Origin: Rhizobium sp. Root483D2
Lineage (GTDB): Bacteria > Pseudomonadota > Alphaproteobacteria > Rhizobiales > Rhizobiaceae
Assembly: GCF_001426685.1 (NCBI RefSeq)
Contig: NZ_LMFB01000005.1
Location: forward strand, 190,773-254,772
Direction of reading: 5' to 3'
Length of the DNA: 64,000 bases
This document shows, piece after piece, positions 1 to 64,000 of this stretch. Position 1 is the first letter of the stretch; each line of letters begins with the position of its first letter. Position numbers and translations under genes: made by a program. The notes under the pieces were generated by a model. It had not been told where the DNA came from. It did not search any database and saw only the letters and a program-made list of their open reading frames with translations.

Positions 1-87
1 TCAAGTCTAAAACACGGCGAAACTGAAAATGGAAAATCTGAAAAAACACCAGAATGAAAAGCCGTCCGCTCCACGCCGAACCGCCCC

Positions 88-135
88 CTCTTCCGCCCTT
101 CGGGCACCTTCTCCCCGCCGGGGAGAAGAGGGAAG
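88..135. repeat. Short GC-rich palindromic intergenic repeat
   Basis: This segment contains a perfect 9-bp inverted repeat, CTTCTCCCC at 108-116 and GGGGAGAAG at 120-128, with a 3-nt loop. It is flanked by CCCTTCGGG-type sequence. Rhizobial genomes are known to carry families of such GC-rich palindromes between genes, and I infer membership from composition only. It lies downstream of guaD, next to two copies of a larger palindromic repeat. Confidence 0.5.
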
Positions 136-138
136 TCC

Positions 139-273
139 ACCTCCCCCTTGAGGGGGGAGGTCGCCGCAGCGCGGCGGGTGGGGGTGACCACCGCGAGCGC
201 CATAGTCAATCACATATGCCGCAGTTCACCCCACCCCGGAGCTTCGCTCCGACCCTCCCCCTCAAGGGGAGAG
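139..273. repeat. Intergenic palindromic repeat, copy 1 (about 135 bp)
   Basis: This is the first of two near-identical copies; the second lies exactly 210 bp downstream. The two ends are mutually complementary (a CTCCCCCTTGAG-type start and a CCCTCCCC-TCAAGGGGAG end). The interior (GGTGGGGGTGA near 177-187, TCACCCCACC near 226-235) also pairs, so the copy can fold as one long imperfect stem with small side hairpins such as GGAGCTTCGCTCC. No open reading frame of note is present. It resembles the mosaic palindromic elements (RIME-like) of rhizobia, but family assignment needs a search. Confidence 0.75.
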
Positions 274-348
274 TTCAAACAATCTGTCCCTTGAAACACA
301 GGGCGATTGGTCACAGAGAAAGAGGAACGTTGCGGGTGCCGCAATGTC

Positions 349-483
349 ACCTCCCCCTTGAGGGGGGAGGTCGCCGCAGCGCGGCGGGTGGGGGTGACCA
401 CCGCGAGCACCATTGTCAATCGCATATGCCGCAGATCACCCCACCCCGGAGCTTCGCTCCGACCCTCCCCATCAAGGGGAGGG
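349..483. repeat. Intergenic palindromic repeat, copy 2 (about 135 bp)
   Basis: This is a direct copy of 139-273, differing at about eight scattered positions. It ends eight bases before the guaD stop codon. On the minus strand it would be transcribed as the 3' tail of the guaD mRNA and could act as a terminator or mRNA-stabilising structure. The 75 bp between copies (274-348) hold nothing I recognise. Confidence 0.75.
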
Positions 484-491
484 TAAACCAA

Positions 492-1826
492 TCACGCTGT
501 CTCCAGCGTCCGTGCCGGAATACCGGCCTTGCGCGTTTTCATCGCCTTGCCGGCCACATAGACCTCGGTCACACACCGGTCGTCGCCCATGGTCTGCAGA
601 ATGAACAGCTCTTCCACCAGCGATTTTGCGGTGCGCATCCGCAGTTCCATCGCCGATTTGCCGCTGGAATCGAGGACGACGATATCGGCGTCGGCGCCCA
701 CATGCAGCGAGCCGATACGGTCCTGGAGCCCGAGCGACCGGGCGTTGCCGAGCGTCATCCGATAGAAGGAATTGAGCGGCGACAGCCGTTGGCCCTGCAG
801 GTGCAGCACCTTGTAAGCCTCGTCCATCGTTTCCAGCATCGAGAAGCTGGTGCCCGCCCCGACATCGGTCGCCACCGACCAGCGGGCGCCGAGCCGGTCG
901 AACCGGTCGCGGTCGAACAGGCCAGAGCCGAGGAAGAGGTTGGATGTCGGGCAGAACACGCCGACCGCGCCGGTCTCGGCCAGCACCGAGATTTCCCGGT
1001 CGCTCAGATAGATACAATGCCCGAGCAAAGTCTTCTCCGTCAGAAGATCATAGCGGGCATAAATATCGGTGTAATCCTTGGCATCCGGATAAAGCGAGGT
1101 GGCAAAGGCGATCTCGTCCTTGTTTTCGGAGAGATGCGTCTGCACATAGCAATCGCGATGTTCGGCCACCAGCGCTTGACTCATCTCCATCTGCTCAGGC
1201 GTCGAGGTGATGGCAAAGCGCGGGCTGATCGCATAGTGCGCCCGGCCCCGTCCATGCCATTTTCCGATCAGCCGCTTGGTCTCGTCATAGCCCGTTTGCG
1301 GCGTGTCGCGCAGCGCGTCCGGCGCATTGCGGTCCATCATCACCTTGCCGCCGACCATCAGCATGCCGCGCTGTTCGGCCGCCGTGAAATAGGCGTCCAC
1401 GCTTTGCGGATGCACCGAACAATAGGCAACAGCCGTCGTCGTGCCGTTCGACAGCAGCTCGTCCATGAACCGGCCGGCAATGAAGGCCGCATGGTCCGGC
1501 TCGGCGAATTTCTGTTCCTCGACGAAAATATAGGTGTTCAGCCATTCCATCAGCTGCGCGCCATAGGACGCGATCGCCTGGGTCTGCGGGAAATGCAGAT
1601 GCGTATCGATCAATCCCGGCAGGATGAGATTGGGCCGGTGATCGGCCACCGCAACGCCAGGACCGGCAGAGTTGCGGATATCGTCGTAATCGCCGACGGC
1701 GGCGATCTTGCCGTCGCGCACCAGAACCGCGCCATCGTCCACGGTCCGATAGGATGCGGTATCATCGATACTCTTGGGCTCATCGATAAAGGTCAGCACA
1801 CGTCCACGGATCAGGAGTTCGCTCAT
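492..1826 (-). CDS. guaD: Guanine deaminase
   Basis: The 444-aa protein belongs to the amidohydrolase superfamily and should deaminate guanine to xanthine in the cytosol. Visible motifs are the metal site DTHLHFPQT, the HLSE segment (from TQTHLSENKDE-type context), LLGHCIYL, and the guanine-deaminase signature VATDVGAGTSFSML with the metal-binding Asp. The ATG at 1826 follows a GGAGG box by 7-8 nt and overlaps the stop of the upstream urate oxidase gene by 4 bp (ATGA), so the two are translationally coupled. Xanthine made here feeds the xanthine dehydrogenase encoded at 4444-9147. Longer in-frame upstream extensions lie inside puuD in another frame and are not needed. Confidence 0.95.
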   Translation of the reverse strand: MSELLIRGRVLTFIDEPKSIDDTASYRTVDDGAVLVRDGKIAAVGDYDDIRNSAGPGVAVADHRPNLILPGLIDTHLHFPQTQAIASYGAQLMEWLNTYIFVEEQKFAEPDHAAFIAGRFMDELLSNGTTTAVAYCSVHPQSVDAYFTAAEQRGMLMVGGKVMMDRNAPDALRDTPQTGYDETKRLIGKWHGRGRAHYAISPRFAITSTPEQMEMSQALVAEHRDCYVQTHLSENKDEIAFATSLYPDAKDYTDIYARYDLLTEKTLLGHCIYLSDREISVLAETGAVGVFCPTSNLFLGSGLFDRDRFDRLGARWSVATDVGAGTSFSMLETMDEAYKVLHLQGQRLSPLNSFYRMTLGNARSLGLQDRIGSLHVGADADIVVLDSSGKSAMELRMRTAKSLVEELFILQTMGDDRCVTEVYVAGKAMKTRKAGIPARTLETA

Positions 1827-3058
1827 TGGGTTTTTCCTCCATTCACAACTGTCTCGTACCAGGCGACCAGAAGCTTGCGCTCGTCGTCGGTCACGGCCGT
1901 CACGTTTGCCGGCGGCATTGCGTGGCTGCGTCCGGCCTGCAGATAGATCTCCCGCGCATGATTGGCGATCTGAGCATCGCTCTCCAGCACCACGCCCTTG
2001 GGCGGCTTGATCATGCCTTCCCAGCCCGGTTCCTGCGCATGGCACATGGCGCAGCGGCCAAGGATTGTGTCGCGCACCCTGGGAAAGGCCTCCGCCGTGA
2101 CGAAAGGCTGCTGCGCCGCAGAGACCTGTTCGGGCTCGCCGGTCAGGACCTTCGGCACGGTCGACAGCCACATGATGACGATGAACAGGAGCACGGTCGC
2201 AAGCCAGGTCCAGGTGGGATTGCCGGTATTGGCGTGGCGGGTGTTGAAATAGTGGCGGATGGTCACGCCCATCAGGAACACCAGCGAGGCGATAATCCAG
2301 TTGAACTGGGTGCCGAAGGCCAACGGATAGTGGTTCGACAGCATCAGGAACAGAACGGGCAGTGTCAGGTAATTGTTATGCGTCGAGCGCTGCTTGGCGA
2401 TCCGGCCGTATTTCGCATCCGGCGTGCGCCCGGCGATCAGGTCGGCGACGACGATGCGCTGGTTCGGCATAATGATGAAGAAGACGTTGGCCGACATGAT
2501 GGTCGCCGTGAAGGCGCCCAGATGCAGGAAGGCGGCGCGGCCGGTAAACAGCTGCGTATACCCCCACGCCACCGCGACCAGGATGAAATAGAGCGCCACC
2601 ATCAGCCGCGTATTGTCGTTGCCGAAGGGCGACTTGCAGAGCAGGTCGTAGATGATCCAGCCGAAGGCGAGCGAGGCCAGCGAGATGCCGATGGCAACCG
2701 GCTTGGAAACATCCAGCACATTGGGGTCGATCAGGTAGAGATCGGCGCCGGCATAATAGACCAGACACAGCATGCCGAAGCCGGACAGCCAGGTGACATA
2801 GCTTTCCCATTTGAACCAGATCAGGTGTTCCGGCATGTTGGCGGGCGCGACGAGATATTTCTGGATGTGGTAGAAGCCGCCGCCATGCACCTGCCATTCC
2901 TCGCCATAGGCACCGGCCGGAAGGTCAGGCCGCTTGCGCAGGCCAAGGTCGAGCGCGACGAAATAAAAGGACGAGCCGATCCAGGCGATGGCGGTGATGA
3001 CGTGGAGCCAGCGGACGGCGAAGGTCAGCCAGTCCCAGGCAATGGCGTATTCATACAT
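1823..3058 (-). CDS. puuD: Membrane-bound urate oxidase with C-terminal cytochrome c domain (PuuD type)
   Basis: The 411-aa protein has an N-terminal integral membrane part with about eight hydrophobic segments, starting at WLTFAVRWLHVITAIAWIG. A C-terminal c-type cytochrome domain carries CAMCH at about 336-340 and a likely axial Met in HAMPP near 381. This layout matches the known PuuD family of rhizobial and other proteobacterial urate oxidases. They oxidise urate to 5-hydroxyisourate and pass electrons to the respiratory chain instead of making hydrogen peroxide as soluble uricase does. The ATG at 3058 is preceded by GGGAGG. It heads a puuD-guaD operon divergent from the LysR gene at 3194, and the product is handed to UraH (9151-9510). 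Confidence 0.93.
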   Translation of the reverse strand: MYEYAIAWDWLTFAVRWLHVITAIAWIGSSFYFVALDLGLRKRPDLPAGAYGEEWQVHGGGFYHIQKYLVAPANMPEHLIWFKWESYVTWLSGFGMLCLVYYAGADLYLIDPNVLDVSKPVAIGISLASLAFGWIIYDLLCKSPFGNDNTRLMVALYFILVAVAWGYTQLFTGRAAFLHLGAFTATIMSANVFFIIMPNQRIVVADLIAGRTPDAKYGRIAKQRSTHNNYLTLPVLFLMLSNHYPLAFGTQFNWIIASLVFLMGVTIRHYFNTRHANTGNPTWTWLATVLLFIVIMWLSTVPKVLTGEPEQVSAAQQPFVTAEAFPRVRDTILGRCAMCHAQEPGWEGMIKPPKGVVLESDAQIANHAREIYLQAGRSHAMPPANVTAVTDDERKLLVAWYETVVNGGKTQ

Positions 3059-3101
3059 AAAGGCCTCCCTGTTTGGGAGACTTCTGCCACCGCGCGATAT
3101 C

Positions 3102-3117
3102 AACCGAAATGCCGGTT
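3102..3117. promoter_or_regulatory. Inverted repeat in puuD/LysR intergenic region, candidate operator
   Basis: AACCG-N6-CGGTT is a perfect 5-bp inverted repeat in the 135-bp gap between the divergent puuD and LysR genes. Similar half-sites (AACC near 3152, CGGTT near 3166) recur closer to the LysR start. LysR regulators usually bind dyads in such divergent gaps, so this may be its site. The inference is from position and symmetry only. Confidence 0.4.
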
Positions 3118-3125
3118 AATCCCCA

Positions 3126-3140
3126 ACACTTTCAAAAAAA
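3126..3140 (+). promoter_or_regulatory. Purine-cluster shared element, copy 1 (core ACTTTCAAA)
   Basis: The sequence ACACTTTCAAAAAAATC contains the 9-mer ACTTTCAAA (3128-3136). The same 9-mer occurs at 9593 (uraH/puuE gap) and 13893 (upstream of the purine permease). I noticed it in no other intergenic region here, though I could not run an exhaustive count. A shared position in the regulatory regions of one pathway suggests a common regulator, possibly the adjacent LysR protein. Confidence 0.5.
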
Positions 3141-3193
3141 TCTATAAGATCAACCCGGCTGTGGTCGGTTCCTGCCTGTGGTAGAAGGGTGTC

Positions 3194-4108
3194 ATGTCCT
3201 ATCTCGATAATATCCGCGTCTTCGTCCGCGTCGTTGAACTCGGCACCCTCTCGTCGGCCGGCCGCGACCAGCGGGTGACGCCGGCCGTCGCCAGCAACCG
3301 CATCAAGGAGCTGGAACGGCACCTTGGCGTACGCCTGTTCAATCGCACGACGCGCAAGCTGTCGCCGACCGAACATGGCCGTGTGTTCTATCTGGGCGCC
3401 GTCAAGATCATCGAGGCGGTCAACGAGGCGGAAAGCGCGATTGCCGATCTCTCGCACAATCCGAAGGGATCGCTCAGGATAACCGCGCCGCTGGGCATCG
3501 GCCGCCGGCTGATCGCCTCGGGCATCCCTGAATTCCACGATAAATACCCGGATATCGAGGTGCGGCTGCGCCTCTCCGACCACAATGTCGATATCCTCAG
3601 CGAAGGCGTCGATGTCGCCTTCAAGCTCGGCGTGCTCGAGGATTCCAATCTTCGCATGCGCGGCATCCTCAACTGTCAGCGCGTCGTCTGCGCCGCCCCC
3701 GGCTATCTGGCAAAACGCGGCACGCCGGAGACGCCGGATGCGCTGATCGACGACAAGCACGACTGCCTGCTCCTGCGCTATCCAGGCTCCAAGGAATATT
3801 ACTGGACGCTGCAGACCCCGGACGGCCCGCGCAAACTGGAAATCGGCGGCCCCTACGACAGCGACGATGGCGACGTCCTGACCCAATGGGCGCTCGAGGG
3901 CCGGGGCATCATCAACAAGCCGCTGTTCGAAGTGAAAAGCTATCTCAACGACGGCGCCCTGGTCGAAATCCTCAAGGACACGCCCCCCGCCAGCGTCCAG
4001 CTTGCCGCGATCTATCCGCACAAACGTTTTCAGGACCCGAAAGTCCGCCTGATGATCGATTTCATGGCTGAACGCTGTCAAAGAATGATCGGCAAGATGC
4101 TGGAGTGA
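3194..4108 (+). CDS. LysR-family transcriptional regulator, likely purine catabolism regulator
   Basis: The 304-aa protein has an N-terminal winged helix-turn-helix at about residues 1-60 (SSAGRDQRVTPAVASNRIKE) followed by a LysR substrate-binding domain. The ATG at 3194 is the first in frame. It is transcribed divergently from puuD-guaD across a 135-bp gap with dyads and an ACTTTCAAA element. LysR proteins generally regulate the divergent operon and their own gene. I infer control of urate/purine genes from position; the effector is unknown. Confidence 0.88.
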   Translation: MSYLDNIRVFVRVVELGTLSSAGRDQRVTPAVASNRIKELERHLGVRLFNRTTRKLSPTEHGRVFYLGAVKIIEAVNEAESAIADLSHNPKGSLRITAPLGIGRRLIASGIPEFHDKYPDIEVRLRLSDHNVDILSEGVDVAFKLGVLEDSNLRMRGILNCQRVVCAAPGYLAKRGTPETPDALIDDKHDCLLLRYPGSKEYYWTLQTPDGPRKLEIGGPYDSDDGDVLTQWALEGRGIINKPLFEVKSYLNDGALVEILKDTPPASVQLAAIYPHKRFQDPKVRLMIDFMAERCQRMIGKMLE

Positions 4109-4155
4109 GAAGTTTAAATTAAATACTCTTGAAACCCCGATTTCGAGGTCCGAGC

Positions 4156-4410
4156 ATGAAATTCGCTTCAATGAGCAGTACCGCCGTCAGCAGAAACCCT
4201 ATGGCAGCGAAGAGAGCGGCTGACGAGCAGCCGCTTGTCATCACGGAACATGGCGAACCCCGCTATGTCTTGCTCAACTACAAGGATTTCCAGCAGAATT
4301 TCAATAAGCAAATGAGCCTGCTCGAAGCGCTTGCAGATCCACTTTCCCGATTCGACAATGATTTCCAGCCGGAAAGAATTGATTTTTCCGGTCGCGACTT
4401 TTCTTTTTGA
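4156..4410 (+). CDS. Phd/YefM-family antitoxin, apparently without a toxin partner
   Basis: The 84-aa protein has the Phd/YefM pattern: an N-terminal SSTAVSRNPMAAKRAA segment that sets the ribbon-helix-like DNA-binding fold, then PLVITEHGEPRYVLLNYKDF. The ATG at 4156 follows GAGGTCCGAGC; an upstream in-frame ATG at 4129 lacks a ribosome site. Only 33 bp separate its stop from the end of the convergent xdhC, so no RelE/ParE/Doc toxin follows. Such orphans can be cross-acting antitoxins or remnants. The 47-bp gap to the LysR gene would allow co-transcription with it. Confidence 0.75.
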   Translation: MKFASMSSTAVSRNPMAAKRAADEQPLVITEHGEPRYVLLNYKDFQQNFNKQMSLLEALADPLSRFDNDFQPERIDFSGRDFSF

Positions 4411-4443
4411 AGCGGCCAGGCTGACGTTGGAAGCCCGCAAAGC

Positions 4444-5319
4444 TCAGCGCAACGCGCTCGCTTTGGCCGGCGCGTTTCTGCTGCTCTGCAGCCGAAGATC
4501 GCTGCCATTGCCGCAATTCAACGCCGCCGTCATGATCTCCGCCGCTGCCAGAGCCGCAATCACTGCTGGCCGCTTGTCCTTTACCGCCGTGCCGCCGATC
4601 GGGCAGATCAGGCGGTCAAAAAGTTCGGGGCGGCCGACTTCGCGGGAAAGCCAGTTCTTGAAGGTCGCGCGCTTCGTCTTCGAGCCGATCATGCCGACAT
4701 AAGCGGCGTCCTGGCGGCGGAGCGCCTCGGCGGTAATGAGAAAATCCAGCGCGTGATCATGGGTGAGGACAACGAAGGAACTGCCCGCCGGGGCGTCGCG
4801 GACCAAGGCTTCAGGCATCGCCGTCAGGCAGGTTTCGATGCCTGGAATGTTCGATGCGGAAAGTTCCACTTCGCGGGTATCGACGAGAATGATGCGCAAG
4901 GGAACCAGCGACAGCGCCATGGCCAGCGCATCGCCGACATGACCGGCGCCAAACACGTAGACATGCGGACGCGACGCCATTTCGCGGTCGCTGCGGGCGA
5001 TGAGAAACATGGCGAGCTCCGTGGTCATCGCCGTAAAGGAAAGTCCGACCCGGCCGCCGCAGCATTGGCCGATTTCGGGTCCGAGTGGAACGCTCATGGC
5101 TTCGGCCGGACGACCATGGCGAAGGGCCCGCCGCGCGTGGTCGATCGCCATATATTCGAGCTGCCCGCCACCGATCGTGCCGAAGATGCAATCGGCCGCC
5201 ACCAGCATCCAGGCATCGGTATCACGCGGCGTCGAGCCGGCAGCACCCGTCACCTCGACGAACACGCAGTCCGGTTCGCGGCGCAGGAATTCCCTGATGT
5301 CTTCGCGCTTGGCAGCCAT
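4444..5319 (-). CDS. xdhC: Xanthine dehydrogenase accessory protein XdhC
   Basis: The 291-aa protein is the maturation factor that protects or sulfurates the molybdenum cofactor and loads it into XdhB. Diagnostic motifs are GTIGGGQLE and the GQCCGG cysteine pair in the N-terminal domain, and a C-terminal Rossmann-like domain with HVYVFGAGHVGDAL and MIGSKTKRATF. The ATG at 5319 is chosen. A GTG at 5328 overlapping the xdhB stop (GTGA) is an alternative adding three residues. It is the last gene of uraH-xdhA-xdhB-xdhC. An overlapping long ORF on the opposite strand is a shadow. Confidence 0.95.
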   Translation of the reverse strand: MAAKREDIREFLRREPDCVFVEVTGAAGSTPRDTDAWMLVAADCIFGTIGGGQLEYMAIDHARRALRHGRPAEAMSVPLGPEIGQCCGGRVGLSFTAMTTELAMFLIARSDREMASRPHVYVFGAGHVGDALAMALSLVPLRIILVDTREVELSASNIPGIETCLTAMPEALVRDAPAGSSFVVLTHDHALDFLITAEALRRQDAAYVGMIGSKTKRATFKNWLSREVGRPELFDRLICPIGGTAVKDKRPAVIAALAAAEIMTAALNCGNGSDLRLQSSRNAPAKASALR

Positions 5320-5324
5320 GCCAT

Positions 5325-7661
5325 TCACCCGTTCTTTGCCGCGCGGCGCAGCCGCTCGATGGCAAGCAAGACCCGTTCCGGTGTCGCCGGCGCATCGATG
5401 CGCGGTGCGATACGATACTCCGCAACGCTCGCCGCCGCCATCGAGATTGCTTCCAGAACCGAGATCGGCAGCATGAAAGGCGGCTCGCCGACGGCCTTGG
5501 AGCGGCGGATCGTGTCCTCGCGGTTGACCGACCATTCGGCAAGCTTGACGTTGAAGATGCGGGGACGGTCGGACGCGAGCGGGATCTTGTAGGTGGAGGG
5601 CGCATGAGTGCGCAGCCGCCCCTTGGCGTCCCACCACAATTCTTCCGTCGTCAGCCAGCCCATGCCCTGGACGAAAGCGCCCTCGACCTGGCCGATATCC
5701 AGCGCCGGATTGAGCGACTTGCCGACATCATGCAGGACATCGGTACGATCGACCTGATATTCGCCCGTCAACGTATCGACGCTGACCTCGGAGCACGAGG
5801 CGCCGTACGCATAATAAAAGAATGGCCGGCCCCGGCCTTCCGAACGATTCCAGTGGATCTTCGGCGTCTTGTAGAAACCGGCAGCCGACAGCTGGATGCG
5901 CGCTCCATAGGCGAGCTTAATAAAATCGGCAAAGGCGATGCGCTCAGCGCCGATGCGGATCGTGTTGGGCTCGAAGGCGATATCGCGCTCGCTCACGCCC
6001 CAGCGCTCGGCCGCAAACGTCACCAGCCGTGCCTTGATCTGCTGGGCCGCATTGGCGGCGGCCATGCCGTTGAGGTCGGAGCCGGAAGAAGCCGCCGTCG
6101 CCGACGTGTTCGGCACCTTGCCGGTCGTCGTCGCCGTCACCTTGATGCGGTTGAGATCGACTTGGAATTCATCGGCCACCACCTGCGCGACCTTGGTGTA
6201 GAGCCCCTGCCCCATTTCCGTGCCGCCGTGGTTGAGATGGATCGAGCCATCCGCATAGACATGCACGAGCGCGCCGGCCTGGTTATATTCCGTCTTGGTG
6301 AAGGAGATGCCGAACTTGACCGGCGTCAGCGCAATCCCGCGCTTGATGATCTGGCTCTTACGGTTGAAGGCAAGTACTTCTTCGCGCCGTGCCGCATAAT
6401 CGCAGGACGTTTCCAGCTCCTCGATGATCCGGCCGATAATATTGTCTTCGACAGTCTGGTGATAGGGCGTGAGGTTGCGCCCCTCGCCGCCGTAGAAATT
6501 AAGCTTGCGGATATCGAGCGGATCCTTGCCGAGCGCATAGGCCACATCCTCGATCATCCGCTCGCCGCCGACCATGCCCTGCGGTCCGCCGAAGCCGCGG
6601 AAGGCGGTGTTGGAAACGGTATTGGTCTTCAGCGGCCGCGAGCGCAGCCGGACATGTGGATAGAAGTAGCAATTGTCGGCATGGAACAGTGCGCGATCGG
6701 TGACCGGGCCGGAGAGATCGGCCGAGAACCCGCAACGGGCGGAGAACGTCGCGTCAACGGCCTCGATCCGGCCGTCATCGTCGAAGCCAACCTTGTAGCC
6801 GACATGAAAATCGTGGCGCTTGCCGGTGGCCGTCATGTCATCGTCGCGGTCCGGGCGGATTTTCACCGCACAGCGATATTTCCTCGCGGCGAGTGCTGCG
6901 ACGGCGGCAAACAGGTTCGCCTGCGTTTCCTTGCCGCCAAAGGCTCCGCCCATGCGGCGCACGTTGATGGTCACGGCATTGGAAGCGACGCCGAGCACCT
7001 GGCCGACCATGTGCTGGGTTTCGCTTGGATGCTGGGTCGAGGAATAGAGCGTGATTTCATCGTCTTCGCCGGGAATGGCAAAGGAAATGTGGCCCTCGAG
7101 ATAGAAGTGATCCTGCCCGCCGATCCGCATCTCCCCTTCGAGCACATGCTTTGCCTTGGCAAAACCGGCGGCGATATCGCCACGCTCCAGCTTCAGGGGA
7201 TCGATGACCAGCGGATAATTGGCGGCGGCAGCCTCCAGCACATCGGTGACATGCGGCAGGTCCTGATATTCGATCTTGACCTTCGCGGCGGCGCGGCGGG
7301 CGGCATCGCGGGTTTCGGCGATGACGGCGAAAATAGGCTGACCGTGAAACTCGACCTTGTCTGTTGCAAAAACCGGATCGTCATGCTTGTGCGCCGGGCT
7401 GACGTCGTTTTCGCCGGTAATATCGTCGGCGGTGAGCACGCCGATGACGCCCGGCGCGGATGTCACCGCCGCAAAATCGATCGACAGGATCTGCGCATGG
7501 GCGCGCTGCGACAGGCCGAGATAGGCGTGCAGGGTGCCTGCGGGTTCGGGAATATCGTCGATATATTCGGCTGTTCCCGTCACATGTTTGTGGCCGGATT
7601 CGTGCCGTTCGTTTTCGTGGACGCCGCCGCGGATGCGGTCGATAGGCTGCATGACGTTCAT
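5325..7661 (-). CDS. xdhB: Xanthine dehydrogenase, molybdopterin-binding large subunit
   Basis: The 778-aa protein is the Mo-cofactor subunit that hydroxylates hypoxanthine and xanthine to urate. Seen in order are an N-terminal a/b-hammerhead region (TGTAEYIDDIPEPAGTLH), MGGAFGGKETQ, FRGFGGPQGM, GGTEMGQGLYTK, and a C-terminal cofactor loop ending in VGEPPFMLPISV with the catalytic-type Glu. The ATG at 7661 follows GAGGAGAAG; the upstream in-frame extension overlaps xdhA and is not needed. It lies 10 bp after xdhA, and its stop overlaps the alternative xdhC GTG. Length fits bacterial two-subunit XDH. Confidence 0.96.
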   Translation of the reverse strand: MNVMQPIDRIRGGVHENERHESGHKHVTGTAEYIDDIPEPAGTLHAYLGLSQRAHAQILSIDFAAVTSAPGVIGVLTADDITGENDVSPAHKHDDPVFATDKVEFHGQPIFAVIAETRDAARRAAAKVKIEYQDLPHVTDVLEAAAANYPLVIDPLKLERGDIAAGFAKAKHVLEGEMRIGGQDHFYLEGHISFAIPGEDDEITLYSSTQHPSETQHMVGQVLGVASNAVTINVRRMGGAFGGKETQANLFAAVAALAARKYRCAVKIRPDRDDDMTATGKRHDFHVGYKVGFDDDGRIEAVDATFSARCGFSADLSGPVTDRALFHADNCYFYPHVRLRSRPLKTNTVSNTAFRGFGGPQGMVGGERMIEDVAYALGKDPLDIRKLNFYGGEGRNLTPYHQTVEDNIIGRIIEELETSCDYAARREEVLAFNRKSQIIKRGIALTPVKFGISFTKTEYNQAGALVHVYADGSIHLNHGGTEMGQGLYTKVAQVVADEFQVDLNRIKVTATTTGKVPNTSATAASSGSDLNGMAAANAAQQIKARLVTFAAERWGVSERDIAFEPNTIRIGAERIAFADFIKLAYGARIQLSAAGFYKTPKIHWNRSEGRGRPFFYYAYGASCSEVSVDTLTGEYQVDRTDVLHDVGKSLNPALDIGQVEGAFVQGMGWLTTEELWWDAKGRLRTHAPSTYKIPLASDRPRIFNVKLAEWSVNREDTIRRSKAVGEPPFMLPISVLEAISMAAASVAEYRIAPRIDAPATPERVLLAIERLRRAAKNG

Positions 7662-7671
7662 AATCTTCTCC

Positions 7672-9147
7672 TCACACGGCCTGCTTGCGGTCAAGCCGCA
7701 CCGGCGCGGCGCCCTGCGTTTCCAGATAGAAGCGGCGCAGCAGGTTTTTTGCGACCAGCAGGCGGTAATCGGCCGATGCGCGCCAGTCGGTCAGCGGCGT
7801 GTAGTCCTTGCCGAGCGCCTCCATCGCGGTCTCGACCGTGGCTTCAGTCAACTCTGCACCCGTCAAAGCCGCTTCGGCATGTTCAGCCCGCTGGGGTGTC
7901 CCCGCCATGCCGCCAAAGGCAATCACGGCGTCGCTGACTTTACCGCTCCCGTCGAAGGCCAAGTGGAAGGCGCCGCAGACGGCGGAGATGTCCTCGTCCA
8001 GCCGCTTGGTGATCTTGTAGACCGCATAGCGCGCATTCTGATTGAGGAACGGGATGCGCACGGCCTCGACGAACTCGCCGGGCTGGCGATCCTGCTTGCC
8101 ATATTCGATGAAGAAGCGTTCGAGCGGGACGGTGCGGCGCACCCGGCCCTTGCGCAGAACGACGGACGCACCGAGCGCGATCAGGGCGGGAGGCGTATCG
8201 CCGATCGGCGAGCCGTTGGCGATGTTGCCGCCGATCGTGCCCATGTTGCGCACTTGCTGGCCGCCGATGCGGTTCCAGAGTTCGGTGAGCTGCGGAAAGT
8301 GCTTTGCAATCAGCGGAAAGGATTCCGTGTAGCTGACGCCGGCGCCAAAGGTGATGCCGGTCGCATCGATCTCAATGCGGCGCAACTCGTCGAGATGGCT
8401 GAGATGCACCAAGGGGGCGATATCGCGCATGAATTTCGTCACCCACAGACCGACATCGGTGGAGCCGGCGACGATCCGGGCCTTCGGCTCGGCCTCGTAG
8501 ATATCGGCGAGATCATCGACAGAGGCCGGCAGCAGAAAGCGCTCGGAGCCTTCGCCGATTTCGACGCGCTTGCCGTCCTTCAGCCCCTCCAGTTTCTGGA
8601 TGATCGTGGCGCGTTCCGCGACCAGCGGATCTCGGTCGAGATCGCCGATCACCGACACGGCCTCGGCGGCGCGGATGATGGCGGCGTAGCCGGTGCAGCG
8701 ACAGAGATTGCCCTGCAGCGCCTTTTCGATTTCGGTCACGGACGGTTTCGGATTTTCCATCCAGAGACCATAGAGCGACATCACGAAGCCGGGCGTGCAG
8801 AAGCCGCATTGCGAGGCATGCGTATCGACCATCGCCTGCTGCACCGGATGCAGCGGGCCACCGGGCGACGCAAGCGAATCCACCGTGACGACATGGCAGC
8901 CATCGAGCGAGCCGACGAAACGGATGCAGGCGTTGACGCTCTCATATTTCAGCCGGCCATCCAACAGGCGCCCGACCAGCACCGTGCAGGCGCCGCAATC
9001 GCCTTCGGCGCAGCCTTCCTTGGTGCCGCGCAGATTGCGGTCGATGCGCAGAAAATCGAGCAGGGTCTGAACTGCCGAGACGGCCGAGAGTTCGACCAGG
9101 CGGTGATTGAGCAGGAAACGGATGGAGCTGCGGATCTGGACGGTCAT
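7672..9147 (-). CDS. xdhA: Xanthine dehydrogenase, FeS/FAD small subunit
   Basis: The 491-aa protein carries two [2Fe-2S] domains at about residues 1-170: the plant-type motif CAEGDCGACTV and the second cluster CGFCTPGF...LCRCTGY. An FAD-binding domain follows (GGNIANGSPIGDTPPALIAL) with a CO-dehydrogenase-flavoprotein-like C-terminus. It moves electrons from the Mo centre in XdhB to NAD+. The ATG at 9147 lies 3 bp after the uraH stop, so coupling is likely. All cluster cysteines expected from the family are present. Confidence 0.96.
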   Translation of the reverse strand: MTVQIRSSIRFLLNHRLVELSAVSAVQTLLDFLRIDRNLRGTKEGCAEGDCGACTVLVGRLLDGRLKYESVNACIRFVGSLDGCHVVTVDSLASPGGPLHPVQQAMVDTHASQCGFCTPGFVMSLYGLWMENPKPSVTEIEKALQGNLCRCTGYAAIIRAAEAVSVIGDLDRDPLVAERATIIQKLEGLKDGKRVEIGEGSERFLLPASVDDLADIYEAEPKARIVAGSTDVGLWVTKFMRDIAPLVHLSHLDELRRIEIDATGITFGAGVSYTESFPLIAKHFPQLTELWNRIGGQQVRNMGTIGGNIANGSPIGDTPPALIALGASVVLRKGRVRRTVPLERFFIEYGKQDRQPGEFVEAVRIPFLNQNARYAVYKITKRLDEDISAVCGAFHLAFDGSGKVSDAVIAFGGMAGTPQRAEHAEAALTGAELTEATVETAMEALGKDYTPLTDWRASADYRLLVAKNLLRRFYLETQGAAPVRLDRKQAV

Positions 9148-9150
9148 GGC

Positions 9151-9510
9151 TCAGCTCCCGCGATAGGTGGAATAGCTGTAGGGCGACAGCAGCAGCGGCA
9201 CATGATAATGCGCCGACACCTCTGCGATGCCGAAGCGGATGGGGATGATATCGAGGAAAGATACACTGCCATCTTTCCGGCCGAGATAATCGCCAGCATA
9301 AAAACGCAGCTCGTAAATACCTGAGGTCATGGTCTCGCCGCTCAACAGCGGCGCATCGCAGCGGCCGTCATCGTTGGTACGGGTAGAGCCGATCGGCTCG
9401 GCGTGCTCGCCGTCGATGCGGAAAAGGTCGATGCGCAGGTTTTCGGCGGGCTTGCCGAGCGCTGTGTCGAGCACATGGGTCGTTAGCCGGCCGGCTGTTC
9501 CAGTTTGCAT
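9151..9510 (-). CDS. uraH: 5-Hydroxyisourate hydrolase (transthyretin-like)
   Basis: The 119-aa protein hydrolyses 5-hydroxyisourate, made by PuuD, to OHCU. It has the family N-terminal [16 protein letters not shown] with the catalytic His and the diagnostic C-terminal tetrapeptide YRGS. The ATG at 9510 sits 8 nt after GGGAGG; a GTG three codons upstream overlaps the spacer and is rejected. It heads the uraH-xdhABC transcription unit, divergent from the allantoinase/OHCU-decarboxylase gene that acts next. The intergenic region holds a 14-bp palindrome likely to control both directions. Confidence 0.95.
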
Positions 9511-9590
9511 GCGTTTCACCTCCCGAAGACTGCATTCATTGCGCCACTATCGGCCACTCCACTTCCCTGCGGTAGCGGGCTGATCGTTCG

Positions 9591-9614
9591 AGACTTTCAA
9601 AATTTTGAAGGGGA
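9591..9614. promoter_or_regulatory. Purine-cluster shared element, copy 2, with perfect palindrome
   Basis: AGACTTTCAAAATTTTGAAGGGG contains the perfect 14-bp palindrome TTCAAAATTTTGAA (9596-9609). The first ten bases AGACTTTCAA are identical to 13891-13900 upstream of the purine permease, and the core 9-mer is shared with 3128-3136. It sits 80 bp from the uraH start and 66 bp from the puuE start, so one protein dimer could govern both operons. Confidence 0.55.
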
Positions 9615-9675
9615 ATGGCGCGCGCGTTTTCTGTTTAGAAATCGGTGCATCACAGACTTTGGGAGGAGCGACTTC

Positions 9676-11094
9676 ATGAGATATCCGCGCGATCTACAGG
9701 GCTATGGCGCGACCGCGCCCAACGCCGCCTGGCCGGACGGCGCCCGCATCGCCGTGCAATTCGTCGTCAATTACGAGGAGGGCGGCGAAAATTGCGTGCT
9801 GCATGGCGATATCGCCTCGGAAGCCTTCCTGTCGGAGATCGTCGGCGCCAGCGCCTGGGCGGGCCAGCGCCACTGGAACATGGAATCGATCTATGAATAT
9901 GGTGCCCGCGCCGGTTTCTGGCGGCTGCACCGGCTTTTGACCGGGCGGGACGTTCCCGTCACGGTGTATGGCGTCGCAACCGCCTTGAAACGCTCTCCGC
10001 AGCAGGTGGCGGCGATGCTGAGCGCCGGGTGGGAGATCGCCTCGCACGGTCTGAAATGGGTCGAGCACAAGGACATGGACGCAGCCGAAGAGCGCAAGCA
10101 GATCGCAGAAGCGATCCGGCTGCATACGCTGGTGACCGGCGAGCGGCCGCGCGGCTGGTATACCGGCCGGTGTTCGGAAAACACCGTCGACCTCGTGGCA
10201 GACGAAGGCGGCTTTGCCTATGTCTCCGACAGCTATGCCGACGACCTGCCCTATTGGCACGAACATGACGGCAGGCACCAGCTGGTGATACCCTATACGC
10301 TCGATACCAACGACATGCGCTTTGCGACGCCGCAAGGGTTCAACAGCGGCGACCAGTTCTTCAGCTATCTGAAAGACACGTTCGACGTGCTTTATGCGGA
10401 AGGCGCTGACGGCGCGCCGAAAATGATGAATGTCGGCCTGCATTGCCGCCTGGCCGGACGGCCGGGACGCGCCGCCGCTCTCGCCCGGTTCATCGATTAT
10501 GTGAAGAGCCACGACAAGGTCTGGCTCGCGCGCCGCATCGATATCGCTGGGCATTGGGCAAAGACATTTCCCTTCAAGCCGAACGAGGATCGGCCGTCGC
10601 GCCTTTCTGAAGAGGTTTTCGTTGCCAAATTCGGCGGCGTATTCGAACATTCGGACTGGATCGCAAGGCGCGCCTATGCCGGCGAGCTCGGCGCGGCCAA
10701 CGATACTGCTTTGGGCCTGCATGCGGCCCTGGCAGCCGTTTTTCGCGGCGCGAGCGAAACGGAGCGGCTGGCGGTGCTCAACGCCCACCCGGATCTTGCC
10801 GGGAAGCTGGCGCAGGCCAAGCGGCTGACCGAAAGCTCGACCAGCGAACAGGCATCCGCCGGGCTCGATGCGCTGACAGACGCGGAACGCGAGCAGTTCA
10901 ACATCCTGAACGGCCGCTACGTCAAAACCTTCGGCTTCCCCTTCATCATCGCCGTGCGCGGGCTTGGCAAGGCCGACATTCTGGCCGCCTTCCAGAGCCG
11001 CATCGGCAATGACTGGAAAACGGAATTCCAGACCGCCTGCCGCCAGGTCGAGCGGATCGCGCTGCTGCGCCTCACCGACATGCTGCCGAACTGA
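9676..11094 (+). CDS. puuE: Allantoinase PuuE fused to OHCU decarboxylase
   Basis: The 472-aa protein has two enzymes. Residues about 1-300 are a PuuE-type allantoinase of the polysaccharide-deacetylase fold (FVVNYEEGGEN, EIASHGLKWVEHKDMD, NVGLHCRLAGRPGR). Residues about 305-472 are an OHCU decarboxylase with HPDLAGKLAQAKRLT and GRYVKTFGFPFIIAVRG. The order on the polypeptide is the reverse of the pathway order: the C-terminal domain makes S-allantoin, then the N-terminal domain opens it to allantoate. The ATG at 9676 follows GGGAGGAGCG; longer in-frame sequence upstream is non-coding. It forms an operon with allA, 11 bp downstream. Confidence 0.95.
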   Translation: MRYPRDLQGYGATAPNAAWPDGARIAVQFVVNYEEGGENCVLHGDIASEAFLSEIVGASAWAGQRHWNMESIYEYGARAGFWRLHRLLTGRDVPVTVYGVATALKRSPQQVAAMLSAGWEIASHGLKWVEHKDMDAAEERKQIAEAIRLHTLVTGERPRGWYTGRCSENTVDLVADEGGFAYVSDSYADDLPYWHEHDGRHQLVIPYTLDTNDMRFATPQGFNSGDQFFSYLKDTFDVLYAEGADGAPKMMNVGLHCRLAGRPGRAAALARFIDYVKSHDKVWLARRIDIAGHWAKTFPFKPNEDRPSRLSEEVFVAKFGGVFEHSDWIARRAYAGELGAANDTALGLHAALAAVFRGASETERLAVLNAHPDLAGKLAQAKRLTESSTSEQASAGLDALTDAEREQFNILNGRYVKTFGFPFIIAVRGLGKADILAAFQSRIGNDWKTEFQTACRQVERIALLRLTDMLPN

Positions 11095-11105
11095 GGAGGG
11101 ACACG

Positions 11106-11591
11106 ATGAAGACGATCAATATTCAACCGCTGACCCGCGAGGCTTTCGCCCCCTTCGGCGAAGTGCTGGAAACCGAAGGTGCGCACAACTTTCCGATCAA
11201 TGCCGGAAAATGCGTGCGCTATCATGATCTCGCCAGGATCGAGACGACGGGCGAAAAAGCCCGCCCGATGATCAGCCTCTTGCGCGGCGAGCCCTATCCG
11301 CTGCCGCTGGAACTCACCATGGTCGAGCGCCACCCGTTCGGCAGCCAGGCGTTCATTCCGCTCAGCGAACACCCGTTCCTGGTCGTCGTCGCTGAGGAAA
11401 CGCCGGACGGACCGGGCGAACCGATTGCCTTCAGGACGGCGCCCGGACAGGGCGTCAATATCGGCCGCAATATCTGGCACGGTATCCTGACGCCGCTGGA
11501 TGGCGTCTCCGACTTCGCCGTCGTCGATCGCGCCGGCGAAGGCGTCAATCTCGAAGAGCATTTTTACGACACGCCGTTTCTGATCCGCTGA
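11106..11591 (+). CDS. allA: Ureidoglycolate lyase
   Basis: The 161-aa cupin-fold protein splits ureidoglycolate into glyoxylate and urea. It shows the family start LTREAFAPFGEVLE, the MVERHPFGSQAFIPL core, and the NIGRNIWHGILTPL and DFAVVDR segments. The ATG at 11106 follows GAGGAGGGACAC. It is the last gene of the puuE-allA operon, followed by a strong terminator. The enzyme that would supply ureidoglycolate from allantoate (allantoicase or allantoate amidohydrolase plus ureidoglycine step) is not in this window. Confidence 0.95.
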   Translation: MKTINIQPLTREAFAPFGEVLETEGAHNFPINAGKCVRYHDLARIETTGEKARPMISLLRGEPYPLPLELTMVERHPFGSQAFIPLSEHPFLVVVAEETPDGPGEPIAFRTAPGQGVNIGRNIWHGILTPLDGVSDFAVVDRAGEGVNLEEHFYDTPFLIR

Positions 11592-11619
11592 ACCATCCAC
11601 CGCGTTCAAGCCGTCCCAT

Positions 11620-11649
11620 CGCCCGCCCTTCCGGCGGGCGAAAATTTTT
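11620..11649 (+). terminator. Rho-independent terminator after allA
   Basis: An 8-bp GC stem CGCCCGCC / GGCGGGCG with a 5-nt loop (CTTCC) at 11620-11640 is followed by AAAATTTTT. It lies 28 bp after the allA stop and should end the puuE-allA transcript. Confidence 0.85.
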
Positions 11650-11734
11650 CTGCTGACAATGTCAATTTCCGGAATGCCCGTTCGTCGCTAGAATGTGAGG
11701 CCAGATGAGGCCTGCTCTAACCAGGAGATTGACG

Positions 11735-12103
11735 ATGCGTGTGATGGTTCTCGTGAAAGCGACCGAAGACAGCGAAAAGGGTTTTGTGCCGACAGCCGAA
11801 ACCCAGGCGATGATGGAGGCGATGGGCAAATTCAACGACGAGCTTCGTGAAGCCGGCATCCTGCGCGATGCCGACGGTTTGAAACCCTCTTCCGCAGGCA
11901 AACGTGTCGCCTTCGACGGCACCCGCCGCACCGTCATCGACGGCCCTTTCGCCGAGGCCCGCGAACTGGTGGCCGGCTTCTGGCTCTGGGATGTCAAGGA
12001 CATGGATGAGGCAGTGGCCTGGGTGAAACGCTGCCCCAATCCGATGCCGGGACCGAGCGAGATTGAGATACGGCCGCTGTATGAACTGGCGGATTGGCAA
12101 TGA
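11735..12103 (+). CDS. YCII/DGPF-domain protein
   Basis: The 122-aa protein belongs to the YCII-related (DGPF) family: RVMVLVKATEDSEKG at the start, a central VIDGPFAEARELVAGFW motif that includes DGPF, and a C-terminal MDEAVAWVKRCPNP. Family members form ferredoxin-like a/b dimers and often sit near ECF sigma-factor genes; none is visible here. The ATG at 11735 follows AGGAG with a 7-nt gap. It lies beyond the allA terminator and probably has its own promoter. Function is unknown and no link to purines is evident. Confidence 0.8.
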   Translation: MRVMVLVKATEDSEKGFVPTAETQAMMEAMGKFNDELREAGILRDADGLKPSSAGKRVAFDGTRRTVIDGPFAEARELVAGFWLWDVKDMDEAVAWVKRCPNPMPGPSEIEIRPLYELADWQ

Positions 12104-12292
12104 AGCGGTGATGCTTAAGGTGCGCGGGAAGCTGCTGCGCAGACAGTCGCTGGTTTCACCCTAAGCTCTTTTGACAAACGACTAAGTTTCCATGATCAAG
12201 CTTCGCGAAAAGAAGATGATGGTTCCATTGTTTGCCAAACCCTTGTTTGCAATGTCTGTGAACGCAATCCCCAGATAACGGGACGTTCCATT

Positions 12293-12323
12293 AAAAAACG
12301 GGCCGCAACGCATGCGGCCCGTT
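12293..12323 (-). terminator. Rho-independent terminator of the purine permease gene
   Basis: On the minus strand the stem AACGGGCCGCA / TGCGGCCCGTT (11 bp, 5-nt loop) is followed by a T run (12298-12293). A second perfect 10-bp stem, GAAACGAGGC / GCCTCGTTTC at 12341-12363, overlaps the permease stop codon. The rest of 12104-12292 shows nothing I recognise. Confidence 0.85.
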
Positions 12324-12361
12324 CAGTATTCATCTCCCCTGAAACGAGGCGCTGCCTCGTT

Positions 12362-13654
12362 TCACTCCGCGAAAAACGCGAAGCGGATGACGAAGAGGAT
12401 GGCGACGATGAGGGTGGCCGGGTGGATGGCGCGCCATTTGCCAGTGAACAGTTTGAGGACGACATAGCTGATGAAGCCGAAGGCGAGGCCGTTGGCGATC
12501 GAGTAGGTGAAGGGCATGGCAAGAGCCGTCAGCGCTGCCGGTGCGGCTTCGGTGAGGTCTTCCCAATCGACTTCGGTGAGCTCGCGCATCATCAGGCCGG
12601 CGACGTACAGCAGAGCCGGCGCCGTCGCATAGGTGGGCACGGAGGCCGCCAGCGGCGAGATGAACAATGCGGCAAGAAAGAGCAGCGAGATGACGAGGGC
12701 TGTGAGCCCCGTGCGGCCGCCGGCCTGAACACCGGACGCGCTTTCGACATAGGCCGTGGTGCTGCTGGTACCCATCAGCGAACCGGCGACGATGGCCGTG
12801 CTGTCGGCCAGAAGCGCGCGGCCAAGGCGGCTCGGTTGGCCTTCCTGGATCAGGTTGGCTCGCTTGGCGACGCCGATCAGCGTGCCCGTCGCGTCAAACA
12901 CTTCAACGAGAACGAAGACGAGGATGACATGGATCAGGCCGCCATGCAGGGCGCCGACAATGTCGAGCTGCAGGAAGGTCGGCGCCATGCTCGGCGGCAT
13001 CGAGACGACGCCCTGGAACTGGCTGACGCCGGTGACCCATGACAGCACCGTGACCGCCAGGATACCGATGAGGATCGCCCCCTTGACCCGCAATGCATCG
13101 AGCACCGCGATGACGAAGAAGCCGAAAATGGCGAGCAGCGGTCCGGTTTCCCTCAGGCTGCCGAGACCGACAAGCGTTGCCGGATTGTCGACGACGATGC
13201 CGGCATTCTTCAGGGCGATGATGCCGAGGAAGAGGCCGATACCGGTGGCGATCGCGCTGCGCAGCGAATGCGGGATGCCCTGGATCAGCCAGCTGCGGAT
13301 ACCGGTGACCGTCAGGAAGACGAAGATCAGGCCCGAGATGAAGACCGCGCCGAGCGCCTGTTGCCAGGTGAAGCCGAGGGCGGCAACGACGGTAAAGGCG
13401 AAAAACGCGTTGAGGCCCATGCCGGGCGCCATGCCGATCGGCCAGTTGGCGACCAGCGCCATGACGATCGAGCCGAGTGCGGCGGCCAGACAGGTGGCGA
13501 CGAAGATCGCGTCGCGATCCATGCCGGTGGTCGACAGGATGTCGGGATTGACGAAGATGATATACGACATCGTGAGAAATGTCGTGACGCCCGCCACCAG
13601 TTCGGTGCGGATCGTGGTATTGTGCTCACTCAGCTTGAAGAGCCGTTCAAACAT
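12362..13654 (-). CDS. AzgA-type NCS2 purine permease (guanine/hypoxanthine family)
   Basis: The 430-aa protein is an inner-membrane purine:proton symporter with about 12-14 hydrophobic segments. It starts MFERLFKLSEHNTTIRTELVAG-like and has family segments FLTMSYIIFVNPDIL, APGMGLNAFFAF, LVEVFDATGTL and GTSSTTAYVESASG, typical of the AzgA/PbuG branch. The ATG at 13654 follows GGGAGG; longer upstream in-frame sequence is leader, not coding. Import of guanine or hypoxanthine would supply GuaD and XDH. The leader between this start and the shared element at 13891 is unusually structured (see the 13659-13812 entry). Confidence 0.93.
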   Translation of the reverse strand: MFERLFKLSEHNTTIRTELVAGVTTFLTMSYIIFVNPDILSTTGMDRDAIFVATCLAAALGSIVMALVANWPIGMAPGMGLNAFFAFTVVAALGFTWQQALGAVFISGLIFVFLTVTGIRSWLIQGIPHSLRSAIATGIGLFLGIIALKNAGIVVDNPATLVGLGSLRETGPLLAIFGFFVIAVLDALRVKGAILIGILAVTVLSWVTGVSQFQGVVSMPPSMAPTFLQLDIVGALHGGLIHVILVFVLVEVFDATGTLIGVAKRANLIQEGQPSRLGRALLADSTAIVAGSLMGTSSTTAYVESASGVQAGGRTGLTALVISLLFLAALFISPLAASVPTYATAPALLYVAGLMMRELTEVDWEDLTEAAPAALTALAMPFTYSIANGLAFGFISYVVLKLFTGKWRAIHPATLIVAILFVIRFAFFAE

Positions 13655-13658
13655 ATTT

Positions 13659-13812
13659 CCTCCCTTGGCCGGAAAAATCCATTCCCGGCGCATGCCAATG
13701 GCCAAGCCGCCTTCTCCTCTGGCGGCAAGCCAAACTGTACCGATCTTCAAGCCATCATGGCTCGTCAGGGCCCCTGCCCGATCAGTCTCCGGCCGCCATG
13801 ATGGCAGGCCGG
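13659..13812 (-). promoter_or_regulatory. Structured 5' leader of the purine permease, switch-like fold over the ribosome site
   Basis: Reading the minus-strand transcript 5' to 3': CCGGCC/GGCCGG arms (13812-13807 with 13794-13789), an 11-bp perfect inverted repeat (13805-13795 with 13761-13751), and hairpin A (13732-13699). Hairpin A has a 6-bp GGCGGC/GCCGCC stem, a small AA/AA internal loop and a 4-bp base. The segment 13706-13700 (CUUGGCC) inside hairpin A is also perfectly complementary to 13670-13664 (GGCCAAG), which abuts the GGGAGG ribosome site. The two pairings exclude each other, as in a translational switch. A xanthine/urate-type riboswitch is possible but unproven. Confidence 0.45.
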
Positions 13813-13890
13813 ATGTCTCATTCACGGTTTTATGATTGTGCGTTTTCGCGCGGCAGATCGCTAGCCGTCCATTTCGACGCCGCGAGCGAA

Positions 13891-13910
13891 AGACTTTCAA
13901 ATTTTTCGGG
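13891..13910. promoter_or_regulatory. Purine-cluster shared element, copy 3
   Basis: AGACTTTCAAATTTTTCGGG shares ten identical starting bases with 9591-9600 and the core ACTTTCAAA with 3128-3136. It lies about 240 bp upstream of the permease start, in the 393-bp gap to the Lrp gene. Only the left half of the palindrome seen at 9596-9609 is kept. The rest of the gap (13911-14047) shows nothing I recognise. Confidence 0.5.
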
Positions 13911-14047
13911 GGACAGTTTGGTGAGCCATATCGCCCGCTTGGCGGAATACTTGCGCGATTTTCGCCGTATCGGCGGCAAGACCGGCGGAAATGCCGTCAC
14001 TTTCCTGCTCCTCATTGTGTGAGCCTTCGCAGCAAAGTCAAGCAAGG

Positions 14048-14482
14048 TCAGCTGCGTTCGATATCGCGGCGCAGAACGATCGATGTGGTGAGGTCATCGA
14101 CATTGTCCATCGTTGCCACTTCGTTTCTCAACTCGTTCAGCGCGTTGATGGAGCCGACTTCGACCTCGACGACGAGATCGAGCTGGCCGCTGACTGAGGA
14201 CACCTTGCGCACGGAGGAGAAGCCCGCCAGCCGGTCGAGCACCCCGATGGAGGGCGTCTTTTTCAGCGTCAAAAGCAGGAAGGCATGCACCTGGCCCTCG
14301 TCCAGCTGGCCGATATCGGCCCTGTAGCCGCGGATGATCCCGGCCTTTTCCAGCCGGTTGACGCGCTCGGTCGTCGCACTCCTGGAAAGCCCGATGCGGC
14401 CTGCCAGAGACTTCATCGGGATGCGCGCCTCGCGCGACAGGATGCTGAGAATCGTGCGGTCGATCGCGTCTGTGTCCTGCAT
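14048..14482 (-). CDS. Lrp/AsnC-family transcriptional regulator
   Basis: The 144-aa protein has an N-terminal HTH (DRTILSILSREARIPMKSLA, then GLSRSATTERVNRLEKAGII) and a C-terminal RAM ligand-binding domain (AFLLLTLKKT, SVSGQLDLVVEVEV). The ATG at 14482 is used. It is divergent from the three-domain kinase/PLP fusion gene across a 128-bp gap with a perfect 8-bp dyad. Lrp-type regulators next to amino-acid catabolic genes usually sense the substrate, so it probably controls 14611-18777. The ligand is unknown. Confidence 0.9.
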   Translation of the reverse strand: MQDTDAIDRTILSILSREARIPMKSLAGRIGLSRSATTERVNRLEKAGIIRGYRADIGQLDEGQVHAFLLLTLKKTPSIGVLDRLAGFSSVRKVSSVSGQLDLVVEVEVGSINALNELRNEVATMDNVDDLTTSIVLRRDIERS

Positions 14483-14532
14483 GCTGTCGGGCCTTTCCGC
14501 GAACGGGCAAGATGACGGTTATTATAAACATA

Positions 14533-14551
14533 ATGCCGGTGCAACCGGCAT
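14533..14551. promoter_or_regulatory. Perfect dyad in Lrp/fusion-gene gap, candidate operator
   Basis: ATGCCGGT-GCA-ACCGGCAT is a perfect 8-bp inverted repeat with 3-nt centre, flanked by AT-rich sequence (TTATTATAAACATA). It lies between the divergent Lrp gene and the fusion gene and is a plausible Lrp/AsnC site. Assignment is by position and symmetry. Confidence 0.45.
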
Positions 14552-14610
14552 ATTGCCGGATGCAAAGCTTTGTCTTCCCGTGCCACTCTGCATGCAGACG
14601 AGGACCCATC

Positions 14611-17600
14611 ATGACCGATATGCTGAAGACCACACCGGATTTTTCAATCGATGACGCAAAGCGCCTGCTGGCCGAGCATTATGGCCTTGACGGCACGCTT
14701 TCACCGCTCGACAGCGAACGCGACCAGAACTTCAAGGTGACGGCGAGCACCGGCGGGATCTATATCCTTAAGATCGTCAACGCCGCCGAACCATCTGTTG
14801 AAAGCGACTTCCAGACGGCGCTTCTGAGCCATGTCGGCGAACACGCCCCGGACCTGCCGGTTCCGCATATCCGCCCGACAATCTCGGGGGCAAGCCTCGG
14901 CGAAACGACAAGCGCGCATGGGGTGCGTCATCTTTTGCGGCTTGTCGGCTGGGTGCCCGGCCTGCCGCTGGCGCAGTCGGCCCGCAGCCCGGACGCGCTG
15001 ACATCGCTCGGCGGCCTGCTTGGCCGCTTCGACCGGGCCCTGCAAGGTTTCATGCATCCGGGCGCCCTGCGCGATCTCGACTGGAACATCCGCAATGCCG
15101 GCCGCTCGGCGGACAGGCTGCAACATGTTGCAAATGCCGACGACCGCGCACTGCTGGAACGGTTCCTTGACCGCTTCGACACCGTTGTCGAACCGAAGCT
15201 GGCGAAGCTGCGCTCGACGGTCATTCACAACGATGCCAATGACTGGAACGTGCTGGTCGCCATCGAGGATCATGACCGGATCGCCGGGCTGATCGATCTC
15301 GGCGACGCACTCTATGCGCCTGTTATTGCCGAGGTTGCCATTGCTGCTGCTTATGCCGGGCTCGATCATGCCGATCCGATCGGTGCTGCCGCTGATATCC
15401 TGCGCGGTTTTCATGCCGAATATCCGCTGCTTGAGGAAGAAGTCGATCTTCTCTTCGACCTGATCGCCATGCGCCTCGTGACTTCGGTGACGATCTCGGC
15501 GTCACGCCATGCCCATACCGGCGGCAACCCTTATCTTGCCATCAGCGAAAAGCCGGCCTGGACGCTGTTGCGCAAGATGGATGCGATGAACCGGCGTTTT
15601 GCAACCGCCATCCTGCGCCATGCCTGCGGCTTCGAGGCCACCCCCGGCACGCGCGCCGTCACCGCCTGGATCGCGGCAAACCGCACGTCACTTCATCCGG
15701 TGCTCGACCGCCCGGCCGCCACATATCCGGCAGCGCTGGTGCCCTATGCCGATCCGCAGCATCCGATGACGCTGACATCCGCCGGCGAACAGCCGGATGC
15801 GGCGCAGGCGATCTGGGAGATTTACTGCGCCGAACAGGGCGTCGATCTCGGCATCGGCCCCTGGGGCGAGGCACGCACCGTCTATTCCGGCGAGATGTTT
15901 GTCTCGCGGCTGATTGAGGACACGCGCCGCACCCGCCATCTCGGCCTCGACCTGTTCATGGCTGCGGGCACCCGGCTCTACACGCCGATCGCTGCCACGG
16001 TCGTCAGTGTCGAGATCGAGCCGGACCCGCTCGGCTACGGCTGCCTGATTGCGCTGCGCCATGAACCGGAGGGTTGCCCGGCCTTCGTCAGCCTCTGGGG
16101 CCATCTCGCCCACGAAGCGCTTAGCCGCTTGAAGGCGGGAGACCACCTGGAAGCAGGGGCGCTGGTCGGCGAAATGGGTGCGCCTGCCGAAAACGGCGGC
16201 TGGGCGCCGCATCTGCACCTGCAGCTCTCGGTCGATACGCGGCTGTCCGCCACCGAAATCCTCGGCGTCGGCGAGGAGCGCTATCTCGATGTCTGGTCCG
16301 AGCTTTTCCCGGATGCCAACGCCTTTGCCGGTATCGCACCGGAATTCTATGAGAAGAGCGGGCGGTCGCATGAGGAGATCGTCACGCTACGCCGCGAGCT
16401 GCTGGTTCCCAACCTGTCGATTTCCTACGACAAGCCCATCAAGTTCGTGCGCGGCGATGGCGTCTGGATGATCGACGACAGCGGCCGGGCCTATCTCGAT
16501 TGCTTCAACAATGTCTGCCATATCGGCCATGCGCATCCGGCGGTGGTGGAGGCGATGGCGCGCCAGGCGGGGACACTCAACACCAATACGCGCTACCTGC
16601 ACGACAATATCGTTGCCTATGCCGAGCGGCTGACCGCGACGCTGCCGAAGGAACTGACGGTGGCCGGTTTCGTCAACAGCGGCTCGGAAGCCAACGGCCT
16701 GGCGCTGCGGATGATGCGCGCCCATACCGGCCGCGAAAACGCCATCGTGCTCGACTGGGCCTATCACGGCACGACGCAGGAGCTGATCGATATCAGCCCC
16801 TACAAGTTCCGCCGCAAGGGCGGAAAAGAAAAGAAGCCGCATGTGCATGTGGCCCCCGTTCCCGACAGCTATCGCGCACAGGCCGATTGGACGGCCGGGG
16901 AGCATGGCAAGCGTTATGCCGAGAGCGTTGCCGAACTGATCGCGCATATGCAGGCAAAAGGCGAAGGCCCCGGCTTCTTCATCGCCGAATCGATCCCGAG
17001 CGTTGCCGGTCAGGTGTTCCTGCCGGAGGGGTATTTGAAAGACGTCTACCGGATGGTGCGCGACGCCGGCGGTGTCTGCATCGCCGATGAGGTCCAGGTC
17101 GGTTTCGGCCGGGTGGGCAGCCACTGGTGGGCGTTCGAAGACCAGGGCGTCGTTCCCGATATCGTCACCATGGGCAAACCGATCGGCAACGGCCATCCGC
17201 TGGCGGCCGTCGTCGCCACCCGCGAGATTGCCGAGAGCTTCAACAACGGCATGGAATATTTCAACACGTTCGGCGGTAACCCAGTCTCCTGCGCCGTCGG
17301 CCTTGCCGTGCTTGATGTGATCGAAGGCCAGGACCTGCGTGGCAATGCGCTTGCGATCGGCACCTACCTGATGGACGGCTTCCGCAAGATGCAGGCGCGT
17401 TACGAGGTGATCGGCGACGTGCGTGGCATGGGCCTTTTCCTCGGCATCGAACTCGTGAGCGACCGCAAAACCAAGGCACCGGCCACGGAATTTGCCCGCG
17501 CGGTATCGAACGGCGCGCGCCAGCGCGGCGTGCTGATGGGGACCGAGGGGCCGCATGACAACGTGCTGAAGATGCGCCCGCCGATGATCTTCTCGAAACG

Positions 17601-17664
17601 TGACGCGGACCATCTGCTGTCTGTGCTTGAGGACACATTCGAGGCGGTCACGGCGCGGGGCTGA
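14611..17664 (+). CDS. Three-domain fusion: APH-type kinase, M23-like domain, class III PLP enzyme (phospho-lyase/aminotransferase)
   Basis: This 1017-aa protein has three parts. Residues about 1-330 form an aminoglycoside-phosphotransferase/hydroxylysine-kinase-like fold (Brenner motif IHNDANDWN near 204-212, then LIDLGD). Residues about 430-560 form an M23/LytM-like domain with both ligand motifs, HLGLD (HxxxD) and HLH (HxH). Residues about 590-1017 form a class III aminotransferase-fold PLP enzyme with [25 protein letters not shown] and the PLP-lysine region [12 protein letters not shown] near 855. Animal hydroxylysine kinase and its PLP phospho-lyase are separate relatives of the two ends. 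I infer phosphorylation of an amino alcohol followed by elimination. ATG at 14611. A diverged paralogue lies at 37722-40646. Confidence 0.88.
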
Positions 17665-17766
17665 CGGCCCGGCCAATAGCGAAGAACCAGCAAGAAAGAG
17701 CTTGGCAGCGCTTGGGGCTGCCCGGACGGAACAGGTGCGACTTAAAAACCGGAGGAGAACGACATC

Positions 17767-18777
17767 ATGAAAACAGCAATTTTTGGACTATTGGCAGCGG
17801 CAACGCTGGCTGGAACTGCAGCACAGGCGGGCACGCTGGAGATCGCGCGGGAACGCGGCGCGCTACGCTGCGGCGTCAGCCAGGGCGTGCTCGGCTTTTC
17901 GAGCCCGAACGACAAGGGCGAATGGGCGGGCTTCGACGTGGATTTCTGCCGTGCGGTTGCTGCGGCCACGCTCGGCGATTCCAGCAAGGTGCAATATGTG
18001 CCGCTCTCCACAAAGGAGCGGTTCGCCGCCCTGCAATCGGGCGAAGTCGATCTCCTGTCGCGCCAGACCACCTGGACCCTGTCGCGCGATACCGATCTCG
18101 GCATGAGCTTTGTCGGCGCAAACTATTATGACGGCCAGGCCTTCATGATCCGCAAGGATCTCGGCGTCAAGAGCGCCAAGGAATTATCGGGCGCTTCGGT
18201 CTGCACCGAAACCGGCACCACGACCGAACAGAACATGGCCGACTATTTCAGCGCCAACAACATCCAGTACAACGTGATCGCCTTCGAAAAGCCCGACCAG
18301 ACCGTGCAGGCATTCGGAACCGGCCGCTGCGACGTCTATTCGACGGATGCTTCGGCTCTCTACGCCCAGCGCCTGACGCTGACCGATCCGGACAACTACA
18401 TGGTTCTGCCCGAGGTCATCTCCAAGGAGCCGCTCGGCCCGGCCGTTCGCCAGGGCGACGAGCAGTGGTTCAAGATTGTCCGCTGGACCGTGTTTGCGAT
18501 GATCGAGGCGGAGGAACTCGGTATCACCAAGGACAATGCGGCAAAGACGGCGGAAGACGGCACTGTGGCGCAGAAGCGCTTTCTCGGTGCAGACGGCGCG
18601 ATTTCGAAGAATTTCGGCCTCGATCCGAAATGGGCTTTCCAGGCGATTTCGGCCGTCGGCAACTATGGTGAAGTCTTCGAGCGCCATCTGGGCAAGGATA
18701 GCCCGCTGAAGATCGAGCGCGGCCTGAACAACCTGTGGAACAATGGCGGCCTCGTCTACGCGCCGCCGCTTCGCTGA
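17767..18777 (+). CDS. Amino-acid ABC transporter periplasmic binding protein (AapJ/BztA family)
   Basis: The 336-aa protein starts with a Sec signal peptide (MKTAIFGLLAAATLAGTAAQA, cut after AQA). A type II periplasmic binding fold of the general L-amino-acid family follows: GFDVDFCRAVAAATLGD, LSTKERFAALQSGEVDLLSR, and the two-cysteine pattern seen in AapJ-type proteins. The ATG at 17767 follows GGAGGAG. It lies 102 bp after the fusion gene in the same direction. No permease or ATPase gene accompanies it, so it must use a transporter encoded elsewhere. Co-location suggests it binds the substrate of the fusion enzyme, but this is inference. Confidence 0.92.
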   Translation: MKTAIFGLLAAATLAGTAAQAGTLEIARERGALRCGVSQGVLGFSSPNDKGEWAGFDVDFCRAVAAATLGDSSKVQYVPLSTKERFAALQSGEVDLLSRQTTWTLSRDTDLGMSFVGANYYDGQAFMIRKDLGVKSAKELSGASVCTETGTTTEQNMADYFSANNIQYNVIAFEKPDQTVQAFGTGRCDVYSTDASALYAQRLTLTDPDNYMVLPEVISKEPLGPAVRQGDEQWFKIVRWTVFAMIEAEELGITKDNAAKTAEDGTVAQKRFLGADGAISKNFGLDPKWAFQAISAVGNYGEVFERHLGKDSPLKIERGLNNLWNNGGLVYAPPLR

Positions 18778-18787
18778 TCGAAAAACA

Positions 18788-18832
18788 AAAACTGCCTGAG
18801 CCGTCGCGAGGTCGAATTTCGCGGCAGTTTTT
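18788..18832. terminator. Bidirectional terminator after the amino-acid binding protein
   Basis: Arms AAAACTGCC (18788-18796) and GGCAGTTTT (18823-18831) enclose a structured loop. T runs follow on both strands (TTTTT on plus, TTTTTGTTTTT on minus). It ends the 17767-18777 transcript and can back up the terminator of the sRNA transcribed toward it. Confidence 0.75.
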
Positions 18833-18871
18833 CATGTCTGTCAGGGAAACAAAGAGAAAAAGGCTCAGAAT

Positions 18872-19029
18872 CGAAAAAGCCTGCCGCGGGAGGAGGTGCG
18901 GCAGGCTTTCGAATAAAACCGAACGGCAACTGGGAGGAGGAGTGTTGCCATTCCGCAAGTGCCCTCTGGGAGGAGGAGTGAGGCCACTTACATATCGAAG
19001 CTCTGCGGGAGGAGGTGCATCACTTCGAT
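18872..19029 (-). ncRNA. Anti-Shine-Dalgarno hairpin sRNA (four CCUCCUCCC loops)
   Basis: The minus strand encodes four successive hairpins whose loops all present CCUCCUCCC. Their arms are 19029-19023/19000-18994 (7 bp), 18988-18980/18966-18958 (9 bp, one mismatch), 18949-18944/18930-18925 (6 bp) and 18909-18898/18887-18876 (12 bp perfect). The last is followed by U5 and so doubles as the terminator. A TATATT box sits just upstream of the first stem. Alphaproteobacteria are known to carry sRNAs of this design (CcsR, ar14/ar15-like and cuckoo RNAs) with an exposed anti-SD motif. It fills the 430-bp gap between 18777 and 19208, and no protein-coding signal is seen there. Confidence 0.85.
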
Positions 19030-19035
19030 GAGTTC

Positions 19036-19041
19036 AATATA
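19036..19041 (-). promoter_or_regulatory. Candidate -10 box of the anti-SD sRNA
   Basis: On the minus strand TATATT ends 6 nt before the base of the first hairpin (19029), which places a start site at about 19029. No clear -35 TTGACA is seen at 17 nt upstream; an alternative sigma factor is possible, as reported for related sRNAs. Confidence 0.4.
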
Positions 19042-19207
19042 CATTGATTCAGCTTAAATCGTAGGCAGAATTTTGCAGAGCAGCCATGCGCTATGCGCGT
19101 AGCAGATGGCTGGCCTTGGACTAAATCGGTTCAACACCCGACCTCCCTTTGCTACTTGCATTGCTGCGCAACGGCAGCTTCCATAGAGTGCCGTCGCAGA
19201 GGATGGT

Positions 19208-22200
19208 TCATTCTGCGGCGATCGCGGCCGGATAGGACACGGATGTTTCCGGCTCATCGCCGGCTTTCTCCGGCCCGGCAACCTTGTCCTTCGGTGCCTT
19301 GCCGAAGAACAAGGCATAGCCGGCCGGAAGGACGAGAATGGTCAGCACGGTGGCAACCAGAATGCCGCCCATCATCGCATAGGCGAGCGGCCCCCAGAAC
19401 ACGCCGCGCGAGATCGGGATCAGCGCCAGGACCGCCGTCATCGCCGTCAGCACGATCGGGCGGAAACGCCGCACCGCCGAGCCGACGATCGCTTCGGTCC
19501 GCTCCATGCCTGCGGCAATATCCTGGTCGATCTGATCGACGAGGATAATCGAGTTGCGCATGATGATGCCGAGCAGCGCGATGACGCCGAGGATGGCGAC
19601 GAAACCGAAGGGGGCGCCGCTGATCAACAGCGCGGCGGCAGCACCAATGATGCCGAGCGGACCGGTTGCCAGAACCAGCATCGCCTTGCCGAAATGCTGG
19701 AGCTGGATCATCAGGAGCACGACGATGACGGCAAGCATGACCGGCGCCTTGTCGGCGATCGACTGCTGGCTTTCGGCCGCATCTTCCGCGCCGCCCTGGA
19801 TTTCGACCGAATATCCCGGCGCAAGGCTGTCGCGCAGCGGCTTCATATCGGCATAGAGTTTCATTGCCACGTCGTTCGGCTGCACATTGTCGGGCAGCGT
19901 GCCGCGCACCGTGATCGTCGGCAGGCGGTTGCGGCGCCATTCGACGCCCTGCTCGAGAACGGGCACCACCTTGGCAACCTGCGACAAAGGCACATAGCTG
20001 CCAAAATCAGTCGGGACGTAGATCGAATGCACCGCCGACAGGAGGTGGCGGTTGGCATCCGGTTCGCGGGCAACGATGGAGACCGTTTCCTCGCCATCGC
20101 GGAAATCGTCGAGCGGCGCACCGCTCATCGTTGCCTGCAGCATCTGGCGGATGCGTTGGGAGGAGACGCCGAGCGCGCGGGCGCGATCCTGGTCGATGAT
20201 GAGCTTCATCGCCGGGACGGGCTCCAGCCAGTCGTCGTGAATGGCGCCAAGTTCAGGGTTTTCGGCAAATTTCGCCTTCACCTGATCGGCGATACGGCGC
20301 ACTTCCGCACGGTCCTGCCCGGTCACGCGCATCTGGACCGGCCAGCCGGTCGGAGGGCCGAGGAACAGGCGATCGACCTTGCCGCGCACGGACGGGAAGT
20401 CCTCGGCCAGAATGCTGCGAAGCTTGACGATCAGCCGTTCGCGGGCGGGTTCGTCATTGGCCATGACGAGAAGCTGGGCGAAATTGGGATTGCGCAGTTG
20501 CTGGTCGAGCGGCAGGAAGAAGCGCGGCGCGCCCTCACCGATATAGGTGGCGATGAACTTCTTGTCCTTGTCGTCAAGGATTTTCGCTTCCAGCGCCTTG
20601 GCCTGGCCTTCCACTTCCTTGATGCTCGTGCCTTCGGGGAGCCAGAGATCGACAAGGATTTCCGGGCGCGATGATTGCGGAAAGAAGTTCTTCGGAATGA
20701 ACTGGAAGGCAAAGAGACTGGCCGCGAAAGTGACGAGCGTCAGCGACAGCACGATCACGCGGTGGCGCACCGCCCAACCGACGGTCAAGCGCAGGCGGCG
20801 ATAGAAGCGCGTATCGAAGACGTCGTGATGGCTGCCGGCATGCGCACGCTGCTTGAGGATCATGTAGCCGAGCCAGGGCGTAAAATAGACGGCCACGAAC
20901 CAGGAGACGACCAGCGCAATGCCGACGACATAAAACAGCGAGCGCACATATTCACCGGCCGTCGATGCCGCAAAACCGACCGGGATGAAGCCGGCCGTGG
21001 TGATCAGCGTGCCGGTCAGCATCGGGAATGCCGTCGATGTATAGGCAAAGCTGGCGGCGTCGAGCTTGTCGAGCCCCTCCTCCAGCTTGCGCTCCATCAG
21101 TTCGACGACGATCATGGCGTCATCGACGAGAAGCCCCAGTGCGATGATCAACGCCCCCAGCGAGATGCGCTGCAGGTCGATGCCGAGTTCGTACATGATG
21201 GCAAAGGTGGCGGCCAGAACGAGCGGGATGGCAATGGCGATCACGAGGCCAGAGCGCCAGCCGATCGACAGGAAGGACACGACGAGCACGATGACAAGCG
21301 CTTCCCCGAGCGCCTTCATGAATTCACCGACGGCTTCGGTGACAACCTCCGGCTGGTCGGCAACCTGGGCAACGGTGACCCCATAGGGCAGCGCGGTTTC
21401 AAACCGCTTGTAGGTTTCCTCGACCGCAGCGCCGACATCGGTCACCTTGTAACCCTTGGCCATGACCACGCCGATCTGGACGCTATCCTGGCCGTTGAAG
21501 CGATACTTGCGCTGGTAGGGGTCTTCCAGACCTGAGGAGACCGTGGCGATATCGCCGAGACGGGTGATCTCGTTGCCGGAGCGTAGCCGCAGCTCGCGGA
21601 TATCGGCCGGTTTGGTTACCCCGCCCTCAACCGAAATCCGCACGGAACGCGTGCCGGTATCGACGGAGCCGGCGGGATCGACATTGTTCTGTCCCTTGAT
21701 GGCATTTTGTACGTCGGTGAGCGTCAGGCCGCGCGAGGCGAGCACGGCAGAGGAGATGTCGATATAGATCTTTTCCGGCTGGTCGCCGATGATGACGGCC
21801 TTCTCGACGCCCGGCGTCGTCAGCAGCATGTCGCGCGCCTGGATGGCGAATGTCTTCAGTTCGGGATAGCTGTAGCCCTCGCCGCTCAACGAATGCAAAG
21901 TCACGAAGGTGTCGCCGAATTCATCGTTGAAATACGGACCGAGCAGGCCCTGCGGCAGCTCATTGGCGATATCGCCGACCTTCTTGCGCACCTGGTAGAA
22001 GGCATCGGCAACCTGGGTGGCATTGGTGTCGCCCTTGACCTGCAGGGTGATGATGGCGCTGCCGGGACGCGTGTAGGACCGGACGAAATCGAGATGCGGG
22101 GTTTCCTGCAGCTTGCGCTCGATCTTGTTGACGACCTGATCTTCCATGTCCTGGATCGACGCGCCCGGCCAGATCGCCTGCACGACCATGACGCGGAAGG

Positions 22201-22351
22201 TGAAATCAGGATCTTCCTTCTGGCCCATGCGCATCAGGCCGAGCACGCCGGTGATCAGGATCAGCCCGAACAGGAACCGCGCGATACTGGGATGTGCGAT
22301 CGCCCAGCGCGACAGGTTGAAGGACTGTTTTTGGTCGGTGGAAGAGGTCAT
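19208..22351 (-). CDS. RND-family efflux transporter, inner-membrane subunit
   Basis: The 1047-aa protein is an AcrB-fold drug/solute:proton antiporter. It begins with TM1 (ARFLFGLILITGVLGLMRMG), then the periplasmic porter domain (GASIQDMEDQVVNKIERKLQ). TM4 carries the proton-relay pair in LGLLVDDAMIVVE, and the second repeat has IPKNFFPQSSRPEILVDLWLP and a closing TM bundle. Twelve TM segments fit the family. The ATG at 22351 is 30 bp after the membrane-fusion gene, in the order tetR, membrane-fusion protein, pump. No outer-membrane channel gene is present. Substrate cannot be told from sequence. Confidence 0.95.
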   Translation of the reverse strand: MTSSTDQKQSFNLSRWAIAHPSIARFLFGLILITGVLGLMRMGQKEDPDFTFRVMVVQAIWPGASIQDMEDQVVNKIERKLQETPHLDFVRSYTRPGSAIITLQVKGDTNATQVADAFYQVRKKVGDIANELPQGLLGPYFNDEFGDTFVTLHSLSGEGYSYPELKTFAIQARDMLLTTPGVEKAVIIGDQPEKIYIDISSAVLASRGLTLTDVQNAIKGQNNVDPAGSVDTGTRSVRISVEGGVTKPADIRELRLRSGNEITRLGDIATVSSGLEDPYQRKYRFNGQDSVQIGVVMAKGYKVTDVGAAVEETYKRFETALPYGVTVAQVADQPEVVTEAVGEFMKALGEALVIVLVVSFLSIGWRSGLVIAIAIPLVLAATFAIMYELGIDLQRISLGALIIALGLLVDDAMIVVELMERKLEEGLDKLDAASFAYTSTAFPMLTGTLITTAGFIPVGFAASTAGEYVRSLFYVVGIALVVSWFVAVYFTPWLGYMILKQRAHAGSHHDVFDTRFYRRLRLTVGWAVRHRVIVLSLTLVTFAASLFAFQFIPKNFFPQSSRPEILVDLWLPEGTSIKEVEGQAKALEAKILDDKDKKFIATYIGEGAPRFFLPLDQQLRNPNFAQLLVMANDEPARERLIVKLRSILAEDFPSVRGKVDRLFLGPPTGWPVQMRVTGQDRAEVRRIADQVKAKFAENPELGAIHDDWLEPVPAMKLIIDQDRARALGVSSQRIRQMLQATMSGAPLDDFRDGEETVSIVAREPDANRHLLSAVHSIYVPTDFGSYVPLSQVAKVVPVLEQGVEWRRNRLPTITVRGTLPDNVQPNDVAMKLYADMKPLRDSLAPGYSVEIQGGAEDAAESQQSIADKAPVMLAVIVVLLMIQLQHFGKAMLVLATGPLGIIGAAAALLISGAPFGFVAILGVIALLGIIMRNSIILVDQIDQDIAAGMERTEAIVGSAVRRFRPIVLTAMTAVLALIPISRGVFWGPLAYAMMGGILVATVLTILVLPAGYALFFGKAPKDKVAGPEKAGDEPETSVSYPAAIAAE

Positions 22352-22381
22352 CGCGTTGTTCCGCTTTCGATGGAGCTGGGG

Positions 22382-23521
22382 TCAGCGCACAAGCTGTGTA
22401 TTGCCGGCGGCGGCGGATTGTTGCGTGGCATCGCTGCCGAGCTTCACCTTCAGGCCTTCGGTCATGAATTGCGTGCCGGCAGCGACCACCACATCGCCAG
22501 GCTTCAATCCTTGCGCGATACGCACGCCGTCATTGGTGAAATCGGCGACCTCGACGGGACGGGAATGCACGGTGCCTGCGGTGCGATCGACAGTCCAGAC
22601 GATCGATTGTTCGTCCTTTTTGGTGAGCGCGCTCAAGGGAATGGAGACCAGTTTCTGCGTATCGGCGGCGGCAGCGACGATGCCGGCGGTCATCCCGAGC
22701 AGAACATTCGGATCGCTCGGCAGGCTAATGCGAACAGCGAAGGTGCGCGACTGCGGCTCGGCACTGCCGGCGACTTCCCGCACCTTGCCCTCAAGCATCA
22801 AAGCGGCATCCGACCAGAACCCGACGGTCACCACCTTGCCGGGCTTGAACTGGGCGATATCCGTTTCGGGTATGGCGACCAGCACTTCCTTCTCGCCATC
22901 GACGGCAACGCTGACAACGGGGGTTCCGGAGCCGACCACCTGGCCGATATCGGCGCTGATCGCTGTGACGATGCCATTCTGATCGGACTTCAGATCGGTA
23001 TAGCTCACCTGGTTCTTTGCCTGGTCGAGAGCCGAGCGGGCAGCATCACGGGTGGCAACGGCCTGATTGTAGCTGAGCGTCGCCTGCTCGAGTTGCGATT
23101 TCGGCGAGACGTTCTTGGCAAACAGCTGCTCGGCACGCAGGCGGGCAAGCTCAGTGGTTTCGACCTGCCGCTCGGTGGCGTCGAGGTTTGCCTGAGCGCT
23201 GGTCAGTGCAAGCGCGTAATCGGTCGGATCGATGCGGGCGAGCAGGTCGCCGGATTTCACCCGCTGGCCGATATCGACGCGGCGCTCGGTGATCTTGCCG
23301 TTGACCCGGAAGCCGAGGTTCATCTCGGTGCGGGCGCGAACCGTGCCGGAATAGCTGAGCGTGCGCGAGGTGTCGATAGAAGCGATCTCGACCACCTTGA
23401 CCGGCCGTACGATCTCCCTGGTTTCGGCCTCTTCCTGTGAACATCCGGACAGAGCGAAAACGGCTGCGGACATGGCGGCAATCACAGACAAACGGATATA
23501 GCTATGGCTTGGCGAAGGCAT
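22382..23521 (-). CDS. RND efflux membrane-fusion lipoprotein
   Basis: The 379-aa periplasmic adaptor has a lipoprotein signal with lipobox LSGC (Cys about residue 27), a barrel-sandwich hybrid (LGFRVNGKITERRVDIGQRV), an a-hairpin rich in Gln/Ala, and a C-terminal barrel (GLKPGDVVVAAG). It would link the pump at 19208-22351 to an outer-membrane channel encoded elsewhere. The ATG at 23521 follows AGGAG by 8 nt. It sits 55 bp after tetR in the same direction. Confidence 0.95.
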   Translation of the reverse strand: MPSPSHSYIRLSVIAAMSAAVFALSGCSQEEAETREIVRPVKVVEIASIDTSRTLSYSGTVRARTEMNLGFRVNGKITERRVDIGQRVKSGDLLARIDPTDYALALTSAQANLDATERQVETTELARLRAEQLFAKNVSPKSQLEQATLSYNQAVATRDAARSALDQAKNQVSYTDLKSDQNGIVTAISADIGQVVGSGTPVVSVAVDGEKEVLVAIPETDIAQFKPGKVVTVGFWSDAALMLEGKVREVAGSAEPQSRTFAVRISLPSDPNVLLGMTAGIVAAAADTQKLVSIPLSALTKKDEQSIVWTVDRTAGTVHSRPVEVADFTNDGVRIAQGLKPGDVVVAAGTQFMTEGLKVKLGSDATQQSAAAGNTQLVR

Positions 23522-23576
23522 GTTCGCACTCCTGATCAAAAATGAAGTCGGGGAAGCGGGCCCGCAGGCGCCGCGT

Positions 23577-24179
23577 TCATCTCAAGGCTTTAATCGCAAA
23601 TTCGGTAATTTCGTCGGGCGTCGCCCGGTTCGGCTTGGACAGACATTGCGCCACCAGCTGCGGATGGCACATGATCACCGTCGCCGCCCCGAAAGAACGG
23701 GCGGCAACCGCAACGTCCTGCTCGGCAAATTCGCCGGCAGCGATGCCCTGGCGGATAATCTCTTCGAGCAACAGGTGCATGCGGTCGATATGCTTTTCGA
23801 TGACGTGCCAGTCGCGCTCGATGGCGACGATGACCATCTCGTGGACCTTTTCATGGTCGAGCATCGCAGTCAGGATCAGCTGGTACTCCGCATGCAGATA
23901 GCGGCGCAGGCGGTCTGCGGCGCTGATGGGCAGCTGCGAGATCTCGAAAGCCTGCTGATAGCTTCCGGCGAGCATGCGGCCGCAGATCGCCTGATGAATT
24001 TCGGTCTTGGAGGCAAAGAAGCGATAGATATTGGCGGGCGACATGCCAAGATCGCGGGCGATATCGGCGACATTGGTCTTGGCATAGCCGTAATGGCGGA
24101 ACAGGCGCTCCGCCGCCTCCAGAATCCGCGCAATATTGTCCTGCCGTGCGGTGTCAAGGATGTCGCTGGTTTCGTCCAT
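23577..24179 (-). CDS. TetR-family repressor of the RND pump
   Basis: The 200-aa protein has an N-terminal TetR HTH (ILEAAERLFRHYGYAKTNVADIARDLGMSP-like, residues about 18-60) and a helical ligand-binding C-terminus. The ATG at 24179 lies only 2 nt after a perfect 25-bp inverted repeat, so there is no free Shine-Dalgarno sequence upstream of the start. Any initiation must occur next to, or within, that hairpin. It is first gene of the tetR/membrane-fusion/RND unit and probably represses the whole unit including itself. Inducer unknown. Confidence 0.92.
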   Translation of the reverse strand: MDETSDILDTARQDNIARILEAAERLFRHYGYAKTNVADIARDLGMSPANIYRFFASKTEIHQAICGRMLAGSYQQAFEISQLPISAADRLRRYLHAEYQLILTAMLDHEKVHEMVIVAIERDWHVIEKHIDRMHLLLEEIIRQGIAAGEFAEQDVAVAARSFGAATVIMCHPQLVAQCLSKPNRATPDEITEFAIKALR

Positions 24180-24181
24180 GA

Positions 24182-24239
24182 GCAGTTCCGATTTACGACT
24201 GACGAATTTAGAATTTCGTCAGTCGTAAATCGGAACTGC
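24182..24239. promoter_or_regulatory. Perfect 25-bp inverted repeat abutting tetR, likely operator and mRNA hairpin
   Basis: Arms at 24182-24206 and 24215-24239 are perfectly complementary over 25 bp with an 8-nt centre. Inner parts (CGACTGACGAA / TTCGTCAGTCG) look like a TetR operator, but the perfection extends far beyond what a dimer needs. In the minus-strand transcript it would be a very stable hairpin ending 2 nt before the tetR start codon. Confidence 0.8.
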
Positions 24240-24260
24240 CGCCATGTCAACTGCGGCATT

Positions 24261-25199
24261 CTAACCTTTAGCCAGCGCAGTTGCCGATTGCAGGCTCTGG
24301 TTGGCGCGCAATTCGGCCACCAGAAAGTCTACGAAGGCCCTGGTCTTGGCGGAGATATGACGGCCTTCCGCATGCATGACATGGATGGGAATAGGCGCTT
24401 CCTCATAGCCGGGAAGAACGATTTCAAGCCGTTCCTCCCGCACTGCCGATGCAACCTGATAGGAGAGTGCACTCGTCAGGCCCCAGCCGCTGAGCGCAGC
24501 GGAAATCGAGGCATCGACCGTGTTGCAGAACAGCCTTGGGCGTAAGGTGACGCTGCTTTTTGCCGCGCCGGAAAAGCGCCAGTCCTGCGGTGCGGACGAA
24601 CCGGTATTGGCGATGACCGTATGCTCGGACAGATCGGCGGGAATTTTGGGCATCGGATGGCGCGTGAAATAGGAAGGCGCACCGCAGATCACCCGGCGAA
24701 CGCTGCCGACCTTGATGGCATGATAGCCGGAATCCGGCAGTTCGCCGATACGCAGGGCAACGTCGATTCCCTCCTCCAGCAGGTTGACGACCCGGTCAAG
24801 CAGAAGGGCGCGGCCATTGACGGCCGGATGCTGCGTCAGGAATGATGTCAGAACCGGCATGACATAGATCTGGCCGAAGAGGACGGGCGCGGTCACCGTC
24901 AGCAGCCCGGAGGGTGTCGCATGCGAGCCGCCGGCAGACGCCTCGGCCTCGTCGATATCGGCAAGAATGCGGCGGCAATCCTCCACATAGCGGCTGCCGG
25001 GCGCCGTCAGTTTCACCGATCGCGTCGATCGCAGGAACAGCCGGGCACCCGTCAGATCCTCCAGATAGGCAATGGCGCGGGTCACGGCCGGCGGGCTCAT
25101 ATTGAGGGCGCGGGCTGCCTGCGCAAAGCTGCAGGTATCGGCGGCCTTGACCAGAACCCGCATGGATTGAAGCCTGTCCACGTCCCAATCCCCGTTCAT
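24261..25199 (-). CDS. LysR-family transcriptional regulator
   Basis: The 312-aa protein has a LysR HTH (CSFAQAARALNMSPPAVTRAIAYLE, residues about 24-48) and the substrate-binding domain (LLTVTAPVLFGQIYVMPVL, AALSGWGLTSALSYQ). The ATG at 25199 is used. It is divergent from the glutathione transferase gene (start 25302) with a perfect 8-bp dyad between them. The usual LysR arrangement suggests that it controls GST and the flavin oxidoreductase-like gene behind it. Confidence 0.9.
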   Translation of the reverse strand: MNGDWDVDRLQSMRVLVKAADTCSFAQAARALNMSPPAVTRAIAYLEDLTGARLFLRSTRSVKLTAPGSRYVEDCRRILADIDEAEASAGGSHATPSGLLTVTAPVLFGQIYVMPVLTSFLTQHPAVNGRALLLDRVVNLLEEGIDVALRIGELPDSGYHAIKVGSVRRVICGAPSYFTRHPMPKIPADLSEHTVIANTGSSAPQDWRFSGAAKSSVTLRPRLFCNTVDASISAALSGWGLTSALSYQVASAVREERLEIVLPGYEEAPIPIHVMHAEGRHISAKTRAFVDFLVAELRANQSLQSATALAKG

Positions 25200-25205
25200 T
25201 ATTCC

Positions 25206-25227
25206 ACAAGATGGAACGACATCTTGT
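25206..25227. promoter_or_regulatory. Perfect dyad between LysR and GST genes, candidate LysR operator
   Basis: ACAAGATG-GAACGA-CATCTTGT has perfect 8-bp arms around a 6-nt centre and starts 7 bp from the LysR start codon. Size and position fit a LysR recognition site. Inference only. Confidence 0.5.
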
Positions 25228-25301
25228 CTTTTATCATACTTCTGTTTTCACGAAGAAAGAAACATCTTCTCCAGGGCAAACAAGCCTGAAGGAGACTGTC
25301 G

Positions 25302-25919
25302 ATGAAACTTTACTATCACCCGCTGTCCGGCCACGCGCATCGCGCCCGGCTGTTCATCTCGCTGCTGGGGATCGATGCCGAGCTTATCGAAGTCGATCTT
25401 GCCGCCCGCGCCCACAAGAGCCCAGTCTTTCTCAAGCTCAATCCCTTCGGTCAGGTTCCGGTGCTCGACGATGCCGGTGACATCATTGCTGATTCCAACG
25501 CCATCCTCGTCTATCTCGCCAAGAAGCATGGGGCGAACAACTGGCTGCCCGAAGACCCGAAGGGCGCAGCGGCCGTGCAGCGCTGGCTATCTGTCGCCGC
25601 CGGCGAAATCGCCTATGGGCCTTGCGCTGCAAGACTGGTCACCGTTTTCGGTGCCGGCTTCGATGCCGGCGAGGTTATCGCGCGCGCCCATCTTATCCTC
25701 GGCCAGATCGAGGCCGCCCTTGATGGCCGCCAGTGGATCGCCGCCGGTCATCCGACCATCGCCGATGTCGCGCTCTACAGCTATATCGCCCGCGCCCCGG
25801 AGGGCAATGTCGATCGCAGCGCCTATGCCAATATCAGCGCCTGGCTGAAGCGCGTCGAAGAGCTTCCCGGTTTCGTCGCCTTCCAGAAGACGGCAATCGG
25901 CCTTCCGGAGGCTGCCTGA
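25302..25919 (+). CDS. Glutathione S-transferase family protein
   Basis: The 205-aa protein has an N-terminal thioredoxin-like GST domain ([16 protein letters not shown], then [15 protein letters not shown] and [13 protein letters not shown]) and a C-terminal all-helical domain with the conserved [13 protein letters not shown]. The catalytic position near Ser9 fits Ser/Cys-type bacterial GSTs. The ATG at 25302 follows AAGGAG. It is divergent from the LysR gene and 54 bp upstream of the FMN-binding oxidoreductase-like gene, which suggests a LysR-controlled detoxification unit. Confidence 0.92.
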
Positions 25920-25973
25920 GCAGGTGGCGCTGCTGCCGGCCTGTTCATCAACCCACTTTCAAGGGAGCGTTTG

Positions 25974-26975
25974 ATGCTTTTGACCACCGCAACCGAAGAC
26001 GCATCCCCCTGGCATGCCGGTGAGCAGGCGCTGCAGCGTCAGGCCGGTGTGGCCGGGCGTATGGAAGAGGTCGGCCGCCGGGTGCTGCGTGATCATCTGA
26101 TCGAGCAGCACCGCGCCTTCTATCCGCAGCTGCCATTCATTGTGCTCGGCACGGTGGATGGCGAGGGTTATGCCTGGGCGACGGTTCGGGGAAACGCGCC
26201 GGGGTTCCTGCAGAGCCCGGATCCGTACACCCTGCACGTCGCTCTTGGCCGCGAGAGCGCAGATCCGGCCGACGCCGGGATCGGGGACGGCAACGCTATC
26301 GGCATGCTCGGGATCGAGTTGCACACGCGGCGGCGCAACCGGCTGAACGGAACGATCAGGCGTACCCGGGCGGCAGGTTTCGAGGTCGATGTTGGCCAAG
26401 CCTATGGCAACTGTCCGAAATATATCCAGCTGCGCGATTTCAGCTTTGTCGATGACCCTTCAAACGAGCCGATCGCCGGGCCAATCGTCCTTCAGGCGCT
26501 CGACGGAGAGGCACGGCGGATGATCGATGGTGCCGATACGTTTTTCGTCGCAACCTATGCAGACCTTGCTCACGGAGAGCGCCAGGCGGATGTCTCGCAC
26601 CGGGGCGGCAAGCCGGGCTTTGTGCGGGTGGACGGCGACGGCGTGCTGACCATTCCGGATTTCGCCGGCAATCTGTTCTTCAACACGCTCGGCAACATCC
26701 TTGCCAACGGTAAAGCCGGCCTGGTGTTTGCCGATTTCGAGACCGGCGGTCTCTTGCAGCTGACCGGAGACGCCAAAGTCATTCTGGAAGCGCCGGAACT
26801 TGCGGCGTTCGAGGGTGCCGAACGCTTTTGGCGTTTCACGCCGCGCCGCATCATCCGCAGACCCGGCGCCCTGCCGCTGCGCTGGGCTTCACATGCGCAA
26901 GGACAGTCCCCGAGCCTGCGGATGACCGGAAGCTGGGACGAGGCCGCGCGCCGGTTGGCGGGTCCTATAGCCTGA
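25974..26975 (+). CDS. Pyridoxamine-5'-phosphate-oxidase-like FMN-binding protein
   Basis: The 333-aa protein resembles the longer PNPOx-fold proteins that carry two split-barrel-like halves: QLPFIVLGTVDGEGYAWATV in the first half and DTFFVATYADLAHGER...VSHRGGKPGFVRV in the second, with FAGNLFFNTLGNILANGKAG. No N-terminal ferredoxin or C-terminal 2Fe-2S cysteines are seen. The ATG at 25974 follows GGGAG by 6 nt; a TTG one codon upstream is rejected. It probably forms a unit with the GST gene. Substrate unknown. Confidence 0.8.
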   Translation: MLLTTATEDASPWHAGEQALQRQAGVAGRMEEVGRRVLRDHLIEQHRAFYPQLPFIVLGTVDGEGYAWATVRGNAPGFLQSPDPYTLHVALGRESADPADAGIGDGNAIGMLGIELHTRRRNRLNGTIRRTRAAGFEVDVGQAYGNCPKYIQLRDFSFVDDPSNEPIAGPIVLQALDGEARRMIDGADTFFVATYADLAHGERQADVSHRGGKPGFVRVDGDGVLTIPDFAGNLFFNTLGNILANGKAGLVFADFETGGLLQLTGDAKVILEAPELAAFEGAERFWRFTPRRIIRRPGALPLRWASHAQGQSPSLRMTGSWDEAARRLAGPIA

Positions 26976-27018
26976 GACAGGGCTTTGGGACGGCGAAGTT
27001 CCGATATTTACGTCGGCA

Positions 27019-27056
27019 AAAGTCCCGGCAGGAACTTCCGTCCCTGCCGGGACTTT
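27019..27056. terminator. Strong hairpin between the FMN-protein and iron-permease-family genes
   Basis: A perfect 14-bp stem AAAGTCCCGGCAGG / CCTGCCGGGACTTT encloses a 10-nt loop. The transcript ends its stem in UUU with only a short U tail, and on the minus strand a similar tail is present. Its position between two co-directed genes fits a terminator. Confidence 0.7.
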
Positions 27057-27087
27057 AAGTCATGGCTCTGCCCGATGGAGGATTGCC

Positions 27088-27522
27088 ATGTCCGAAAAAC
27101 CCAGTCTCTTTTCCAGATTTTCCGGCGGGGTCGCGCAACTGACCGGCAAACCCGCGACATTCGTGATCGCGGTCGCCGGGATCCTGCTTTGGGCCGTCAC
27201 CGGCCCCATTTTTAGTTTTTCCGAAACCTGGCAGCTTGTCGTCAACACAGGGACGACCATCATCACGTTTCTCATGGTTTTCGTGCTGCAAAACTCCCAG
27301 AACCGCGACGGCAAGGCAGTGCAGGCGAAGCTGGACGAGTTGATCCTGACCAGCGGAGCTGAGAACCGTTTTATGGGCATCGAACATCTCGACGAAAAGG
27401 AATTGCGGCGGCTGACCGAGCTCCTGCGCGAGGCAGCTGAAAGTGAGCCGGACCATGCGCTGGCCGGAAAGGTCGATCACATCATCCGCGACCGGCGCAC
27501 GAAACTGAAGAAGAAGGGTTGA
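27088..27522 (+). CDS. Low-affinity iron permease family small membrane protein
   Basis: The 144-aa protein has two hydrophobic segments (PATFVIAVAGILLWAVTGPI and VVNTGTTIITFLMVFVLQ) followed by the hallmark QNSQNRDGKAVQAKLDELI and a charged C-terminus. This is the low-affinity iron permease family pattern. Many such bacterial proteins have no proven iron transport. The ATG at 27088 follows GGAGG. It stands alone after a terminator. Confidence 0.88.
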   Translation: MSEKPSLFSRFSGGVAQLTGKPATFVIAVAGILLWAVTGPIFSFSETWQLVVNTGTTIITFLMVFVLQNSQNRDGKAVQAKLDELILTSGAENRFMGIEHLDEKELRRLTELLREAAESEPDHALAGKVDHIIRDRRTKLKKKG

Positions 27523-27589
27523 ACGTCAGGGCCATGCAGACCCGAACAGCACGTAAATGTGCTAGACATTGACTTGAAGGGAAAAAACG

Positions 27590-28063
27590 ATGAGCCGCGC
27601 ATTCACCAAGGAAATCGACGACGCCCCGCCGCCGCCTGTTCCCGAGCGGCCCGTCAGTGCTGCGCGCAATCTCGTGACGCCGAACGGCGCCAGACAGATC
27701 GAGCAGATGGTGGCGGCGCTGATGCAGCAGACAGCGGCGACCAGCGACAGCGAGGTACTCGCCGCCCTCAAGCGCGACCTGCGCTATTGGGAGGCACGGC
27801 GCAGCACCATGGAAATCGTCGAGCCCAGCGCGGCGCCAGTCGCGGCAAAGTTTGGAACGCAGGTCTCCATCCGGCGCGGCGGCATGGTCCGGGATATCCG
27901 CATCGTTGGCGAGGACGAGGCCGATCCTGCGACCGGGGCCATCGCCTGGACATCGCCACTTGCCCGCGCGCTTGAAGATGCGGCCCCCGGTGACACGATC
28001 GAGTTCGAAGTCGCTGGCCGCGAAGAGGACATCACCGTGCTCTCCGTGACCGCATTCGCTTAA
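27590..28063 (+). CDS. GreA/GreB C-terminal-domain family protein
   Basis: The 157-aa protein has a short helical N-terminus (LVTPNGARQIEQMVAALMQQ) and a GreA/GreB C-terminal FKBP-like domain (GTQVSIRRGGMVRDIRIVGEDEADPATG, then SPLARAL and GDTIEF). The coiled-coil is much shorter than in true GreA, and the tip acidic pair is not obvious. It may bind RNA polymerase like Rnk-type proteins rather than cleave backtracked RNA. The ATG at 27590 follows AAGGGAAAAA. It lies 67 bp after the preceding gene. Confidence 0.85.
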   Translation: MSRAFTKEIDDAPPPPVPERPVSAARNLVTPNGARQIEQMVAALMQQTAATSDSEVLAALKRDLRYWEARRSTMEIVEPSAAPVAAKFGTQVSIRRGGMVRDIRIVGEDEADPATGAIAWTSPLARALEDAAPGDTIEFEVAGREEDITVLSVTAFA

Positions 28064-28102
28064 CGCAAGGCGGGTACACCCTGAAAATCATCTTCCTCAT
28101 TG

Positions 28103-28147
28103 ATATCACCGGCAAATCACGGCAAGACCGTGATTTGCCGGTGATAT
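28103..28147. promoter_or_regulatory. Perfect 20-bp inverted repeat before the DUF2161 gene
   Basis: Arms 28103-28122 and 28128-28147 match perfectly over 20 bp with a 5-nt centre (CAAGA). The right arm ends next to the AAGGA ribosome site of the gene starting at 28159. It is AT/GC mixed, has no T run and is longer than a normal terminator. It may be an operator, an attenuating hairpin, or a remnant of a mobile palindrome. Confidence 0.75.
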
Positions 28148-28158
28148 AAGGACATGAT

Positions 28159-28851
28159 GTGGAGACCACGCTTTACCTGCCGATCAAGGGCTTTCTCGAA
28201 GCCGCCGGCTATAGCGTCAAGGGCGAGATTGCTGGTTGCGATCTGGTGGGATTGAGCCCAGACGAACCGCCTGTCGTGGTCATCTGCGAACTCAAGCTCA
28301 GCTTCAACCTCGAACTCATCCTGCAGGCGGTCGACCGGGCTTGCGCCAGCGACGAAGTGTGGATTGCCGCCCGTGTCTCGGCCAAGGGGAAGGGCCGCGA
28401 AAGCGACCGCCGCTACCGCGACCTTTGCCGCCGGCTCGGCTTCGGCATGCTGAGTGTATCCGACAACGGCACGGTCGACGTGATCGTGAGCCCTCTGGGG
28501 CTGATACCGCGCAAGAACACGCGCAAGCGGTCGCGCCTAGTCACCGAACACAAAAAGCGCAAGGGCGACCCCGCCCTTGGCGGCAGCACGCGCGCGCCGA
28601 TCATGACGGCCTACCGGCAGCAGGCGCTGGCCTGCGCTTCAGCGCTGCGGGACGGCCCGTTGCGGCCAAGGGACCTGAAGCCGGTCACGCCTTCGGCAGC
28701 AACCATTCTGCGCGGCAATGTCTATGGCTGGTTCGAGCGCATCGATCGCGGCATCTACGCGCTGACGGCCGCCGGCATGGAAGCGTTGATACGCTGGCCG
28801 CAGGAGCGGAAGGAACCGGAAAGCATCGAACCGGCAGAGATCACAGGCTGA
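28159..28851 (+). CDS. DUF2161 PD-(D/E)XK phosphodiesterase-like protein
   Basis: The 230-aa protein fits the DUF2161 family of predicted PD-(D/E)XK nucleases. The early segment GCDLVGL gives the Asp, and VVICELKLSFNLELILQAVDR gives E-x-K and the following helix. A basic middle (PRKNTRKRSRLVTEHKKRK) and a winged-helix-like C-terminus (WFERIDRGIYALTAAGMEAL) follow. It starts with GTG at 28159; two ATGs just upstream are out of frame. The substrate is unknown. Its neighbours (GreA-like, serine hydrolase) give no clear partner. Confidence 0.85.
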   Translation: METTLYLPIKGFLEAAGYSVKGEIAGCDLVGLSPDEPPVVVICELKLSFNLELILQAVDRACASDEVWIAARVSAKGKGRESDRRYRDLCRRLGFGMLSVSDNGTVDVIVSPLGLIPRKNTRKRSRLVTEHKKRKGDPALGGSTRAPIMTAYRQQALACASALRDGPLRPRDLKPVTPSAATILRGNVYGWFERIDRGIYALTAAGMEALIRWPQERKEPESIEPAEITG

Positions 28852-28861
28852 CGGGCCGGGT

Positions 28862-30004
28862 TCAGACTGCCCTGGAAACCTGGCGCAGCATGCCGACGAT
28901 GGCCTGATCGCGTTCGGCGTCCACCGGCAGGGTCTGTGACGACAGCTTGACGATCACGGTCTGGCTGGCCGGATCGACCCAGATCCACTGTCCGTGAATG
29001 CCGATCGCGGCCAATTCGCCCGCACCCGTTTCGTACCAGTAGTTGCGGTAGCTGCCATCTGGAAACAGCGTCGCCTGGTCGCCGTTCTTCCAGGCCTCGC
29101 GGCTGCCACCCGTCCACAGGTCATCGATGAAGGATTGCGGGATCAGACCGGCTCCCTGTTTGCGGACAAGCTCGCCCACCAGCGCAAGATCGCGCGCCGT
29201 CGCCGACATGCCGCCGGCAGCGCGTGCCGTGCCGATCCGATCGACGGTGATCATGGCGTTCGAGCCGGCGCCCATCGGCTGCCAGAGATGGTCGCTCAGC
29301 AATTTTGCCAAGCGCCCGCCTGCCGCGCGCTCCACGACGATGCCGGCGAGATCGGTGTTGGGCGAGCGGTAGGCATGCTTTTCGCCGTGGTTCCAGCTGC
29401 CTTTTCCGATGCTGCAAATGAAGCTCTTCAAGTCCGGCGCCGGACTGTCCGGCCGGTCCGGATTCCAGCCGGTCGCCCGGCGGTAGCGATCGAAGCCCCC
29501 TGATGTATCGAGATAGTCTTCGACGAAATCGACGCTGATCTCCATGTCGAACAATTGCTGTACCGTCGCATCCGCATAGGCTGACCCCGAAGCCTCCGGC
29601 ACATACTCGACCACGGGCTTGGTGAAGGACAGCAGGCCCTTGCCCGCGAGAATTCCGGCCAGGAGTGCGGTCAGGGATTTCGACACGGAAAAGATGATAT
29701 GCGGCAAGGCGGGATCGGAATGTCCGGCAGACCACTCGGCGATGATGCGGCCTTGCCGCATAACGACCAATTCGTCGGTCTCGCTCTCAGCCAGAAATGC
29801 CGTCAGGGGCTGGGAGGTGCCATCGATGCCGGTGACATTCAGGTCGCCGAGCCCGCTGAGATCAAGCGGCGGCTCTGCGGCTTTCGCCTTGGCCGTAATG
29901 ACCGCCGATGGCACGATTTCGCTGACATTCTCGAAAGCCCATTTCGAGAAGGGTGCGGTGCGCCAGTTTGAAAGCGTAATGTCCGAGCGCTTGAAATCCG
30001 TCAC
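28862..30004 (-). CDS. Serine hydrolase, class C beta-lactamase fold
   Basis: The 380-aa protein has the SxxK nucleophile motif in IFSVSKSLTALLAG (residues about 105-118), a YxN-type YRSPNTD, and a C-terminal HGQWIWVD. There is no signal peptide, so it is cytosolic and more likely an esterase or amidase/peptidase than an antibiotic-resistance enzyme. It starts with GTG at 30004, overlapping the stop of the amidase gene (GTGA), after GGAGGAGAC. It is the last gene of the polyamine-type operon, so a role on an acylated or peptide-linked amine is possible. Confidence 0.88.
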   Translation of the reverse strand: MTDFKRSDITLSNWRTAPFSKWAFENVSEIVPSAVITAKAKAAEPPLDLSGLGDLNVTGIDGTSQPLTAFLAESETDELVVMRQGRIIAEWSAGHSDPALPHIIFSVSKSLTALLAGILAGKGLLSFTKPVVEYVPEASGSAYADATVQQLFDMEISVDFVEDYLDTSGGFDRYRRATGWNPDRPDSPAPDLKSFICSIGKGSWNHGEKHAYRSPNTDLAGIVVERAAGGRLAKLLSDHLWQPMGAGSNAMITVDRIGTARAAGGMSATARDLALVGELVRKQGAGLIPQSFIDDLWTGGSREAWKNGDQATLFPDGSYRNYWYETGAGELAAIGIHGQWIWVDPASQTVIVKLSSQTLPVDAERDQAIVGMLRQVSRAV

Positions 30005-30891
30005 GTCCTGTCTCCTCCGTCTGCCGTCGCCAGCGCGCCGTAAAGATCCGGTCGGCGATCGCGGAACATGCCCCAGGCGGCGCGATTGTCAGCAAGGTCT
30101 TGCCGGTCGAATGTCGCGATGAGAACGGCCTCTCCGTCACGCGGCGCATCAGCCGCAAGCTGGCCGTCCGGTCCGGCGATGAAGGAAGAGCCGTAATAGG
30201 ATTGCGTTTTACCGCCGATGGTTTCCGCGCCGATGCGGTTGGCAGCGGCCACCGGCATCATATTGGCGGCGGCATGGCCGCGCATCACCATGCGCCAATG
30301 CTCCATCGTATCCAGGTCCGGACGTGCCGGCTCCGAGCCGATGGCGGTCGGATAGAGGATCAGTTCGGCACCCATCAGCGCCATGGCGCGGGCAGCCTCC
30401 GGAAACCATTGATCCCAGCAGATGCCGACACCGATCGTGCCGAAGCGGGTCGGCCAGACCTTGAAGCCGGTATCCCCCGGCCGGAAATAGAATTTTTCGC
30501 TGTAACCCGGACCGTCGGGAATATGGGATTTGCGGTAGACGCCCAGGATAGCGCCCGTGTCATCGATCATCGCGATGCTGTTGTAGAATGCCTGGTTCTT
30601 CTTCTCGAAGAACGAAACCGGCAGGACAATGCCAAGTTCGCGCGCGAGCGCCTGCATCGGCGCAATGACAGGATGATCTGCCAGCGCATGCGCCCTCCCA
30701 AAATGGATGGGATCCTGGGTCTGGCAGAAATACAGGCCCTCGAACAGTTCCTGCACCAGCACGATATTGGCGCCCTCGCCTGCGGCCTGCCGGATCAGGC
30801 GGGACGCGGTCTCAAGATTACCGGCGAGATCGTCCGTGCAGGCGAACTGGACGACGCCCAATGCCGTCTTGGAACCGGACGCCACGGTCAA
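30001..30891 (-). CDS. aguB: N-carbamoylputrescine amidase (AguB-like nitrilase-family enzyme)
   Basis: The 296-aa CN-hydrolase has the Glu-Lys-Cys triad in VQELFEGLYFCQTQ, YRKSHIPDGPGY and IGVGICWDQWFPEAAR, and the AguB-type SEKFYFRPGDTGF segment. It hydrolyses N-carbamoylputrescine to putrescine, CO2 and ammonia. The only upstream start is TTG at 30891, which overlaps the preceding stop (TTGA) behind GAGGG; GTG two codons later is an alternative. Neighbours are an acetylpolyamine deacetylase and PotABCD homologues. No agmatine deiminase is in the window. Confidence 0.93.
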   Translation of the reverse strand: MTVASGSKTALGVVQFACTDDLAGNLETASRLIRQAAGEGANIVLVQELFEGLYFCQTQDPIHFGRAHALADHPVIAPMQALARELGIVLPVSFFEKKNQAFYNSIAMIDDTGAILGVYRKSHIPDGPGYSEKFYFRPGDTGFKVWPTRFGTIGVGICWDQWFPEAARAMALMGAELILYPTAIGSEPARPDLDTMEHWRMVMRGHAAANMMPVAAANRIGAETIGGKTQSYYGSSFIAGPDGQLAADAPRDGEAVLIATFDRQDLADNRAAWGMFRDRRPDLYGALATADGGDRT

Positions 30892-31919
30892 TTGCCCTCA
30901 AAGCCGGTCAGGACGCTGACGGCATTGACGCCGATTTCGGCGACGGCATAGCCGCCTTCCATGACGAACAGGGTGGGGAGATTGAGGCGGGCGATGCGCT
31001 CGCCGATCTTTGGAAAATCCTCGGTCTTCAGCTTGAATTTGCTGATCGGGTCCTTCTCGAACGTATCGACCCCGAGCGAAATCACCACCACATCCGGATT
31101 GTAGGCCACCAGCTTGCCGCAGGCATCCTCCAGCGACTGGCTCCAGCAATCCCAGTCGGTGCCGAAGCGCATGGGGTAGTTGAGATTGTAGCCTTCGCCC
31201 TCGCCCGCACCACGCTCATCGGCATGGCCAAGGAAGTAAGGATATTCCTGCATCGGATCGGCGTGCAGGTTGATCACCTGTACATCAGAGCGGGAATAGA
31301 AGATTTCCTGCGTGCCGTTGCCGTGGTGATAATCGACATCGAGGATCGAGACGCGCTTGGCGCCATTGTCGCGAAACCATTGCGCCGCAACAGCAGCATT
31401 GTTGATATAGCAATAACCGCCCATAAAGCCGGCGCCGGCGTGATGACCCGGCGGGCGGCAGAGCGCAAAGGCCGCGCGCTCGCCATCCTGCACAAGACCG
31501 GCTGCCGTCAGCGCCACGTCATGCGAGGATTTGATCGCATCCCAGGAGCCTTCGACAATGCCGCAGCCGGCGTCGAAGGAATAATATCCAAGCAGCCCAT
31601 CGATAAATTCCGGCGGCACGTCACCACGCAGGCCGCGCGTCGGCCAGGTGAAAGGCAGCGCCGTGCCGGTACGTCCCTCTGCGGTCCAGCGATCCCAGAT
31701 CGTCGGCAAAAAGTCGAGATAGTCCTTGCTATGGATGCGCGCCGCCGTGGTCAGGTCATGCTCCTGCGGCGCAAGGATGGGGCCTAGCCCCACGGTCTTG
31801 ATGCGTCCGGAGACATATTCGGCGCGTGAGGTCAGCTCATAACCGGGAACGATGGCACCGGCGACCAATTCCAGCTGGTTGGCATGACCGAGATGACGTG
31901 GGGAGAAGACGGTTTTCAT
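30888..31919 (-). CDS. Histone-deacetylase-family acetylpolyamine amidohydrolase
   Basis: The 343-aa zinc hydrolase has the HDAC motifs CRPPGHHAG (catalytic His pair), SILDVDYHHGNGT (zinc Asp-x-His) and a late ISLGVDTFEKDP (second zinc Asp), then EGGYAVAEIG. The long L1-type insert with FTWPTRGLRGD fits bacterial acetylpolyamine amidohydrolases, which remove acetyl groups from acetylputrescine, acetylspermidine or acetylcadaverine. The ATG at 31919 is used. It lies 66 bp after the binding-protein gene, past a terminator-like hairpin. Confidence 0.93.
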   Translation of the reverse strand: MKTVFSPRHLGHANQLELVAGAIVPGYELTSRAEYVSGRIKTVGLGPILAPQEHDLTTAARIHSKDYLDFLPTIWDRWTAEGRTGTALPFTWPTRGLRGDVPPEFIDGLLGYYSFDAGCGIVEGSWDAIKSSHDVALTAAGLVQDGERAAFALCRPPGHHAGAGFMGGYCYINNAAVAAQWFRDNGAKRVSILDVDYHHGNGTQEIFYSRSDVQVINLHADPMQEYPYFLGHADERGAGEGEGYNLNYPMRFGTDWDCWSQSLEDACGKLVAYNPDVVVISLGVDTFEKDPISKFKLKTEDFPKIGERIARLNLPTLFVMEGGYAVAEIGVNAVSVLTGFEGN

Positions 31920-31939
31920 GAGACGATCCTGCGGACGGA

Positions 31940-31974
31940 AACAAAACGCACCCCGCCGCGACCGGCGGGGTGCG
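31940..31974 (-). terminator. Attenuator-type terminator between binding protein and deacetylase genes
   Basis: The 12-bp GC stem CGCACCCCGCCG / CGGCGGGGTGCG (31947-31974) with a 4-nt loop is followed on the minus strand by TTTTGTTT. Its place after the periplasmic-binding-protein gene fits partial termination that keeps binding protein more abundant than downstream enzymes. Confidence 0.75.
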
Positions 31975-31985
31975 AGGAAAAAGAA

Positions 31986-33014
31986 TTACTTCTGAAGCTC
32001 GGTCCAGATCTTGGTGTAGAGTTCCTGAACCTCCGGCGGGCAGGTCTGCGAAGGCACGCCGACCGAAGCGAATTCGGCAGGGATATCGATTTCCGGTGCG
32101 CCCTTCATATCGGCGGGCATGAAGTCGCCGGACCCGGCGATGCCGTTGGCATAGCGATGGAACCCGGAATTCATCCCGGCATTCTGTGGATCCATCATGA
32201 AGTTCTGGAAGAGTTTTGCATTTTCGACGTTCTTTGCGTCTTTCAAAACGGCAAGATTGTCGCTCCAGTTGACGAAGCCTTCCTTCGGATAGCCGAATTT
32301 GATGGCAGGATTGGCCAGGCGCTGGCGGAAGGCCGAGCCGTTCCAGTCACTGGACGCCGCAAAGTCGCCCGATCCCATTTTCTGAATAGTGCCATATTCC
32401 ATCGCCACCCAGTTGGGCTTGGCCTTTACCAGCGTATCGCGCACCTTCTTGAGGATCGCGAGGTCTCCGGTGCACTTCTTGCCGCCATTGTAGAGCACGG
32501 CTGCGTCGATGACATCCGTCATTTCCGGAACGACGTTGACTTTGCCTTTCAGCTCGTCCGGCGTGTCGAAGACGATACCCCAGGTGTTGATATCGCCCTT
32601 GTAGACATCCGTATTGACGACGACGCCAACGATGCCCATGGCCCACGGAACGGTATATTTGCGGCCCGGATCGAATTCAGGATTCTGCCATTCCTTGGCG
32701 ACGTGGCTGAAATTTTCCATCTTGCCCGGATCGGTTTCCAGAAACAGACCTTCCGAAATCCAGATCGGGATATAGTTCTGCGACGGCACGACCATGTCGA
32801 AGCCGGAGCCGCCCTGACGAACCTTGGCGAGTGCCGTGTCGTTGGAATCGTAGTCGGTGATCGTCACCTTGACCTTGTACTGGTCCTCGAATTTCTTGAT
32901 CATTTCGGGGCTGGTATAATTGCCCCAGTTGTAGATGTTGAGTTCGCCTTCGGCCCGGGCAAGGCCGGTGGAGGCGAGAAGTGCGGCCGTGACCGCCATG
33001 ATCATCCGTTTCAT
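31986..33014 (-). CDS. Polyamine-type ABC transporter periplasmic binding protein (PotD/PotF family)
   Basis: The 342-aa protein has a signal peptide (MKRMIMAVTAALLASTGLARA) and the PotD fold: ELNIYNWGNYTSPEMIKKFE, YDSNDTALAKVRQGGSGFDMVVPS, PWAMGIVGVVVNTD. Two Cys residues (in GKKCTG and SQTCPP) may form a disulfide. The ATG at 33014 follows AAGGGAAC. It is the fourth of the transporter genes (A, B, C, then D). The surrounding enzymes suggest putrescine, spermidine or acylated derivatives as ligand. Confidence 0.92.
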   Translation of the reverse strand: MKRMIMAVTAALLASTGLARAEGELNIYNWGNYTSPEMIKKFEDQYKVKVTITDYDSNDTALAKVRQGGSGFDMVVPSQNYIPIWISEGLFLETDPGKMENFSHVAKEWQNPEFDPGRKYTVPWAMGIVGVVVNTDVYKGDINTWGIVFDTPDELKGKVNVVPEMTDVIDAAVLYNGGKKCTGDLAILKKVRDTLVKAKPNWVAMEYGTIQKMGSGDFAASSDWNGSAFRQRLANPAIKFGYPKEGFVNWSDNLAVLKDAKNVENAKLFQNFMMDPQNAGMNSGFHRYANGIAGSGDFMPADMKGAPEIDIPAEFASVGVPSQTCPPEVQELYTKIWTELQK

Positions 33015-33036
33015 GATGCTGTTCCCTTTTCTTTCG

Positions 33037-33837
33037 TTAGACACGTTTTCTGTTGACGATGAAGAACACGGTGACGACACAGACCGACAGAAACAGGAAC
33101 AGCGTCGAGATCGCGTTCATTTCCGGCGTGATGGAGCGGCGGATCTGGCCGAGCATGTAGGTCGGCAAAGTGTCCTGCCCGGCCGACTTGACGAATTCGG
33201 TGATGACGACGTCGTCGAGCGAAATCACGAAGGCCAGCATGAACCCGGCGAGAATGCCCGGCCAGAGCAAGGGCAGGGTAACGTACCGGAAGGCTTTCCA
33301 GGGCGTTGCATAGAGATCGGCAGCCGCCTTTTCGAGCGTCAGGTCCATATTCTCCAGCCGCGCCCGGATCGGCAGGTAGGCGAACGGGATGCAAAAAGCC
33401 GTATGGGCGGCGATCAGATAGCCCAGGCCGGAATAACCGGTCCAGATCTTGATGCGCGCAAAGAAGATCAAGAGAGCCACCGCCGTGACGATCTCCGGGA
33501 TCATCAGGGGCTGGTTGATGAAGGCATATTTCAGCGTCAGCCCGCGATAGGCCTCTGTGCGGGTCGTTGCCAGCGCCGCCATGGTCGCGGCAATGGTGGC
33601 AACCACAGCGGCAAACGAGGCGATCTGCAGCGAGCGGATGGAGGCGTCGATGACCTGCTGGTTTTGAAAGGCCTTGGTGAACCAGCGCAGCGAAATTCCG
33701 TCAAAGGATGCCAGCGATTCGCCCGCATTGAACGAGTAGAACACCAGGACGGCGATCGGCAGATAAAGCGCAAAGAAGCAGGCCATCGCAATGGTGGTGA
33801 AACCGCGCTGACGCCGGATGGAAAATGTCTTAGCCAT
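33037..33837 (-). CDS. Polyamine-type ABC transporter permease (PotC-like)
   Basis: The 266-aa inner-membrane protein has six TM segments and the binding-protein-dependent permease coupling motif EKAAADLYATPWKAFRYVTLPLLWPG. The ATG at 33837 overlaps the end of the PotB-like gene by 8 bp, which indicates coupled translation; the in-frame sequence further upstream lies in that gene. It pairs with 33830-34750 to make the transmembrane channel. Confidence 0.94.
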   Translation of the reverse strand: MAKTFSIRRQRGFTTIAMACFFALYLPIAVLVFYSFNAGESLASFDGISLRWFTKAFQNQQVIDASIRSLQIASFAAVVATIAATMAALATTRTEAYRGLTLKYAFINQPLMIPEIVTAVALLIFFARIKIWTGYSGLGYLIAAHTAFCIPFAYLPIRARLENMDLTLEKAAADLYATPWKAFRYVTLPLLWPGILAGFMLAFVISLDDVVITEFVKSAGQDTLPTYMLGQIRRSITPEMNAISTLFLFLSVCVVTVFFIVNRKRV

Positions 33838-34750
33838 GCCGGTTTCCTTGCGATCCCGCATTGCGGACATAGACGAGCAGCGCCGCCATGACGATCAGCA
33901 TCAGCGTGATCGACAGCGCCGAGCCGAGCGGCCAGTTCCGGCCCTGGCCGAACTGCAGCTCGATCAGATTGCCAAGCATCATGTTCTTGCCGCCGCCCAG
34001 AATGCTCGGCGTCACATAGGCGCCGAGCGCCGGGATGAAAACGAGGATCGAACCGGCGATGACGCCGGGCTTGACCAGCGGAAAGATGATTTTCCGCAGC
34101 ACCCGGAAGGGCGTCGCATAGAGATCATAGGCCGCTTCCACCAGCCGGAAATCCAGCTTTTCCATGCTGGCATACAGCGGCAGAACCATCAGCGGCAGAT
34201 AGACATAGACCATGCCCGTCAGGATCGCGCCATCGGTGAAGAGCATCTGGATGGGCCGCGCAATGAGGCCGGCCTTTAGCATCAGTCCGTTGACCAGCCC
34301 TTCATTGCGGATGATTTCGAGGATCGCGAATGTGCGGATCAGCAGGTTGGTCCAGAAAGGAATCGTGATCAGAAACAGCCAGAGCTCACGGGTCTTTTCC
34401 GGCCGGGTGGCAATGAAATAGGCGGTGGGGAACCCGACCAGCAGGGTCAAGACCGTCGTTGCCAGGGAGAGCATGACGGAGCGCATGAAGATCGAGACAT
34501 GCGCATCGGCAAGCGTGACGGTGCCGTCGAAAATGTCCTTGTTCAGGACGACGCCGAGCCAGCCATCCAGCGAGGGCAGCCATTGCACGTCACCATAGGG
34601 GCCGGGCGTCAGGAAGGAATAGACAAGAACGATCAGCAACGGGCCTGTCGATGCGAGGAGGATGATCAGCAGGGCGGGAAGCGAGAGCAGCCACCGTTTC
34701 CGGATATCCCTGCTTTTTTCCGCTTCGATCGGCCCTGGCAGGTCAGTCAT
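33830..34750 (-). CDS. Polyamine-type ABC transporter permease (PotB-like)
   Basis: The 306-aa protein has about six TM segments (LLSLPALLIILLASTGPLLIVLV first) and the coupling helix region LVEAAYDLYATPFRVLRKIIFPLVKPG. FPTAYFIATRPEKTRELWL is typical of PotB/PotH. The ATG at 34750 lies 1 bp from the ATPase stop. It forms the heterodimeric channel with the PotC-like protein. Confidence 0.94.
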   Translation of the reverse strand: MTDLPGPIEAEKSRDIRKRWLLSLPALLIILLASTGPLLIVLVYSFLTPGPYGDVQWLPSLDGWLGVVLNKDIFDGTVTLADAHVSIFMRSVMLSLATTVLTLLVGFPTAYFIATRPEKTRELWLFLITIPFWTNLLIRTFAILEIIRNEGLVNGLMLKAGLIARPIQMLFTDGAILTGMVYVYLPLMVLPLYASMEKLDFRLVEAAYDLYATPFRVLRKIIFPLVKPGVIAGSILVFIPALGAYVTPSILGGGKNMMLGNLIELQFGQGRNWPLGSALSITLMLIVMAALLVYVRNAGSQGNRHG

Positions 34751-34751
34751 C

Positions 34752-35852
34752 TCAGTTCCTCAACACCCGGGCGGCATTGGCTTCGAGCGCAATGCCGACC
34801 ATGTCGCCCTGGCTGAAGCGCGCGCTCTGCAACGGCTTGTTCTGCTCGCGCAGGGTAAATACCGTTTCGCCGTCGGAAAGGCGGACGTGGTAATGCGTAT
34901 CGGTTCCGAAATAGACGACGTTTTCGAGCGTCCCGGTCATCTGGCTGGCACCGGCGTGGTCCGGCGCACAAAGCGTCGCATGTTCGGGCCGCAGCACCAC
35001 CGTCACCTCGCCTTCGGCGTGGAAATCCCGCGGAACCGTTGCCGATATGCGGCCGGCGACCGGCGTGTCGACCTCGGCGATACCATCCGTCACCGCGCTG
35101 ATCCGGCCTTTCAGGAAATTGGTCTCGCCGATGAAATCGGCGACGAAACGGTCTGCCGGAGCGTCATAGATCTCTCTGGGATTGCCGACCTGCAGGATTT
35201 TGCCCGACGACATCACGGCGATGCGGTCCGACATGGTCAGCGCCTCTTCCTGGTCATGGGTGACGAAGATGAAGGTGATCCCGGTTTCCGCCTGCAGGCG
35301 CTTCAACTCGATCTGCATGTCCTTGCGCAGCTTGTAATCCAGCGCCGACAGCGGCTCATCGAGCAAAAGAACCTTCGGCTGCGGCGCCAAGGCCCGGGCG
35401 AGTGCGACGCGCTGCTGCTGTCCGCCGGAAATCTGGCTCGTGCGGCGGCCGGCCAGCGCTTCCATGCGCACCAGCTTGAGCATGGCATCGACACGGTCCT
35501 TGATCTCCTGCTTCGGCTTGCCGAGCATGGTGAGACCAAAGCCGATATTTTCCGCCACCGTCATATGCGGAAACAGTGCGTAGCTCTGGAAAACCGTATT
35601 GATGGGCCGCTTGAACGGCGGCATGGCGGCGATATTTTCGCCATTCAGCATGATCTCGCCGGATGTCGGATATTCAAATCCGGCAATCAGCCGCAACAGC
35701 GTGGTCTTGCCGCATCCGGACGGTCCCAGAAGCGTAAAAAACTCGTTTTGCCGGATTGATACCGATGTCTGATCGACGGCGGCGAACGCAAACTCGCCAA
35801 AGCCGAATATCTTAGAAACATGGCGTATTTCGACCGCGTTCAATTCCGCCAT
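34752..35852 (-). CDS. Polyamine-type ABC transporter ATPase (PotA-like)
   Basis: The 366-aa cytosolic ATPase has Walker [11 protein letters not shown]-loop [10 protein letters not shown], signature SGGQQQR, Walker [13 protein letters not shown], and switch His in [10 protein letters not shown]-terminal TOBE regulatory domain follows ([26 protein letters not shown]). The ATG at 35852 is chosen; a GTG three codons upstream is an alternative, and neither has a strong ribosome site. It is preceded by a 114-bp gap with a candidate dyad operator, so the transporter may have its own promoter inside the larger operon. Confidence 0.94.
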
Positions 35853-35947
35853 ATGCGGCACACTACCCGTTGCATGAAGCTGCTGTTCCCGCCTTTTTGG
35901 CTTTGCGCTAGGTGACCACAGCGGCCTCGCGTTGACAACAGCATTCT

Positions 35948-35969
35948 TGATATTTTGATCTAAAAATCA
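35948..35969. promoter_or_regulatory. AT-rich imperfect palindrome upstream of the PotA-like gene
   Basis: TGATATTTTGATC continues into TAAAAATCA, a 22-bp imperfect palindrome centred on GATC. It overlaps the stop codon of the amidohydrolase gene and lies about 95 bp before the PotA-like start. It is AT-rich against a GC-rich background. A regulatory role is inferred. Confidence 0.35.
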
Positions 35970-37637
35970 TCGGGATGAGAAACTGATACGCCCGCCGCAA
36001 ATTGTGGTGGTGGGCCGGATCGTCTGCAACTCAGCTGCGGCTACGGCCTCGATATCACCATTCAGCACGACAATATCGGCGAGATAACCAGCGCGGACCA
36101 TGCCCTTGCGATCCTCCTTGAACTCGGCATATGCGCCTTCGACGCAATAGGCTGAAAGCGCTTCCTCAAGCGAAAACGACTGGTCCGGGTCGCTTTCAGC
36201 CCAGCGCTTGCGGGTCACGGCAGCCTCTATGCCGATGATCGGGTCAATCGGCGATACCGGCCAATCCGAGGCAAAGCAGATATGCGCGCCGGCATCCTTG
36301 AGCGTGCGCCAGGCATAGCTGACAGGCCAGCGGTCCCGGCCGATGCGCGATACGGTCGGCTCCAGCGGCACGCCGGCGCAGCCCGGCGGATGCGGAGGCT
36401 GCATCGAGGCGATGACGCCGAGTTGCGCAAACCGGGCGATGTCATCGGGATGCACAACTTCGATATGCTCGATGCGATGCCGGCTGTCGCGTGTGCCATT
36501 TTGGATACGCGCGGCCTCGTAGCCGTCAAGCACCGCCCGCACGGCGCCATCGCCAATCGCGTGAACCGCGATCTGCAGACCGCGCCGGTCGGCCTCCACA
36601 GCGACATCGCGAAACGTTTCGGGCGTGAAAAGACCTTCGCCGCAATCCCCGGGCTTGTCGGCATAGGGCTCGACCATCACGGCGGTCCAGCTGTCGAGCA
36701 CGCCATCGTAGAAGACCTTGACGACGCCGGATGACAGCCAGTCGCTGGTAAAGCGGCGGGCGAGTTCGGATGCTTTCTCAAGCATGTCGATCGACATGAA
36801 ATTCTTGAAATGGAACGGAATGATCACCCGGCACGGCAGGCTGCCATCCTCTTTCTCGATCGCGGCAAGAAGCTCCAGCTGATAGAGATTTCCGTCCATG
36901 TTCTGGATGGTGGTAATGCCGTGGCGGGAGCAATAATCGAGACCACGCCGCATCACGGCGATATCCTGCGCCCATTCGGCGTCATTGGGATAGGGGTCTG
37001 GCTCGCCGCCGGTGGACAGGCCAAGGCGGTAGCGATCGAAACCGCCGGCTGCCTGCAACGGGCTGAAGGCCTCCATTTCCCGCAGTTCCCCTGTCGCCAG
37101 GCCATCGGACCCCACCACGACCTCATTGCCAGGGCCAAGCTCTGCGCCGTGCACCATGCCGACCAGTTCCAGCGCCTTGGTATTGGCCCAGGCCGTATGA
37201 TGATCGGGCGCGAAGAGAACCAATGGCTGGTCAGCCAGGATCGCATCGAGGTGATGGCGCGTCAGCCGCTCGTCACCGAGGATCGTATAATCCGCGCCCT
37301 GTGCAAAGAGGACCTTCTCGGTGGTCCGCGTCTGCGCATAGGCTTGGACGGCGTCTGTCAGCGCTGCCAGTCCGCTGATACCGGCGAGTTGAAGATGGTC
37401 GAGTTCGGCGGCGCCTGAAAACAGGTGCATGTGATTTTCGGAGAAACCGGGAAGCACCGTGCCGCCGGCAGCATCGATCACCTCGGTGCCCGCGCCGCGA
37501 AATGCTTCCATCTGCGCAGCCGTGCCGACGGCCAGGATATGACCGGCGGCGATCGCCACCGCCTCGGCCCGGGGCCGCTCCTCATCCAGCGTCAGAACAC
37601 GGGCATTGAGGATGATGATATCGGCGGTCTGCGTCAT
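35967..37637 (-). CDS. YtcJ-like amidohydrolase (amidohydrolase_3 family)
   Basis: The 556-aa protein has a b-sandwich start (ADIIILNARVLTLDEERPRAEA), the metal motif GFSENHMHLF, and later AVHAIGDGAVRAVLDGYE, RHRIEHIEVVHPDD and FASDWPVSPIDP, as in the YtcJ/AepA-type amidohydrolase family. No signal peptide is seen. The ATG at 37637 is used. It lies between the PLP fusion gene and the polyamine transporter genes in the same direction. It may hydrolyse an N-acyl or N-formyl amine in that pathway; the substrate is not evident. Confidence 0.9.
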   Translation of the reverse strand: MTQTADIIILNARVLTLDEERPRAEAVAIAAGHILAVGTAAQMEAFRGAGTEVIDAAGGTVLPGFSENHMHLFSGAAELDHLQLAGISGLAALTDAVQAYAQTRTTEKVLFAQGADYTILGDERLTRHHLDAILADQPLVLFAPDHHTAWANTKALELVGMVHGAELGPGNEVVVGSDGLATGELREMEAFSPLQAAGGFDRYRLGLSTGGEPDPYPNDAEWAQDIAVMRRGLDYCSRHGITTIQNMDGNLYQLELLAAIEKEDGSLPCRVIIPFHFKNFMSIDMLEKASELARRFTSDWLSSGVVKVFYDGVLDSWTAVMVEPYADKPGDCGEGLFTPETFRDVAVEADRRGLQIAVHAIGDGAVRAVLDGYEAARIQNGTRDSRHRIEHIEVVHPDDIARFAQLGVIASMQPPHPPGCAGVPLEPTVSRIGRDRWPVSYAWRTLKDAGAHICFASDWPVSPIDPIIGIEAAVTRKRWAESDPDQSFSLEEALSAYCVEGAYAEFKEDRKGMVRAGYLADIVVLNGDIEAVAAAELQTIRPTTTICGGRISFSSR

Positions 37638-37721
37638 GATGCTACTCGCTGCTTGCTTTTTAAGACGTTGCGCGAGCTAAGCCGATCCGGCTGCGCAATT
37701 CAACCGGGGTAAAACTCTTCC

Positions 37722-40646
37722 TCACCATCCGTCCGACAGCACGCGCTCCAGCATATCGGCAAAGAAATCAGCGCTCTGCTTCGACAGGCACAGCGGCGGT
37801 TTGATCTTCAACACGTTCAGATAATCGCCGGTCGGCTGCATGATGACGCCGAGTTGCAGCAGTCGGTCGCAGATTGCCGCCGTTTCGGCGGTGGCCGGCG
37901 CCAGCGTCTCGCGGTCCCGCACGAATTCCAGCCCGAGATAAAGGCCCATGCCATGCACGGCGCCGACAAGCGGAAAGCGTTGTCCCAGCGCCTGTAGACG
38001 GCGCTTCAGATGATCGCCGACGCTACGGGCATTCTCCTGCAGGCCTTCGTCGCGCATGATATCGAGCACCGTCAGGCCGACGACCGAACTCACCGGACTG
38101 CCGCCGGCGGAGGAGAAGAAATAGCCTTCCTCCTCCAGCGCATCGGCGATCGCCCTGGTGGTGATGACGGCGCCGAGCGGATGGCCGTTGCCCATCCCCT
38201 TGGCGACCGTGATGATATCGGGGACCACACCCTGCTCCTCAAAGCCCCAAAAATGGTGCCCGAGGCGGCCATAGCCGACCTGGACCTCATCGGCGATGCA
38301 GACGCCACCGCGCGCGCGGACCCTCGCGTAGATGTCCTTCAGATAGCCCGGCGGTAGCGGGATGCCGCCGGCATTGCCGTAGACACATTCGCAGATGAAG
38401 CCGGCCAGCCCATTGCCATCGCGATCGAGCGTTTCCAGCACCGGCTGGACAGCTTCCACATAGGCTGCGGTCGAACCCTCCCCGCGAAACGGGCCGCGAT
38501 AGGTGTTGGGCGCCATGACCGGATGGACCCAGCCCGGCCGGGTGGTCAATGCCTGCGGATTGTCGGCAATCGAGGTGGAGACCGCATCGCTGGCAACCGA
38601 CCAGCCGTGATACCCCTCCAGCAGGCACAGCATGTTGCGTGCGCCCGAGGCTGCCCAGGCGAGCCGCAGCGCCAGGTCATTGGCTTCCGAGCCGCTGTTG
38701 ACCAGAAACACCGTATCGAGCCCATCCGGCGCAAGCTCTGCCAACCGCCTGGAAAAATCGGCGACGGAGGCATAGTGAAACCGGGAATTGGTGTTCAGCC
38801 GAAGCCATTGCCGGTGCACGGCGCCGGCAAGACGGGGGTGGCCATGGCCAAGGATCGTGACATTATTGACCATGTCGAGATAGGCGCGGCCTTCGACATC
38901 GACCATGTGTTCGCGCAAGCCGCGCTCGATCTGCGGCGGCGTCTCGTAATAATTCTTCTGCGGCCTGGCAAAATGGCTCTGGCGGCGCGACAGAAGCGCT
39001 GCGCTCTCAGGCACCGGTGCGTCGCAATCAAAGCCCAGCAGCCTTGCCGGTGACGGGCAAAGCTCCAGCCATGCGGCAGCGTGATCCGGCGGCACGAAAG
39101 GCGGCGGCACCAGTTCCTTGTCGCGGCAGAGCTGGACGCGCAGCACGCTGTTGTCTCCAGGCGGACCTGCAACCAGGCCCAGCGGCTGGCCGGGATGGAT
39201 GAAATCGTCCGGACCCGGCAGGGCATCGATCCCAGCCAGATGCAGGGCGGCATCCCGCCCGAGCAAAATCAGGCCGCCATCAGTCAGTTTCAAAATGCCG
39301 CTGAACGGCGCCGATACGTTTGTGCCCGCCGGGAGCAGCAGATCGACATGAAGGGCACATGTCGGCGCGGGGGCCGGCGAAAGCAGCGCGGTCCGCGTCA
39401 GCCGGTATTCGCCATACCGGGTTGAGACACCATCATTTTCAGCGGATGCCGCCAAAAACAGCTGGTCTTCGAGACCCGGCTGCGGCCACGCAACGCCATC
39501 GAACAGCGCGCTTTGGCTGTTCAGCTCAAGCACGGCAATCCGGGATATGTCGATTTCCGGCAGGAGCTGTTCGCCGGTGATGACAGGCTGCAGATCGCGG
39601 GGCTGGCCGAGAATTTGCAGGATCGCGACCTCCATCACGGATGAAGGCACAGAGACCGCGACATCGAAAATTTCCCGTTCGTGGCCGATATTGCCGGCGA
39701 CATAAGCATTGTCCGGATCAAGCGCCAGTTGCTGTTCGCTGCTGGCCACCAGCACTGCGGCCCGCGCCACGATCAAAGGCCAAAGCGCGCGCAGTTCCGC
39801 GCCGTTCAGCGGATAGACCTCGTGGAACGCCTTGACCGCCGGCAGGATGATGCCGGGATCGCCATCGGCATGGTGCAAAAGCGAGGCGCAGGTTACAGCG
39901 AGATCGGCAACAAGCCAGCCGTCGATGACATCGCCGAAATCGATCACGCCGTCCGGTATCAGCTGGCCGGCGTCATTGGGCAGGCTGACGACATTGTCGT
40001 CGGTGACGTCGTGATGGATTGCTTGCTGCCTCAGCTCCGGCTTCAGGCCATCCAGACGGCGCATGGCCGCGTCCATCTCCCGGCCGATGCGCGCTTTGCG
40101 GTCCGCGTCCTTTACTGCCGACAGCAGATGGCTGACCACCGGTGCGGCGTTGCGCAGATCCCATTGCAGGTCACGCGACAGGCCGGGATGCGTGAAATCC
40201 GCAAGTGCCAGTGCCAGTTTGCCGCCGAGCGCGCCGAGTGCGGCAACCGTCGTCACAGGCAAATGCTTGCGCTGCGTCAGCGGTTGTCCGTCGATATAAT
40301 CGAGCAGACGAATTTGATAGGCTTCACCGCGCACGGTGACGAACAGGATCTCGGCACCATCTGAGGCCGCCACAAGCCTTGGAACGCGTGGAGCTCCGGC
40401 CTTGACTGCGATATGGCGCATCGCAGCGTTCTGGGCTTCCAGCTCCAGGGTGGCATAGTCGGCGCGGCAGATCTTGAGGACGAAGCGGCCGTTTTCCGTA
40501 TCGATACGGTAGTTCCGGTCCTGCTGGCTGCCGAGTTCCACGATCGGCCCCGACAGGCCGTAATGGGCCGCAAACAGGACGCTTGCATCCCCGGCATTCA
40601 CATCAGGCCGCGACAATTCCGTCCGCCGCAAAAACACATGTTCCAA
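37722..40646 (-). CDS. Three-domain fusion: APH-type kinase, degenerate M23-like domain, class III PLP enzyme
   Basis: This 974-aa paralogue of the protein at 14611-17664 has the same order. The kinase-like domain is at about 1-330 (AIHHDVTDDNVV, VIDFGDVIDG). An M23-like middle spans about 430-530. The class III PLP domain is at about 560-974 ([28 protein letters not shown]-Lys in TVAKGMGNGHPLGAV). In the middle domain HxxxD has become A-x-x-x-D and HxH has become VLR, so the metal site is lost. TTG at 40646 after GGGGGG is the best start; GTG at 40637 is possible. It heads the polyamine-type operon and probably acts on an amine derived from imported polyamine. Confidence 0.86.
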   Translation of the reverse strand: MEHVFLRRTELSRPDVNAGDASVLFAAHYGLSGPIVELGSQQDRNYRIDTENGRFVLKICRADYATLELEAQNAAMRHIAVKAGAPRVPRLVAASDGAEILFVTVRGEAYQIRLLDYIDGQPLTQRKHLPVTTVAALGALGGKLALALADFTHPGLSRDLQWDLRNAAPVVSHLLSAVKDADRKARIGREMDAAMRRLDGLKPELRQQAIHHDVTDDNVVSLPNDAGQLIPDGVIDFGDVIDGWLVADLAVTCASLLHHADGDPGIILPAVKAFHEVYPLNGAELRALWPLIVARAAVLVASSEQQLALDPDNAYVAGNIGHEREIFDVAVSVPSSVMEVAILQILGQPRDLQPVITGEQLLPEIDISRIAVLELNSQSALFDGVAWPQPGLEDQLFLAASAENDGVSTRYGEYRLTRTALLSPAPAPTCALHVDLLLPAGTNVSAPFSGILKLTDGGLILLGRDAALHLAGIDALPGPDDFIHPGQPLGLVAGPPGDNSVLRVQLCRDKELVPPPFVPPDHAAAWLELCPSPARLLGFDCDAPVPESAALLSRRQSHFARPQKNYYETPPQIERGLREHMVDVEGRAYLDMVNNVTILGHGHPRLAGAVHRQWLRLNTNSRFHYASVADFSRRLAELAPDGLDTVFLVNSGSEANDLALRLAWAASGARNMLCLLEGYHGWSVASDAVSTSIADNPQALTTRPGWVHPVMAPNTYRGPFRGEGSTAAYVEAVQPVLETLDRDGNGLAGFICECVYGNAGGIPLPPGYLKDIYARVRARGGVCIADEVQVGYGRLGHHFWGFEEQGVVPDIITVAKGMGNGHPLGAVITTRAIADALEEEGYFFSSAGGSPVSSVVGLTVLDIMRDEGLQENARSVGDHLKRRLQALGQRFPLVGAVHGMGLYLGLEFVRDRETLAPATAETAAICDRLLQLGVIMQPTGDYLNVLKIKPPLCLSKQSADFFADMLERVLSDGW

Positions 40647-40696
40647 TCTCTAGCCCCCCGGAATCAGATTGCCGGCAGATTGGCACACCCTTGTAC

Positions 40697-40723
40697 GAAC
40701 GCGAATGACAAATCAGTGCGTTC
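40697..40723. promoter_or_regulatory. Inverted repeat upstream of the second PLP fusion gene
   Basis: GAACGC (40697-40702) and GCGTTC (40718-40723) form a perfect 6-bp dyad with a 15-nt centre, about 50 bp before the TTG start at 40646. It is a candidate operator for the polyamine-type operon; no dedicated regulator gene is adjacent. Confidence 0.35.
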
Positions 40724-40748
40724 TGACGGGAAGTTTATCCCAGACACG

Positions 40749-40780
40749 AAAATGCCCGCAGCAAGGGCCACGGGCATTTT
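40749..40780. terminator. Terminator after the DUF1127 gene
   Basis: A 10-bp stem AAAATGCCCG / CGGGCATTTT with a 12-nt loop gives U runs on both strands. It lies 33 bp beyond the DUF1127 stop on the minus strand, and separates that gene from the PLP fusion operon. Confidence 0.8.
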
Positions 40781-40813
40781 GGGAAACGTCGCTGGAGGTG
40801 GCGTTGCGCGGTA

Positions 40814-40960
40814 TTAGCGAGCGACCGAGGCGCGAGCGATGCTGTGGATATCGGCGCGGTCGATGCCGAGGTCGCGCAATTCGCGGCTGGTCATGCGGCC
40901 GAGTTCGGTGACCGTCTGACGGTACTTGCGCCAATTGTTGAAAGAGCGTGCTACGTTCAT
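40814..40960 (-). CDS. DUF1127 small protein
   Basis: The 48-aa Arg-rich protein MNVARSFNNWRKYR followed by TVTELGRMTSRELRDLGIDR is a typical DUF1127 protein: an amphipathic helix followed by the conserved L-x-D-[IL]-G-[IL] motif. In alphaproteobacteria these proteins affect RNA turnover, phosphate or stress responses, and several bind RNA. The ATG at 40960 follows GGGGATT; longer in-frame sequence upstream is not conserved-looking. It is a monocistronic gene with its own terminator. Confidence 0.9.
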   Translation of the reverse strand: MNVARSFNNWRKYRQTVTELGRMTSRELRDLGIDRADIHSIARASVAR

Positions 40961-41261
40961 GATAATCCCCTTTCCAAGGGCTTTGCGGTCCCGGCTGCCA
41001 TTCAGCGGCGCCGTTGTCGTTCTGATGCGCTGTGTATAAGCCTCCCGATTATGGAGTAACAGCGCCAATACTTCAGGACACCCATGCATCCGCTGCATGG
41101 TCAACTATCAGCGCGCAGAGCGCGCTGGCAGACTGATCGCTTAAACCGATTCTGACTGGGCAGCGGCGCATCCCCGGACAAGTGACACGATCCCTTCAAG
41201 CCGATGGAACTTTCCCATCTGCGCCACGTTTGCGCAGATGAGGTAAACAGGAGTAAATGAC

Positions 41262-41450
41262 ATGCTCGCAAAGTTTTCTTATCTCGCATTCGGATTTACG
41301 CTCGGCGCCGCTCTCCTATTGTCGCTGGCGACGTTCGATAACACCGCCGCACTCTCGAAAACGAGCCGCCTGAACAGCACGGTCACACATGGATCAGCGC
41401 ATGGCTTTGGCTCGGCACCAGCCGATTTTGCCATGGAACGGTTTGGGTAA
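41262..41450 (+). CDS. Small hypothetical membrane or secreted protein
   Basis: A 62-aa ORF starts with ATG at 41262 after CAGGAG. It has one hydrophobic N-terminal segment (YLAFGFTLGAALLLSLATF) and a polar Ser/Thr/Gly-rich tail ending ADFAMERFG. The layout is that of a small exported or single-pass protein. I recognise no family. It stands alone between the DUF1127 and Nudix genes, and the ribosome site is the main support. Confidence 0.5.
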   Translation: MLAKFSYLAFGFTLGAALLLSLATFDNTAALSKTSRLNSTVTHGSAHGFGSAPADFAMERFG

Positions 41451-41548
41451 AATCTTGCTGTAGCAGACCGACCGGTCGTCGCGCCCAGAGGTGGACGCGG
41501 CGTAGACTTCATCAGGTTCTTTCAGACCGCTCTTCCCTGCCGGAAGAG

Positions 41549-42058
41549 CTAGGAAAACACCACTCGCTGCATCGAGAGGAAGAGCCCCTTTAATTCCGGC
41601 TCGCGCACACGCCGGGCTGCCTCGACGCAGGATACCCATTCTGTCAGCCGCTGGCCTTTCTCCCGAAACACATCGCAGCTTTCTTTCACATTCAGCAGAT
41701 GGACCTGAACGCAGCACGGTACCCGCTGGCCATTGTCGAGCGTTTTCAGATAGGTGAAATATCCGAGCGGTTTCTTCTTAGCCTTGCCGCGCACGCCCGC
41801 TTCCTCGAAAGCCTCGATCGCCGCGACCTCATGCGGCTTTTTGCCCGCCATCGGCCAGCCCTTGGGAATGATCCAACGGCCACTGTCACGGCTCGTTACC
41901 AACAGCACTTCGAACCTGCCGCTATCGGCGCGAACGCGATAACAGAGTGCCGCAAATTGCTCCCGGATGCGCTCGCGGAAGAGCGCATTGGTAAAGGGCA
42001 CCAGTTCCGACAAAAACGTGCCGGACTTTTTCGGCAATTTTTTCAGCGCACTGCCCAT
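41549..42058 (-). CDS. Nudix hydrolase family protein with altered Nudix box
   Basis: The 169-aa protein has the Nudix fold of the diphosphoinositol-polyphosphate phosphohydrolase-like group (RWIIPKGWPMAGKKPHEVAA, then EAFEEAGVRGK). Compared with G-x5-E-x7-R-E-U-x-E-E-x-G-U, the first Glu is Lys and the Arg is Ile, while the metal-binding EExG is kept. The ATG at 42058 lies 5 bp after the LacI stop, so the two are probably co-transcribed. Substrate unknown. Confidence 0.88.
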   Translation of the reverse strand: MGSALKKLPKKSGTFLSELVPFTNALFRERIREQFAALCYRVRADSGRFEVLLVTSRDSGRWIIPKGWPMAGKKPHEVAAIEAFEEAGVRGKAKKKPLGYFTYLKTLDNGQRVPCCVQVHLLNVKESCDVFREKGQRLTEWVSCVEAARRVREPELKGLFLSMQRVVFS

Positions 42059-42063
42059 GGGGC

Positions 42064-43068
42064 TTAACCGCCCCTGATCGAGGTGCGCCAGACCAGATCG
42101 GCATGCAGACGCACCGTATGGTGCTCGGGCTCGGGCGTCTCCGATACCAGCCAGGACACGGCCTCGCGGGCAATCATGTCCACGGGCTGCGCGAATGTCG
42201 TCAATCCATAGGATGACCAGGAAGCCTGTTCGATATCGTCGAAACCGGCGACGCAGATCTGATCGGGAACGGACATAGAAAATTGATGCCGGGCAGCATC
42301 CATGAAGCCGCAGGCAAGCAGGTCGGTCGCGCAGAACACCGCGTCTGGACGCTCCTTGCGGGTCAAAAGCTGCTGGGCGACGACACGGCCGCTTTCATAA
42401 CCGGTATGGCCGAACCGCTCGACGATCACATCCATGCCGAGGGCTGTCGCGGCGGCGACGAAACCGTGCTCGCGCGCCATCAGGCTCGGCGTTCCCGCCT
42501 GCGAATTGGCAAAAGCCAGCCTGCGGCAACCGGCGCGCACGAAGGCGGTGGCAATGCGGGCTGCTGCATCGGCGTCATCCAGGTTGATCTTCAGCGGCCC
42601 TTCCCGGTCATCATCGCGATTGATCAGCACCAAGCGCTGGCCGTTCTTCAGACAGAGGTCGGTGATCGACTTATCCGGCAGGCCGGACAGGATGATCGAG
42701 GCATCGGCGCGGTAGCGGATCGCCTGCCTCAACGCCAGATCGACGCTGCCGTCCGACCGGTCCGTGTTGATCAGCATCGCCACCTTGCCGGAATTTTGCA
42801 GCTGCTGGGTCAGCGCCCGCAGCAGCGCTGAGCGATAGGGCGTGCCGATTTCCGAGACGATCAGGCAGACGATGCCGCTTTCATTGCGCATGAGCCCGCG
42901 TGCGAGGTGATTGACGTGATAGCCAAGCGCTTCCGCAGCATCGAGCACCTTTTGCCGTGTCTTCGGCGATACGCTGGCGCCAGACGTAAAGGTGCGGGAA
43001 ACCGCAGAACGCGAAACGCCCGCTTTTTCAGCCACTTCCTGGGCACTGACGAATAGTTTCTGCGACAC
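42064..43068 (-). CDS. LacI-family transcriptional regulator
   Basis: The 334-aa protein has a LacI HTH near the N-terminus (SAQEVAEKAGVSRSAVSRTF, then SPKTRQKVLDAAEALGYHVN) and a periplasmic-binding-like sugar domain ending AREAVSWLV. GTG at 43068 after GGAG is preferred; a TTG 14 codons upstream lacks a ribosome site and would cover one operator. It is divergent from an AfuA-like binding protein, with two TTGCA/TGCAA operators between. A LacI regulator implies a sugar-like effector for the transporter. Confidence 0.92.
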   Translation of the reverse strand: MSQKLFVSAQEVAEKAGVSRSAVSRTFTSGASVSPKTRQKVLDAAEALGYHVNHLARGLMRNESGIVCLIVSEIGTPYRSALLRALTQQLQNSGKVAMLINTDRSDGSVDLALRQAIRYRADASIILSGLPDKSITDLCLKNGQRLVLINRDDDREGPLKINLDDADAAARIATAFVRAGCRRLAFANSQAGTPSLMAREHGFVAAATALGMDVIVERFGHTGYESGRVVAQQLLTRKERPDAVFCATDLLACGFMDAARHQFSMSVPDQICVAGFDDIEQASWSSYGLTTFAQPVDMIAREAVSWLVSETPEPEHHTVRLHADLVWRTSIRGG

Positions 43069-43104
43069 CGGACACTCCACCCTGGAGCAACAATCTGCAC
43101 AATT

Positions 43105-43120
43105 TTGCAATTGCGTGCAA
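43105..43120. promoter_or_regulatory. LacI-type operator O1
   Basis: TTGCAATTGCGTGCAA is an imperfect palindrome with TTGCA/TGCAA arms, the usual LacI-family pattern. It lies 37 bp upstream of the LacI GTG start, probably for autoregulation. Confidence 0.6.
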
Positions 43121-43191
43121 GCGTTCGATCCGCCGAATTATGACAGTTTTGTGAAGAATTTGTTTGACAGCGGTTTTCATCTCATGCAGCA

Positions 43192-43209
43192 TTTGCACAC
43201 GCTTGCAAA
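43192..43209. promoter_or_regulatory. LacI-type operator O2
   Basis: TTTGCACACGCTTGCAAA has TTTGCA/TGCAAA arms around a central CG, matching LacI-family consensus form. It sits 44 bp before the binding-protein start, just downstream of a TTGACA hexamer (43164-43169). This is a position for blocking transcription of the transporter operon. Confidence 0.65.
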
Positions 43210-43252
43210 AAGCGAGCAGCGTGGAGGCGCTGCTTCAACAGGAGGAAATTTC

Positions 43253-44284
43253 ATGGGTTCACGATATCTTGCCGTCGCGGCACTGGCCGCCGGAACGACA
43301 CTCTCAGCTTTTTCGGCCCATGCGGCCGGCGGCCTCAACCTGATCTGCTCGGCCGATGTGGTCATTTGCGAGCAGATGAAGGGTGACTTCGAGAAGGCGC
43401 ATGGCGACATCAAGGTCAACATGGTCCGCCTCTCGTCCGGCGAGACCTATGCCAAGATCCGTGCCGAGGCGCGCAACCCGAAGACCGACATCTGGTGGGC
43501 TGGCACCGGCGATCCGCACCTGCAGGCGGCATCGGAAAACCTGACTCTGGAATACAAGTCGCCCATGCTCGACCAGTTGCAGGATTGGGCCAAAAAACAG
43601 GCGGAAAGCTCCGGCTACAAGACGGTCGGCGTCTATGCCGGCGCACTCGGCTGGGGTTACAATACCGAGATTTTCAAGGCCAAGGGGTTCAAGGAGCCGA
43701 AATGCTGGGCCGATCTTCTCGACCCCGCATTCAAGGGCGAAATCCAGATCGCCAACCCGAACTCGTCGGGTACCGCGTATACGGCACTGGCATCCCTGGT
43801 GCAGATCATGGGCGAAGATCAAGCCTATGATTATCTGAAGAAGCTGAACGCCAATATCTCGCAGTATACCAAGTCTGGCTCCGCCCCGGTCAAGGCGGCC
43901 GCACGCGGCGAAACGGCGATCGGCATCGTCTTCATGCATGATGCGGTTGCCCAGACGGCCGAAGGCTTCCCGGTCAAGTCGGTCGCACCGTGCGAAGGCA
44001 CCGGTTACGAGATCGGCTCGATGTCGATCGTCAAGGGTGCCAAGAACCTCGACAATGCCAAGACCTGGTACGACTGGGCCCTGCAGCCGGACGTGCAGTC
44101 GCGGATGAAGGATGCGAAATCCTTCCAGCTTCCGTCCAACAAGACGGCTGAGATCCCCAAGGAAGCACCACGCTTCGAGGACATCAAGCTGATCGACTAC
44201 GACTTCAAGACCTATGGCGATCCGGCCAAGCGCAAGGAACTGCTCGAGCGCTGGGACCGCGAGATCAGCGCCAACGCCAACTAA
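43253..44284 (+). CDS. AfuA/FbpA-family ABC transporter binding protein, probable sugar-phosphate binder
   Basis: The 343-aa protein has a signal peptide (YLAVAALAAGTTLSAFSAHA) and an AfuA/FbpA-like type II binding fold: LNLICSADVVICEQMKGDFE, ARNPKTDIWWAGTGDPHLQA, YAGALGWGYNTEIFKAKG, IANPNSSGTAYTAL. It lacks the paired tyrosines (SYY) of ferric-binding proteins, unlike the protein at 56236-57258. The ATG at 43253 follows AGGAGG. AfuABC of Actinobacillus is known to import hexose phosphates. LacI control and a downstream phosphatase support that type of substrate here. Confidence 0.88.
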   Translation: MGSRYLAVAALAAGTTLSAFSAHAAGGLNLICSADVVICEQMKGDFEKAHGDIKVNMVRLSSGETYAKIRAEARNPKTDIWWAGTGDPHLQAASENLTLEYKSPMLDQLQDWAKKQAESSGYKTVGVYAGALGWGYNTEIFKAKGFKEPKCWADLLDPAFKGEIQIANPNSSGTAYTALASLVQIMGEDQAYDYLKKLNANISQYTKSGSAPVKAAARGETAIGIVFMHDAVAQTAEGFPVKSVAPCEGTGYEIGSMSIVKGAKNLDNAKTWYDWALQPDVQSRMKDAKSFQLPSNKTAEIPKEAPRFEDIKLIDYDFKTYGDPAKRKELLERWDREISANAN

Positions 44285-44433
44285 AGGTAAACTGGCCGTT
44301 CCGGGCATTTCGTGTCCCGGGCGGCTTAAAGTTTCTGCCGGCCGGGGATCGCGCAACCCTCCACAGATTGCGGCGCGGTCTCCGGCCAACCATCATTCCA
44401 TCTTTGACATCATGAAAAGGCGCGAGGATCGTC

Positions 44434-46665
44434 ATGGACCATCGCAACCGCAGACTGGATATTGTCCTCGCACTGGGGATCGCGGCGTTTTTCCTCGTTC
44501 CGTGGTACCGGATCGAGGGCGGCTTCCTCGGCTTTGGCTGGCTTTCGGGCTTTCCGTCTGAGGCCTCCGTCGCGCCCGGCATCCTGCAGATCCTCGGCTT
44601 TGGCCGCTTGTGGCTCGGCGTCGCCGCCGCCGTCATGGCGGCCGCCGTCGCAGCACGGTTCATTGCTGATCCGATGCGGCGCGGAACCGTGCTTGCCATC
44701 GCTGGCGCAATTGGCGTTCTTTTCCTGACGCTTCAGGGTCTGGCAATCGGCTTTTCCGGCTGGTCCTGGACGGTCAGCGAAACCATGTTCGGCGCCCTGG
44801 CCGACGGTCAGCCATCGATGGGGGCGGGCGCTGTCCTGTCGGCTTTTGCCTTCGTGCTGATCTTTTCCTTCGGCCTTGCCGAACGCGGCGTCATGAAGGG
44901 CGATGCTTTCGTCGTTGCCTCCATCGCCATCCTGGTCTTTCTTGTTGCGATCTTCGTGTTCTATCCGGTCGGCAGCATGCTGGTCGGCGCGTTCCAGGAT
45001 TTCGACGGCTCGTTCAATCCCGATGGCTTTACCCGCAATATCCAGGACAATTCGATCTGGAGCCTCGGTTGCGTGGTTGGCGGCGAGCGCTGCGGCGTTG
45101 CCTGGCGCACGCTCTGGCTGGCGCTGATGACGGCCGGCGGCTCGACCATCATGGGGCTTGCGTTTGCGCTGGTCGCCACCCGCACGCGCTTTCCCTTCAA
45201 AAAGGGCCTGCGGCTTTTGACCGTGCTGCCGATCATTACCCCGCCCTTCGTCATCGGCCTTGCGCTCACCCTGCTGTTCGGCCGCGCCGGCGTGATCACC
45301 GAGAGCCTGTCCAACCTGTTCGGCATCGAGCCCGGCCGATGGCTTTATGGCCTGACCGGCATCTGGATCGCCCAGGTCCTGTCATTCACGCCGATTTCGT
45401 TCCTGGTGCTCATCGGCGTCGTCGAAGGCGTCAGCCCATCCATGGAAGAAGCGTCCCAGACGCTGCGGGCCGACCGCTGGCGCACCTTCTGGCACGTATC
45501 GCTGCCATTGATGAAGCCGGGCATCGCCAACGCCTTTCTGATCGGCTTTATCGAAAGCATGGCCGATTTCGGCAATCCGCTGGTGCTCGGCGGCAGTCAT
45601 GGCGTGCTTTCGACAGAAATATTCTTTGCCGTGGTCGGCTCGCAGAACGATCCCTCGCGCGCCGCCGTTCTCGCCATCATCCTGCTGTGCTTCACGCTGA
45701 CGGCCTTCCTTGCGCAGCGCTACTGGCTGTCCGGCAAGAATTTCGCCACCGTGACCGGCAAAGGTGACAGCGGTTCGCATATCGCATTGCCCCGCTCGAT
45801 CTCCATTGCTGTGCACGCCATGGTCATCCCGTGGATGATCTTCACGGTCGTGATCTACGGCATGATCCTGTTCGGCGGCTTCGTGAAGACCTGGGGTCTG
45901 GACAATTCGCTGACGCTCGAACATTACGCCCGCGCCTTCTCCGTTGAAATGCGCGATGGGGCCCTCGCCTGGACCGGCGTTGCCTGGAATTCCTTCTGGA
46001 CCACGATCGAGATTGCGTTGATCTCGGCGCCGCTGACGGCGGCGGTCGGGCTGCTGACCGCCTATCTGATCGTCCGCCAGAAATTTGCCGGCCGCAACGT
46101 GTTCGAATTCGCCCTGATGATGAGTTTTGCCATTCCGGGTACCGTCATCGGCATCAGCTACATCATGGCCTTCAACCTGCCGCCATTGGAAATGACCGGC
46201 ACGGCGCTGATCCTGATTGCCTGCTTCGTCTTCCGCAACATGCCGGTCGGTGTGCGCGGTGGCGTGGCGGCCATGAGCCAGCTCGACAAGAGCCTTGACG
46301 AAGCATCGCTCACCCTGCGCGCCACCAGCTTCCGCACGATCCGCAAGGTCATCCTGCCGTTACTTAGGCCCGCGATCACCGCCGCACTGGTCTATTCTTT
46401 CGTGCGCGCCATCACCTCCATCAGCGCCGTCATCTTCCTTGTCAGCGCCCAATACAATATGGCGACCTCCTATATTGTCGGCCTCGTCGAAAACGGCGAA
46501 TACGGCGTTGCAATCGCCTATTCCTCCATGCTGATCGTGGTGATGATCGTCGTTATCGCCGGCTTCCAGCTTCTCGTCGGGGAACGCCGGCTGCGGCGCG
46601 AAAATCGCGTGGCCGGCATCACCACAGCCCCTTCCCTTTCCCTCGGTCAGGAGAAAACCGTATGA
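44434..46665 (+). CDS. AfuB-type fused ABC permease
   Basis: The 743-aa inner-membrane protein contains an N-terminal extra hydrophobic block (about residues 1-180) and two permease domains. The first has EEASQTLRADRWRTFWHVSLPLMKPG and the second has DEASLTLRATSFRTIRKVILPLLRPA as coupling motifs. The fused two-domain form is typical of the Fbp/Afu family. The ATG at 44434 follows GAGGATC. A 149-bp gap separates it from the binding-protein gene, and its stop overlaps the ATPase start (ATGA). Confidence 0.93.
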   Translation: MDHRNRRLDIVLALGIAAFFLVPWYRIEGGFLGFGWLSGFPSEASVAPGILQILGFGRLWLGVAAAVMAAAVAARFIADPMRRGTVLAIAGAIGVLFLTLQGLAIGFSGWSWTVSETMFGALADGQPSMGAGAVLSAFAFVLIFSFGLAERGVMKGDAFVVASIAILVFLVAIFVFYPVGSMLVGAFQDFDGSFNPDGFTRNIQDNSIWSLGCVVGGERCGVAWRTLWLALMTAGGSTIMGLAFALVATRTRFPFKKGLRLLTVLPIITPPFVIGLALTLLFGRAGVITESLSNLFGIEPGRWLYGLTGIWIAQVLSFTPISFLVLIGVVEGVSPSMEEASQTLRADRWRTFWHVSLPLMKPGIANAFLIGFIESMADFGNPLVLGGSHGVLSTEIFFAVVGSQNDPSRAAVLAIILLCFTLTAFLAQRYWLSGKNFATVTGKGDSGSHIALPRSISIAVHAMVIPWMIFTVVIYGMILFGGFVKTWGLDNSLTLEHYARAFSVEMRDGALAWTGVAWNSFWTTIEIALISAPLTAAVGLLTAYLIVRQKFAGRNVFEFALMMSFAIPGTVIGISYIMAFNLPPLEMTGTALILIACFVFRNMPVGVRGGVAAMSQLDKSLDEASLTLRATSFRTIRKVILPLLRPAITAALVYSFVRAITSISAVIFLVSAQYNMATSYIVGLVENGEYGVAIAYSSMLIVVMIVVIAGFQLLVGERRLRRENRVAGITTAPSLSLGQEKTV

Positions 46666-47723
46666 TCACCCCCCGCTCCGGCTCGGTCGTCTTTCAAAAT
46701 ATCAAGAAGCAGTTCGGCGCCTTTACCGCCATTCACGACCTGTCGCTGACCATCGAGCCCGGCCAGCTGGTCACGCTGCTCGGTCCCTCCGGCTGCGGCA
46801 AGACCACGACGTTGCGCATGCTGGCCGGCCTTGAACATCCAAGCGCAGGCCGGATCCTGATCGGCGGCAAGGATGTCACCATGCTGCCAGCCAACGAGCG
46901 CGACGTTTCGATGGTGTTTCAGTCCTATGCGCTGTTTCCGCATATGAGCTCGCTCGACAACGTGGCCTACGGCCTGGAATCGTCCGGTCTGAAGAAAAAG
47001 GAGGCGCGGGAAAAGGCGGAAGAAGGCCTGAAGCTCGTCGGCCTTGCCGGCATGGGCGCGCGGCTGCCCGCCGAGCTTTCGGGCGGCCAGCAGCAGCGCG
47101 TCGCCGTTGCCCGTGCGCTGGTGCTCGAGCCACAGGTTCTTTTGCTCGACGAGCCGTTGTCCAACCTTGACGCCCGGCTGCGCCGCCAGGTGCGCACCGA
47201 AATCCGCGACCTGCAGCAGCGTCTTGGCTTTACCGCCGTCTACGTCACCCATGACCAGGACGAGGCGCTCGCCGTGTCCGACCGGATCGTCATCATGAAG
47301 GACGGGGTGATTGCCCAGGAAGGCTCGCCGCGCGATCTCTACGAGGCGCCGGCTTCGGCCTTCATTGCCGATTTCATGGGCGAGGCCAATGTGGTTGCCT
47401 GTGACGTCATCAGTGTCGATGGCGCCGACGCCACCATCCGCATCGGTGCGCTCGAACATCGGGTTCCCAGCCGCAATGCCCGCCCCGGACCGGCAAAGCT
47501 TGCCGTGCGCCCGAATTCGATCACGCTCGAGCCGGCATCGGGGGCCGCCTTCCCCGGCCAGATCACCCATTCCGCCTATCTTGGCGACCATGTGGAATAC
47601 GAGGTAGAGACAAGCACAGGCAGGCTTTTCGTCGTCGATCCGGCCGTCGAGCGTGCGCTTGCACCATCGACGCAAGTCGCCATCGGTTTCAAGGGACGCG
47701 GCATCGCCATCATCAACGGCTGA
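46662..47723 (+). CDS. AfuC-type ABC transporter ATPase
   Basis: The 353-aa ATPase has Walker [11 protein letters not shown]-loop [10 protein letters not shown], signature LSGGQQQR, Walker [13 protein letters not shown], the switch region VTHDQDEAL and a C-terminal TOBE domain (FIADFMGEANVV, LAVRPNSITL). It overlaps the permease gene by 4 bp and is 29 bp before the phosphatase gene, so all four genes form one operon under the LacI operators. Confidence 0.94.
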   Translation: MITPRSGSVVFQNIKKQFGAFTAIHDLSLTIEPGQLVTLLGPSGCGKTTTLRMLAGLEHPSAGRILIGGKDVTMLPANERDVSMVFQSYALFPHMSSLDNVAYGLESSGLKKKEAREKAEEGLKLVGLAGMGARLPAELSGGQQQRVAVARALVLEPQVLLLDEPLSNLDARLRRQVRTEIRDLQQRLGFTAVYVTHDQDEALAVSDRIVIMKDGVIAQEGSPRDLYEAPASAFIADFMGEANVVACDVISVDGADATIRIGALEHRVPSRNARPGPAKLAVRPNSITLEPASGAAFPGQITHSAYLGDHVEYEVETSTGRLFVVDPAVERALAPSTQVAIGFKGRGIAIING

Positions 47724-47752
47724 GCCACGCAATATTACAGAAGGACCATTCC

Positions 47753-48550
47753 ATGACATCGCAGATATCCGGGCTCGACGTGCGCTTTGCCTTGGCACAG
47801 GCCATCGCCAAGGAAGCCGGCAGCGTCGCGCTCGACTATTACAACCGGCGCGAGACGCTGGTGATCGAAACCAAGCGCGACCTGCAGGACGTCGTTTCCA
47901 TTGCCGACCGCGAGGTCGAAAACCTCATTCGCGCCCGCGTTGCCGAAGCCCATCCCGGCGACGGGTTCCTGGGGGAGGAATATGGGCTTGCCCGTGGCGA
48001 TAGCGGTTATACCTGGGTGGTCGATCCGATCGACGGCACCAGCCCCTTCGTTAACGGCATGCCGAACTGGTGCGTCTCCATCGCCGTTTTGCACAATGAC
48101 GAGCCGGTGATCGGCGTCATCTGCGCGCCCTGCCATGACGAGCTTTATGCGAGCGCAAGCGGCAAGGGCGCGACGCTCAACGGCCGCGTTCTCACCCTCG
48201 ATCCCTCCCGCACCATCCGCAATGCCGTTACCGGCATCGGCGCCAACAATTATGTGACGCCGGCCTTCGTCGGAAAGATGGTCGAAGATCTCCTGGAAGC
48301 GGGCGGCAACTTTATCCGCAACGGTTCCGGCGCGTTGATGCTTGCCTATGTCGCCGCAGGCCGCCTCGTCGGCTATTACGAGCCCTATATGCATGCCTGG
48401 GATTGCCTTGCCGGCTATTGCCTCGTCAAGGAAGCGGGTGGCTGGTATCACCCCTTCCCTGTGGAGGGCGAACAGCTGACCAAGGGTTCGCCCGTTCTGG
48501 CCACGGCACCCGGCGCACGGGAAGACCTGATGAAGATCGCCGGTCTCTAA
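47753..48550 (+). CDS. Inositol-monophosphatase-family phosphatase
   Basis: The 265-aa Mg2+-dependent phosphatase has the family metal motifs GFLGEEYG, DPIDGTSPFVNG (DP[IL]DGT) and a C-terminal HAWDCLAGYCLVKEAGG. The family includes inositol-1-phosphatase, histidinol phosphatase and sugar phosphatases. The ATG at 47753 follows AGAAGGACC. As last gene of the LacI-controlled transporter operon it could remove phosphate from the imported compound. The exact substrate is not evident. Confidence 0.92.
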   Translation: MTSQISGLDVRFALAQAIAKEAGSVALDYYNRRETLVIETKRDLQDVVSIADREVENLIRARVAEAHPGDGFLGEEYGLARGDSGYTWVVDPIDGTSPFVNGMPNWCVSIAVLHNDEPVIGVICAPCHDELYASASGKGATLNGRVLTLDPSRTIRNAVTGIGANNYVTPAFVGKMVEDLLEAGGNFIRNGSGALMLAYVAAGRLVGYYEPYMHAWDCLAGYCLVKEAGGWYHPFPVEGEQLTKGSPVLATAPGAREDLMKIAGL

Positions 48551-48566
48551 ACGTATCACATGGGGC

Positions 48567-48587
48567 TGGCGCCCTCCGGCGGCGCCA
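48567..48587. terminator. Hairpin between convergent phosphatase and HPP/CBS genes
   Basis: TGGCGCC / GGCGCCA, a 7-bp stem with a 7-nt loop, lies in the 48-bp gap between two convergent genes. The U tail is poor, so it is a likely but weak terminator. Confidence 0.5.
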
Positions 48588-48598
48588 TCACTCTCATC

Positions 48599-49705
48599 TT
48601 ACGGCGTGGCGCTGCCGGTTGGCAACGCGCGGGCGGCCGCGCTCAAAAGATCGGTCTGGGATATCAGCCCCAGAATACGATGCTCGCTATCGATCACGAT
48701 GACGGCATGGGCGTGTCCGTCCGTCAGAACCGGCAACAGGGAGAATGCCGGGTCGGTGTCCGACGCGGTTGCCGCTTTCGACAGGATTTCGCCGACACGC
48801 GTTGCCGGACGGAAAAGTTCGCGCAAACCGACCGTGCCCGCCAGCCTGCCGTCCGCGTCCTTCACCGGCAGCGTGCGGATATTGTGCTTCAAAAGCAGCG
48901 CACGCGCCTCAGCGGGATCGGCATCGGCATTGATCGCGATGACGTCACGCGACATGATGTCGGCGCAGCGGATATCGCCATGGGCGCGGATGACTGCCTG
49001 AAGCTCGACCTGCTGCAACAGGCGGCTGAGATCCCCCCGGTCGATGTCGAAGGTCTCGTCGAACGCTGCAAGGGCCGCGTCGAGATCTTCCTCGCGGAAA
49101 CCGGCGCGCAAGGATGCCGGCGGGTCTGCGGTCCTGTGGATATTGACCGGTGCGATGGTTGCGACATGCGGATAGTTGCGCCTTGCAAGCTTGTGAAACA
49201 GCAGACCGAGCGCCACCAGGATGCAGGAATTCAGGCCGACCGGCACGAACGGAAACAACAGCCCCCAACCGGCAACCACCGGTCCACCGAGCACGGCGGT
49301 GAGCGCAGCAGCGCCGCCCGGCGGATGCAGGCAGCGCGCCAGGGACATCGCGGCAATCGCCAGCGCGACGCCGACACCGGAGGCGATGACCGGATCGTGG
49401 ATCAGCGAGGCGGTGATAATGCCCACCAGCGCCGAAATCGTGTTGCCGCCGATGATCGACCAGGGCTGCGCGAGCGGGCTGGCCGGGACCGCAAACAGAA
49501 GCACGGCGGACGCCCCCATGGGCGCCACGATCAAGGGCAGATGCGGGCCTTGCCCGAGCAGATAGCTGCTGATGAGGCCGGTCAGGCCGATGCCGATCAA
49601 AGCGCCGACGCAGGCAATCAGCCGCTCACGCAAGGTGGCGCCGGCGAGAATGGGCACGAACATCCGAAAACGGCCGTCCGGCTTTGGCTTTGGGGGATTG
49701 GACAT
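48599..49705 (-). CDS. HPP-family membrane protein with two CBS domains
   Basis: The 368-aa protein has four to five TM segments with the family motif SLARCLHPPGGAAAL (HPP) in the N-terminal half. A C-terminal pair of CBS domains follows (RCADIMSRDVIAINADADPAEARALL and AIVIDSEHRILGLISQTDLL-type sequence), which usually bind adenine nucleotides. HPP proteins have been linked to nitrite transport in chloroplasts and cyanobacteria; function here is unknown. Start is uncertain: ATG at 49705 is used, with ATG at 49756 or 49663 possible, none having a clear ribosome site. Confidence 0.85.
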   Translation of the reverse strand: MSNPPKPKPDGRFRMFVPILAGATLRERLIACVGALIGIGLTGLISSYLLGQGPHLPLIVAPMGASAVLLFAVPASPLAQPWSIIGGNTISALVGIITASLIHDPVIASGVGVALAIAAMSLARCLHPPGGAAALTAVLGGPVVAGWGLLFPFVPVGLNSCILVALGLLFHKLARRNYPHVATIAPVNIHRTADPPASLRAGFREEDLDAALAAFDETFDIDRGDLSRLLQQVELQAVIRAHGDIRCADIMSRDVIAINADADPAEARALLLKHNIRTLPVKDADGRLAGTVGLRELFRPATRVGEILSKAATASDTDPAFSLLPVLTDGHAHAVIVIDSEHRILGLISQTDLLSAAARALPTGSATP

Positions 49706-49861
49706 CGGAAACCGGGCACGCCGAAAGACGGAAACGGGTGGCGGCGCGCGCGTCATCCCGTGTCCCGGCTATAGGAAAATCGGCCGCAAAGCGCAACGCC
49801 AAACGAAGGCCGCCCGTTTCTGACAAAGGAAACGGCCAGCTTTCCGGCCGTCTCAATGCGC

Positions 49862-51388
49862 CTAGTTCTGTTTGGCGGCCTCGGCGAAGAACCCTTCGGG
49901 ACTATCGACCTCGACCAGCTTCTTCCTGTCGATCAGCCAGAACCGGTTGGCGACAGCGCGAACGAAGCTTCGATCATGCGAAACGAACAGGCAGCTCGTC
50001 TGCTGCGCCATCAGTTCCGCCTCCAGCGCCTCCTGCCCATCGATATCGAGATGGTTGGTCGGTTCGTCCAAAAGATAGAAGTTGGGATTGGTGAGCCGCA
50101 GGATCAGCATGCCGAGCCGCGCCTTCTGGCCGCCGGACAGCTGACCGACCGGGCGGGCCTGCAGCTCGATCGACATTCCGGCTCCGGCCAGAAGCGCCCG
50201 CGCCCGCTGGTCGCCGATGTCGAACCGGCGGATGATCGTCGCCATCGGCGTTTCAGCCGGGCGAAGATCGGCCAAGGCCTGGTCGCCGTAGCCGAGAACC
50301 AGCGATGGCGTCGCCTTGATGCCCTCCTGCGCCGTCTCCGGCAGTTCGATCGCCTTGCGCAGCATCATGACGAGGCGGGTCTTGCCCGCCCCATTGGCGC
50401 CCAGAAGCACGATCCGGTCGCCCTGGCAGACGAATTGCTTGCCTGTTTTAAACAGCAGCGTGCCATCCGGGGTCTGCACTGCGGCATCCTCGAGCGTGAC
50501 CAGCACCTTGGCATGGGTGCCCCGATTGGCCAGCCTGATCGCACCGGCCGAGCGCTCCAGATGGGCGGGTTTGGCGGCGTCCTCGAGCTTGTCGGCCCGT
50601 TGCTTCAACTGCTTGGTCTTGACGACGAGCAGATCGCTGCCGGAATTGATGCCGATATTGTTGAGCTTGGCCGCCTGCTTGCGCAATTGCCCGGCGGCCT
50701 TGATGTCGCGCTGATAGCGGCGCTCATCGGCAGCATCCGCCTCGTCGAGTGCGACCCGCGCCCTCGTATATGGCAACGGAAAAATCTGCGACTGCTCGGC
50801 GCGCAAAAAGAGCGTGCGATTGGTCACGGCGGCGAGAAAGGCTCGGTCGTGGCTGGCGATAATGACGGGAACGTCACGCGGCAGGGCATTCAGCCATGCC
50901 TCAAGCATCGCGATCTTGCCGAGATCGAGATGGTTGGTCGGCTCGTCCAGCATCAGCACATCAGGCTCGGTCACCCACACGCGGGCGAGCATGGCGATGC
51001 GCTGCCAGCCGCCGCTCAGCTGTGCCAGCGGCCGTTGCCGTAGCGCCTCGGGCACATCGAGTTCCTCCAGCACCACATCGACACGCCAGCTCTCGCTCTC
51101 CTGCTGATCCGCAGAGAGTGCGTCGAGGACGGCGGCGTAGAACGTCAGCTCGAACAGGCGTGTTGGGACATTCTGCTCGACATAGCCGACCGTGAGGCCG
51201 CGAGCCTTGGTGATCTCGCCTTCGGTTGCCTCCAGCGCACCTGAAATGCAGCGAAAGAGCGTCGATTTTCCACGGCCATTGGCGGCGACAAGGCCGATAC
51301 GGTCGCCGGCATTGACGACGAGATTGAGTTTCGAAAAGAGCGGATTGCCCAGCACTATGCCGAGATTGCGGATGTTGATAAGGGTCAT
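49862..51388 (-). CDS. ABC-F family ATPase
   Basis: The 508-aa soluble protein has two ABC domains and no TM segments: AANGRGKSTL and GANGAGKTRL as Walker A, LSGGW and LSGGQKAR signatures, and two LDEPTNHLD Walker B motifs, joined by a charged linker (about 240-300). ABC-F proteins act on ribosomes in translation or antibiotic protection. In the first Walker A the usual N-G-x-G-K-S is kept as NGRGKS. The ATG at 51388 is used. A weak hairpin (49832-49851) follows the stop. Confidence 0.93.
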   Translation of the reverse strand: MTLINIRNLGIVLGNPLFSKLNLVVNAGDRIGLVAANGRGKSTLFRCISGALEATEGEITKARGLTVGYVEQNVPTRLFELTFYAAVLDALSADQQESESWRVDVVLEELDVPEALRQRPLAQLSGGWQRIAMLARVWVTEPDVLMLDEPTNHLDLGKIAMLEAWLNALPRDVPVIIASHDRAFLAAVTNRTLFLRAEQSQIFPLPYTRARVALDEADAADERRYQRDIKAAGQLRKQAAKLNNIGINSGSDLLVVKTKQLKQRADKLEDAAKPAHLERSAGAIRLANRGTHAKVLVTLEDAAVQTPDGTLLFKTGKQFVCQGDRIVLLGANGAGKTRLVMMLRKAIELPETAQEGIKATPSLVLGYGDQALADLRPAETPMATIIRRFDIGDQRARALLAGAGMSIELQARPVGQLSGGQKARLGMLILRLTNPNFYLLDEPTNHLDIDGQEALEAELMAQQTSCLFVSHDRSFVRAVANRFWLIDRKKLVEVDSPEGFFAEAAKQN

Positions 51389-51797
51389 GGATCTGTCTCT
51401 GGTCTTGCCGCACGGTCATCCATCGAGGGCTCTCAGGCCATCATCGATGCGATGCGTCGCGCGCGGCGGATTGGAAAATGCAGACAGCGAAACCAACGGG
51501 ATCGGCGCTGCAGTGCCACGAAGGGCAGACCAGAAGACGGTTTTTTAAGAGAAACGGACCTTGGTCAGCCCTGCAAACACATTTGCAGGGCGTTGACGGG
51601 GCCACGCTGGCGATGGTGCCGGAAAAATGTGTTCATTGCGCAGCCCTCCTTTCTCGATAACGGCTTTCATACCATCGGATTTCGAGATGCGCAATCACGC
51701 CGCTCCGCGTGCGTTTATAGACATAATTTCCATTCTGTACTTTATTGTCTACGTGCTTCGTGATACACAGCCGCATAACCTTCACGGAGATTACGCC
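51389..51797. other. Intergenic region with a 10-bp-stem hairpin
   Basis: This 409-bp gap lies between the divergent ABC-F and aminotransferase genes. It contains GCCCTGCAAA / TTTGCAGGGC (51568-51591, 4-nt loop) and an AT-richer stretch at 51715-51765 likely to hold the aminotransferase promoter. A 60-codon ORF with a CVHC motif (51478-51660) has no ribosome site, so I do not call it a gene. Confidence 0.5.
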
Positions 51798-52904
51798 ATG
51801 CAGATCGAGGAATTCACGCTCGAACGGATCCAGTCGCTCTACGAAAACCTGGTGGAGTATAATCTCTCCGATAGCGGCGTTCATCCCTATTCGCTGAAGG
51901 AATTGCTGACACCCGATCAGCTGCTTGGCCTGCATGAGGTGGAGCTGGGTTATGGCTGGACCAATGGCGGCGTCGAGCTGCGCGATACCATTTCCCGCCT
52001 GTACACCGGCCGCGACGGTGACAACGTCATGGTCACCAATGGTTCGGCGGAAGCGAACTTCATTCTGGTGATGACCCTTCTGGAGCCAGGCGACGAACTG
52101 GTGCTGTTCGTGCCGAACTACCTGCAGATCCGGGGATGGGCAAAGGCGCTCGGCGTCACCGTCAAGGAGATCGTGCTGCGCGAAGAACTTGGATGGCTGC
52201 CGGATCTCGACGAGGTGCGCGCCGCCGTGACGCCGAAGACCAAGATGATCAGCCTGTGCAATCCCAACAACCCGACCGGCAGCCTCCTGCCGCGCGAAAC
52301 GATGGACGCGCTTGTCGCGATCGCCCGCGAACACGGCGTCTACCTGCATGCCGACGAAATCTACAAGGGGTCCGAGCTGGATGTGGAGGAATCCGTCAGC
52401 TTTGCCGATCTCTACGAAAAAGCGGTGGTGACGGCGGGGCTTTCGAAAGCAATGGCGCTGCCGGGCCTGCGGCTTGGCTGGCTGGTTGGGCCTGCCAAGG
52501 AAATCTACGGCACCTGGCAGCGCAAGGATTATACCTCGATCACCACCGGTGCGCTTAGCGAACATATCGCCAATATCGTGCTGCAGCCGGCCAAACGCGC
52601 CGAAATCCTGTCGCGCAGCCGCCATCTGCTTCGGGAAAACCGGGCGCTGCTGACCGCCTGGATCGAGGCGCATAACAATCTGTTTTCGTACCTGCCGCCG
52701 CAGGCCGGCGGCATGGCTTTCGTCCGCTATAACAGGGAGATCAACTCCTCCGTTCTGGTCGATCGGGTCCGCGAGCAAAAGAGCGTCATGCTGGTGCCGG
52801 GCGATGTCTACGGTCTCGATGGCTATGTGCGCATCGGCATCGGGGCGCAGAAGCATCATCTGGAGGCAGGGCTTTCGCGCCTTGCAGACTTTATGAGGGC
52901 GTGA
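51798..52904 (+). CDS. Fold-type I PLP aminotransferase
   Basis: The 368-aa aminotransferase of the class I/II group has TNGSAEANF, SLCNPNNPTGSLL (cofactor-contacting Asn), HADEIYKG (PLP Asp-x-x-Tyr), TAGLSKAMALPGLRLGW (PLP lysine in LSKA) and a C-terminal RIGIGAQ with the substrate Arg. It resembles enzymes acting on arginine-like amino acids, but I cannot fix the substrate. The ATG at 51798 follows CGGAG. It is first in an operon with a PAS-HTH regulator 4 bp downstream and an ornithine-cyclodeaminase-family gene. Confidence 0.9.
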   Translation: MQIEEFTLERIQSLYENLVEYNLSDSGVHPYSLKELLTPDQLLGLHEVELGYGWTNGGVELRDTISRLYTGRDGDNVMVTNGSAEANFILVMTLLEPGDELVLFVPNYLQIRGWAKALGVTVKEIVLREELGWLPDLDEVRAAVTPKTKMISLCNPNNPTGSLLPRETMDALVAIAREHGVYLHADEIYKGSELDVEESVSFADLYEKAVVTAGLSKAMALPGLRLGWLVGPAKEIYGTWQRKDYTSITTGALSEHIANIVLQPAKRAEILSRSRHLLRENRALLTAWIEAHNNLFSYLPPQAGGMAFVRYNREINSSVLVDRVREQKSVMLVPGDVYGLDGYVRIGIGAQKHHLEAGLSRLADFMRA

Positions 52905-52908
52905 CGGG

Positions 52909-53526
52909 ATGAAACCCGAGCTCGCCTCCTATGCCGCCGTCTGCGACGGCGTTGCCCAGCTGTTCCAGCCGTTTGTCGAGGTCGTGCTGCACGATCTTGA
53001 GACGGAAACGGCGGCGCATATTGCCGGGAATTTTTCAAAGCGAGAGATCGGCGAGCCGTCGCTGTTGCACGAGATCGATTTCCGCCCCAGCGAACGGCTT
53101 CTCGGCCCCTATGAAAAGGTCAATTGGGACGGCCGCCGGATCAAATCGATCAGCATCATCCTGCGCGACAGCGGCGAGCGGCCAATCGCGGTGATGTGCA
53201 TCAATGCCGACGTCTCGCATTTCCACGCGGTGATGCAGACATTGAGCGCCTTTGCCTCGATCCCCGTCGACCATGCCAAGCCGGCGAGCCTGTTCAAGGA
53301 GGACTGGCACGAGCGGATCAACGAATATATCCAGAACTGGACGGGATCGCGCGGGCTGATCATTGCCGGATTGAGCCGTGAGCAGAAGCAGCAGCTGGTC
53401 AAGGACCTCTCCGCCGACGGCGCCTTTGGGGGCAGGAACTCCGCTGCCTATATTTCCCGTATCCTCGGCATGGGCCGGGCGACCGTCTATAAATATCTGA
53501 ACCAGAACCGGCCGGAGGACGAATGA
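52909..53526 (+). CDS. YheO/DauR-type PAS-HTH transcriptional regulator
   Basis: The 205-aa protein has an N-terminal YheO-like PAS domain (FVEVVLHDLETETAAHIAGNFS, GRRIKSISIILRDSGERPIAVMCIN) and a C-terminal HTH (AYISRILGMGRATVYKYLN). DauR of Pseudomonas, of the same architecture, represses D-arginine use. The ATG at 52909 is 4 bp after the aminotransferase stop, and the stop overlaps the next start (ATGA). It probably regulates its own operon in response to an amino acid. Confidence 0.9.
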   Translation: MKPELASYAAVCDGVAQLFQPFVEVVLHDLETETAAHIAGNFSKREIGEPSLLHEIDFRPSERLLGPYEKVNWDGRRIKSISIILRDSGERPIAVMCINADVSHFHAVMQTLSAFASIPVDHAKPASLFKEDWHERINEYIQNWTGSRGLIIAGLSREQKQQLVKDLSADGAFGGRNSAAYISRILGMGRATVYKYLNQNRPEDE

Positions 53527-54488
53527 TCATCCTGTCCCGGTCACAGATCGAAGCCTTGGTCGATCCCGGCCGCGCTCTCACAGCCATTCAAGCCGCCTAT
53601 ATCGCCGCATCCGACGGCCGGGCGGTCATGCCGCCGGTCGGCTATCTCGCCTTTCCGGAAAAGGACGGCGATTGCCATATCAAATACGGCCATATCGCCG
53701 GGGACCCGAGTTTCGTCGTCAAGATCGCCGCCGGATTCTATGGCAACCCATCGATCGGGCTGCCGACATCCCACGGCGTGATGCTGGTTTTTTCGGCGCA
53801 AACTGGCGTCCTTGAAGCGATCCTGCTCGATGAGGGGTTCTTGACCGACCTGCGCACCGGTCTTGGCGGCGCCATTGCCACGCGGGCGCTTTGCCGCCCG
53901 GATGCACGGCGGGTGGCCATTATTGGAACCGGCATTCAGGCCCGCTGGCAGATCCGCTGCCTGCGCCTCGCGATGCCGGAAACGGATTTTTCGTTCACCA
54001 TCTGGGGCCGGTCGCACGACAAGGCGATGGAGACGGAAACCCAACTTGCGGCGGAAGGTATCGGCGCAAGCGCGTCGCCCGATCTGGAGCGTCTTTGCGG
54101 CGACGCCGATATCATCATCACCACCACACCCTCGCGGCAAGCGCTGATCCGCGATGCCTGGATAAAGCCCGGCACACATATTACCGCAATCGGCGCCGAT
54201 GCACCCGGCAAGCAGGAGCTGGACACGGCGCTGGTTGTCCGCGCCAACCGTCGCGTCTCAGATAGTCTCGAACAGTCTCTCGATCACGGCGAATTCTCAG
54301 CGGCGTTCCGCGCCGGGGAGATGTCTGCCGCAAGCTGCGTCGAGCTTGGAGCGGTGCTCGCTGGCACAGCGCAAGGCCGGCTCGATCCCGGCGATATCAC
54401 CATCGCTGATCTTACCGGCATCGCGGTTCAGGATATCGCCATCGCCACGTCTGTTCTTGCGGCGCACCGGGATGCCAGTGTGGTTTGA
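53523..54488 (+). CDS. Ornithine cyclodeaminase / mu-crystallin family protein
   Basis: The 321-aa NAD(P)-dependent enzyme has DCHIKYGHIAG with the substrate-binding Lys, ILLDEGFLTDLRTGLGGAIAT, and the Rossmann motif VAIIGTGIQARWQIRCL, plus AIGADAPGKQEL. Family members are ornithine cyclodeaminase, DauB-like dehydrogenase, alanine dehydrogenase and ketimine reductase. With the aminotransferase and DauR-like regulator, a route for a D- or unusual basic amino acid is likely. It overlaps the regulator gene by 4 bp. Confidence 0.92.
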   Translation: MIILSRSQIEALVDPGRALTAIQAAYIAASDGRAVMPPVGYLAFPEKDGDCHIKYGHIAGDPSFVVKIAAGFYGNPSIGLPTSHGVMLVFSAQTGVLEAILLDEGFLTDLRTGLGGAIATRALCRPDARRVAIIGTGIQARWQIRCLRLAMPETDFSFTIWGRSHDKAMETETQLAAEGIGASASPDLERLCGDADIIITTTPSRQALIRDAWIKPGTHITAIGADAPGKQELDTALVVRANRRVSDSLEQSLDHGEFSAAFRAGEMSAASCVELGAVLAGTAQGRLDPGDITIADLTGIAVQDIAIATSVLAAHRDASVV

Positions 54489-54511
54489 TCTCCGCGATTG
54501 CTCAACCGACC

Positions 54512-56170
54512 TTATTGCCGGCTCTGCCCCATCCGCGAGAGCAGGATCACCGGCAATATTCCGATCACGACGATGGCGAGCGCGGCGATGGAGGCCTCCT
54601 CATAGGTGCCCCTTGCGGCCTCGCCGTAAAGATGTGTGGCGAATGTCTCGACGTTGAGCGGCCGCAGCAGAAGGGTCGCCGGCAGTTCTTTGACGCAATC
54701 GACGAAGACCAGGAGGCCGGCCGCCGTGATCGCCGCTTTCGACAGTGGCAGATGGACATGGCGGAATGTACCGGCCGCCGATTGGCCAAGCACGCGGGAA
54801 GCATGGTCGAATGACATCGGGATTCGCTGTAGTCCGGCATCGATACCGCCTGCCGAGATAGCGAGGAACCGCACGGTATAGGCATAGAGCAAGGCCGCAC
54901 CCGAACCGATAAACAGCAGGCCCGTCGACACGCCGAACCAGGCACTTGCCGTGCGATCGATGAAGCCGTCGAAAGTGGCAAGCACGATCAGCACGCCGAT
55001 CGCAACGACCGTGCCCGGTGCCGCATAACCAAGTGTTGAAAGCCGCTGCAGCCAGGCCGTCGCAGCGCCCGGCCGCAGGCGGCTGGCATAGGCGATGAGC
55101 AGCCCGCAAAGGACAGTTGCGATCGTCGCGGCGGAGGCGAGCACGATAGTGTTGAACGCTTCGGTAAAGAAGCGTGGCGACAGTCCGGCAAATTCGATCC
55201 GTTTCCACGCTTCTGTCACCAGATAGAGTGCGGGCGCGCCAAAGCCGATGAGGATCGGCAAGAGGCCTGCGAACAGGAGGAGAAAGCCTTTTCCCCGCGA
55301 TACCCGGCGCGGCTCGAAGGGGCGGCTGCGCTGGGCGCCGCTCGAATAGCGCTGCTTGCCCCTCGCCCATTTCTCCAAGGCCACCAGCGCAACCACGACG
55401 ATGAGCAGCGAGAGGGCGATCTGCGATGCGCCCGGCAGATCGGAGCGGGTAATCCAGGTCGTGTAGATCGAGACGGTCAGCGTCCGCACACCGAGGAATT
55501 CCGAGGCACCGATATCGTTGAGGGTTTCCATCAGCGCCAAGCTGACCCCGACGGCGACCGCCGGCCGGGCAAGCGGCAGGGCGACATGCCAGAAGACGGC
55601 GCGGCGCGAGATCCCGAGCGTGCGCGACGCATCGATCAGATTGGCCGACTGCGTCAGGAACATCGCCCGTGTCGGAATATAGACATAGGGATAGAGCACG
55701 AAACCGAGAAGCAGGATGCAGCCCGTCATCGAACGCACATCCGGCAGGCGGAATTCGCGCGGGCTGGAATAGCCGAGCATCCAGCGGATCGCCCCCTGCA
55801 CCGAGCCGATCGGGTGCAGGATATCGAGATAGGCATAGGCGATGATATAGGTGGGGACTGCCAGCGGCAGCAGCAGTGCCCATTCGAGCATCCGGCGGCC
55901 GGGAAAGGCATAGGCCGTGACCAGCCAGGCCGTGGATGTTCCCAGAATGGCGGTGATCAGACCGACGCCGGCCAAAAGGATAGCCGTATCAGCGAGCGCC
56001 GCCGGCAAGATGGTCGAGACGAGATGGGACCAGAGCCCGGCAGACCCTTGCAGCGCCTGCAGCAAAAGCGCGATGATGGGCAGCATGACCAGACAGGCGA
56101 CAGCGCCGGCGCCAAGCAACCAGCGGGCTCCGGCCCGGCCCTTTGGCCAGCTTCGCGCAGCGCTGATCAT
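54512..56170 (-). CDS. Ferric-iron ABC transporter permease (FbpB-like)
   Basis: The 552-aa protein holds two fused permease domains with about twelve TM segments. Coupling motifs are IDASRTLGISRRAVFWHVALPLARPA and FDHASRVLGQSAAGTFRHVHLPLSKAA. The ATG at 56170 is used; a TTG at 56227 would start inside the upstream hairpin. It is last in the order ATPase, binding protein, permease, and 65 bp beyond the binding-protein stop past a hairpin. Confidence 0.93.
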   Translation of the reverse strand: MISAARSWPKGRAGARWLLGAGAVACLVMLPIIALLLQALQGSAGLWSHLVSTILPAALADTAILLAGVGLITAILGTSTAWLVTAYAFPGRRMLEWALLLPLAVPTYIIAYAYLDILHPIGSVQGAIRWMLGYSSPREFRLPDVRSMTGCILLLGFVLYPYVYIPTRAMFLTQSANLIDASRTLGISRRAVFWHVALPLARPAVAVGVSLALMETLNDIGASEFLGVRTLTVSIYTTWITRSDLPGASQIALSLLIVVVALVALEKWARGKQRYSSGAQRSRPFEPRRVSRGKGFLLLFAGLLPILIGFGAPALYLVTEAWKRIEFAGLSPRFFTEAFNTIVLASAATIATVLCGLLIAYASRLRPGAATAWLQRLSTLGYAAPGTVVAIGVLIVLATFDGFIDRTASAWFGVSTGLLFIGSGAALLYAYTVRFLAISAGGIDAGLQRIPMSFDHASRVLGQSAAGTFRHVHLPLSKAAITAAGLLVFVDCVKELPATLLLRPLNVETFATHLYGEAARGTYEEASIAALAIVVIGILPVILLSRMGQSRQ

Positions 56171-56203
56171 CGGCTGAAATCCATCGTTCGGGCGGAAGAA
56201 ATG

Positions 56204-56225
56204 GCGCCCGCAAACCGGCGGGCGC
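56204..56225 (-). terminator. Hairpin between iron-binding-protein and permease genes
   Basis: GCGCCCGC / GCGGGCGC, an 8-bp GC stem with a 6-nt loop, lies 10 bp past the binding-protein stop on the minus strand. The U tail is weak. It may protect the binding-protein mRNA end or cause partial termination before the permease gene. Confidence 0.55.
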
Positions 56226-56235
56226 AAACAGTTTT

Positions 56236-57258
56236 TTAGTTGTCGAAGCCCACTTTATCGACCAGTTCGCTCGCCTGCTTGCGGTGGCTGACGATTTCCG
56301 TGAGCGGCTTTTGATCGATCTTCAGCTCGCCGAACGAGGCCACGATCGGATCGACTGCGGCACCAGCCTTGACCGGATATTCGAAATTGGCTTCTGCGAA
56401 GATCTTCTGGGCGTCGCCGGAGACCAGATATTCCAGAAGCTTCACGGCCTCGGCTTTGTTGGGCGCGTTCTTGGCCACGGCAGCACCGCTGATGTTCACC
56501 TGCGTTCCACCGTCCTTGAATGTCGGCAGCACGACCTTGATGGCATCGCCCCAGGCCACCTGCTCTTCGCCGCCCTTGCCCGAGCGCATCAGGCCGACAT
56601 AATAGGAGTTTGCCACGGCAATATCGCAAATGCCGCCGAGAATATCCTTGGCGCCATCGCGGTCGCCACCGGCAGCCTTGCGGGCGAGGTTATCTTTTAG
56701 ACCCGTCAGCCATGTTTCGGTGGCTTCAGCGCCATAATGGGCGATATGATCGGCAAACAGCGCGGTGTTGTAGGGATGCTGGCCGGAGCGAATGCAGATC
56801 TTGCCCTTCCATTTCGGATCCGCCAGGTCTTCATAGTTGAAGGCCGTCAAGTCCAGATCCTTGGCGGCGTAGATGACGCGGGCGCGCATCGACAAGGCAA
56901 ACCAATGGCCCTTTTCATCGCGCAGCTGAGCAGGGATCGATTCCGTCAGAACGGTGGATTCGACCGGCTGGGTAATGCCCTTTTCAACGAGATCGATCAG
57001 GTTTCCGGCATCGACGGTCATCAGGATGTCGGCCGGCGAGCTTGCGCCTTCTGTGGCGACGCGCTCGGCCAGACCGTCCTTCATGAACACCGTGTTGACC
57101 TTGGTGCCGGTCGCGGCAGTGAAGGAATCGAGCAGCGGCTGGATAAGGCCCGGTTCGCGGGTTGTGTAGATGTTGAGTTCGGCCGCCGAGGCAGTGCCCG
57201 CAGCGAGCAGCAATGACGCCGTGAAAACTGTGGATTTTGCAATGCGTGACGTATTCAT
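56236..57258 (-). CDS. Ferric-iron periplasmic binding protein (FbpA/FutA family)
   Basis: The 340-aa protein has a signal peptide (FTASLLLAAGTASA) and a transferrin-like binding fold: ELNIYTTREPGLIQPLLDSF, MTVDAGNLIDLVEKG, and the iron-ligand pair in ANSYYVGLM, with SGAAVAKNAPNK after it. The paired Tyr distinguishes it from the AfuA-like protein at 43253-44284. The ATG at 57258 follows GGAGG. An iron-Rhodo-box lies 42 bp upstream, which points to RirA control by iron. Confidence 0.94.
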   Translation of the reverse strand: MNTSRIAKSTVFTASLLLAAGTASAAELNIYTTREPGLIQPLLDSFTAATGTKVNTVFMKDGLAERVATEGASSPADILMTVDAGNLIDLVEKGITQPVESTVLTESIPAQLRDEKGHWFALSMRARVIYAAKDLDLTAFNYEDLADPKWKGKICIRSGQHPYNTALFADHIAHYGAEATETWLTGLKDNLARKAAGGDRDGAKDILGGICDIAVANSYYVGLMRSGKGGEEQVAWGDAIKVVLPTFKDGGTQVNISGAAVAKNAPNKAEAVKLLEYLVSGDAQKIFAEANFEYPVKAGAAVDPIVASFGELKIDQKPLTEIVSHRKQASELVDKVGFDN

Positions 57259-57299
57259 AAGTGCCTCCAGATGAACGATGCACCGCTGTCGAGCATTAT

Positions 57300-57316
57300 T
57301 TGATCAAAACAGTCAA
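57300..57316. promoter_or_regulatory. Iron-Rhodo-box (RirA-type operator), TTGA-N9-TCAA
   Basis: TTGATCAAAACAGTCAA fits the TGA-N9-TCA iron-Rhodo-box consensus exactly, with one extra matching base on each side. It lies 42 bp upstream of the iron-binding-protein start, in the 108-bp gap after the ATPase gene. RirA represses iron uptake genes in rhizobia when iron is sufficient. The match is seen directly; binding is inferred. Confidence 0.7.
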
Positions 57317-57366
57317 GTTTACCTGGAGGACTTTACCGTAAACCGGCTTTGCGGCAGTGCGTGCAC

Positions 57367-58422
57367 TTAAGCGTTCGAAAACACCAGCCAGCTATCGGGC
57401 AAAACCGACAGGCTGACCGTCTGCGTCTGCGGCGGCAAGCGGTGCATGGTGCGGACCTGCAATACCTGGTCAAGACCATCGACGGCGATTGCGAGTTGCT
57501 CGACTTCGCCGAGGAATGTGCGGCTTTTCACCTGCCCCGAAAGCGTGCCCAGACCGGGTGCGACCGAAATGTCCTGCGGGCGGATATACACCGTGGCTGG
57601 CATTCCATCGCGGCCATCGAGCCTCTGGCCAAAGCGGCCGATCGCCGTTTCGATCTGGCCGTTGGTATAGACACCGGAAATCCTGTTGAAGGCACAGAAG
57701 AACTCGGCGGCGTAGGGAGATACAGGCCGATCGTGCAGATCGTAACCGGATCCCGCCTGGACGATCCGGCCGTCCTTCATCAACACCACCCGGTCGCCGG
57801 CCGAAAGCGCCTCTTCCGGATCGTGGGTGACCATGATCACGGTGGTGCCAAGGCTTTTCAGGAGAGACAGGGTTTCATCGCGAACCTTTTCGCGCAATCC
57901 CCGGTCAAGATTGGAAAACGGCTCGTCCATCAGCAGAATGTCCGGCCGGGGAGCGAGCGCGCGGGCAAGTGCCACACGCTGCTGCTCGCCACCCGACAGC
58001 ATGTGCGGATAGCGCCCCTTGAGATGGGCAATGCCGATATGCGCGATCACGTCTTCGGTTCTGGCGGCAGCCTCCGGTTTCGGACGGCGTTTCAGGCCGA
58101 ACAGGATGTTCTGCTCGACGGTCAGATGCGGGAAAAGGGCATAGTCCTGAAACACGAAACCGATTTTGCGGTCTTCCGGCTCGACGAAGCGGGAGGGGCC
58201 TGAAACCTCCTCGCCGTTCAACACGATACGGCCGCCATCGACACGATCCACCCCGGCAATCATGCGCAGCAAGGTCGATTTTCCGCAGCCGGACTGGCCG
58301 ACAAGGCAGATGATCTCGCCGGACGCGATCGTCAGCGACACTGAATCAAGCGCGACGGTTGCGCCAAAACTGCGGCTGACATTGTGGAGTTCAAGTGTCC
58401 GATCCTGGGCGTGTGGTGTCAA
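57367..58422 (-). CDS. Ferric-iron ABC transporter ATPase (FbpC-like)
   Basis: The 351-aa ATPase has Walker A GQSGCGKST, Q-loop FQDYALFPHL, signature LSGGEQQR, Walker B ILLMDEPFSNLD, switch VTHDPEEAL and a TOBE domain (VYIRPQDISVAPG). The only suitable start is TTG at 58422, 7 nt after GAGGAG. A separate RirA-type box before the next gene suggests that binding protein and permease also have an internal promoter. Confidence 0.92.
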   Translation of the reverse strand: MTPHAQDRTLELHNVSRSFGATVALDSVSLTIASGEIICLVGQSGCGKSTLLRMIAGVDRVDGGRIVLNGEEVSGPSRFVEPEDRKIGFVFQDYALFPHLTVEQNILFGLKRRPKPEAAARTEDVIAHIGIAHLKGRYPHMLSGGEQQRVALARALAPRPDILLMDEPFSNLDRGLREKVRDETLSLLKSLGTTVIMVTHDPEEALSAGDRVVLMKDGRIVQAGSGYDLHDRPVSPYAAEFFCAFNRISGVYTNGQIETAIGRFGQRLDGRDGMPATVYIRPQDISVAPGLGTLSGQVKSRTFLGEVEQLAIAVDGLDQVLQVRTMHRLPPQTQTVSLSVLPDSWLVFSNA

Positions 58423-58686
58423 AATCCGCTCCTCTCGATGCGGCAGATGGCATCCTGCCGGGGCAGGTGCGACTCAAGCATTGGAGCCCGTTTATCCGGA
58501 TGTTTTATGAAAAAGACAATCAACCCGCTGCAGGTCATGGCGATCTTCAGGAGCAAGAGCTTTGGCCGGAACGTCCGGCTTGCCTCTGGCTGGCGGGAGA
58601 ATGATCAAATTCTGGAGGAAATCATCGGCGCGGGCGGTCGCGGAAGGGCAACGCGCCCGGATGGGAGTTAAGCGTCTGGCCGCAGC

Positions 58687-58706
58687 CCCGCCGTCAAAAC
58701 GGCGGG
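58687..58706. terminator. Hairpin after the XRE regulator gene
   Basis: CCCGCCGT / ACGGCGGG, an 8-bp stem with a 4-nt loop, lies 14 bp beyond the XRE stop on the minus strand. No T run follows, so termination would be weak. The remaining sequence 58423-58686 shows no gene I can support. Confidence 0.45.
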
Positions 58707-58720
58707 TCGCGGCAATTGCC

Positions 58721-58972
58721 TCAGACTTCGGTGCCCAGCAGCGCGGCCACGGAGACCTGCAGGGCTGCGGCAATTCTTCTCAACTTGGCCGGATCGGCAT
58801 CGCTGCCATCTTCGATGGCTGCAATCTCGGTATTCGCCAGTCCGCAGGTTACGGCAAGATCTTCAATGCTGTAACCGGCCGATTCACGATGCGCTTTCAC
58901 CTGAGAGCCAACGGTGCCGCCGGCAATGGCCTCAAGGCCAAGATTGTCGAAATTATTGAGTACAATAGACAT
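58721..58972 (-). CDS. Small XRE-type helix-turn-helix protein
   Basis: The 83-aa protein has a Cro/C1-type HTH: GSQVKAHRESAGYSIEDLAV, TCGLANTEIAAIEDGS and DPAKLRRIAAALQVSVAALL, preceded by a short N-terminal segment (MSIVLNNFDNLG). The ATG at 58972 follows CAGGAG; a longer in-frame upstream stretch is not coding-like. It is a free-standing small regulator; target unknown. Confidence 0.85.
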   Translation of the reverse strand: MSIVLNNFDNLGLEAIAGGTVGSQVKAHRESAGYSIEDLAVTCGLANTEIAAIEDGSDADPAKLRRIAAALQVSVAALLGTEV

Positions 58973-59202
58973 GAAAGTCTCCTGTTGTGCGTGAATAGAA
59001 CGTCTGCGTTTTTCGTTCCCCGTTTTATGCCTGACTGCAAAAATACGAATTCCTTTTATTGCTGCGGTGCGGCATCGACAAGCGATTAATGCTGCACCCG
59101 CTTTATGAGGCACATCAATGATTTCAGCCGCAACCTGCCAAATTTCCAAGAATTCAAATAAAATCAACTATATGCGACCAACTTCTCATGAAGGTGGCCC
59201 GG

Positions 59203-59487
59203 TTATTTCAAAATACGAAATCTGTCAGCGATGTTCTCAAGCGGTGCTGATCGCACCTCCACATCGGTCACCGACGCACCGGGAGGTCCAATCCGGCAGC
59301 GCTCCAGCATGGCTTTGACCGCGAGCCCAGGTCCGCATATCAATGCCGCGACCGAGCCGTCCGCTTCGTTGCGGACCCAGCCCGACAGGCCAAGCCTCTG
59401 CGCCTGGCCCCGCGTCCAAAACCGGAAACCGACACCCTGGACACGTCCGGCTATGCGAACCAGCACCGCTTCGGCCTCATCCATCAT
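59203..59487 (-). CDS. acyP: Acylphosphatase
   Basis: The 94-aa protein has the acylphosphatase signature VRIAGRVQGVGFRFWTRGQA (phosphate-binding loop with catalytic Arg) and GWVRNEADGSV (catalytic Asn). It hydrolyses carboxyl-phosphate bonds in small acyl phosphates. The ATG at 59487 follows GAGGGAGAGG; the next codon is also ATG. It is monocistronic. Confidence 0.95.
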   Translation of the reverse strand: MMDEAEAVLVRIAGRVQGVGFRFWTRGQAQRLGLSGWVRNEADGSVAALICGPGLAVKAMLERCRIGPPGASVTDVEVRSAPLENIADRFRILK

Positions 59488-59635
59488 GCCTCTCCCTCAC
59501 CGCCGGTCACATCAATCTGGTGCGGGCATCAAAGATTGCAAGCCTGTTTTCCATTGCAGCGATCCCCTGCTATGGGAGAGCGGCGCCTGCGTGGGACACT
59601 CAGCATTTAACCGGACTGCAACAATGGAAATCGAT

Positions 59636-59842
59636 ATGGACACCGTGGAAATCAATGGCCGCAGCGACTTTGCCCTTTGGGCAATCCAGCGGGCGCAGGA
59701 AATCGTCATGGCTGAGGGCGCGGCTCTGGCTCTGGCTGCCCGTGACATGAACGAAGACGCCCTTCAGGAACATGGCGCGGCCCTTGGCAAGGCAATTGCG
59801 GATGCGATGCTTGAGGTGTTTGACGGCTTGATGGCCGAGTAA
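59636..59842 (+). CDS. Small helical hypothetical protein
   Basis: A 68-aa acidic, Ala-rich ORF (MDTVEINGRSDFALWAIQRA then AALALAARDMNEDAL) ends LEVFDGLMAE. ATG at 59636 after GGAAAT is used; ATG at 59624 would add four residues. The composition is that of a soluble helical protein. No family recognised, and no strong ribosome site. Confidence 0.45.
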   Translation: MDTVEINGRSDFALWAIQRAQEIVMAEGAALALAARDMNEDALQEHGAALGKAIADAMLEVFDGLMAE

Positions 59843-59923
59843 AAATACGGGCGCTTGAACAGTCACGGATGGTTGTGGATAATCACGATCGATTTGGGGA
59901 ATGGCGATAGAGGGGTGACGTTT

Positions 59924-60418
59924 TTGGAAACTGGTCATGACACGAGCCGGCTCGAGATGGTCGTGCTGATGACGCCCGACATGGCCAATTTCAGCGGCAA
60001 GGTGCATGGCGGCGCGCTGCTCAATCTTCTTGATCGGGTCGCCTTTTCCTGCGCCTCGCGTTTCTCGCAGGAATATGCCGTGACCCTGTCGGTCGATCAG
60101 GTCGTCTTCCGCCAACCGATCCATGTCGGCGAACTCGTCACCTTTCGCGCCTCGATCAACTATGCCGGCCGCACATCGATGGAGGTCGGCATCCGGGTCG
60201 AGGCGGAAACCATCCGCACCGGCGAGCGGCGGCACACCAATTCCTGTTATTTCACCATGGTGGCGGTGGACGCCGACGGCCGTCCGACCAATGTTCCCGC
60301 CTATAGCCCCATAACCGGCGTCGCCAAGCGCCGCGAACGTGCCGCGCAGGTGCGGCGCAGTCTGAGACGCGAATTCGAAGAGCGGTTCAAGGCTGCGGGC
60401 GCCGAAGCCGAAGAATGA
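59924..60418 (+). CDS. Acyl-CoA thioesterase, hotdog fold
   Basis: The 164-aa protein has the hotdog thioesterase pattern of the cytosolic acyl-CoA hydrolase group: PDMANFSGKVHGGALLNLLD (catalytic Asp and HGG), ASRFSQEYAVTLSVDQVVFRQP, GELVTFRASINYAGRTSMEVGI. The C-terminus is charged. Start is uncertain: TTG at 59924, nine nt after GAGGGG, is used; GTG at 59915 is an alternative, and no ATG fits. It hydrolyses acyl-CoA to free acid and CoA. Confidence 0.88.
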   Translation: METGHDTSRLEMVVLMTPDMANFSGKVHGGALLNLLDRVAFSCASRFSQEYAVTLSVDQVVFRQPIHVGELVTFRASINYAGRTSMEVGIRVEAETIRTGERRHTNSCYFTMVAVDADGRPTNVPAYSPITGVAKRRERAAQVRRSLRREFEERFKAAGAEAEE

Positions 60419-60460
60419 TTTCGGCGAGCCTCTGTCACTGACGCACTTGCAGGGCTGATA

Positions 60461-61852
60461 TCAGGCGAGATCGTCCAGCGTGTAGGCGCGGATATAGTCG
60501 ATCTTCATGTCCGAACCATTGGGCAGACCGTCTGACGGCGCGCCCGCCATGCCGCCGACGGCAAGATTGACGATCATGTACATCGGCTTATGCATATCCG
60601 ACGGTGTATCAGCGCGCGCGACGGCGACATCATCGATATACCAGACGATCTCGTCTTCCTGCCACAGAACGCCGTAGGTGTGGAAACCTTCCGTTTCGGA
60701 GACGCTGACGGCGGTGGCGACGGATGTCTGCTTTCCGGTTTCGTTGGAGTGAACCGTGACATGCACGGTATTGGGGTCCTGGCCGCGCATCTCCACGACA
60801 TCCAGTTCCGGCGGCCAGGAGCCATCTTCCGGAAGCAGCCAGAACGCCGGCCACACGCCTTTTTCATCCGGCATGTCGGCACGGATTTCGAAATAGCCAT
60901 AGGTCTGGGAAAAGGAAGCATGCGTGGTCAGCATGCCCGATGTGTAGGCATGGCCTCCGACCTCTGCCTTGAGCGCATCAGGCGTTTTCTCCGCCGTTAT
61001 CGTCAACACGCCATCGCTGACGGAAAAGGGATTGCTGGCGGATGTCGGCGCGTAGCGGGGATTGACGTACCATTGCAATTCGCCATTGCCGGACAAGGTC
61101 GCGCCCTTCTCCGGCGCCCACCAGTATTTGGCCTCCCAGACACCCTGCGTGCCGTCCACAAGTTGCAGCGCGTTGAAATTGTCGCTGAAGGTCCGCGTCA
61201 GTGCGGAGCGGTCGAGGCTCAGCTCGAACTGGCCGGCGCTGAGGTCCGTCCTGGTCGTATCGGCAAAGACAAGGCTTTCGCCATCACCGAGATCAAGTCT
61301 CAGATGCGCGCCTTCCTGTGTCGCATGGGCGAGGACCTGATCGAAAGAGGTCAGCGAATAGCCGTCCAGGCGGACGATGTCGGCGGCTTCAAAATCGGTG
61401 ATGAGGTCGCTGCCATTCCCCTTGGCGAAAATGAACGTGTCTGCCCCTGCACCCCCGGTCAGCACATCATTGCCGCCGCCGCCGTCCAGCGTCTGCCGGC
61501 CTGAGCCGCCCTTGATGATATTGTCGGCGGCGTTTCCGAAGGCATAGCGCAGATTGCCGGTGACCGTCAGGTTTTCGAAATTGTCCGGCAGGGTATAGCT
61601 CATCCAAGTGCTGATCGTATCGATCCCCTCGCCTGCGGCCTCGTAGGCGCGGTTGATCGCCGAATAGAGATAGTAGATATCGTCGCCGGTGCCGCCGCTC
61701 ATCGTGACGTTGACGGCGCTGTCGCCCCACATCGAATCATGGCCGGCCGTACCCTTCAGCGCCGGGCCAGATCCGGTTGCGGAGAAAAACCCGGTCGAAC
61801 TATCGCTGTAGTAGAGGGTTTGCCCAAGGGCATTCAAAACGGTCTTGCGCAT
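60461..61852 (-). CDS. exsH: ExsH-like secreted GH16 b-glycanase with RTX repeats
   Basis: The 463-aa protein has glycine-rich Ca2+-binding RTX repeats in its N-terminal half (GGSGRQTLDGGGGNDVLTGG and GADTF), with repeated SGGTGDD-type and NAADNIIKGG motifs. A C-terminal glycoside hydrolase family 16 domain has the catalytic motif ELDVVE at about 349-354. Sinorhizobium ExsH, of the same layout and length, is exported by the PrsDE type I system and trims succinoglycan. No Sec signal is present, as expected. The ATG at 61852 has AGGAG six nt upstream; the ATG at 61858 is too close. Confidence 0.9.
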   Translation of the reverse strand: MRKTVLNALGQTLYYSDSSTGFFSATGSGPALKGTAGHDSMWGDSAVNVTMSGGTGDDIYYLYSAINRAYEAAGEGIDTISTWMSYTLPDNFENLTVTGNLRYAFGNAADNIIKGGSGRQTLDGGGGNDVLTGGAGADTFIFAKGNGSDLITDFEAADIVRLDGYSLTSFDQVLAHATQEGAHLRLDLGDGESLVFADTTRTDLSAGQFELSLDRSALTRTFSDNFNALQLVDGTQGVWEAKYWWAPEKGATLSGNGELQWYVNPRYAPTSASNPFSVSDGVLTITAEKTPDALKAEVGGHAYTSGMLTTHASFSQTYGYFEIRADMPDEKGVWPAFWLLPEDGSWPPELDVVEMRGQDPNTVHVTVHSNETGKQTSVATAVSVSETEGFHTYGVLWQEDEIVWYIDDVAVARADTPSDMHKPMYMIVNLAVGGMAGAPSDGLPNGSDMKIDYIRAYTLDDLA

Positions 61853-61976
61853 GATCATCTCCTGTCCGGCTGGCCAGGGCATCGTGAAACGAGATCGATG
61901 CCGCAGTGCACCAGGGTACAACGGGCCAGCGGATCCACCCATGATGGATCGGGATGAGGCGCATGAAACCGTCAAG

Positions 61977-61992
61977 CTGCGTTAATACGCAG
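61977..61992. promoter_or_regulatory. Inverted repeat between glycanase and GntR genes
   Basis: CTGCGT-TAAT-ACGCAG has perfect 6-bp arms around TAAT. It lies in the 190-bp gap upstream of the glycanase gene and 51 bp beyond the GntR stop. It may be an operator for the glycanase or part of the GntR terminator; evidence is symmetry only. Confidence 0.3.
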
Positions 61993-62042
61993 ACAAGCGG
62001 TCCCGTTCTGGGTCAGCTATGGCCAGATTTGGAACAGCAGGG

Positions 62043-62711
62043 TCAGCTTCTGCCCTTTTCAGGAATACGAGAGAAGGCGGCAAGCACGGTGCGTTCCGAC
62101 TGGAGAAGGTAGCTTTCCAGCGCGGCTGCAGCGTCTTGCGTCTCGCCGGCATTCAGCTTTTCAAGGATGGAGGCATTGAGCTCGATATAAGGCTCGTGCA
62201 GAAGTTCGGGGCTGTCGAGAAGTCCGAAACTCAGACGCAGCTCTGCCGCGATCTGCAGATAGAAAGCGTTCAGCCGTTCGCTGTCGGCGAGATCGACGAT
62301 CGCTGCATGAAAGACCATGTTGGCGCTGCCGACCGTGCCCCAATCGCTGCAGAGGCTGGCGGCACGCGCCTCTTCGACGGCGGCGCGCATGCGGGCGACC
62401 GCCGGATGTTTCGGATAGGCCTGCGCCAGCGCCCGGCACTCGATGAGACGGCGCACGCGGTAGATATCGATGATCGAGGCCATGCTGGGGATTTCAACGA
62501 AGACGCCGCGATTGGGCTCGTGCCGCAACAGGCCTTCCTTGGTCAAAAGCCGGAACGCTTCGCGCAGCGAATTGCGGGACACCTGCAGATCGCTGCTCAA
62601 TTTGACTTCCGACAGGCGTTGACCGGGCTTGAGCTCGCCGGCAATCAGCTTGTTGCGGATCGCCTCCGCCAACCGGGGCGCAAGTGCGGATATGGTGTCC
62701 TGCTCAGTCAT
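62043..62711 (-). CDS. GntR-family regulator, FCD subfamily
   Basis: The 222-aa protein has an N-terminal winged helix (LAEAIRNKLIAGELKPGQRL, SEVKLSSDLQVSRNSLREAF) and a helical FCD ligand domain with metal-binding His/Asp positions (NMVFHAAIVDLADSERLNAF). The ATG at 62711 is used. It is divergent from the NRAMP-like transporter gene at 63105, so it probably controls that gene. FCD regulators usually sense organic acids. Confidence 0.92.
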   Translation of the reverse strand: MTEQDTISALAPRLAEAIRNKLIAGELKPGQRLSEVKLSSDLQVSRNSLREAFRLLTKEGLLRHEPNRGVFVEIPSMASIIDIYRVRRLIECRALAQAYPKHPAVARMRAAVEEARAASLCSDWGTVGSANMVFHAAIVDLADSERLNAFYLQIAAELRLSFGLLDSPELLHEPYIELNASILEKLNAGETQDAAAALESYLLQSERTVLAAFSRIPEKGRS

Positions 62712-63104
62712 GCACGTCCTTCATTCGAAGCGATAAGCACCGTGTGTGACGGATATCTTGGATTCCCCCGCTTGGAAATGGGGTCTGGGCCGAACACGTC
62801 GGCCGGCGTATGTTTTGCGGCAGGAAGAGCAGCCGGAATGATTATTTCAACAGGCGGGCCGTACCGGGGGACATCGAACCGGGACACAAGAACCTTTGAA
62901 GGCACAGAAATCTCCATCTAGGCGGCACTTCACGTCATGAGGCAAATATGAAAAGCTCAACATTTCAACAGTATGATGGAACGATGAAATAATAATCGTT
63001 GAACAATATTGACAGAATTGTGAAATGCGGCGACGGTATGGCAGTCAAGATCATTGACGAGGCCTGCCGGGGAATGCGCAGGCGGATAATCAGAGAGAGG
63101 GTTC
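62712..63104. other. Intergenic region between GntR and transporter genes
   Basis: The 393-bp divergent gap holds a TTGACA hexamer at 63009-63014 and a dyad ACAAT-N9-ATTGT at 63003-63021 inside an AT-rich stretch (62945-63025). These are candidate promoter/operator sites for the transporter gene. No gene is supported in 62712-62945. Confidence 0.45.
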
Positions 63105-64000
63105 ATGGAACAGTCACCGATTTCACCCGCCAACGGCGCGCCGCAAAAGGCGCCCATGTCCGCCAAATCGCGGCGTGCCGCGCTCGTCGCTGCCATCTTT
63201 CTGATGGCGACATCGGCCATCGGTCCAGGCTTCATCACCCAGACGGCCACCTTCACAAGCCAGCTCGGCGCTGCCTTCGCCTTTGCGATTCTTGCTTCCA
63301 TCCTCATCGATTTCATCGTGCAGCTAAACATCTGGCGGATCGTGACGCTGACGAAGATGCGCGCATCCGACATTGCCAATGCGGCCATTCCGGGTACCGG
63401 TTACCTGCTCGCCGTCCTCGTCATCGTCGGCGGGCTGTTCTTCAACATCGGCAATATCGGCGGCTCCGGTCTTGGCCTCAACGCCATGATCGGCCTTGAT
63501 GCAAAATGGGGCGGCGCAATCAGTGCGCTGATCGCCATCGGCATTTTCAGCTCCAAACGGGCCGGCCTTGCCATCGACCGCCTGATCGTCGTCGCCGGCG
63601 TCCTGATGATCCTCCTGACGCTCTATGTCGCGATCGTCTCAGGTCCGCCGGTCGGCGATGCGCTGTTCCAGACCTTCCTTCCCTCCACCATCGATTTTGC
63701 CACGATCACCACCATCGTCGGTGGCACGGTCGGCGGCTACATCACCTATTCCGGCGCACATCGCCTGCTCGACAAGGGCACCGTCGGCATCGAGAACCTC
63801 GGCGCCGTCAACCGTGCGGCACTGACGGGTATCGCCGTCACCGGCCTGATGCGCTATGTGCTGTTCCTTGCCATTCTCGGCGTGGTCGCCAGCGGCGTCG
63901 TCATCGACGTGTCGGGCAAGGGTGCCAATCCTGCGGCACAAGCCTTCCAGGCAGCCGCAGGCGAGACCGGCTACCGCATCTTCGGTGCCGTTTTGTGGTT
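63105..64000 (+). CDS. NRAMP-fold transporter lacking the DPGN metal motif (partial, runs off the window)
   Basis: The first 298 residues are visible, from ATG at 63105 behind GAGAGAGGG. Multiple TM segments follow a polar N-terminus: VAAIFLMATSAIGPGFITQT, AFAFAILASILIDFIVQLNI, GTGYLLAVLVIVGGLFFNIG. In metal-transporting NRAMPs TM1 carries DPGN. Here it reads GPGF, so the metal-binding Asp and Asn are absent. This matches the divergent YcsG-like branch, which in some bacteria neighbours LamB/YcsF and Kip/5-oxoprolinase genes. Control by the divergent GntR/FCD gene fits an organic-acid-related substrate. The C-terminus is outside the window. Confidence 0.85.
   Translation, partial: MEQSPISPANGAPQKAPMSAKSRRAALVAAIFLMATSAIGPGFITQTATFTSQLGAAFAFAILASILIDFIVQLNIWRIVTLTKMRASDIANAAIPGTGYLLAVLVIVGGLFFNIGNIGGSGLGLNAMIGLDAKWGGAISALIAIGIFSSKRAGLAIDRLIVVAGVLMILLTLYVAIVSGPPVGDALFQTFLPSTIDFATITTIVGGTVGGYITYSGAHRLLDKGTVGIENLGAVNRAALTGIAVTGLMRYVLFLAILGVVASGVVIDVSGKGANPAAQAFQAAAGETGYRIFGAVLW

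Follow-up and report, generated by a model that had tools for sequence, protein, structure and literature searches.

A GGAGGAG-loop hairpin kept in purine permease leaders of Rhizobiaceae: a tentative docking site for anti-Shine-Dalgarno sRNAs

Introduction

Which regulatory element is carried by the leader of the purine permease gene in this window (i.e., the whole stretch of 64,000 nucleotides analysed here, part of a 6.04 Mb genome)? A preliminary description, made from the letters of the stretch, had drawn this leader as a two-state RNA with two mutually exclusive stems, one of them touching the ribosome site, and had suggested that it may belong to the xanthine (NMT1) riboswitches or to a new ligand-sensing class. 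In Proteobacteria, genes for the transport and oxidation of purines are those with which the xanthine riboswitch (NMT1 motif, RF03054) is associated (PMC7373994); the present leader shares both this gene setting and this bacterial group. The comparison of related leaders leads to another answer. It illustrates that a plausible two-state switch drawn from one sequence can vanish on comparison, and that a different, stronger element can emerge.

Results and Discussion

The permease gene and its promoter region

The features of the locus are collected in Table 1. Pfam places the permease in Xan_ur_permease, NCBIfam assigns no family to the gene, and the name AzgA is a label inherited from the preliminary description. 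In the vicinity of the gene are xdhA, hydroxyisourate hydrolase, a puuE/uraD fusion and ureidoglycolate lyase; the setting is thus that of purine oxidation, as had been proposed. A blastn comparison of the leader with a 900 kb record of Pararhizobium qamdonense (NZ_CP119567.1) gives 99.5% over 188 bases, and the features annotated under the match are a hypothetical protein and an NCS2 family permease. The permease gene is present in 22/26 genomes of the genus (it is lacking in G012, G015, G018 and G023). In one genome (G013, leaders L022 and L028) the gene match is split into two pieces that overlap; the gene may be broken there, although its leader is kept. It must be noted that a gene for an Lrp/AsnC family regulator (14482-14048, minus strand) is localized directly upstream of the permease promoter region.

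Table 1. Coordinates of the features discussed in the text (positions in the window).
Feature	Position	Strand	Basis and remarks
Purine permease gene, NCS2 / Xan_ur_permease family	12362..13654	-	Pfam PF00860, E 3.8e-54; start codon at 13654
Shine-Dalgarno sequence GGGAGG of the permease gene	13659..13664	-	Sequence; predicted opening cost of GGGAGGA 0.6 kcal/mol
Terminal hairpin, immediately preceding the ribosome site	13668..13689	-	RNAalifold helix; double changes at 3 pairs, 19 sequences
GGAGGAG-loop hairpin (AGAGGAG here)	13699..13732	-	Loop 13720-13712; stems 13726-13721/13711-13706 and 13732-13728/13703-13699
Genus-specific 5' RNA domain, about 90 nt	13739..13828	-	Hairpin P0, stem P3 (GGGC/GCCC), covarying stem P4
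Stem-loop P4 of the 5' domain	13748..13764	-	Pairs in 18/18 sequences, 100% of cells; double changes at two pairs (6 and 4 sequences)
Hairpin P0 (TCCGGCC/GGCCGGA)	13788..13813	-	Arms 13788-13794 and 13807-13813; 94-97% of cells paired
-10-like element CGCACAAT	13835..13842	-	Kept upstream of the permease in several genera
Palindromic block TTGAAAGTCTTTCGC upstream of the permease	13886..13900	-	Sole window match at up to 3 mismatches
ar14 (NfeR1-like) sRNA gene, candidate trans partner	18872..18995	-	Rfam RF02344, 104.3 bits

Judged from the sequence, transcription of the permease gene probably starts near 13829. GCACAAT or a near form is found upstream of the GGAGGAG motif described below in 27/28 non-redundant leaders, and such a -10 element would place the start upstream of the first stem of the preliminary description, in agreement with it. 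The block TTGAAAGTCTTTCGC, or a block judged similar by eye, occurs in the leaders of several Rhizobiaceae genera. This palindrome is likely a regulator site. In a promoter whose -35 is weak, TTGAAAGTCTTTCGC would perhaps have this role and CGCACAAT that of the -10 element.

The leader fold and the two-state switch

Folding predicts a structured RNA for the leader of the permease gene (about 13829-13655 on the minus strand): the segment 13830-13640 reaches -84.2 kcal/mol vs. a shuffle mean of -67.9 (z -3.74) and beats 200/200 dinucleotide shuffles. The preliminary description was correct on this point, and its letters and coordinates are accurate: CUUGGCC (13706-13700) and GGCCAAG (13670-13664) form a perfect 7-nt inverted repeat, the second arm touching GGGAGG (13664-13659). 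This repeat is one of 13 inverted repeats of at least 7 nt found in 421 bases. The 11-bp perfect repeat that had been reported is also present (GCCATCATGGC/GCCATGATGGC at 13751-13761 and 13795-13805). As one RNA helix it was rejected: its arms are localized in two separate local hairpins and its letters differ in most relatives.

The two stems of the proposed switch were compared in an alignment of 19 leaders of the genus with a common layout; the leaders of G009, G014 and G017 (L018, L019 and L021), which diverge in their upstream portion, were not included. The first hairpin (13732-13699, Table 1) is real. In the 12 of these 19 leaders that make up alignment A4 of same-genus sequences, 95.1% of cells pair; with a single double change, covariation in this set does not exceed that of shuffles. 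All 7 pairs of the second stem (13706-13700 with 13670-13664), which excludes the first, are present in only 2/19 leaders, both from the species of the window. This second stem keeps 6/7 pairs in L008, L009, L012 and L022 and at most 5 in the other 13 leaders, with a minimum of 2/7 in L007 and L017, for a total of 85/133 paired cells. The two-state switch as drawn is thus no conserved feature: its first stem stands, and its second stem fails the conservation test that the preliminary description had itself proposed. As to other candidates for mutually exclusive stems, the alternative closures of the 5' domain described below show too little variation among relatives, or the relatives fold in different ways.

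Riboswitch classes

The membership in the xanthine/NMT1 class that had been suggested is not supported by the Rfam scan, since none of 4227 families reaches its gathering score in the leader. Seven weak matches (E up to 10) are found in 13300-14300 and Xanthine is not among them; the match overlapping the leader end is Fluoride, at 13.5 bits vs. a cut-off of 34. In the whole genome the best score of RF03054 is 15.8 bits vs. a cut-off of 36, on another contig, in a search that has no positive control since the control genomes also all stay below the cut-off. In 20 of the 59 leader loci of the family, Rfam gives a single chance-level match in all. The leader thus differs from the xanthine riboswitch, despite the likeness of gene setting, by having no match itself and none over the cut-off in its genome, and xanthine or any other Rfam riboswitch was rejected on these scores.

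A 5' domain restricted to one genus

Between the putative transcription start and the hairpin 13732-13699, the leader contains a 5' domain whose length is 81-92 nt across 19 genomes. Eighteen sequences were aligned (alignment A2), L110 being omitted as a same-species duplicate. P4 pairs in all of them (Table 1); P3 has two pairs broken in L012 and one in L010; P0 evolves fast (it is about 10 nt shorter in L017) and the letters that surround it are near-invariant. The covariation score of the whole structure is above 500/500 shuffles, a result to be read with care as kinship alone can exceed shuffles without structure. Three pairs show a double change, a number reached by 121 and 104 of 500 shuffles, so there is no excess. 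The closure of the junction is variable in the predictions: (i) the local stem CUGAUC/GAUCGG has a probability of 0.98 in this species and near zero in several relatives; (ii) the long-range stem given by RNAalifold never exceeds 0.16; (iii) a third pairing, AUGAG/CUGAU, reaches 0.80 in L017.

A covariance model of the domain (R1) finds one match per genome, before the permease, in 19/26 genomes of the genus (E <= 6.3e-20). Five further matches, at E 0.5 to 0.92, were taken as chance, and the four genomes without the permease gene (named above) give no match. In the family sample, searched with stricter filters, a match at E <= 0.01 is obtained in 5/297 genomes; these five belong to the genus, and the other 292 family genomes give none. 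Among 88 loci searched locally, five strong matches were obtained, again all from this genus, with three more at E 0.66 to 6.4; three members of the genus, and the other genera among these loci, have permease leaders that lack the domain. A spread of the domain to other genes was looked for in the genus and family genomes and in the 88 loci, and none was found. The matches being before one gene in one genus, the 5' domain is an extra structured module joined to the leader in that genus, and not a spread riboswitch class.

Could this module be a new metabolite-sensing riboswitch, i.e., a 90-nt domain that binds a purine-related ligand and alters the downstream hairpins? The near-invariant letters outside the predicted stems beside the fast-evolving P0, the covarying P4, a beginning at the putative transcription start and the purine-oxidation genes near the permease all speak for it. 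An aptamer found before several genes or lineages is a usual, though not strictly required, trait of riboswitches, and R1 corresponds to one gene and one genus. Together with the absence of the domain from three genus members and from other genera, the lack of excess of double-change pairs, a predicted junction closure ranging from 0.00 to 0.98 between relatives and a switch stem that is not kept (2/19), this makes a new riboswitch the least probable of the readings considered here.

The GGAGGAG motif and its distribution

The collection comprised 162 leaders: the genus and its near relatives gave 23, contigs of named genomes 80, and additional genomes of the family 59, many genomes being represented twice. 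Once redundancy was removed, 82 leaders were left. In the range of about -160 to -25, GGAGGAG ranks first among the 7-mers, with 23/82 leaders; over 200 mononucleotide shuffles it averages 1.3 with a maximum of 5, the maximum for any 7-mer being 13. It is found in Pararhizobium, Rhizobium, Sinorhizobium/Ensifer, Shinella and Phyllobacterium, and it is absent from the Brucella, Ochrobactrum, Bordetella, Achromobacter and Labrys leaders as well as from one Phyllobacterium leader (L065). The window's own leader has AGAGGAG instead. In one lineage of the window's genus (leaders L014 and L032) the motif is missing, and so are the variants that were looked for. Outside the genus, 17/60 permease-carrying genomes of the family sample have GGAGGAG, at -62 to -160.

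Overall the motif occupies positions -60 to -174, i.e., about 60-68 nt before the start codon and 126-174 nt in some lineages; the spacing to the start codon is thus not the constraint. In the leaders of the S. fredii group (L050-L052), about 100 nt of extra sequence is present between the GGAGGAG hairpin (-160 to -174) and the ribosome site.

A fixed loop on a variable stem

The hairpin was analysed in 28 of the non-redundant leaders; the 7-mer is exact in 24 of them and replaced by a close variant in 4 (L001, L007, L012 and L021; the near-variant leaders L073, L093 and L107 were not taken). The other 54/82 leaders, which do not have the exact 7-mer, were outside these tests. For each site the motif and 18 nt on each side were folded, and the flanks were shuffled. 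Compared with the flank shuffles, the 28 hairpins have a mean z of -1.92 for energy (Stouffer -10.2) and of +1.31 for enclosing pairs (Stouffer +6.9), values that overstate independence since the leaders are related. The motif is mostly unpaired inside the hairpin in 26/28 cases (93%) vs. 18% of the 168 control sites taken from these leaders, and motif and control sites differ for all three measures (rank test, p < 1e-6), with the same reservation on relatedness.

The stem sequences differ strongly between genera and the GGAGGAG loop is kept. Within clades the pairs are kept in 95.1% and 89.7% of cells, with no more double changes than in shuffles. RNAalifold finds no consensus structure in the cross-genus MAFFT alignment (A3), in which the unlike stems are misaligned; the model R2 made from the cross-genus alignment had no pairs and was not used, and the Sinorhizobium hairpin alignment, being out of register, was not counted. 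The motif is predicted to have its last letters paired in the stem in leaders of Rhizobium and Shinella, with opening costs of 4.9, 7.2 and 5.2 kcal/mol for L056, L060 and L035, respectively, and L060 folds otherwise without constraint. It is well supported that the GGAGGAG-loop hairpin is kept across Rhizobiaceae while its stem turns over, a claim limited by the scarcity of double changes within clades and by the lack of a common structure in the cross-genus alignment. A limited search of the open-licence literature gave no published description of this hairpin.

An ordinary folded 5' UTR, without specific binder and kept for mRNA stability or for an open ribosome site, would be in line with the stable fold and with a terminal hairpin that ends next to a ribosome site left nearly open. 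It leaves unexplained why the GGAGGAG loop is fixed when the stems differ from genus to genus, and it appears improbable, only the riboswitch above being more so.

Hairpins bound by proteins often look like this one, with a loop of seven fixed letters on a variable stem. An RNA-binding protein, e.g., Hfq or a purine-responsive factor, could then read the GGAGGAG loop; Hfq binds A-R-N repeats. CsrA is a well known reader of GGA loops, and the present hairpin resembles CsrA/RsmA targets in having such a loop upstream of a ribosome site. However, the CsrA gene was found in 0/25 genomes, the three positive controls (E. coli, B. subtilis and T. maritima) being detected; this separates the hairpin from the CsrA/RsmA targets, and CsrA was rejected as the loop binder. 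Protein binding in general is held to be quite unlikely, slightly less so than the ordinary 5' UTR.

Ribosome site or seed complement?

GGAGG is the core of the Shine-Dalgarno sequence, and ribosome standby sites are known as unpaired Shine-Dalgarno-like letters upstream of a start codon. The hairpin has this property (its GGAGG is mostly unpaired in 26/28 sites) and in the predicted fold of the present leader the ribosome site is nearly free. The loop could thus be a ribosome standby or decoy site, where GGAGG binds the 16S tail and feeds 30S subunits to the ribosome site or withholds them from it. The letters that follow GGAGG are not explained by this reading. The 16S tail would favour GGAGGUG. 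At upstream positions (-200 to -28, 82 leaders) GGAGG is followed by AG in 24/41 cases and by UG in 0/41, and at ribosome sites by AG in 6/57. It must be noted that a count of AG in 27/28 is circular, the sites having been picked by the 7-mer or by named variants, and that the fair count is 24/41 vs. 6/57. The excess of AG and the lack of UG fit a CUCCUCC seed better than the 16S tail. Besides the kept AG, the distance to the start codon, variable from 60 to 174 nt, distinguishes the hairpin from a standby site, and a start codon at Shine-Dalgarno spacing follows the motif in 8/28 leaders vs. a background of 36%. The standby reading is therefore considered unlikely, although less so than protein binding. 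Since start codons after the motif are not above background (the same 8/28 vs. 36%), an upstream reading frame is not supported, and a leader-peptide attenuator was rejected.

GGAGGAG is the exact complement of CUCCUCC, the seed of the alpha-rhizobial sRNAs AbcR and NfeR1. AbcR1/2 are described with CUCCUCCC in the loop of a 5' hairpin, their targets are mostly mRNAs of transport or metabolic proteins and their interactomes are reported to span 6% of S. meliloti protein-coding genes (PMC8844928); NfeR1 has three CCUCCUCCC motifs (PMC10746234). The words purine, xanthine, guanine and azgA are absent from the main text of the AbcR target paper (PMC8844928).

The genome contains five matches to ar15 (AbcR) and five to ar14. 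CUCCUCC is present in 2/5 ar15 copies and absent from three; the ar14 gene of the window (Table 1) also has the seed. The stretch of this ar14 gene (19015-18885) contains four CCUCCUCCC copies, the Rfam match beginning right after one of them. In the family, ar15 is present in 57/60 and ar14 in 59/61 genomes with the permease, with or without the motif; as both are nearly everywhere, their co-occurrence with the motif gives no support.

The full 7-mer complementary to the seed is found in 24/28 leaders. In the predicted fold, two accessible seed complements are present in the leader, i.e., the loop, with 6 seed pairs in this species, and the ribosome site. The predicted duplex in this species is stronger at the ribosome site (-13.2 kcal/mol) than at the loop (-10.7 kcal/mol), and the net predicted energy is better at the loop in 7/15 other leaders (15 computed of 28).

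The leader resembles the targets of AbcR1/2 (ar15) and NfeR1 (ar14) by (i) the transport function of its mRNA, (ii) its complement of CUCCUCC, (iii) the presence of the sRNA genes and (iv) a G-rich ribosome site that is also complementary. It differs by the site: the tested pairings considered here (SMc03121, SMa0495, ntrB) are at the translation initiation region, whereas here the best-conserved complement is the loop of an upstream hairpin.

The reading preferred here, tentatively and at somewhat less than an even chance, is that the GGAGGAG loop is a docking site for the anti-Shine-Dalgarno sRNAs AbcR1/2 and NfeR1. The permease mRNA, presumably starting near 13829, would have a structured leader whose core is a hairpin with unpaired GGAGGAG followed by a second hairpin ending beside an open ribosome site. 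The CUCCUCC seeds of AbcR1/2 and NfeR1 would pair with the loop and also with the ribosome site GGGAGG. In this way the sRNA, and not direct ligand sensing, would adjust purine uptake to the nitrogen or carbon status. The loop might either aid repression or serve as a decoy shielding the ribosome site. The motif, its placement in a loop, its conservation and the seed-bearing sRNA genes are observed, and from them we infer pairing in cells and an effect on expression.

A more specific form of sRNA docking is rather doubtful. In it the hairpin would be a dedicated module, upstream of the ribosome site and distinct from it, whose loop pairs with the loops of anti-Shine-Dalgarno sRNAs and so recruits or titrates them; it would act in cis as a landing pad or as a decoy. 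The stem would then be free to change while the 7-nt seed complement is held, and one genus would have added the 5' domain.

To our knowledge it is not settled how such sRNAs discriminate between purine-rich ribosome sites. If a conserved upstream hairpin shows them an exact complement of their seed, a rule open to test would follow, i.e., dock-then-block or dock-instead-of-block, and sRNA docking at the permease leader would link purine uptake to the sRNA network of nutrient status.

The two-site pattern GGAGGAG..GGAGG..ATG is not unique to the permease, being found in 17/25 genomes at several places each. Near-identical copies of GGAGGAGAGTT..GGAGGAG..ATG are present in three genomes of the genus (G008:C25:113342-113402, G009:C42:153164-153224 and G014:C3:138514-138574).
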